Shown: in pieces, positions 1 to 33,469 of the stretch
How the letters are laid out: every line of letters starts with the position of its first letter
Position numbering within the stretch: the first letter of the stretch is position 1
NCBI GenBank assembly: GCA_029262755.1
Contig: JAJCYU010000205.1
Span: 1 to 33,469 of the forward strand
Source: Anaerolineae bacterium
GTDB taxonomy: Bacteria; Chloroflexota; Anaerolineae; Epilineales; Epilineaceae
DNA length: 33,469 nt
Reading direction: 5' to 3'
Translations under genes and position numbers: made by a program
The notes under the pieces: generated by a model
Told to the model about the DNA's origin: nothing
Databases searched by the model: none
The model's input: the letters and a program-made list of their open reading frames with translations, nothing else

Positions 1-1
1 G

Positions 2-3000
2 GTGGTTCAGATCATCGAGAACACGGCCGAGGTACGGGCGACGACCTTCGACCCGTGCCTGGACAACAATACGGACACGGAGCCCCCGACGGTCAACCGC
101 CAGTCGGCGGTCACGTTCGTGAAGGTGGACGATCCGGACCCGGTGACCGCCGGTTCGGAGCTTCGCTACCGCGTGACCTTCGGCAACGACGGGCCGAGCA
201 CGGCGACCAACGTCTCCGTCACGGACCTGCTGCCCGCGGGCCTGAGCTTCGTGCGCTGCGAGCCGCAGACGCCGGGCAACCAGGTGACGTGTACGGCAGC
301 CGGACAGACCGTGACCCTGCGCGAGATCCAATCGGGTGGCCCCGTGGTGTGGAACGACACGCCGGGTACACCGCTGAACGACCTGGATCCGGGCGAGACC
401 TACACCTTTGACCTCATCGCCTTGGTCGATTCGGGCTACGTGCTCGACGGGCTGGGCGACACCGGTCCCGGTGAGGCCTGTGAGGGCCTGTTCGCGGCCA
501 CGGGCTACCCGCACTTCGCGCACAACAGCGTGACGATCACGGCGGCGACGTCGGCCGACACGCACGACGAGTGCACGCGGGTCAACGGCCTGGCCGACCT
601 GGAGATCACGAAGACCGACATCTTCGGGGATCCGATCCTGAACCCCGACAACTACTTCCTGCAATGCGACCCCGTCGAGCCGGGCGGGATGATCACCTAC
701 AACCTCACCGTGACGAACAACGGGCCCTCCGACGCGGCGCAGGTCGTGGTGATGGACTGGCTGCCCGAAATGTTCGTGGCGGTCGATCCGGCGCAGGTGA
801 TGGTTGAGATCGCCGGCGGCGCGGGCTTCGTCGAGGAGATCCGCGATACCGGCAAGATCACGCTGGTGATCGGCAACGATGACGGGTTGTTCGGACGGCT
901 GAACGTGGGCAACAGCGTGGTGGTGACGATCCGCGTGATGGTCCGCCAGGACGCGCTGTGCGGTGGAATCGCGGTCAACCAGGCGATGGTGACCACGCGC
1001 GCCCTGATGGGGCCGCCTCCGATCACGAGCCCGACGGCGGATCCGGACCTGACGAACAACCAGGATTCGGAAGAGACGACCATCGAGTGCCCGGCGGTGA
1101 CCATCAACAAGACCGTGTCCTACGACGGGCAGTGCCCCGGCGTGGACTTCACGACCACGAACCGCCTGAGCGCGGGCGCGACCTTCTGCTACGAGATCAC
1201 CAACAGCGGAACGACCTTCCTCGACGAGATCCGGATCACCGATACGCTGCGCTCGCGAAGCGAGATGTGGCCGACGGTGATCTTCACCGACGTGATTCGC
1301 TTCGCGACCGATCCGAAGATCCCGGTGCCGCCGGGCGCAACGCTGAACCGCACGTTCACGGTGCCGCCGCTGAACAAGGAATGCGGCAACGTGGTCAACG
1401 AGGTCTTCGTCACGGCCAACCCGGTCAACTCCGGCCGCACGGATCTACCGTGCCTGGAGCTGGTGGAGGCTGAGGATTCGGCGACGATCGAGGTTCCGTG
1501 CGCGGGTGTGGACTTCCGGCTGCAGCTGCCGGTGCTGGACACCGAAGAGTGCGAGACCTGGGTGCAGGTGCAGAACGTCGGCGACCGCGAGACGATGGCG
1601 ATGCTGGTGGTCTGGGGCGACTCGGGCTTCTGTCCGCCGCAGGCGGCGGGCCCGCTGAAGGCGGAGTGCTCGGGTCTACTGCGACCGGGTAGTGCATGGA
1701 GCTTCTTGGCCAACCAGATCCCAACGGGTTCGCGCAGTGGTGTGGTGTACTCGCTGGCCACGGACCGGGTGACAAGCCCGGGCGGCGGCCGTCTGCCCTT
1801 CGGGCGCATCGTGTGCGAGGAGTTCTTCTTCGGCGTGATCGGAGACGACTTCGCGTGGGCGGAGTTCGACAGCGCCTACCGTGAGCGCCTGACGTGGGAG
1901 GGGCTGGACTTCAGCACCTATCACGGCGAGCCGCTTGCGGTTACGGTCAACCGGGCGTGCCCGGATCCGGCCGATCCGAACCTGACGATCAACGCGGCCT
2001 ACACGGGCGTCTCCAGTGACATGGAGGGCGCGCGGGATCCGCGGGCCGGCGGCTTCGCGTTCTTCGCGCCGCTGGTGTTCGCGGGTGTCAACGATATGAA
2101 CTCCACAATCTGCATCCAGAACTCCGGCACCGAGTGCAGCTCGCTCGAGTTGTGGTTCAAGGGGCAGGACAACTGCATGCGCCCGACCTTGGCCGATGTG
2201 CTGAGCCTGGCGCCGGGCGAGTCGATCTGCTTCGACCCGAGCACGGTGGTCGGGCCGGATTGGTTGGGCTCGGCGTGGATTCGCGCCAGCCAGCCGATGG
2301 GCATCGTGGTGGACACGAAGGCGCCCAACCACTTTACGAGCTACAACGGCTTCGCGGCAGACATCCACGACTACGGCTTCACGGTCGGCAACATGATCAG
2401 CTACCTGCCGTTGATCTACTCGGAGTACCAGGGCTGGGACACGGCGATCCAGGTGCAGAACCTGAGCGCGGTGACGGCGGCCAAGGTGAAGGTCTACTTC
2501 CAGGACCGTGCGGGCGGCGTCATCACGACGCTCGTGGACTGGGTGTGCCCCTTCGGCTCGCAGACCTTCTTCCTGCCGGTGCTTTCGGCCTTGCCGGGCA
2601 ACTGGGTAGGCAGCGCGCGGGTCGAGAGCCAGGAATGGTGGTCGCCCGGTCAGCCGCTTGTAGAGCCGCCGCGCATCGCGGCGGTGGCGATGATGGAGAA
2701 GTGGGCGGACCCGGCGCGCACGATGCGGCGCGAGGCCGTGGCCTACAACGGCCAGCCGGAGTGCCTGCTGTTCGATTGGCAGATCGCAACGGGCACGAAG
2801 GGCGGTCTGACGTCGGGTTCGGCGGTCTTCGCTGTGCCGCTGGTGGCCAAGGGCAACCGCGGCATCACCAGCGAGATCGGGATCACGAACCTGGTGCCCA
2901 AGCCGGGCTTCACGGACTTCGCGATCTACTTCTACGACCAGAACGGCCTACTGGACTTCGTGTGCCAGAAGCTGTCCGAGAAGCAGGTCGAGTACCTGGA

Positions 3001-3277
3001 CCTCAACACCTGGGGCTTCATCCACAACGGCTACCTGGGCTCGATGGTGGTCTCGGCCGTCTTCTGGGAGCACCCGGTCTTTGACGACCGAGGCGTCTTC
3101 GAGCGCAACCTGGTTGGTCTGGGCGGCGTGGCCGTCGAGCGCGTCGGCGGCGTACAGGGCGCGGACGACGTGCCGGGCGATGAGTCGAAGGCCTTCGAGG
3201 CCTTCCCGATCTTCGATCACTTCACGCCGGAGGAAGAGCCCAACTGTCCGGGCGTGCCGCGCCAGCTGCGGCCGTAG
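2..3277 (+). CDS. Large secreted DUF11-repeat protein, 5' partial, with Cys-rich C-terminal region of four related modules
   Basis: Open frame from window edge to TAG at 3275-3277. DUF11-type motifs (AGSELRYRVTFGNDGPSTATNVSVTDLLPAGL; GGMITYNLTVTNNGPSDAAQ; KTVSYDGQCPGVDF...FCYEITNSGTTFLDEIRITDTL). No signal peptide visible, so the N-terminus lies upstream of the window. Confidence 0.9.
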   Translation: MVQIIENTAEVRATTFDPCLDNNTDTEPPTVNRQSAVTFVKVDDPDPVTAGSELRYRVTFGNDGPSTATNVSVTDLLPAGLSFVRCEPQTPGNQVTCTAAGQTVTLREIQSGGPVVWNDTPGTPLNDLDPGETYTFDLIALVDSGYVLDGLGDTGPGEACEGLFAATGYPHFAHNSVTITAATSADTHDECTRVNGLADLEITKTDIFGDPILNPDNYFLQCDPVEPGGMITYNLTVTNNGPSDAAQVVVMDWLPEMFVAVDPAQVMVEIAGGAGFVEEIRDTGKITLVIGNDDGLFGRLNVGNSVVVTIRVMVRQDALCGGIAVNQAMVTTRALMGPPPITSPTADPDLTNNQDSEETTIECPAVTINKTVSYDGQCPGVDFTTTNRLSAGATFCYEITNSGTTFLDEIRITDTLRSRSEMWPTVIFTDVIRFATDPKIPVPPGATLNRTFTVPPLNKECGNVVNEVFVTANPVNSGRTDLPCLELVEAEDSATIEVPCAGVDFRLQLPVLDTEECETWVQVQNVGDRETMAMLVVWGDSGFCPPQAAGPLKAECSGLLRPGSAWSFLANQIPTGSRSGVVYSLATDRVTSPGGGRLPFGRIVCEEFFFGVIGDDFAWAEFDSAYRERLTWEGLDFSTYHGEPLAVTVNRACPDPADPNLTINAAYTGVSSDMEGARDPRAGGFAFFAPLVFAGVNDMNSTICIQNSGTECSSLELWFKGQDNCMRPTLADVLSLAPGESICFDPSTVVGPDWLGSAWIRASQPMGIVVDTKAPNHFTSYNGFAADIHDYGFTVGNMISYLPLIYSEYQGWDTAIQVQNLSAVTAAKVKVYFQDRAGGVITTLVDWVCPFGSQTFFLPVLSALPGNWVGSARVESQEWWSPGQPLVEPPRIAAVAMMEKWADPARTMRREAVAYNGQPECLLFDWQIATGTKGGLTSGSAVFAVPLVAKGNRGITSEIGITNLVPKPGFTDFAIYFYDQNGLLDFVCQKLSEKQVEYLDLNTWGFIHNGYLGSMVVSAVFWEHPVFDDRGVFERNLVGLGGVAVERVGGVQGADDVPGDESKAFEAFPIFDHFTPEEEPNCPGVPRQLRP

Positions 3278-3370
3278 TCTGTACGTCCGCTTGATTCACT
3301 AGACCCCATCGCGGGGCCGGCTCACCTGGGGGGGAGAGCCGGACCCGATCGCGCACGAGCACGCGCGAGC

Positions 3371-3414
3371 AACGCACGCGGCCCCGGCGATTCGTCGCCG
3401 GGGCCGCGTGCGTT
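3371..3414. terminator. Perfect 20-bp inverted repeat with TTCG tetraloop downstream of the first DUF11 gene
   Basis: aacgcacgcggccccggcga-ttcg-tcgccggggccgcgtgcgtt; arms are exact reverse complements. Only a short T run follows. Confidence 0.75.
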
Positions 3415-3620
3415 TGCACCGGCGGCGTCGGAGCGCCGGTTACGCCTGGCAGGACGGGCCGTTTCCCTTCCTACGGAAAGGCAGACTCACAACCTCTTCA
3501 GGAATTCCTCACCGAACCCGTATCTTCGAGGGCCTCGGATTCGTTTCACACCATTGACGGAACCCGCCTGTCGCGGAATTCCCCTGCGTCGCGAATTATT
3601 CTCACTTGAGAGGATGCTCC

Positions 3621-6600
3621 ATGTTGAAGACACCCGGGCCACGCACTGACGGCGCCCCTCGATGGCTTATGTTTGCCCTAGCGGCGCTTCTGGCTGTAGT
3701 CGCGATTCCAGTGTTTGGATCCGGGACCGCGCATGCGCAGGATGTCGTCGTGGACTTCGAGGTCGATCCACCGATCTCCGCAATCGCGGGCGACACGCCG
3801 TTCTTTGGCTCCCTGACGACCTTCAGCTTCGATGTGGAGGTCTTCAACGACAGCGAAGACGATGCGGAGGACGTGGTTTTCGAGTTCTTCGTGCCGAAGC
3901 ACACCTTTGTGACCGCGATTACCTTTGGTGGCGATCCGCTGAATTGTCAGGCCGGCACACCGGGTGACTCTAACAACCCGGCGAACTGTCGCCTTGGGAC
4001 GCTGAACGAGGGCGACGACCCCATCATCGTCCACATTGAATTGAACGTGAACGCCGATACGCCCGAACTAACCTGGCTCGATATTGACGTCCAGGCTTGC
4101 TACGAGGACGACGACAGCGATGGCGCGCCCCAGACCAGCTGCGACGGCGACGAGTTCCCGTCTGACAACGAGGCGCACGCCTTCACGTTTGTCAGAACGG
4201 CGGCCGATCTGAACATCGTGAAGTCGCACACCCCGGCAGGCTCAACGCTCAACGCCGGCGAAGACATCGACTATGTGTCCACCGTCACCAACAGCGGTCC
4301 CAGCGTGGCGCGGGGTATGTTCTTCACGGATACGCTGCCCCCGGGCGTGATCTTTCAGGGAGTCGAGGTCTACGATCAGCACGGATCGCGTTTGCCGCTC
4401 GGCGGCGATTTGAACTGCGGCTTCCAGAGTACACAGGGTCCCTCCGGAACGGTGTGGTGCGAGTTGGGCGATCTGCCGCCCGGGCAGCCGATTCAGGCGC
4501 AGTTGCGCATCGTGATCTCGGCGCAGATTGCGCCCAGCGCGCCGGCCGGCTTCATCTGCAACACCTCAAGCGTCCGTTCGCTGCAAACCACAAATTTTAC
4601 GGCCGACACTGATTTCGCGCCCTTCGCGGGGGACCTCAGCAACCCGGACTGCGTTACCTTGAGGGATCGTGCGCAAGTCGTGATCCGCAAGAGTTCCTCG
4701 CCACTGCACCCTGTGGCGGGCGAAACATTCTTGTGGAGCTACGAGATCGAGAATCTGGGACCGACCGACGCGCGCGACGTGCTATTCACGGACACCTTGC
4801 CGCAGGGCCTGGCAGCCGACGGCAGCACCGTCTACTTCGACTACATCGATGACCAGGCACATGCCTTCTGCAGCGAGGTCTCCTCCTCGCCGTCGGTCAT
4901 CAATTGTCGACCTACGGGCAGTCCGTTTACCGCGCCACCCTACGTCCTTCCGGCAGGCGAGACGGTGACCTTCAGCGTTCTCGTGCGGATTCCCGCGGAG
5001 CTCGTGCCGGGAACGTACACGAATACGGGCAGCGTCGCGATCGACAACAGCACCTTCACGATCACCACCTTCAGCGACGATATCGAGGTGCGCAGCGTCG
5101 CGGACCTCAAGGTCCAGAAGTTCGTCAGCCCGCACAACCCCGTACGCGCCGGCGAGCAGTTCACCTACACGATCCTCGTGGACAACCTCGGTCCCTCCAC
5201 AGCCTACAACATCGTGGTGACGGACACCCTGATCAGCAGCGGCTTAGTGCGTGCCAATGGGTGCTCGCTCGCCATCCGTACGTCCGGCGGTTCCATCGAC
5301 GAGTTCAGCTGCAACTTCGCGCTGTCCACGGGAGTCTTCGACTTCGCTACGATGGGCGCCAACCATCTCAACCCGCGTTCTACCACGGACATGGGCCGAG
5401 CGATCATCACGATCAACGCAACGGCGGACCAGCCCATCGATCTGACCAACACGGTCACGGTGCGCAGCGATTCCTTCGACCCAGACCTAGCCAACAACAT
5501 GGCGATGGTTGCTCACAGCGTAAGCGCGGTGAGCGACATCGCCGTGACGAAGACGGCGATGGGCGAAATCGTGGATCCGGCCTGCGGTACGGCATGGATC
5601 TTCGACCCGAACGATCCGGGAGTTTTCCCTGCTCCCGGATTCGTGGCGTCGCCGACGAACGTGACGGCAGGACGGCGGATCAGCTACACGCTGACCGTGA
5701 CGAACAACGGTCCGAGTCACGCCGAAAACGTGGTGCTCAGCGACCGGCTGCCTGCGGGCGTGACCGTCGTGCCGGGCAGCCTGGTGGCATCGCAGGGCAG
5801 CTGCCAGACGGGCACGCCCGGCGATCCCGACGACCGGTTGACCTGCGGCATCGGGTATCTGCCTGCCGGCGATTCGGCCACGGTGACCTTCAATGTTGTG
5901 ACCGACAACGATCTGGCGCCCGCCATGGTGCTGGAGAACGACGTCTTCGCCTCGGCCGACCAATTCGATGACGACAACGCTAACAACTACGCCTTTACGC
6001 AGACGATCGTGAACACCTGGGCCGATACCGAGATCACGAAGATCTCCGTGGGCGACAACATCACGGGCTACGACGCGACGACGATGCGCCCGATCCACAC
6101 GGACGTGGCCGGCCAGGCGACGGCCGGCCTGGAGTTGCGCTACGAGCTGACGGTGCAGAATCGTGGGCCGAGCGTGGTGCGCAACGCGCAGGTGCTCGAT
6201 CTCCTGCCGGGGCAGCAGGACACAGGGCTCGACCATGATCCCGTGACCTTCCTTCGCGCAGACGGCGCCTATTGCCGGCCGGCCGACGAGCTGCAGGAGT
6301 TCGGCGTCTTCGGCGCCGGCGGCGGTAAGTTCGGCCAGGTGCTGTGGTGCAACCTGGGCGACCTGGCCCCCGGTGAGCGGGTGACCTTTGACATATACGT
6401 GAGCGTGGATCCCAGTGTGCCCGACGCGACAACCCTGACCAACGGGGCCTTCGTATGGTGGGGCGCATCGAGCCCACCGGCGCAGCCCGGAGGCTTCCTC
6501 GGCTTCCCCTTCCCGCAGATTCCGCCCTTCTCGCCGATCACGGATGATCCGTGTCTGGATAACAACTACTTCGAAACGGACACGCTCATCAACGCCGTGG

Positions 6601-9600
6601 CTGACGTCGGCGGTCCTATCCCGGGTCTCGGCGAGAGCAGCGTGCGCAAGATGGACGTCCCGGCGGAGGATCGGCTGGACCGGCCCTTCGAGCCGGACCT
6701 GGCGATTGCCGGTGACGAGCACCGTTACGAGATCACGATCGGCAACGCGGGTCCTTCGGACGCGCAGGGGCTGACCGTGATCGACACGCTGGACTTCAAG
6801 CAGGCCGGCATCGCGGGCGAGACCTTCCTGCGCTGCGAGCCGCTTGATCCGGATGACGAGGTGACGTGTATTCCGGGCCCGGGTCCGAACCAGATCACGG
6901 TGCAGGAGTTGATCGTCCAGAACGAGCCGATCATCACCGGCGGCGTCGGCGTATTGCCGTCGATGAGCTTCTTCCAGTTCTACCTGATCACCGAGGTCGA
7001 CTCAGGCTACGTGCTTGATGCGGACGACACCGGCACGGCCAACGGCCTGGTCGCGCAGAACCAGATCGATGCGACGGCGACCACGACAGACTTCAACCTG
7101 GCCAACAACACGGACCGCGAGATCACGGAGATCATCGCTGAGGCCGACCTGCGCGTGACGCTGGTCGACGACGCGGCGGGCTTCATGGCCTGCGATCCGG
7201 TCGAGCCGGGCGGTACGATCTTCTACGAAGCAACCGTGTATAACGACGGTCCCTCCGACGCGCGTGCGGTGATCCTCGAGATCCAGTTGCCCACCGGCGG
7301 TGTTGCGCTCGATCCCGATCAGGTGATGGTCGTGGCCGGCAACGGCGCGGTGATCGAAGTGCGCGACGATGGCCGGATCTTGGTCGCGGTCGGCAACGAT
7401 CCGAACAACGAGGGCGTCAACGAGCTGGCACGGCTGAACGCCGGCAACTTCGACACGATTCAGATCGAGGCGATGGTGACCGCGGACGCGGTCTGCGGCG
7501 AGGATATTGCCGCCACCGCGACCGTGCGTACGACGCGCAGCTACTTCGCGCCCTTGACCGGTGCGAGTGAGGTGCCGCCGGTAGTCACCGGTGCCGTGGG
7601 CCGCTCCTGGTTCTTCTTGGACGAGAGCAGCCTGGAGTTGCTCTACTTCATCGACGTCGCGAATATCGACAACATCGTGGCGGCCCATATCCACCGCGGC
7701 ATGGTGGGCATGAACGGCCCCGTGGTCTTCACGCTCTACGGCGGCGCGCCGCCGCCCTTCGGCCCGGGCAACCCCATCGGGGGCGTTGTTCAGCTCTCGG
7801 CGGGCGATGTGGCGGACCTGGACGCGCAGCGCTTCTACGTCAACGTCCACACCACGGACGTGCCCTCCGGCGAGATCCGCGGCCAGATCGCGCTCGACCC
7901 GGCGGCGCCGACGCCATACGCGCCCGGCATTGGGCTGGGCCCGCGGACACCGACCCTGGACCCGAACCCGTTGAACAACACGGATGCGGAGACGACGACG
8001 GTCGTGTGCCCGGCGATTGCGGTACGCAAGACGGTAAGCTTCGACGGGCAGTGCCCGGGCGTAGACCTTTCCACCGTTGTGAACCAGACGGGTCAGGCCG
8101 TGACGTATTGCTACGAGATTAGCAACACCGGCACGACCTTCCTCGACACGATCCTGCTGACGGACACGCTGACCACGCGCACCACGATGGCGACGGTGAT
8201 CTTCACCGACGTGATCACGGCGGGTCCGGTTGATCCGAAGCTGCCGCTTGGGCCGGGCGAGACGGTGCTCAGCCAGGTTACGGTTCCGCACGTGACAAAG
8301 GAATGCGGCACGGCGACGGACGTGGTCGATGTAACGGCGGTTGCTGTGAACTCCGGCCGCACGTTGATGCCGTGCATCAACGGCGCGACTGCGCAGGACA
8401 CGGCGCTCATCGAGATTCCGTGCGACGGAGTCGGCCACCGGCTGCAGTTGCCGGTCGTGGGCGGCGAGAATTGCGACACGTGGATTCAGGTACAGAACGT
8501 GGGCAACCGCGACACGAAGGCGATGCTCGTCTTCTGGGGCGAGCCGGGCGCGTGTCCGCCGCAGGCGGCGGGTCCGCTGAAGGTGGAGTGCTCGGGCCTG
8601 CTTGCGCCGGGAACGGCGTGGAGCTTCGCGGCGAACCAGATTCCGGCCGGCGCCAACAGCGGTATGGTGTACACGCTGCCGACGGACAAGGTCGTGGACT
8701 ACTTGGGTCAGCGGCTTTCCTTCGCGGACCTGGCCTGCATGCGCCTCTTCGACATGATCGTGGGCAGCCACGAGTGGTGGTACCGCTTCGACACGGCCTA
8801 CCGGGCGCAGGAGAAGTTCTACGGCCCCTTCGGCCCGAGCGGAGAGCAGCTGGTGCTGGACTTTGAGACCTACTTGGGTGAGCCGTTGGCCGCGACGGTG
8901 AACCGGGCATGCCCGGATCCCACCGATCCGAACGTAGTTGTGCACGCGGCCTATCGCGGTGTCTCGGCAGACGAAGAAGGTGCGCGTGATCCGGTCTACT
9001 CGGGCTACACGTACTACGCACCGTTGGTCTTCGCCGGACGTGGAGAGCTGAACTCGACGTTGTATATCCACAACTCGGGCGACGAGTGCACGAGCCTGGA
9101 ACTCTGGTTCTCGGCACAGGACAACTGCCTGCGCAGCATCTTGGGCGATGTACTGAGCCTGGCGCCGGGCGAGACGGTGACCTTCGATCCGAATACGGTG
9201 ATCGGTCCGGACTGGCTGGGCTCGGCGTGGATTCGCGCGTCGCAGCCGCTGGGCTTGATCGTGGATTCGATGGCGCCGAACCACTTCACGAGCTACGCGG
9301 GCGTGCCCGCGGATGTGTATGACCTCGGCTTCAGCCTGGGCAACCAGATCAACTTCGCACCGCTGATCTACAGCGAGTATCAGGGCTGGGACTCGGTGCT
9401 GCAGGTGCAGAACATGAGCGGCGTGAACGCGGCCAAGGTCAAGGTCTACTTCCTGGACCGCAGCGGTGACGTGATCACGACGTTGGTGGACTGGGTCTGC
9501 CCGCGCGGCAGCCAGACCTTCGTGCTACCGGTGATCGGCGCGCTGCCGGGCAACTGGGTAGGAAGCGCCCGAGCGGAGAGCCAGGAATGGTGGACGCCGG

Positions 9601-10232
9601 GCCAGCCGCTGGTAGACCCGCCGCGCATCCAGACGGTGGTCATGCTGGAGAAGTGGGCGGACCCGGCGCGCACGATGCGGCGCGAAGCGGTGGCCTACAA
9701 CGCGCAGGAAGAGTGCCTGCTCTACGACTGGCAGCTGGGGTCGGGCAAGGGCGGGACGAGCTCGGGCAGCGCCGTGTTCGCGGTGCCGCTGATGGCGAAG
9801 GGCAACCGCGGGATCACCACCGAGCTGGGCATCACGAACCTGGTGCCGAAGCCCGGCTTCACAGACTTCGTGGTGTACCTCTTCGACCAGAACGGGATGA
9901 TCGACTTCGTGTGCGAGAAGCTCAACGAGAAGCAGGTGGAGTACATCGACCTGAACTCGTGGGGCGCGATCCAGCCGGGCTACTTGGGCTCGGCGGTGGT
10001 GAGCGCGGTCTTCTGGGAGCACGATGTGTTCGACGCGCAGGGCGGCTTCGTGCGCAACCTGGTGGGCTTGGGCGGCGTGGCCGTCGAGCGCATCGGGGGC
10101 ACGCTGGGCACGGAGGACGTGCCGGGCGACGAGTCGAAGGCCTTCGAGGGCTTCCCGACCTTCGATCACTTCCTTGCACCGGTGGAGCCGAATTGCCCCG
10201 GCGTGAGCGGGCGCTTGCGACCCGGGAGCTAA
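3621..10232 (+). CDS. Giant secreted DUF11-repeat protein (about 2200 aa) with CHRD domain and the same Cys-rich C-terminal modules as the upstream paralog
   Basis: Start at ATG 3621 preceded by GAGAGGA; signal peptide MLKTPGPRTDGAPRWLMFALAALLAVVAIPVFGSGTAHAQ. About eight DUF11-like units. C-terminal third clearly homologous to ORF 2..3277. Confidence 0.92.
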   Translation: MLKTPGPRTDGAPRWLMFALAALLAVVAIPVFGSGTAHAQDVVVDFEVDPPISAIAGDTPFFGSLTTFSFDVEVFNDSEDDAEDVVFEFFVPKHTFVTAITFGGDPLNCQAGTPGDSNNPANCRLGTLNEGDDPIIVHIELNVNADTPELTWLDIDVQACYEDDDSDGAPQTSCDGDEFPSDNEAHAFTFVRTAADLNIVKSHTPAGSTLNAGEDIDYVSTVTNSGPSVARGMFFTDTLPPGVIFQGVEVYDQHGSRLPLGGDLNCGFQSTQGPSGTVWCELGDLPPGQPIQAQLRIVISAQIAPSAPAGFICNTSSVRSLQTTNFTADTDFAPFAGDLSNPDCVTLRDRAQVVIRKSSSPLHPVAGETFLWSYEIENLGPTDARDVLFTDTLPQGLAADGSTVYFDYIDDQAHAFCSEVSSSPSVINCRPTGSPFTAPPYVLPAGETVTFSVLVRIPAELVPGTYTNTGSVAIDNSTFTITTFSDDIEVRSVADLKVQKFVSPHNPVRAGEQFTYTILVDNLGPSTAYNIVVTDTLISSGLVRANGCSLAIRTSGGSIDEFSCNFALSTGVFDFATMGANHLNPRSTTDMGRAIITINATADQPIDLTNTVTVRSDSFDPDLANNMAMVAHSVSAVSDIAVTKTAMGEIVDPACGTAWIFDPNDPGVFPAPGFVASPTNVTAGRRISYTLTVTNNGPSHAENVVLSDRLPAGVTVVPGSLVASQGSCQTGTPGDPDDRLTCGIGYLPAGDSATVTFNVVTDNDLAPAMVLENDVFASADQFDDDNANNYAFTQTIVNTWADTEITKISVGDNITGYDATTMRPIHTDVAGQATAGLELRYELTVQNRGPSVVRNAQVLDLLPGQQDTGLDHDPVTFLRADGAYCRPADELQEFGVFGAGGGKFGQVLWCNLGDLAPGERVTFDIYVSVDPSVPDATTLTNGAFVWWGASSPPAQPGGFLGFPFPQIPPFSPITDDPCLDNNYFETDTLINAVADVGGPIPGLGESSVRKMDVPAEDRLDRPFEPDLAIAGDEHRYEITIGNAGPSDAQGLTVIDTLDFKQAGIAGETFLRCEPLDPDDEVTCIPGPGPNQITVQELIVQNEPIITGGVGVLPSMSFFQFYLITEVDSGYVLDADDTGTANGLVAQNQIDATATTTDFNLANNTDREITEIIAEADLRVTLVDDAAGFMACDPVEPGGTIFYEATVYNDGPSDARAVILEIQLPTGGVALDPDQVMVVAGNGAVIEVRDDGRILVAVGNDPNNEGVNELARLNAGNFDTIQIEAMVTADAVCGEDIAATATVRTTRSYFAPLTGASEVPPVVTGAVGRSWFFLDESSLELLYFIDVANIDNIVAAHIHRGMVGMNGPVVFTLYGGAPPPFGPGNPIGGVVQLSAGDVADLDAQRFYVNVHTTDVPSGEIRGQIALDPAAPTPYAPGIGLGPRTPTLDPNPLNNTDAETTTVVCPAIAVRKTVSFDGQCPGVDLSTVVNQTGQAVTYCYEISNTGTTFLDTILLTDTLTTRTTMATVIFTDVITAGPVDPKLPLGPGETVLSQVTVPHVTKECGTATDVVDVTAVAVNSGRTLMPCINGATAQDTALIEIPCDGVGHRLQLPVVGGENCDTWIQVQNVGNRDTKAMLVFWGEPGACPPQAAGPLKVECSGLLAPGTAWSFAANQIPAGANSGMVYTLPTDKVVDYLGQRLSFADLACMRLFDMIVGSHEWWYRFDTAYRAQEKFYGPFGPSGEQLVLDFETYLGEPLAATVNRACPDPTDPNVVVHAAYRGVSADEEGARDPVYSGYTYYAPLVFAGRGELNSTLYIHNSGDECTSLELWFSAQDNCLRSILGDVLSLAPGETVTFDPNTVIGPDWLGSAWIRASQPLGLIVDSMAPNHFTSYAGVPADVYDLGFSLGNQINFAPLIYSEYQGWDSVLQVQNMSGVNAAKVKVYFLDRSGDVITTLVDWVCPRGSQTFVLPVIGALPGNWVGSARAESQEWWTPGQPLVDPPRIQTVVMLEKWADPARTMRREAVAYNAQEECLLYDWQLGSGKGGTSSGSAVFAVPLMAKGNRGITTELGITNLVPKPGFTDFVVYLFDQNGMIDFVCEKLNEKQVEYIDLNSWGAIQPGYLGSAVVSAVFWEHDVFDAQGGFVRNLVGLGGVAVERIGGTLGTEDVPGDESKAFEGFPTFDHFLAPVEPNCPGVSGRLRPGS

Positions 10233-10269
10233 TCGGCAGGACGTAGCAGCAACGTAGCAAGAATTCAAG

Positions 10270-10299
10270 AGCGGGGAGGGCAGCGATGCCCTCCCCGCT
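10270..10299 (+). terminator. Hairpin terminator after giant DUF11 gene
   Basis: agcggggagggca-gcga-tgccctccccgct, 13-bp perfect stem with GNRA-type loop, 37 nt after the stop; short T-rich tail (tctt). Confidence 0.75.
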
Positions 10300-10402
10300 T
10301 CTTGCTGCAAAGGCGCCGTAGGAGCCCTTACGCGCCGGCCTGACCCAAGTCCGAAGACGTCTGCGACGTTCAGCGCCGCCAACGTATCGCCGTCGCTGTC
10401 TA

Positions 10403-10500
10403 GACGGCACCGCGTTGAATTCGCTCGATCAGCGCTTCACGGGCAAAAAGAATGCATGCGCCCGACCCTGGCAGCGGTGCTGAGCCATGCGCCCGGCGGA
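10403..10500 (+). pseudogene. Decayed fragment of the DUF11-protein C-terminal module (third copy)
   Basis: Contains cggcaccg, tcgctcga, tgcatgcgcccgacc (15 nt identical) and gtgctgagcc in the same order as ORF1 nt 2125-2217. Conceptual translation MRPTLAAVLSHAPGG versus MRPTLADVLSLAPGE, with about a 1-nt indel upstream. Confidence 0.7.
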
Positions 10501-10669
10501 CTGATCGGAACCCGGGGCATCAACCCGAGGTGCCATCGCACTCATCCAGCAGCCAAACGTACTGCCAAACGGTTGTCGATCTGACTTCACCCCAAACGGT
10601 TGGTTGTCGAGCAGCCGTTCACGTTGATCGACGCGGTTCGTAGAGCCGACGCTCGCATGGAGACCGGCT

Positions 10670-10696
10670 CCCGCGGTGGCCCGTGGCCACCGCGGG
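10670..10696 (-). terminator. Hairpin terminator downstream of the minus-strand beta-propeller gene
   Basis: cccgcggtggcc-cgt-ggccaccgcggg, 12-bp perfect stem about 20 nt beyond the stop of ORF 10717..12198. Confidence 0.65.
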
Positions 10697-10716
10697 CTTC
10701 CTTCAACCGTTCGAAT

Positions 10717-12198
10717 CTACGGCGCGACGTCGTAGCGGCAGCGGGCTTCGAGGCCGAAGTCCGGCATCGTGGCGATGATGGTGCGTCGTCCGGGCTCGCC
10801 GAGGATGCCGAGCGCGGCGGCCCACGGACGGCCGTTTACGATCGGACCGTCGTAGAGCGGTCGCTCGCCGGGGGGCGCGTGATCGATCACGATGCGGCCG
10901 CTACGCGTGCTGCTGAAGCGGGCGAAGAGGATCGTGCCGGGGCGGTAGGAGCGATCGCAGCCGGCCGACAGCCACAGGCGCAGGTCGGCGGGCGCAGGCG
11001 TGGGCGTCGGGCCCGCGGTTGGTCGGGCTGTGGGGCGCGGCGTGTTCGTTGGGGGCAGCGGCGTCGGCGGGTTGCCGGCCGCGGCCTCGAGGACAAGCAC
11101 CTGGTTGCGCGCCCGATCGTCGACGGCCAGGAGCAAGCGATCGTCGTAGGAGGCCATGGCCAAGCCCGCGGCCGCGCCCGAAGGCCAGCCTCCGGTGAGG
11201 ACCGTGCCCCAATCGCCGTTGCTGGCGTCGCGGATGGCGTAGTGATACGTGCCCGGCGGTCCCTCCCATACCAGGTGCGTGTTCTCCTTGGGTCCGAGCG
11301 CCATCGCCACGTGCGTGGCTGCCTGCTCGCCGCCTGGAAGCTCCGTCTCCAGGTCCCAAACCGCATCGTCACGTCGCGCCCAGACGGGGCCGGTGGCGGT
11401 GGGAAACGCGAGCTGCGGCACGTCGCCGCGATCCAGGACCAGCGCGATACGCCCAACCACGTCCACGGGGCTGATCACGGTCATGTTGGCGCGGCGCGGA
11501 AGGTCGCGCTCGTAGTACACGGAGCTGTTGGTCAGATCGTGATAGGCCACGTGATATGCGTCATCGGCGCCGACGGCGACGGCTCCGTGCCGGCCCACGT
11601 CCCCGATGGCGTTCGTGCGCAGGTTGAAGTCCTCCCGTGAGGCCCGCCACCGGCCCTGGCGCCAATCGAGGTTGGTCGCCGAATGGAAGCCGATGTGAGG
11701 ATCACCGCCCGCGGCGACCGCCAATGCCACCTCCGTGCCGCTCGGGTTGCTCGCCTCGACCTTGATGCGCTTCCACGTGCCGTCTGATTCGGGGAACGCG
11801 TAGCGCACACCGTAACGCGGATAGTCGTACGCGACGTGAAGCGCATCCCCGGCCACCGCGATCGAGGTCGTGGCCCCGATGTCCTCCGGGCCGTCGACGC
11901 GGGTCGCGGTCCATTCGCCGCCGGCCTCGGCTACGTGGAGCACCTCGGCTCCCGACGGGCCTTCCGGACCGTACAGCGCGAGGTGCGCCTGACCGGAAGC
12001 GTCGAAGGCGATGGAGGGACGGCTACCCGGAATCGTGCCTATGGTCTGCCAGACAATCTGATCCGGAGATGCGGCGGCGCGCGGCACCGTCGCGTGCGCT
12101 GCGCCCAACGCGAGCGACGCGATACTCACCGCGAGCGCGGGAATCCACGCGACGCGCGCGGCCTTCTTCAGCATGTGAATCGTCTTCGAAACGCCCAT
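10717..12198 (-). CDS. Secreted protein of unknown function, beta-propeller-like N-terminal region, Pro/Thr linker, small Cys-containing C-terminal domain
   Basis: Start MGVSKTIHMLKKAARVAWIPALAVSIASLALGAAHA (signal peptide) at ATG 12198 with upstream GGAAGGAAGG. Repeated 'HVAYDYPRYGVRYAF / HIGFHSATNLDWRQ / HVAYHDLTNSSVYY' blade-like motifs; linker PTPLPPTNTPRPTARPTAGPTPTPAP. Confidence 0.8.
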   Translation of the reverse strand: MGVSKTIHMLKKAARVAWIPALAVSIASLALGAAHATVPRAAASPDQIVWQTIGTIPGSRPSIAFDASGQAHLALYGPEGPSGAEVLHVAEAGGEWTATRVDGPEDIGATTSIAVAGDALHVAYDYPRYGVRYAFPESDGTWKRIKVEASNPSGTEVALAVAAGGDPHIGFHSATNLDWRQGRWRASREDFNLRTNAIGDVGRHGAVAVGADDAYHVAYHDLTNSSVYYERDLPRRANMTVISPVDVVGRIALVLDRGDVPQLAFPTATGPVWARRDDAVWDLETELPGGEQAATHVAMALGPKENTHLVWEGPPGTYHYAIRDASNGDWGTVLTGGWPSGAAAGLAMASYDDRLLLAVDDRARNQVLVLEAAAGNPPTPLPPTNTPRPTARPTAGPTPTPAPADLRLWLSAGCDRSYRPGTILFARFSSTRSGRIVIDHAPPGERPLYDGPIVNGRPWAAALGILGEPGRRTIIATMPDFGLEARCRYDVAP

Positions 12199-12246
12199 GA
12201 AAATCCCTTCCTTCCGGCGTGCGGCAAGGGGTCGCCGCACTGAATT

Positions 12247-12270
12247 ATTCTTGTCCATATGAACAATAAT
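12247..12270. promoter_or_regulatory. Candidate operator: near-palindrome overlapping the sufB -35
   Basis: ATTcTTGTcCATATGaACAAtAAT; core TTGTCCATATGAACAA has one mismatched pair in 16 nt. Contains GAACAATA, which recurs at the sufA/sufR intergenic region. Confidence 0.55.
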
Positions 12271-12279
12271 CGCTATACT
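12251..12279 (+). promoter_or_regulatory. Candidate sufB promoter: -35 TTGTCC, 17-bp spacer, -10 TATACT
   Basis: TTGTCC 12251-12256, N17, TATACT 12274-12279; about 110-nt leader to sufB ATG. Confidence 0.6.
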
Positions 12280-12397
12280 CGAACGCTGCGTTGACCGCCC
12301 CAAACGGGCATCGGCGCACCCCTAATCATCGCGTGAAACAGGGGTTCGCGGCAAACGTGAGCCCCTTGCTCGGCACGGTAAATCAGGAGCAGCCCCT

Positions 12398-13846
<1,449 letters not shown>

Positions 13847-13924
13847 GGCTCCTGCCCACGAAGTTCCGTCACCCACCGCATCCGGTGCATTGCGCCGGCC
13901 GATAGCAAGCGAGAAGACACCATC

Positions 13925-14697
<773 letters not shown>

Positions 14698-14701
<4 letters not shown>

Positions 14702-16098
14702 GCGGATCCAATGCAACTGCCCCGAACGACTCGTCTCCCGTCCTGAACGCGGTCGGCGACGGCGCGGCCGGACGCTTCGTCGCGGACTTCAAAGCGACCT
14801 CGGGTCAGCTGTCCACCAACGGCCAGTCGTGGCTCGCGCCCATGCGCAGTGCGGCGATCGAGCGCTTCGCGACGCTCGGATTGCCGACGAGGCGCGACGA
14901 AGCGTGGCGCAAGACCGATTTGCGCTCGCTAGCCCGGACTGCCTTTCGCCCGGCCGCCGAGGTCGTTGCACCGGACGCAGACGCCATTACCGCACGCGTA
15001 GCGCAGCTGGCGTTCCCGTCCGTAGCAACGACGCGGCTCGTGTTCGTCAACGGGCGTTTCGCGCCGGAGCATTCCGACGCGTACGTACCGACCGACGCGG
15101 TGCGCGTCGAGCCCCTCGCGCATACGCTACGGGAAGCGCCTGAGCTTGCACAGCCGCACCTGGGTCGCGTGACGGAAAATGATGCGGATGCCTTCGGCGA
15201 GCTGAACACGGCGTTTATGACCGACGGCGGATTTGTGCTCGTGCCGGACGGCGTCACCGTAGTCACGCCCATCCACTTGATCTTCCTCACCGCGCCGGCG
15301 GACGGACCCGTGGCCCAGTATCCGCGCAATCTGTTCGTGATTGGAGACGGTGCAACCGCCACGATTCTGGAATCCTACGCGGGCGTCAACGACACGGACG
15401 TGTACCTCACGAACGCCTATAGCGAGGCGGTGGTCGGCGTCGAGGGCAACCTGACCCACTACAAGCTGCAGCGAGAGAGCGAGTCCGCGTACCACGTGGC
15501 GCGCTTGCAAGGGCGCCAGGAGAACGAGAGCACGATCACCAACACCAACGTCGCGCTAGGCGGCCGAATGGCCCGTACCGACATCGACCTGCACGTGGAC
15601 GGTAGCCGCTGCGAGACGATCATGAAGGGCCTCTACATGGCCCACGGCGAGCAGCACATCGACAACTACACCCGCCTAGATCACGCGCAGCCGGATTGCC
15701 ACAGCCACGAGCGCTACAAGGGCATCTTGGACGGGCGTTCCAGTGCCGTATTCACGGGCCGTATTCTGGTGCGGCAAGATGCGCAGCAGACGGACGCCAT
15801 CCAGGAGAACAGCGGATTGCTCCTCTCACGCGATGCTGCGCTCAGCACGCAGCCTCAGCTCGAGATCTTTGCCGATGACGTGAAGTGCACACACGGCGCC
15901 ACCGTGGGTGAACTACCGGAGAACCAACTGTTTTACCTCCGTGCGCGCGGTATCTCGACGGAAGAGGCCACGGGCATCCTGGCCTACGGCTACGCGAACG
16001 AGATTATCGAAGACATCGAGATCGAGCCGTTGCGTGAGCAGTTGGAGCAACTGATCCGCCTCCGCGTCCGAGAGCGCTTCGCCGCGCTCAAGCGCTAG
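14698..16098 (+). CDS. sufD: Fe-S cluster assembly protein SufD
   Basis: Start ATG 14698 overlaps the sufC stop (ATGA); SufD motifs ([63 protein letters not shown]). Confidence 0.97.
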
Positions 16099-16114
16099 CG
16101 GCGGCTACGTTCCG

Positions 16115-16729
16115 GTGAGCGATCTCTCCGACCTGTACCAAGAGGTCGTCGTCGAGCATGCGCGGAGCCCCCGCAACGCAGGCGTGCTGGAGGGCGAAGG
16201 CGTATTGCGTGCGGACGGCGACAATCCGCTGTGCGGCGACCGGATCACCGTGATGCTTGAGATCGACGCCGAGGAGCGGATCCGTGAGATTCGCTTTACC
16301 GGAGATGGCTGTGCGATCTCGACGGCCTCGGCGTCGCTCATGACGGAGGCCGTCACGGGTCTCGGCGTCGCGGACGCGTTGGCGCTCTTCGCCCGGTTCC
16401 GGGAGGTCATGACGACCGATGCAGATCCCGGCGCGACGTCGGCGGACGTGCTCAACACCGCCGCACGCGATGCGACGGTCGTGGATGGCGCCGATGTGGG
16501 GCATGCGGGCGTAGAGAGCGCAGACCCCGATAGCGTACCGCCCCTCGGTATGCTCGAAGCGTTGGTTGGCGTGCGTGCCTATCCCATGCGCGTGAAGTGC
16601 GCGACCCTGGCGTGGCACACGCTGCGCGCAGCGTTGCCGGACGAACCGGCCGCCGTCGCACCTACGACGCGGACCGTGCCCGTATCCGGTCGCGCCGCGG
16701 ACAGCGTCCCAGTGGTGTCCACCGAGTAA
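16115..16729 (+). CDS. sufU: SufU-type NifU-like scaffold/sulfur-transfer protein with an internal insertion
   Basis: GTG start 16 nt after sufD; LYQEVVVEHARSPRNAG, NPLCGDRITV, FTGDGCAISTASASLMTEAV, LEALVGVRAYPMRVKCATLAWHTL. Confidence 0.93.
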   Translation: MSDLSDLYQEVVVEHARSPRNAGVLEGEGVLRADGDNPLCGDRITVMLEIDAEERIREIRFTGDGCAISTASASLMTEAVTGLGVADALALFARFREVMTTDADPGATSADVLNTAARDATVVDGADVGHAGVESADPDSVPPLGMLEALVGVRAYPMRVKCATLAWHTLRAALPDEPAAVAPTTRTVPVSGRAADSVPVVSTE

Positions 16730-16776
16730 GGGCGCCGCACACGATCCCGCTTGCCCCTATCCATCGACTCGCGCCT

Positions 16777-17925
16777 TCAGCGTTGCAGGATGAGCGTACC
16801 GAAGGTGCGGGGATCGGTCCACGATCGGGACGGGCTGCTCGAGATCATGGTCAGCTGCACGGGGGTAGGCAGGTCGTTGTCGCTGACGTTCAACGCCCAG
16901 CCGATCGCCTCGGTGCGAAGCGGATCCACCCCCAAGAGCGCCCACGGAATCGCGCACTCGATCGCGTAGCCGTTGTTATGAAGCAAGGCCGCTAGCCGGA
17001 TGCCGCCTGCGTCGCGGTCCGTGGGGCGCCACGTCCAGGCTTCGGGCTCGCGGCCCTCGAAATTGCCGGGCGATAGGCCGATCTGCCAGTCGTCCCCGTT
17101 ATAGGTGCCCATGTCCCAATCCGCTTCGAGGTCTGTGTCGAGCTGGAGTTCGAGGCTGTCGCCAAGGTACATCTTGCGTCCCGCGGCGCCGTCCGGCTGG
17201 CTGAATACGTTGTCGAACACGCGCACCGCTACGTATAGCGCGTTCTCGTCCCAGCCCGTCCATGCTCGGGCGGTGATGTCCAACGCGCCTTCGAAGTGCT
17301 CCGGTTCGCCGAAGACGACCGCGTCGAATGCGGTGTGGTCATGTAGCCACTCGTTGAGCCCTCCATCGATCTCCGGCGACGTTGCGAAGCGCGGTGCAGT
17401 CCAGACGGGATTGCCCGGCCTGGTGCGGGCGGAGGGCGTCGGCGTGGGTGTAGGGACGCGTGTGGCCGTTGAAATCGTCTGTCCGGCCGCAGCAGAAGTT
17501 GGGATTGTCGGCTCGGAACCACCCGTGCCACCGGAGTCCGAGGCGCCCTGCAGCGCCAGCGACGTCGCCTGCGCAGCCGCGCCGGCCATGGCGCCCCCGC
17601 CCGTACCGGTGCTGGTGCCTTCCGACGGCGTCGCCTTCGGTTCGCCCGGCGTAGGCGCGGTCAGGGAGACAGCGGCACGGCCCTCGGAGGCTGGGGACGG
17701 CGCGAGGGCGACCTCGCTCGCGCGCCGGTCAAGAAATCGGGTAGCGAGCAACCCGGTCACGGTCAGCGCGAAAAGCGCGAGCGTGGCTGCACCCATCCGG
17801 CGCACCGCGGGGGAGCGGCCTCCCGAAACGCTGTCGGCTACGTTCAGGTCCGTCTGCGGCGAGCCGCATTCGGCGCAGTACCAGCTTGCGCCCTGGTTGC
17901 GATGACCGCACTTTGCGCAGATCAC
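16777..17925 (-). CDS. Membrane protein with N-terminal zinc ribbon, one TM segment, S/T/P-rich linker and C-terminal CBM9-like domain
   Basis: GTG start; MICAKCGHRNQGASWYCAECGSPQ (two CxxC), TM ATLALFALTVTGLLATRFL, CBM9-like PEIDGGLNEWLHDHTAFDA...ALYVAVRVFDNVFSQP...GDSLELQLDTD. Confidence 0.8.
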   Translation of the reverse strand: MICAKCGHRNQGASWYCAECGSPQTDLNVADSVSGGRSPAVRRMGAATLALFALTVTGLLATRFLDRRASEVALAPSPASEGRAAVSLTAPTPGEPKATPSEGTSTGTGGGAMAGAAAQATSLALQGASDSGGTGGSEPTIPTSAAAGQTISTATRVPTPTPTPSARTRPGNPVWTAPRFATSPEIDGGLNEWLHDHTAFDAVVFGEPEHFEGALDITARAWTGWDENALYVAVRVFDNVFSQPDGAAGRKMYLGDSLELQLDTDLEADWDMGTYNGDDWQIGLSPGNFEGREPEAWTWRPTDRDAGGIRLAALLHNNGYAIECAIPWALLGVDPLRTEAIGWALNVSDNDLPTPVQLTMISSSPSRSWTDPRTFGTLILQR

Positions 17926-18094
17926 GGCCGGCCACTCATGCGGAAGCGTAGGTGGCCACCGCAGCGTCCGACGACCCGTCGACCTGTGTGGCGAGGCACC
18001 ACGATCCGCCGGCGGACGACGCTCCCACTGACGATAGGGAACATACCTTCAAATGACGCCTCGGAAACTAGTTGCTCTGCGCCCCGACCAAGCC

Positions 18095-19570
18095 TCATCC
18101 CGTCATCCGGCGTGGATCGAGGAGGCGATCGAGCTCCTCCTCCGATAGGTCGGTCAGCTCGCGGGCCACATCTTTCACGCGGCGGCCCTCCGCGTAGGCG
18201 CGCTTCGCGATGACAGCGGCCTTGTCGTAGCCGATCACGGGATTGAGCGCCGTGACCAGAATCGGGTTGCGCTCTACGAGCTCCGCGATACGTTCGTGAT
18301 TGACGGTCATTTCCCGTACGGCCATGTCGGCCAGCACACGCGCGGCGCCGGCGAGGAGCCCGATCGACTCCAGGAGGTTGCGTGCGATCACGGGCAACAT
18401 CACGGACAACTGGAAGTTGGCGGCCTGGCCCGCGACGGTGATCGTCGTGTGATTGCCCATGACCTGGGCCGCGACCATGGCTGTCGCCTCGGGAATCACG
18501 GGGTTGATCTTGCCGGGCATGATCGACGAGCCGGGCTGCAGCGCGGGCAACGTGATCTCGGCAAGGCCGGCGTTAGGCCCCGAGTTCATCCAGCGCAGAT
18601 CGTTGCTGATCTTCATCAACGACGTGGCCGCCGCGTTCAGGGCGCCCGAGACCGCAACGACCGTGTCGTTGGAAGCCTGGGCGACGAAATGGTCGGGCGC
18701 TTCGGTGAAGGGATAGCCGGTGAGTGCAGCCAGGCGCGCCGCCACGGCCTTGCCGAAACCCTGGGGCGTGTTGATGCCCGTGCCCACCGCCGTGCCGCCG
18801 ATGGCGAGGGCCGCCAATTCCGGCACGAGATCTTCGATGCGAGCCCGGCCGCGACGAACCTGGTTGGCCCAAGCGCCCATCTCTTGGCCGAGCGTGACGG
18901 GCATCGCGTCCATCAGGTGGGTGCGGCCCGTCTTGACCACATCCGCATGCTCTTGCGCGCGTTGGGCGATGGTGTCCGCCAAGTGATCGAGGGCCGGCAG
19001 CAAGTCCTCCGTGAGCGCCAAGGTGGCTGCGACATGAATGGCCGTGGGAATCACGTCGTTGGACGACTGGCCCATGTTCACGTGGTCGTTGGGATGCACC
19101 GGCGCTTTGCTGCCCAGCGGTGCGCCGAGGGCCTCGTTCGCGGCGTTCGCGATTACCTCATTGGCGTTCATGTTGGAAGACGTGCCGCTGCCCGTTTGAA
19201 AGACGTCGATCGGGAAGTGGGCGTCGTAGCTGCCGTCGGCCACCGCGCGCGCCGCATCTTCGATCGCAGCACCTACCGCGTCGTCGAGTTGGTCGAGATC
19301 GCGGTTGACGCCCGCTGCGGCCAGCTTGACGAGACCGAGCGCGCGCAGGAAGCGACGGCCGAAGCCGGTGTCGGAGCCCGCGGCATGGGCGTAGCGGCTG
19401 CCGAAGCACAAGCCGCTGATCGGAAAATTGTCGACGGCGCGTTGGGTCTGGGCTCCATAATACGCGTCCGCGGGAACGCGGACTTCACCGAGCGAATCCC
19501 GCTCTGCGCGGGTGGGCGAAGCGGACGTGTCGGCCGCGGCTAGGTCGAAAGCGGGCGGGCGGTCGTTCAT
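18095..19570 (-). CDS. fumC: Class II fumarate hydratase (Fe-independent)
   Basis: Start inferred at MNDRPPAF (ATG 19570, GAGAGG upstream); [54 protein letters not shown]. Confidence 0.95.
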
Positions 19571-19637
19571 GGCGCGATACCTCTCGCGGGCGCGATTGAT
19601 GCGCGAAGTGGTGGGCGGTCGCGGTGCGTCCCGAGCA

Positions 19638-20939
19638 TTAAGCGTTGAGGCCGAACATTGCTTGCGCATGCTTGACGCCCTCGACCAAGTCGTCGATGTC
19701 TTCCAGCGTATTGTAGACGGCGAAGCTCGCGCGCGTGGAAGCAGCGACACCCAAATGATCATGCAGCGGCATCGTGCAGTGATGCCCGGCACGCACCGCG
19801 ATGCCGCGCGCGTCTAGGATCGTCGCGAGGTCGTGGGCGTGTAGGCCATCAACCGTGAAGGAAACCACGCCTTCGCGCGCAGCGTCGGCCGCGGGTCCGA
19901 GCAGCCGCAGACCGGGCAGCGCGTCGAGACGTCGCGCAGCGTCCCCGGCTAGCAGACGATGGTGCGTGGCGATGCGATCCATGCCGAGCCCTTGCATGTA
20001 GTCGACGGCAGCAGCAAGTCCCACGGCCTGTGCGATGGGCGGCGTCCCGGCTTCAAACCGGTACGGTGCGTCGTTCCAGGTGGAACCCTCCATCGTGACA
20101 CGGCGGATCATCTCGCCGCCGCCCTGCCACGGGGGCATCGCTTCCAAGAGCTCGTGGCGCGCCCATAACACGCCGATGCCCGTCGGTCCGAGCATCTTGT
20201 GTCCGCTGAATGCGAGGAAATCGACATCGAGTCCCCGGACGTCGACCGGGCCATGCGGCACGCTCTGCGCAGCGTCCAGAAGGACCTTTGCACCCACCGC
20301 ATGGGCGGCGGCGACCACCTCGGCTACCGGATTCGTCACACCAAGCGTATTGGATACGTGGGCCATCGTCACAAAGCGCACGCGATCGTCCAGCACCGTC
20401 GGCAATGCGTCGAGATCGAGGGTGCCGTCGGGTAGCAGCGGTATGGCGCGCAGCTCCGATCCCGTGCGCCGCGACAGCAACTGCCAGGGCACGAGGTTGC
20501 TGTGATGCTCCATCGGCGTGACCAGGATCACATCCCCCGGTCCGAGCTGATCTTGCCCCCAACTGCCGGCCACCAGGTTGATGGCGGCCGTCGTCCCGCT
20601 GGTGAACACGACCTCGCGCCGGTCGTCCGTGCCCAAGAACGCGGCGACACGTGTTCGGGCACGCTCGTAGAGGTCGGTCGCCTCGGCGGCAAGACGATGA
20701 ACCCCGCGGTGGACGTTGGCGTGGGAGTGGGTCTCGTAGCGTCGCATCGCATCGAGGACCGCGTTCGGCCGCTGGCTGCTCGCAGCGCTGTCGAGGTAGA
20801 CCAACCTCTGCCCGTTCTGCTCATGCGCCAAGATCGGAAAATCGGCCCGGACGACCGCGCCATCCAGTGGCTCCGTCAAGACGGGCGATCCGGGATCGGC
20901 CACGGGCGGTGGGTTCAAATCGAGGGTGCTTGGGTTCAC
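19638..20939 (-). CDS. sufS: SufS-type cysteine desulfurase
   Basis: [76 protein letters not shown]. Confidence 0.96.
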
Positions 20940-20991
20940 GCGGGATCTCCCTGGGCTCGGCGGCGCGCGCGAAGCGTCCTCCGCGGCCCAT

Positions 20992-21027
20992 GAAAAACGG
21001 GGGCGGGACCTTGCGGCCCACCCCCGT
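20992..21027 (-). terminator. Intrinsic terminator of the sufA-type gene
   Basis: Minus strand: ACGGGGGTGGG-ccgcaaggt-CCCGCCCCCGT followed by TTTTT; 10 of 11 stem positions pair. Confidence 0.8.
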
Positions 21028-21124
21028 GATTGGTTTGTGCGTAGAAGCGCCCGTCTGCGTCACTCGTGTGCGTTACTCGTGCACGGGACGGATTCCACGA
21101 TGCGGTGAGTCCGAAGCCCGAGCG

Positions 21125-21586
21125 CTAGTGGCTGCAGCCCGAGCCGCAACCGCCGCCTGCCGCGGCCTCGGAAGCCCCCGGTTCGCCCTTGCCATCTTCG
21201 TTCTCCGTCCGGAAGCTGCTTCCGCAACCGCAGGACGAGGTGGCGTTCGGATTCTCGATCTTGAAGCCGCCGCCCATGAGGCTCTCGACGAAGTCGATCG
21301 ATGCTCCCTGCAAATAGGTGATGCTCACAGGGTCGACCACAATTCGCGGGCCGGCATTCGCCTCAAACACGAGGTCGCCGTCTTCGATCTGATTCTCGAA
21401 GGCCATGCCGTACTGAAAGCCGGAGCAGCCGCCGCCGCTGACGAAAACACGCAGCGCGTGGTCGGCCATGCCCTTCTGCTCCATGACCTCGCTCAGCTTC
21501 TCCGCAGCCGACGCGGAGATCATGATCGGGGAAATTCCGACCATCTCCTGCGGCGCGGTTCGAATGTCCTGGTCCTCACGAATCAT
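21125..21586 (-). CDS. sufA: HesB/IscA-family (SufA/ErpA-like) Fe-S carrier with Cys-rich C-terminal extension
   Basis: ISASAAEKLSEVM...LRVFVSGGGCSGFQYGMAFE...VVDPVSITYLQGASIDFVESLMGGGFKIENPNATSSCGCGSSF; extra tail ...GGGCGSGCSH. Confidence 0.9.
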   Translation of the reverse strand: MIREDQDIRTAPQEMVGISPIMISASAAEKLSEVMEQKGMADHALRVFVSGGGCSGFQYGMAFENQIEDGDLVFEANAGPRIVVDPVSITYLQGASIDFVESLMGGGFKIENPNATSSCGCGSSFRTENEDGKGEPGASEAAAGGGCGSGCSH

Positions 21587-21674
21587 CGCGATGATCCCCT
21601 TCGTGAGCGGCTAACGTGCCGCGTTGGTTGGCAATAGCGTCCATCGGGCAAATGGTACCATATCGGAGGGAGCC

Positions 21675-21704
21675 CGCCAATATTGTTCGTCCGTATCAGC
21701 ATAA
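21675..21704. promoter_or_regulatory. Candidate operator in the divergent sufA/sufR intergenic region
   Basis: CGCCAATATTGTTCGTCCGTATCAGCATAA; TATTGTTC (reverse complement GAACAATA) plus AGNATAA align with the reverse complement of the sufB promoter element (TTATTGTTCATATGGACAAGAATAA). Confidence 0.5.
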
Positions 21705-21707
21705 AGA

Positions 21708-21736
21708 TTGACCGGACTTCCGCCCCCTTCTATACT
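21708..21736 (+). promoter_or_regulatory. Promoter of sufR-like gene: TTGACC-N17-TATACT
   Basis: TTGACC 21708-21713, 17-bp spacer, TATACT 21731-21736; only 9 nt from -10 to the ATG at 21746. Confidence 0.7.
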
Positions 21737-21745
21737 GCCGGGGTT

Positions 21746-22387
21746 ATGCAAGACACACGCAAACGCATCCTCGATTACCTGCGTACGCATGGTCGCGCTG
21801 CCGTGGATCCCCTGGCGGAGCACTGCGGGTTGGCTCCGGTTACCGTGCGGCACCACCTCAGCGTGCTCCGCAGCCGCGGCTTGGTCGTGATGGATACCGA
21901 GCCCGTAGGGCGCGGGCGGCCACGCCACGTCTATCGGCTCAGCGCGCTCGGCGGCGAAGAGGTCGTCGAGGATCGCTATCGGCATATGGCGGTCCGGCTA
22001 TTGGAGGCCATGAAGGCCGGTAGCCGTGAGTCCGCGGAGCTGTTCTTCAAGGACATGGCGGATCGGCTCGTGGCGGAACGCAAGGCCGAACTACTCGATC
22101 AGCCGATCGAAACACGCCTCGACGCCGTGGGCGCTCTTCTGGGGGATGAAGGCTTCGCGGTGTTCTGGGAACAGGACGGAGATAGCTATCTCGTGCGCGA
22201 GGTCGCGTGCCCGTTTCAGGGCTTGGGCGCGGATCACCGCGAGGTTTGCTGTATGGACATGCACCTTCTCGAATCGCTCGTTGGTGCCGACGGTACGGTC
22301 GTCCGTGAGCGTTGGCGTTTGGAAGGGGACGACGAGTGCGTGTACCGCGTCGTGCCGCGTGTCCCGGTCGTCGAGCGCAGCACGTGA
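21746..22387 (+). CDS. sufR: SufR-like HTH transcriptional regulator with putative Fe-S cysteines
   Basis: MQDTRKRILDYLRTHGRAAVDPLAEHCGLAPVTVRHHLSVLRSRGLV (winged HTH); C-terminal CPFQGLGADHREVCCMDMHLLESLVG...DDECVYRV (Cx12C plus further Cys); divergent from sufA. Confidence 0.8.
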   Translation: MQDTRKRILDYLRTHGRAAVDPLAEHCGLAPVTVRHHLSVLRSRGLVVMDTEPVGRGRPRHVYRLSALGGEEVVEDRYRHMAVRLLEAMKAGSRESAELFFKDMADRLVAERKAELLDQPIETRLDAVGALLGDEGFAVFWEQDGDSYLVREVACPFQGLGADHREVCCMDMHLLESLVGADGTVVRERWRLEGDDECVYRVVPRVPVVERST

Positions 22388-22424
22388 CGCGTATCGGCGA
22401 CGTGCTCCGCATCGGGACCCCTCG

Positions 22425-22970
22425 GTGGTAGCGCGTTCGACGCCGACCCTGTCCTTCGCTCCACGCCACGAAGGTCCATGGTTGTTGCGAGGAGCGCTCG
22501 GCGGGGCCCTCGGCGGGCTAACCGGCCTGCTCGCGGCGAGCGTCACCCACGTCGTCCTTGGGGGTGAGGCACTCGTAGCGAGCAACGCCCTCGGAGCTAC
22601 CGTCGTGCGCTGGCTGCAGATCGGTCAAACGCAGGCCTTCGACAACTTCTATCCGGACGCCACCTTGGGAGGCGTTCTGCTTGCACTGATCGCCGGCGCG
22701 TTGGTCGGCGCGCCTCTTGGTGCGTTGGTGGCGCGATTCCCCGACGACCATCCGGCCGCCTGGGGCTTCGTGTGCGGGATCGCGCTCTGGGCGATCACCC
22801 GCTGGGTGCTCGCACCCGCGTTGGATCCCGCGTCCCTGCGCGTGCTCGGAGGCTGGCCGTTCGCCGCCGGGCACCTTGCGTTCGGGCTGTCCACGGGCAT
22901 GTGGCTGGGTGCAGTGAGCCCGAGGCGTAGCCCTGCCACCGGGCAATTGTCCCGCACCGACTCGCCGTAA
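22425..22970 (+). CDS. Small hydrophobic membrane protein of unknown function
   Basis: Frame of ORF 22026..22970 downstream of sufR, likely GTG start 22425; hydrophobic Gly-rich segments GALGGALGGLTGLLAASVTHVV, GGVLLALIAGALVGAPLGALV, WGFVCGIALWAITRWVL. Confidence 0.6.
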   Translation: MVARSTPTLSFAPRHEGPWLLRGALGGALGGLTGLLAASVTHVVLGGEALVASNALGATVVRWLQIGQTQAFDNFYPDATLGGVLLALIAGALVGAPLGALVARFPDDHPAAWGFVCGIALWAITRWVLAPALDPASLRVLGGWPFAAGHLAFGLSTGMWLGAVSPRRSPATGQLSRTDSP

Positions 22971-23226
22971 CGAGGCCCGTCGTCGTACGTCCTGGTTGTC
23001 GTTGCGCGACCCATGGGCTCGTCCAACAAGAACCTGACGAACCAAGTCGGCTACTGCCGCATCCGCATCAGCGCCCTGCAGTTGCCGGACATTCGCCTGC
23101 TAGCACCTCGTCTCATCCGAACCCTGGATCGGCGCTTCGGCGCCCTTACGTTCGGTCAACGTAGTATTGGACGAGCCCTACGGGCCGTCGCAACGTGCGC
23201 TGCATTCGCGCCGGAGAATTCGCCCT

Positions 23227-26200
23227 ATGCCCGTCCATCCCCCCCGAATCCACGCGGCCCCTACCGAGCGCCGCCTCGATGCCTTGGTGATGCGCACGGT
23301 GACCCTAGCCTTCGTCGCGCTCATCGGTGCCGCGTCGCTCCTGTCGCTCGTGCCCGCACCGTCCACCACGGGCGCGGCATCCCCGGCTCTCGCTCCGTTG
23401 GCCCAAGGCGCCGGCTCGCCTTGGGTGAAGGCGGTGGACGGTCTGCCGGGCGACAACGTCGGCGATATCGCCTTTGTCGGCGATCCGAATCGTAACTTTC
23501 GCTACTACATGATGGAATCGATCGAGTTCGGCCTGCATCGATCCCTGATCTCGCTCGAGGGTTGGCGACGGATGGCGCCCAACCCGGCCGCGCCCCAAAC
23601 CACCCGCGTCCGATCGGTTGCCGTCGCGCGTGATGACATCGACGGCCTGCGCGTGTACGCCGGCCTACAGGCGCGTCCGCTCTTCGGGATCAGCGAGGAT
23701 GCCGGCGCATCGTGGCGTTCCGAGATCGGACCACCGGGTGTCAGCCGTGCCGACCTGCTCGACGTCACGACGGACGGCACGATCTGGCTCGCGCAAAACG
23801 CGGCCACGGATCTTTGGCATTCGGAGGACCGCGGCCAGAACTGGGCGATCGACGCCAATCCGACGGCGCGCAGGGATCCCATCGACGACCTGTTCGCATC
23901 GCCCGACGAAGCCCGCATCTGGATGGTCGCGGGCGGCAGGATCTGGCGCAGCGAGGACAGTCCGGGAGCGTGGCAGGATGTCCTCGGCCCGCTGATCGCA
24001 GCACCGATCACGATGACCTTGACGGTCGAGTTCGCGTCCATCGACAAGGACGGTCGGTTGTGGGCCGTAGGGAAACGTCTGGGGCAGCCTGCCGCTCAGG
24101 TGAGCCTCGACGACGGCACGACCTGGATGCCCGCAGCGTGGCCGGCCGACACGCTTGGGGCGAAGGCCACCGCCCTACACGCGGGGCGCGCCGGATTCGG
24201 CATCCCCGCGGCCTGGTTGGCCGTGGACGACGGCTTCGACGGAGCGCGGGTCTTCGAGACGCGCAACGACGGTGCATCGTGGTCGGAGGTCTTCCGCGCG
24301 CCGATCGCGGTATCGGTGATCGCCGTCGATCCGGTCATGTACGATGTCTTCGTTGGCACCGATGGCTTGGGACTGTACCGATTGGACCAACCTCCCGTGC
24401 ATACCGGAGCGGTCTCGGCCGAGATGCTCGCGGTTGCGGCGCCGACCTATGGCCAGGACGATACGGTTCTGGCTTTGGGCCAGGTGACCCCGCTGCTCGG
24501 CACGCAGCCGGGCACGACGCCCGCGTGGAAGCTCGTGTACCGTTCTCGCGACGGCGGTGAGAGTTGGGCACGCCGCTACGTAACCACAGGGCTCGGCACG
24601 CGGCTCGATCCCTCGCCCGCCTTTGCAAGCGACCGCAGACTGTACAGCGGGCGTTTCCTGTCGACCGACTCAGGGCAGCGCTGGCGCTTGCTCGCGCCCA
24701 GGCCCGGTGGCGGTGATGTTCCGTACGTACAGGCCGTGGGGCCGATCACCGGCTCTCGGCCGTCGCTCTATGCGCTCGATGTGCCCTTCGTGGCGGGGGG
24801 AAGCGGCACGGGCGCCGGATTGCAGTTCAGCGGGGACGGTGGCGCATCGTGGCAGAGCACGGACGCCACGGTCGACGGCATCACCGCGATCGCGATCTCG
24901 CCCGGATTCGCGGACGACGCCACGGCATTCTTCGTCACGGACCGCGGCAAGGTGTTTCGAACACAGGATGCCACCAGCTTCGAGGAGATCGGTCGTTTGC
25001 CGCTCCTAGCAGGGCAAGGCGCCGTACCCGGACTGGCCGTCTCGCCTTCGTTCGACCGCGACGGCACCTTGGCGGCCGCGGTCGACAATCGGGCGGCCGT
25101 CCAGCGGTCCACGATCTACGTCTCCAACAACGGTGGCCGCACGTGGGATGAGCGCGCCGCGGGGCTCGCGCCGCGTGGTCGCCCGAGCGCGTTGATCCTA
25201 TCGCCCCGCTTCGAATTCGACCGCATCATGTTCCTAGGAACCGGTCGCGAGCGCGGCGATGTCTTGGAGCCGGCAATCTACGCCTCCGATTCGGCCGGCG
25301 CCGAGTGGTTCGGCGAAGCGCTGCTCGGCGAGGGAGCCGTGCAGGCCTTCGCATGGGGCGGCCTCGCGGACGACGGCCGCTTGTTCGCCGCGACAGGCCG
25401 AGAGGGCCTGTACTACCGCGACACGGACGGCGGACCGATCGTGCCCGTGCTGCCCACCGTGACCGCCTCGCCCACGCCGGCGCCGGCCACCGCGACCCCG
25501 ACCCGCACCGCCTCGCCCGTAGTAACGGCCTTCCCGAGCCCAACGCCGACGCCCGAGCTACAGACCCTGTGCGTGGAGGCTGTTGCCGATACCCACGCAC
25601 AGGAGACCCGGCCGGGAATCAGCGCGGGCCTGGAGAACGAGCTGCTCATTTGGGACGACGATATCGAGACGGCGCACACCTATCTGCGCTTCGAGCCCCC
25701 ACTGTTGCCGGTGGGATCGCAGACCGTGACCGCGACGATCGAAGTGTGGCTGCGTGCGCAGCAGAACGAAGGCGCGGCACCGTCCGCCGAGATGCGCAGC
25801 GTCGCAGAGCCGTGGACCGAGTCACGCATGACGTGGAACAACAAGCCGCGCTTGGGCAACTCGATCGCCACCTCGGTCGTCGATAGCCGACCGGCATGGC
25901 AGGTGTGGAACATCGGTCCTCTGGCCGCGACATGGGCCGGCGATCCGTCGCGCAATCACGGTGTCGCGCTCCTGCCGGTCACGGGTGCTTCGGACGCGAT
26001 GCGCGTCAAGCTCGCTTCGCGCGAGAACTCATCGGACCCCGCTCCGCGACTCTGCCTTCGCTACCGAGCGCCGCGCGTTGAGCCCACGGCCACGGAAACC
26101 CCGGAGCCCTCGCAGACGCCCAGCCCCACCGCGTTGCCTACCGACGGCCCTTCGCCCACCCCGAGTGAAACGCCCGAGCCGAGCAGTACCCCATTGCCCA

Positions 26201-26346
26201 CGCCTACGGATGCGGCGACGAGCACGAGCACGAGCACGCCGTCGCCCACGGCGACGCCTGTCCCGACCGCAACCCCGACGCTCACTGCGACGCCGGATCA
26301 TGGCGATGGATTCGTGTTCATCCCCTTCGTGGTGAAGGGCCGCTAG
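23227..26346 (+). CDS. Large secreted protein: YCF48/BNR-like repeats, DNRLRE-type domain, T/P/S-rich linker, C-terminal FIPFVVKGR
   Basis: Signal-like VMRTVTLAFVALIGAASLLSLVPAPS; repeated D-G-G-x-S/T-W motifs (EDAGASWRSE, RDGGESWARR, GDGGASWQST, NNGGRTWDER); DNRLRE-like DTHAQETRPGISAGLENELLIWDDD...TYLRFEPPLLPVGSQTVTATIEVWLRAQQ...WTESRMTWNNKP. Confidence 0.87.
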   Translation: MPVHPPRIHAAPTERRLDALVMRTVTLAFVALIGAASLLSLVPAPSTTGAASPALAPLAQGAGSPWVKAVDGLPGDNVGDIAFVGDPNRNFRYYMMESIEFGLHRSLISLEGWRRMAPNPAAPQTTRVRSVAVARDDIDGLRVYAGLQARPLFGISEDAGASWRSEIGPPGVSRADLLDVTTDGTIWLAQNAATDLWHSEDRGQNWAIDANPTARRDPIDDLFASPDEARIWMVAGGRIWRSEDSPGAWQDVLGPLIAAPITMTLTVEFASIDKDGRLWAVGKRLGQPAAQVSLDDGTTWMPAAWPADTLGAKATALHAGRAGFGIPAAWLAVDDGFDGARVFETRNDGASWSEVFRAPIAVSVIAVDPVMYDVFVGTDGLGLYRLDQPPVHTGAVSAEMLAVAAPTYGQDDTVLALGQVTPLLGTQPGTTPAWKLVYRSRDGGESWARRYVTTGLGTRLDPSPAFASDRRLYSGRFLSTDSGQRWRLLAPRPGGGDVPYVQAVGPITGSRPSLYALDVPFVAGGSGTGAGLQFSGDGGASWQSTDATVDGITAIAISPGFADDATAFFVTDRGKVFRTQDATSFEEIGRLPLLAGQGAVPGLAVSPSFDRDGTLAAAVDNRAAVQRSTIYVSNNGGRTWDERAAGLAPRGRPSALILSPRFEFDRIMFLGTGRERGDVLEPAIYASDSAGAEWFGEALLGEGAVQAFAWGGLADDGRLFAATGREGLYYRDTDGGPIVPVLPTVTASPTPAPATATPTRTASPVVTAFPSPTPTPELQTLCVEAVADTHAQETRPGISAGLENELLIWDDDIETAHTYLRFEPPLLPVGSQTVTATIEVWLRAQQNEGAAPSAEMRSVAEPWTESRMTWNNKPRLGNSIATSVVDSRPAWQVWNIGPLAATWAGDPSRNHGVALLPVTGASDAMRVKLASRENSSDPAPRLCLRYRAPRVEPTATETPEPSQTPSPTALPTDGPSPTPSETPEPSSTPLPTPTDAATSTSTSTPSPTATPVPTATPTLTATPDHGDGFVFIPFVVKGR

Positions 26347-26451
26347 CCGGCTGGGCTGCCGCCGTGAAGCGGGTATCGGTTGCGGGTTGCCGTTGCAGCC
26401 ACAAGCAATGAAGTGTTGCGGCAAAAGCCAATTCGTTGCGCTACCGTCCGT

Positions 26452-26958
26452 TTACGCGGGTGGCGGAGGCGCGATACGCTGCACGCCGGAACGCTCTCTC
26501 GCATCCAGCGCGTGCCAGAGATCGTCGACCGTGCGTCGGTCGTCGCCAGGCAACGTGAGGTCGGGGGCCAGGTCGCGTAGCGGTGCGAGCACGAAGGCCC
26601 GCTCCGCCATCCGCGGATGCGGCACGATGAGCCCCGGCCGCTCTACCTGGAGCGCGCCGACCAGGAGCAGATCGATGTCGATCGGTCGTGGCCCAAATCG
26701 CGGCCCCGCTTCCCGACTCCGTCCGAGGCCGCGCTCGATGCCGAGCGCGAGCGCGAGCAGGCGATCGGGCGGTAGCGCGCTGCTTCCGCGCAGGACCAGG
26801 TTGAGAAACGGAGGCTGGTCTTCGATCCCGACGGGCCGCGTGGCATACCACGGCGACACGCGGACTCCGCCCAGGACCATGCCGATGCGCTCGACCGCGC
26901 GCTGCATCGTGGCGGCGCGATCGCCGAGGTTCGCGCCAAGGCTAAAGGTTGCGATCAT
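26452..26958 (-). CDS. folK: 2-amino-4-hydroxy-6-hydroxymethyldihydropteridine pyrophosphokinase
   Basis: SLGANLGDRAATMQRAV, VSPWYATRPVGIEDQPPFLNLVL, GPRFGPRPIDIDLLLVG, VPHPRMAERAFVLAPL. Confidence 0.95.
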   Translation of the reverse strand: MIATFSLGANLGDRAATMQRAVERIGMVLGGVRVSPWYATRPVGIEDQPPFLNLVLRGSSALPPDRLLALALGIERGLGRSREAGPRFGPRPIDIDLLLVGALQVERPGLIVPHPRMAERAFVLAPLRDLAPDLTLPGDDRRTVDDLWHALDARERSGVQRIAPPPPA

Positions 26959-27800
26959 AGGGCGCGACGCGGCTCGTCCGGCGCAGGACGCCCTGCGCGA
27001 TCGCCCTCCGCGAAGCGGCGCATCGCATCGGCGTGCGCATCACTCGCCCATCGCGCGGGGAAGAGCGCGCGTTCGGCCGCCATGGCCTCTGCGGGCGGCG
27101 TGAGGACGCCCGTGCGCAGCAGGGCCTTGACGTCGCGCACCGCCGCCGCATCTGCGCGCAGGAAACGGGCGATGCGTGTTCGCGCAGCCTCGGCCGCGCC
27201 GCCGGCCTCAGCGACGTGGTCCGCGAGGCCAAGCGCTCGGAGCTCGCGCGCGCCGAGGGGACGCGCGTCGAGCAGCAGGCCCATCGCGCGCCCATAGCCG
27301 ACCCTGCGCAGCAACCGTTGGCCGGCGCCCCAGCCAGGGGTCAGGCCCATGCGCAGGTGGACCAGCCCCCATCGTACGGCATCGTCCACCACCATAAGGT
27401 CACAAGCCAGGGAGATCTCCGCGCCCCCGCCCAGGGCGTATCCGTTCACAGCGGCCACGACCGGAATGGGCAATGCCTCGAGTTGGGCCAGCGCATCGCC
27501 CATGTGGGCTGCAACGCGCCGGCCGTCCGCGATCGTCGGGGCGGAGGCGAGGGCGACCTGATCGCCGCCGCTGCAGAACGCGACCGCGCCAGCGCCACGT
27601 ACGAGCACGGCCCGCAGGCCGCCGGCGTCCGCGGAGGACGCTCGCTCCGCTAACGCGGCGACACACGCCGCGAACGCGATCATGCCGTCTTCGTCCAGGC
27701 TGTTGTGCGTCGGCGGATGGTCGAAGGTGATCTCCGCGACGCCCTCTGCGTCCACGTGGAAGCGCAGTCGGGCGGCGGGCGCCTCGGTGTCCGTCACCAC
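26955..27800 (-). CDS. Enoyl-CoA hydratase/isomerase family protein
   Basis: ITFDHPPTHNSLDEDG, AVAFCSGGDQVAL, IPVVAAVNGYALGGGAEISLACDLMVVDD; ATGA overlap with folK. Start ambiguous (GTG near 27800 or upstream to 27854). Confidence 0.88.
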   Translation of the reverse strand: MVTDTEAPAARLRFHVDAEGVAEITFDHPPTHNSLDEDGMIAFAACVAALAERASSADAGGLRAVLVRGAGAVAFCSGGDQVALASAPTIADGRRVAAHMGDALAQLEALPIPVVAAVNGYALGGGAEISLACDLMVVDDAVRWGLVHLRMGLTPGWGAGQRLLRRVGYGRAMGLLLDARPLGARELRALGLADHVAEAGGAAEAARTRIARFLRADAAAVRDVKALLRTGVLTPPAEAMAAERALFPARWASDAHADAMRRFAEGDRAGRPAPDEPRRAL

Positions 27801-27899
27801 GCAGCCGTGCGACGACCGGACGCGGCCGCGGCTCGGAGGCCCCGACCCGCGCACAACACACCCCGAAGCGGTACCGCAGGCGCGACGTCTACGCTAGCC

Positions 27900-28490
27900 T
27901 CAGCGATCATCGCTCGCCGCCTCGACTGCGGCGGCCGACGTGGCAACGGCGTTGGCGCCGTCGTTGCGCATCCGAGCTTCGACCGTCTGCCACGCGATGG
28001 CAGCACGTGTCGCGACCGCCGCGATGGCCGTCGCGCGTACGTCTTCATCGCGCAGCAGCTCTCCTGCCTCGTCGCGCAACCGCGCGACCTCCGTGCCGAT
28101 CGCCGCCTCCGCGGTGGCGGCCGCGTGTTCTGCGCTGGAGCGCAGATCGGCCTCGGCCGTCGCGCGGAAACGAGCAGCTTCCGTGGCGATTACCGCTTCC
28201 GCCGTCTCGCGCACGTCGCCGACCTTATCCCGGATGGCCGCTTCCGCCGTGCCCCGCGCACTGGCCGCCTCCTCCGCGATGGCCACCTCGAGCGTCGCCC
28301 GGGACCGGGCGGCCTGCGTGCCGACGACAGCCTGCCCTTCGGCGGCGGCTGTTCCGGCCGCTTCCTCTGCACTCTGGCGCAATTGGCGGCGCGCCGAGGG
28401 ACTGCACGCGGATGCGAAGCTGCCCAGGATTAGCGCTACAACGAGGACCGTTGCGGCGCGTCCCGTCAACGTTGCGGAGGCTCGCCTCAT
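27900..28490 (-). CDS. Predicted lipoprotein composed of tandem 15-residue helical repeats
   Basis: N-terminus MRRASATLTGRAATVLVVALILGSFASAC (lipobox-like SFASAC) then consecutive 15-mers such as ASARGTAEAAIRDKV/GDVRETAEAVIATEA/ARFRATAEADLRSSA; start overlaps the upstream stop (ATGA). Confidence 0.75.
   Translation of the reverse strand: MRRASATLTGRAATVLVVALILGSFASACSPSARRQLRQSAEEAAGTAAAEGQAVVGTQAARSRATLEVAIAEEAASARGTAEAAIRDKVGDVRETAEAVIATEAARFRATAEADLRSSAEHAAATAEAAIGTEVARLRDEAGELLRDEDVRATAIAAVATRAAIAWQTVEARMRNDGANAVATSAAAVEAASDDR
28041..28355 (-). repeat. Seven tandem 45-bp/15-aa repeats within the lipoprotein gene
   Basis: Residues 46-150 divide exactly into seven 15-mers, most with the pattern (A/x)xxRxTAEAxIxxxA/V. 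Confidence 0.75.
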
Positions 28491-28876
28491 GCCGCGTCGA
28501 TGCTCGCGCTGCATCGCACGCGCAGGTGAGCGTCCTCGCCGCGCACGTCGACGTAGAAGTTGTCGCCGCCGAAGTTCGAGGAGCGATGCAGCCGCATCTC
28601 TGCGTGGGCATGGTCGTCCGGTCCGATGTCATGCTCCGTGGCATCGATCCGCAGCTCCAACTCGCCGCTGTCCTCGGTGATGTTGACGTGGAATGCGGCA
28701 TCGACGATGCCCCGATCGCCTTCGAGGACCTTGTGGGCCTCTGGGCTGCGCCAACGCTCGATACCGTTGATAGTGACGCGTAGGCTCCACTCGGCGCGCC
28801 CCACGCGTTCCGGGTTGGCAAGCGCTTGGAACTCATCGATTCGAAAGTTGACACGCTGCCGCTTCGACTCGGTCAT
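28487..28876 (-). CDS. Small soluble protein of unknown function (129 aa)
   Basis: Intact ORF with ATG, coupled by ATGA overlap to the following lipoprotein gene; alternating hydrophobic pattern suggests beta-rich fold (EWSLRVTINGIERWR; GELELRIDATEHD). Confidence 0.65.
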   Translation of the reverse strand: MTESKRQRVNFRIDEFQALANPERVGRAEWSLRVTINGIERWRSPEAHKVLEGDRGIVDAAFHVNITEDSGELELRIDATEHDIGPDDHAHAEMRLHRSSNFGGDNFYVDVRGEDAHLRVRCSASIDAA

Positions 28877-28967
28877 GGAAGGCTCCTAGTAGGGAGGTGC
28901 AGCCGGCGCGGCGACGATAGCGGGGGGCTCATGCGGCCGCAAGTGGTTGCGCGGTCCCGCCGATCAC

Positions 28968-28996
28968 TTGACAGAACGTATACCGAACCGTAGGAT
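28968..28996 (+). promoter_or_regulatory. lexA promoter: TTGACA-N17-TAGGAT
   Basis: TTGACA 28968-28973, 17-bp spacer, TAGGAT 28991-28996. Confidence 0.8.
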
Positions 28997-29010
28997 AGAA
29001 CGCATGAACG

Positions 29011-29022
29011 GAACACCTGTTC
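29011..29022. promoter_or_regulatory. LexA/SOS box GAACACCTGTTC
   Basis: Matches the GAAC-N4-GTTC core of the Gram-positive/actinobacterial-type SOS box, located 14 nt after the -10 and 26 nt before the lexA ATG. Confidence 0.8.
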
Positions 29023-29048
29023 CCGGGTGTTCGCGATCGGAGGTAGTC

Positions 29049-29720
29049 ATGACCCGTGCAGAGCGGCCCCTCAACGAGCGACAACGATTGATCCTGCGCT
29101 TCATCGCCTCGCAACTCGAAGAGAGCGGGTACCCGCCCACGATTCGCGAGATCGGCAACGACGTCGGCATCTCGTCGACCAGCGTGGTCAACTACCACCT
29201 CAACAAGCTCAAAGAGCGCGGCCTGATCGAGCGCGACGACCGCGTGTCGCGCGGCCTGAAGCTTACCCGTGGCGCCGGTGCGTACCTCGACGCCCCCATG
29301 AGCTCCAATGACGTGGGCGGGAACATGATCCGCTTGCCGCTCCTGGGTCAGATTGCGGCAGGGCAGCCGATCGCCGTGCTCGACCAGCCCGATCCCGAGA
29401 GCTTCATCGAGGTCTCCGGCGATATGGTGGGGGCCAGAGAGGAAGTCTTCGCGTTGCACGTCAAGGGCAACTCGATGATCGATGCATTGATCAACGACGG
29501 CGACATCGTGGTCCTGCAGCACGCCGACACGGCAGAGAACGGTGAGATGGTCGCGGCGTGGATCGAAGACCGGGAAGAGACGACGCTCAAGCGCTTCTAT
29601 CGCGAGAACGGCCGCATTCGTCTGCAACCCGCGAACCCGACCATGGAGCCCATCTTCGAGCGTGATGACAACGTGCGCATCCAGGGCAAGGTCATCGCGG
29701 TGATTCGCAGCGTCGCCTGA
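29049..29720 (+). CDS. lexA: LexA repressor
   Basis: LNERQRLILRFIASQLEESGYPPTIREIGNDVGISSTSVVNYHLNKLKERGLI; cleavage site IAAGQPI, catalytic Ser in VKGNSMIDALI, Lys in EETTLKRFY. Confidence 0.97.
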   Translation: MTRAERPLNERQRLILRFIASQLEESGYPPTIREIGNDVGISSTSVVNYHLNKLKERGLIERDDRVSRGLKLTRGAGAYLDAPMSSNDVGGNMIRLPLLGQIAAGQPIAVLDQPDPESFIEVSGDMVGAREEVFALHVKGNSMIDALINDGDIVVLQHADTAENGEMVAAWIEDREETTLKRFYRENGRIRLQPANPTMEPIFERDDNVRIQGKVIAVIRSVA

Positions 29721-29863
29721 GAGCGCCACCCGAGGGCTCTGGCCGCGCAGCACTTCGGTTCCGTACCGGTTCGGTAGCGCGGGTTCGACAGCACAATTCG
29801 AAACTCCGTAGGGTCCGGCCGCAATCCGTTCTCGGCTAGGGGCCCCTTCGGTCTGTCGCCATA

Positions 29864-29869
29864 TATAAT
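29864..29869 (+). promoter_or_regulatory. Candidate -10 (TATAAT) upstream of transaldolase
   Basis: TATAAT 43 nt before the ATG; no convincing -35 seen. Confidence 0.45.
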
Positions 29870-29911
29870 GGCCGCACGCCGCCGCTGTCGCTTGCCTCGG
29901 GAGAACCTCGC

Positions 29912-31045
29912 ATGAACTCGACAAACCCATTGTGCCGTCTGCTCGACGAGGGTCAGAGCCCGTGGTTGGACCAGCTGCGGCGCGAATGGCTGGCGGATGG
30001 CACCATGCAGGCCTTCGTGGACGCGGACTGCGTTCAAGGCGTCACCTCGAATCCCTCCATCTTCAAAGGCGCCCTCCAGGGAAGCGAGGCCTACGGGGAG
30101 CAGATCGGTTCCCTGGTTGCCGCGGGTCTGGACCCGGAAGCGATCTACGACCGGCTCACCCTGGACGATATCCAGGGGACCTGCGACCTCTTTCGCGGCC
30201 TGTACGACGAAACGGCGGGCCGCGACGGCTACGTGAGCCACGAGGTGACCCCGGCCCTCGCCTACGACACGGCCGGCACGATCGCCGAGGCGCGCCGCTT
30301 GTGGAACGCCATCGATCGTCCCAACCTCATGATCAAGATTCCCGCCACAAACGAGGGCATCCCTGCGGTGCGCACTTGTCTGCGCGAAGGCATCAACGTC
30401 AACATCACGCTGATGTTCTCGCTGTGCCACTACGATGCGGTTGCCGAGGCCTACTTGGCCGGGCTCGAAGAGCGTTTGGAGGACGGTCATCCGCTCGATC
30501 ATGTCGCGTCGGTCGCCAGCTTCTTCGTCAGCAGGGTCGACAGCCACGTGGATGCGCGTCTGGACACGCTCGCGGCGGCGGGGCTCGAAGGTGCAGCTGC
30601 GCTACGCGGTGAGGCGGCGGTGGCCAACGCGCGCCGGGCGTGGCGGAGGGCGGCCGAGGTGTTCGGCAGCTCGCGCTTCGCTCGGCTGGCCCGCAGCGGG
30701 GCAAACGTGCAGCGCGTACTCTGGGCCAGCACCTCGACGAAGAACCCCGCCTATCGCGACGTGAAGTACGTCGAGGAGCTGATCGGGCCGGACACGGTCA
30801 ACACGTTGCCGCTGAAGACGCTTGAGGCCTTCCGCGACCACGGCGTCGTCGCGCGTACGATCGATGCGCCCGGTACGATGGTGCGTGCCGATGAGGTCAT
30901 CGGCTCCCTGTGCGGGATGGGCATCGACCTGGAAGAGGTCGGTCAGACCCTCTCACGCGACGGGGTGGCCGCGTTCCAGGCGGCGCTCGACGACGTGATG
31001 GCCACCGTCCGAGACCAGGTGGCGCAGCGCTCCGCCCGGGTCTAA
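29912..31045 (+). CDS. tal: Transaldolase
   Basis: GVTSNPSIFKGAL, LMIKIPATNEGIPAVRTCLREGINVNITLMFSL, VASFFVSRVDSHVD, LWASTSTKNPAYRDVKYVEELIGPDTVNTLP. Confidence 0.97.
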   Translation: MNSTNPLCRLLDEGQSPWLDQLRREWLADGTMQAFVDADCVQGVTSNPSIFKGALQGSEAYGEQIGSLVAAGLDPEAIYDRLTLDDIQGTCDLFRGLYDETAGRDGYVSHEVTPALAYDTAGTIAEARRLWNAIDRPNLMIKIPATNEGIPAVRTCLREGINVNITLMFSLCHYDAVAEAYLAGLEERLEDGHPLDHVASVASFFVSRVDSHVDARLDTLAAAGLEGAAALRGEAAVANARRAWRRAAEVFGSSRFARLARSGANVQRVLWASTSTKNPAYRDVKYVEELIGPDTVNTLPLKTLEAFRDHGVVARTIDAPGTMVRADEVIGSLCGMGIDLEEVGQTLSRDGVAAFQAALDDVMATVRDQVAQRSARV

Positions 31046-31181
31046 GGGCTCACCAAACGATAGAAGGCGCTATTCGGCCACCGCTAGACAGCCTCATCGC
31101 CCCGCTGCTCCTACGCAATGGCGCTGCCCCATGTCTAGCGAAGACCGCGTGCAGGCGCGGCGCATCGAGCTCGCACGTAGC

Positions 31182-32264
31182 TCAGCGGCCCGCGCGAGCC
31201 TTGGTGGTCGCAGCGGCCGCGGATGCGGGGCGGGCACCACATACGCCGGAGACGAACAGGTCGAGGCCGAGCACGGCGTCCATCCGACCAGTCTTCACGC
31301 CCACATCGATCGCGAGCAAGCGCTCGAGCGCTTGGGGCAAGAATTCCGGCGAGAATCGGCGCGCCTGAGAAGCTACCTTACGGGCCACGAAGGGCGCTAC
31401 ACCCATGGCGGATGCGAGCGCGGCCGGCTGGGCGCCCGCGTCCAACAGCGCGCGCGCTCGGGTGATGAGGCGAAACTGGCGAGCGATGAGCGACAGGAGC
31501 CGAAGCGGGTGTTCGCCGTCGTCGAGGAAGCGATGGAGCTGCGTGGATGCCCGCGGTCCGTCGCGCTCGGCCAAGGCGTCGACAAGCCGAAACACGCTGT
31601 CGATGCCGACCGGCGTCACGAGGAGCGCGACGTCCGCAACAGTGACGGGCCGGTCGCCGGCGTAGGTCAATAGTTTCAGGATCTCGCCGTCCGCCAATCG
31701 CAGATCGAGCGTGCCGTCTCGTAGCAGCGCATCGGCCAGCGCTGCCGCGGCCGGTCGTTCCACCGTACCGCCGTGGGTCTGTGCACGACGCGCGATCCAC
31801 GAAGGAAGTTCGCCCGCACGCGGCGGCGCGAAGGCGCGGATGAGCGCCGCCTCGTCCGGCACGGGCTGCTCCGCACGCCATGCGGTCGCCCATGCGAGGA
31901 TCGGGTTGCGCTTGTCGAGCTTGCCCTCTGCAAGGACGAGCCTCGTTGTGGGCGGCATCGTCGGCAGGTAGGCGGTCAAGGCCGCGGCCAATGCCTTCCG
32001 TCCCGCCAGGCTCTTGTCGCCGCCCCGGCTGTTGCAGCGGCCGACGAGTCCTTCCACGACCACGAGCCTGCGCTCGCTCAGGAAGGGCGCGGCGTCGGCC
32101 GCTTCTTGCAGTTTGCCTACGGTCAGCCGCCGCCCGTCCAGTTGGGTTGAGTTCAGCTCCGCGACGGGATCTTCCTCCGCGAGCCGCTTGCGCAGGCCGC
32201 CCACGGTCTCTGCAATCGTGAAGGGGTCGTCACCGTAAAACAGATAGAGCATGGGGCGTCTCAT
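31182..32264 (-). CDS. holA: DNA polymerase III subunit delta
   Basis: MLYLFYGDDPFTIAETVGGLRKRL, LSERRLVVVEGL, DSVFRLVDALAERDGPRA, HPLRLLSLIARQFRLITRARALLD. Confidence 0.9.
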   Translation of the reverse strand: MRRPMLYLFYGDDPFTIAETVGGLRKRLAEEDPVAELNSTQLDGRRLTVGKLQEAADAAPFLSERRLVVVEGLVGRCNSRGGDKSLAGRKALAAALTAYLPTMPPTTRLVLAEGKLDKRNPILAWATAWRAEQPVPDEAALIRAFAPPRAGELPSWIARRAQTHGGTVERPAAAALADALLRDGTLDLRLADGEILKLLTYAGDRPVTVADVALLVTPVGIDSVFRLVDALAERDGPRASTQLHRFLDDGEHPLRLLSLIARQFRLITRARALLDAGAQPAALASAMGVAPFVARKVASQARRFSPEFLPQALERLLAIDVGVKTGRMDAVLGLDLFVSGVCGARPASAAAATTKARAGR

Positions 32265-32357
32265 GGGAGCTGGTTGCAATGGGGATCGAGGCGAGCATGT
32301 GGTCTACGAATACGGGGCATTTCGGCAAGTGGTCGGCCGACGGGCAATCCGAGTCCG

Positions 32358-33071
32358 CTACCGCTCCGCGTCCGGATAGCCGACGGGCTCAGCCTTATCG
32401 TTCGCCGGCGCAGATGCACGATGCGTTCCGCCCGGTCCCGTCGTCGTTGCCCCGTTGTCGGGACGATCGTCGCGGCGGTGGGCATCGTCCGGATGCTCGC
32501 CGGCCGCCCAACCACGCGGCGCGTCTTGCACGTCGGACCGAGCACGACTGCCGTCATCGCGGTCCTCGATCTGCACGCGGTGAACGACGTGCTTGCCACG
32601 TTCACTACGTACGACCGATACCAAGCGCGCATCGGCGGCGCGGGGAAGCGTGGTGACATGCTTCTGGGCCATCGGGCCAAGCGGCTTGCTTGCCACGCCG
32701 GCCAACGTTCCGGCGAGCATCAAGCGCGGCAGCGTTTCCAGCGCGTGTTCTTTGCGACCACCCTGTCGGAGGTGGTTGATGGCCAAGAGGGTGGTGAGAC
32801 CGGTGACCATCCCGCCCACGACGAGGTTCGTGCCGCAGTGGGGATGAATGGCCAGATGCGGCTCTGCGTCGAGCCGGGCCATGGCCTCGCGCACCGCAGA
32901 CTCGACCTCGACCGGATCGACGCTGCCGTATAGCCAGAAACCGCGGCTGTCCGATCGGCCGGCCATCGACAGGCCGGGATCGCGCGCCGAAAGAATGTGG
33001 ACCGCCGCGTGCTCGATGGCGTGGTTGCGTCGCGTACGGCGGATGAAGGGAATGTCTTCGAGCAGGCTCAT
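32358..33071 (-). CDS. DUF6391-like protein (HAIEHAAVHIL...) with low-complexity charged C-terminal tail
   Basis: ATG 33071; MSLLEDIPFIRRTRRNHAIEHAAVHILSARDPGLSMAGRSDSRGFWLYGSV...HPHCGTNLVVGGMVTGLTTLLA. Family name from memory only. Confidence 0.7.
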   Translation of the reverse strand: MSLLEDIPFIRRTRRNHAIEHAAVHILSARDPGLSMAGRSDSRGFWLYGSVDPVEVESAVREAMARLDAEPHLAIHPHCGTNLVVGGMVTGLTTLLAINHLRQGGRKEHALETLPRLMLAGTLAGVASKPLGPMAQKHVTTLPRAADARLVSVVRSERGKHVVHRVQIEDRDDGSRARSDVQDAPRGWAAGEHPDDAHRRDDRPDNGATTTGPGGTHRASAPANDKAEPVGYPDAER

Positions 33072-33189
33072 CGTGCGTGCCTTCCTTGGGTAACGGCCCA
33101 TTGAAGGGCCCTTGCGGTCGGCGAGCGATCCGCCGGACGGGCGCGGGCCGCGCCGCCGATCGGTGGTACGAAGCACACCGGGGCTGGTT

Positions 33190-33469
33190 TCAGGTGCGCG
33201 TCTCGTTTGGGTCTGCGTCAAGGCCGGCCGTTTCTGCCGCCGATGGGCCCAGAACTGCGGCCATCTGCCGAAGAGCTTCGTCGAGATCTTCCATCGAGGC
33301 CGCGTAGGACAGACGTAGGAACCCGTCGCCACCGGGGCCGAAGCCCGTGCCGGGCAACAATGCGACCCCGGCTTTGTCGAGCAGTGTCTCCGCCAGATCC
33401 TGCGACGACAGACCCGTAGCCGTGATGTTCGGGAAGGCATAGAAGGCCCCAGCCGGCAACGTGCAGCGG
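33190..33469 (-). CDS. PLP-dependent class I/II aminotransferase, C-terminal fragment (5' end beyond window)
   Basis: LPAGAFYAFPNITATGLSSQDLAETLLDKAGVALLPGTGFGPGGDGFLRLSYAASMEDLDEALRQM, typical aminotransferase C-terminus; frame open to window end. Confidence 0.88.
   Translation of the reverse strand, partial: RCTLPAGAFYAFPNITATGLSSQDLAETLLDKAGVALLPGTGFGPGGDGFLRLSYAASMEDLDEALRQMAAVLGPSAAETAGLDADPNETRT

Follow-up and report, generated by a model that had tools for sequence, protein, structure and literature searches.

In cyanobacteria and Streptomyces avermitilis, SufR recognizes an operator of the form CAAC-N6-GTTG (PMC8593673; PMC11995493). In Mycobacterium tuberculosis, the SufR protein Rv1460 represses suf and carries three conserved cysteines (PMC6034842), and in Myxococcus xanthus suf and isc genes are under RisR, an Rrf2-type repressor (PMC9973013). 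We analyzed a 33,469-nucleotide stretch of DNA from an Anaerolineae bacterium (the window; genome G000) in which two SufR operators are predicted. The arrangement resembles the CAAC-N6-GTTG system in having an inverted repeat around an N6 spacer, sites at suf and sufR promoters, and a winged-helix SufR with C-terminal cysteines, but the half-sites differ, being ATATTTATSA/TSATAAATAT across the class and TSARCAWWA in the window's family. The window SufR shares with Rv1460 (C203, C216, C244) three conserved cysteines and the C-x12-C spacing; it differs in the last spacing (C-x29-C against C-x27-C) and in gene arrangement, as sufR here lies 9 kb from sufB and is divergent to erpA-sufS. With RisR the likeness is that of an Fe-S-loaded suf-operon repressor acting, here by prediction, at an imperfect palindrome over the -35 and -10 elements, whereas the protein family is a different one and the window's genome shows no Rrf2 match.

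Profile matches bear out the earlier note's gene calls, sufBCDU and a SufR-like gene at 21746. On the plus strand lie sufB (12398..13846; PRK11814, 923 bits), sufC (13925..14701; TIGR01978), sufD (14698..16098; TIGR01981) and sufU (16115..16729; TIGR01994). On the minus strand are sufS (19638..20939; TIGR01979) and an erpA-like A-type carrier gene (21125..21586; PRK13623), divergent to sufR on the plus strand (21746..22387; TIGR02702, 71 bits; HTH_20/HTH_5), which encodes an N-terminal winged helix and cysteines C155, C168 and C198. The gene order fumC-sufS-erpA beside divergent sufR is the same in a sister genus (G002).

A promoter scan found a sole sigma-70-like site within 12150-12450, TTGTCC-N17-TATACT on the plus strand (-35 at 12251..12256, -10 at 12274..12279; 9/12 matches, 0.1 in shuffles), and the sufB start at 12398 is about 112 nt downstream of the likely transcription start. 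The earlier note had described a near-palindrome with one mismatched pair whose left end is this -35, and both points hold: TTGTCCATATGAACAA (12251..12266, strand-neutral) pairs at 7/8 positions and begins with TTGTCC. The extension to a longer dyad, ATTCTTGTCCATATGAACAATAAT at 12247-12270, is also present, with two mismatched pairs (10/12 pairs). The exact 16-mer is the sole 0-mismatch match across the 5.06 Mb genome bin, which is 84% complete and includes a few AT-rich, foreign-looking contigs; a single 1-mismatch match lies on an AT-rich contig resembling contamination. Immediately upstream of the predicted operator is an inverted repeat, GTGCGGC-AAGGGGTC-GCCGCAC (12219-12240), and in the sister genus a hairpin resembling a terminator occupies the equivalent position. 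A search for a sufB leader RNA family gave no Rfam match anywhere in the window.

Symmetry of this degree is frequent, with 35 16-mers of at least 7/8 pairs and eight 24-mers of at least 10/12 pairs in the window, so the dyad alone proves nothing. These 35 comparable dyads also speak for a chance origin, in which an AT-rich promoter carries an accidental dyad and sufB is constitutive or controlled elsewhere. More informative was a motif learned away from the site. We collected 114 sufR upstream regions of the same class, set aside the two belonging to the window's family, and trained on the remaining 112 with our own expectation-maximization search, imposing no symmetry. The result was a 26-bp palindrome, ATATTTATGATAATTATCATAAATAT, with two 10-bp halves around N6 and an estimated share of 0.82 of the sequences. 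In 53 of 98 good sites TTGAC starts at site offset 25, and in 18 at offset 34. The published box CAAC-N6-GTTG occurred 0 times in the window and in 0/114 class sufR upstream regions.

The class motif also stands before sufC operons located away from sufR (for example in G025, G027, G003 and G010), and in G004 it precedes sufB. When one mismatch at most was allowed, 59/299 class genomes contained it, while a reversed control gave about one match. A SufR homologue (E<=1e-20) was present in 54 of the 59 motif-bearing genomes versus 113 of the 240 others (Fisher odds ratio 12, p=6e-11, values that shared ancestry and base composition may inflate). This co-occurrence supports assigning the motif to SufR. 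Strong sites outside suf preceded radical-SAM genes in all of the first six examined (6/6; B12-binding radical SAM, SPASM and MoaA types; such loci, from several class genomes, are L347-L352, L353 and L375-L380). A wider sample placed sites before sufR, sufC and more radical-SAM genes, as well as before genes for a MetE-type synthase and an FTR1 iron permease, and also before some unrelated or unassigned genes. One perfect class-type site (L359:1501-1526) directly precedes an FTR1 gene. We predict from these positions that radical-SAM genes extend the SufR regulon.

When all window positions were scanned blind with this foreign-trained motif, the highest score fell on the sufB promoter, at ATTATTCTTG-TCCATA-TGAACAATAA (12244..12269, plus strand; score 3.1), and the second on the erpA/sufR intergenic region, at ATATTGTTCG-TCCGTA-TCAGCATAAA (21680..21705, plus strand; score -2.0), followed by an unrelated site at -7.7. 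In a sample of GC-rich contigs from this genome (526 kb in all), partly picked for partial matches to the family pattern and hence biased against the result, the two sites ranked 1st and 3rd. Both scores are far below that of a typical class site (median 26, maximum 39), though top-ranked in the genome sample. The second rank falls where autoregulation would be expected, which supports the SufR reading.

Mononucleotide shuffles gave p=0.002 for the sufB promoter, 0.0085 for the sufR region and 0.0175 for the sister genus. A harder null, in which matrix columns were permuted symmetrically so that composition and palindromy were kept, gave p=0.056 at sufB and 0.006 at sufR, each taken singly, then 0.007 for the pair and 0.003 with the sister genus added; with random complementing as well, the values were 0.08, 0.010, 0.015 and 0.007. 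The sufB site alone is thus marginal (p=0.056-0.08), and both sites together carry the argument. A further point for chance is that a permuted matrix scored as well at sufB in 5.6-8% of trials, yet an accident would not readily account for the ranks of 1 and 3 in 526 kb, the joint permutation values (p=0.003-0.015) or the retention of a half-site and the -10 element in the sister genus described below; we regard chance as unlikely. A direct pairwise comparison of the sufB and sufR upstream regions gave at best 18/26 identical positions (p=0.08, not significant). Taking these lines together, we assign a probability of about 0.72 to the reading that 12244-12269 is a heavily diverged SufR operator and that a foreign-type suf operon is apparently under home control.

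The class half TSATAAATAT becomes the GC-richer TSARCAWWAW in the window's family. Both window sites follow the half-N6-half register that the class motif shows beside the -35; at the sufB promoter the left half does so weakly, and the right half, TGAACAATAA (12260..12269, plus strand), is well preserved in the family form TSARCAWWA. On the plus strand of the window that form occurs only at 12260 and 21696, and a relaxed copy at 21689 on the minus strand constitutes the left half of the sufR/erpA site. A regulon search with the family pattern TYGYCCNNATSARCAWWA yielded no further convincing site; the hit C49 in the sister genus lies inside a restriction-modification gene.

The sister genus, the one other family genome informative for operator conservation, has TCAGCAATA at the same promoter position before sufB. 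Its site reads TTTTCGGTTG-CCCCAA-TCAGCAATAT, and its promoter, TTGCCC-N17-TATACTCG, has the -35 TTGCCC in place of TTGTCC at identical spacing, the same TATACTCG around the -10, and the right half-site in the same register. Over TTGCCCCAATCAGCAATATTCCCTATACTCG, 21/26 positions are kept in register, a value reached by 0/300 shuffles. In this genome the left half is weak, and it coincides in part with the T-run of what looks like a terminator belonging to the gene upstream. Scanning its own sufR upstream region with the class motif brought up no site that convinces (p=0.65), which counts against the SufR reading. Of the sufB promoter, this nearest relative conserves the right half and the -10, but not the palindrome as such. 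Upstream of sufB genes of the class, where suf operons mostly begin with sufC, the exact palindrome was looked for and not found.

The class geometry centers the sufB site at 12256/12257, whereas the earlier note had drawn its dyad around 12258/12259, 2 bp further right. If the latter were the true axis, the operator would be TTGTCC-ATAT-GAACAA, still bound by SufR, with the family spacing contracted at sufB relative to the class. Pairing is better there (10/12 pairs over 24 bp, against 4/13 at the class center), and the sister genus keeps TTGC...GCAA with a compensatory pair change. The sufR/erpA site, however, has the N6 spacing of the class and a family-form half on either side, and a single dimer would probably not tolerate half-sites shifted by 4 bp. 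We consider the contracted form rather unlikely and retain the class register. Ranks 1 and 2 of the blind scan within the window support the proposal that the SufR made from 21746 has an operator here, while the exact dyad centered at 12258/12259 is not supported.

Around the second site, the promoter scan placed a sufR promoter, TTGACC-N17-TATACT, at 21708..21736 on the plus strand. Its -10 (TATACT) is only 9 nt before the ATG (21731-21746), so the mRNA is probably leaderless or nearly so; the sister genus likewise has TATAAT near the sufR ATG. On the minus strand a candidate erpA-sufS promoter, TTGGCG-N17-TACCAT (21652..21680), was read by eye and is below the promoter-scan threshold. Its TTGGCG stands at offset 25 from the 21680-21705 operator, the commonest class arrangement, and one operator may therefore serve both directions.

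The protein encoded at 21746 scores above Pfam cut-offs for HTH_20, HTH_5 and HTH_DeoR, as expected of an ArsR/DeoR-type N-terminal winged helix-turn-helix. Its best curated match is TIGR02702, the cyanobacterial SufR family, and it misses the equivalog cut-off (71.4 against 178.8 bits), placing it on a distant branch. Solved structures matched by sequence were distant winged-helix proteins only. C155, C168 and C198, the first two spaced C-x12-C, are invariant across 113/113 class SufR homologues, and the matching three cysteines are needed in M. tuberculosis Rv1460 (PMC6034842). Family SufRs retain the recognition helix TVRHHL, and in their wing P-V and P-A stand in place of two mostly basic class residues (R/K at 53 and R/H at 54). 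These wing changes may be linked to the changed half-site of the family.

The sufB gene is of a foreign type. Window SufB is 75-83% identical to that of two family relatives and only about 45% to that of its own class, and it reaches up to 78% identity (~77-78% to other phyla) with proteins of Verrucomicrobia, Proteobacteria, Planctomycetes and others. In a SufB tree, 27 class sequences group together (support 1.0) and the family sequences fall with other phyla, the three family members forming no one well-supported group. We surveyed 77 loci of this foreign SufB type with enough upstream DNA: an Rrf2-type regulator gene directly precedes sufB in 34/77, and SufR does so in 0/77. One family member (G001) has a full Rrf2-type SUF regulator gene (L069:1586-2070), over the TIGR02944 cut-off, directly before its foreign-type sufB; no SufR homologue was found in that bin, which is 81% complete.

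These counts speak for a different Fe-S or iron regulator at 12244-12269, either an Rrf2-type SUF regulator that arrived with the foreign operon or Fur. The window's genome gave no Rrf2 match at E<=0.001 in a bin that is 84% complete, and on this ground we rejected an Rrf2 regulator of the same genome. The Fur box is an odd 7-1-7 dyad, TGATAATNATTATCA, part of which the class motif TGATAATTATCA resembles. The class dyad, however, is even, its TSA triplets being separated by N6, and we rejected a Fur box for its wrong spacing. The motif, moreover, tracks SufR genes (p=6e-11) and precedes sufR itself, which speaks against both regulators; we judge this alternative quite improbable. A LexA box was likewise rejected, as the sufB dyad reads GTYC-N4-GAAC, the reverse of GAAC-N4-GTTC. 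The window's own lexA (start ~29050) is preceded by GAACACCTGTTC (GAAC-N4-GTTC, 29008-29019), just downstream of a TTGACA-N17-TAGGAT promoter, probably for autoregulation.

As this SufB type is usually governed by other regulators, the operon appears to have been rewired to SufR. On the simplest account, Rrf2 control of the transferred suf operon would have been lost in the line leading to the window's genome and its sister genus, and the resident SufR would have taken the operon over.

Site, promoter, gene order, class motif, the ranks of both sites and the invariant cysteines are computed; from them we infer binding, occlusion and Fe-S sensing by SufR. Holo-SufR, loaded with an Fe-S cluster and encoded at 21746, would bind 12244-12269 as a dimer, masking the sufBCDU promoter from its -35 through the spacer as far as the -10 and excluding RNA polymerase. 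When clusters are lost through iron shortage or oxidation, apo-SufR would leave and sufBCDU would be transcribed. This block of polymerase and release when clusters run short would parallel the cyanobacterial system (PMC8593673). The second operator, at 21680-21705 between the divergent erpA-sufS and sufR promoters, would provide autoregulation and link both suf blocks.

In the paper library searched, we found no literature on a SufR regulon in Chloroflexi or on SufR in Anaerolineae, and a regulon-database entry may exist; studies of SufR to date concern cyanobacteria and a few actinobacteria and describe a single box, CAAC-N6-GTTG. On balance we lean toward a broader picture in which SufR acts throughout the class on an operator that departs from the published box, namely an AT-rich palindrome of 26 bp whose halves flank N6. 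Its regulon would then include, besides suf, radical-SAM enzymes and perhaps iron uptake. In the GC-rich family of the window the half-sites would have drifted to TSARCA, and a foreign suf operon, elsewhere often Rrf2-governed, would have been captured by SufR via a new operator. If true, another box, equally spaced but unrelated, that occurs across a class and is tied to radical-SAM genes would widen the distribution and regulon of SufR and offer a direct system for the co-divergence of an Fe-S repressor and its operator. The window would be a case of a transferred suf operon seemingly wired to a resident repressor by promoter change alone.
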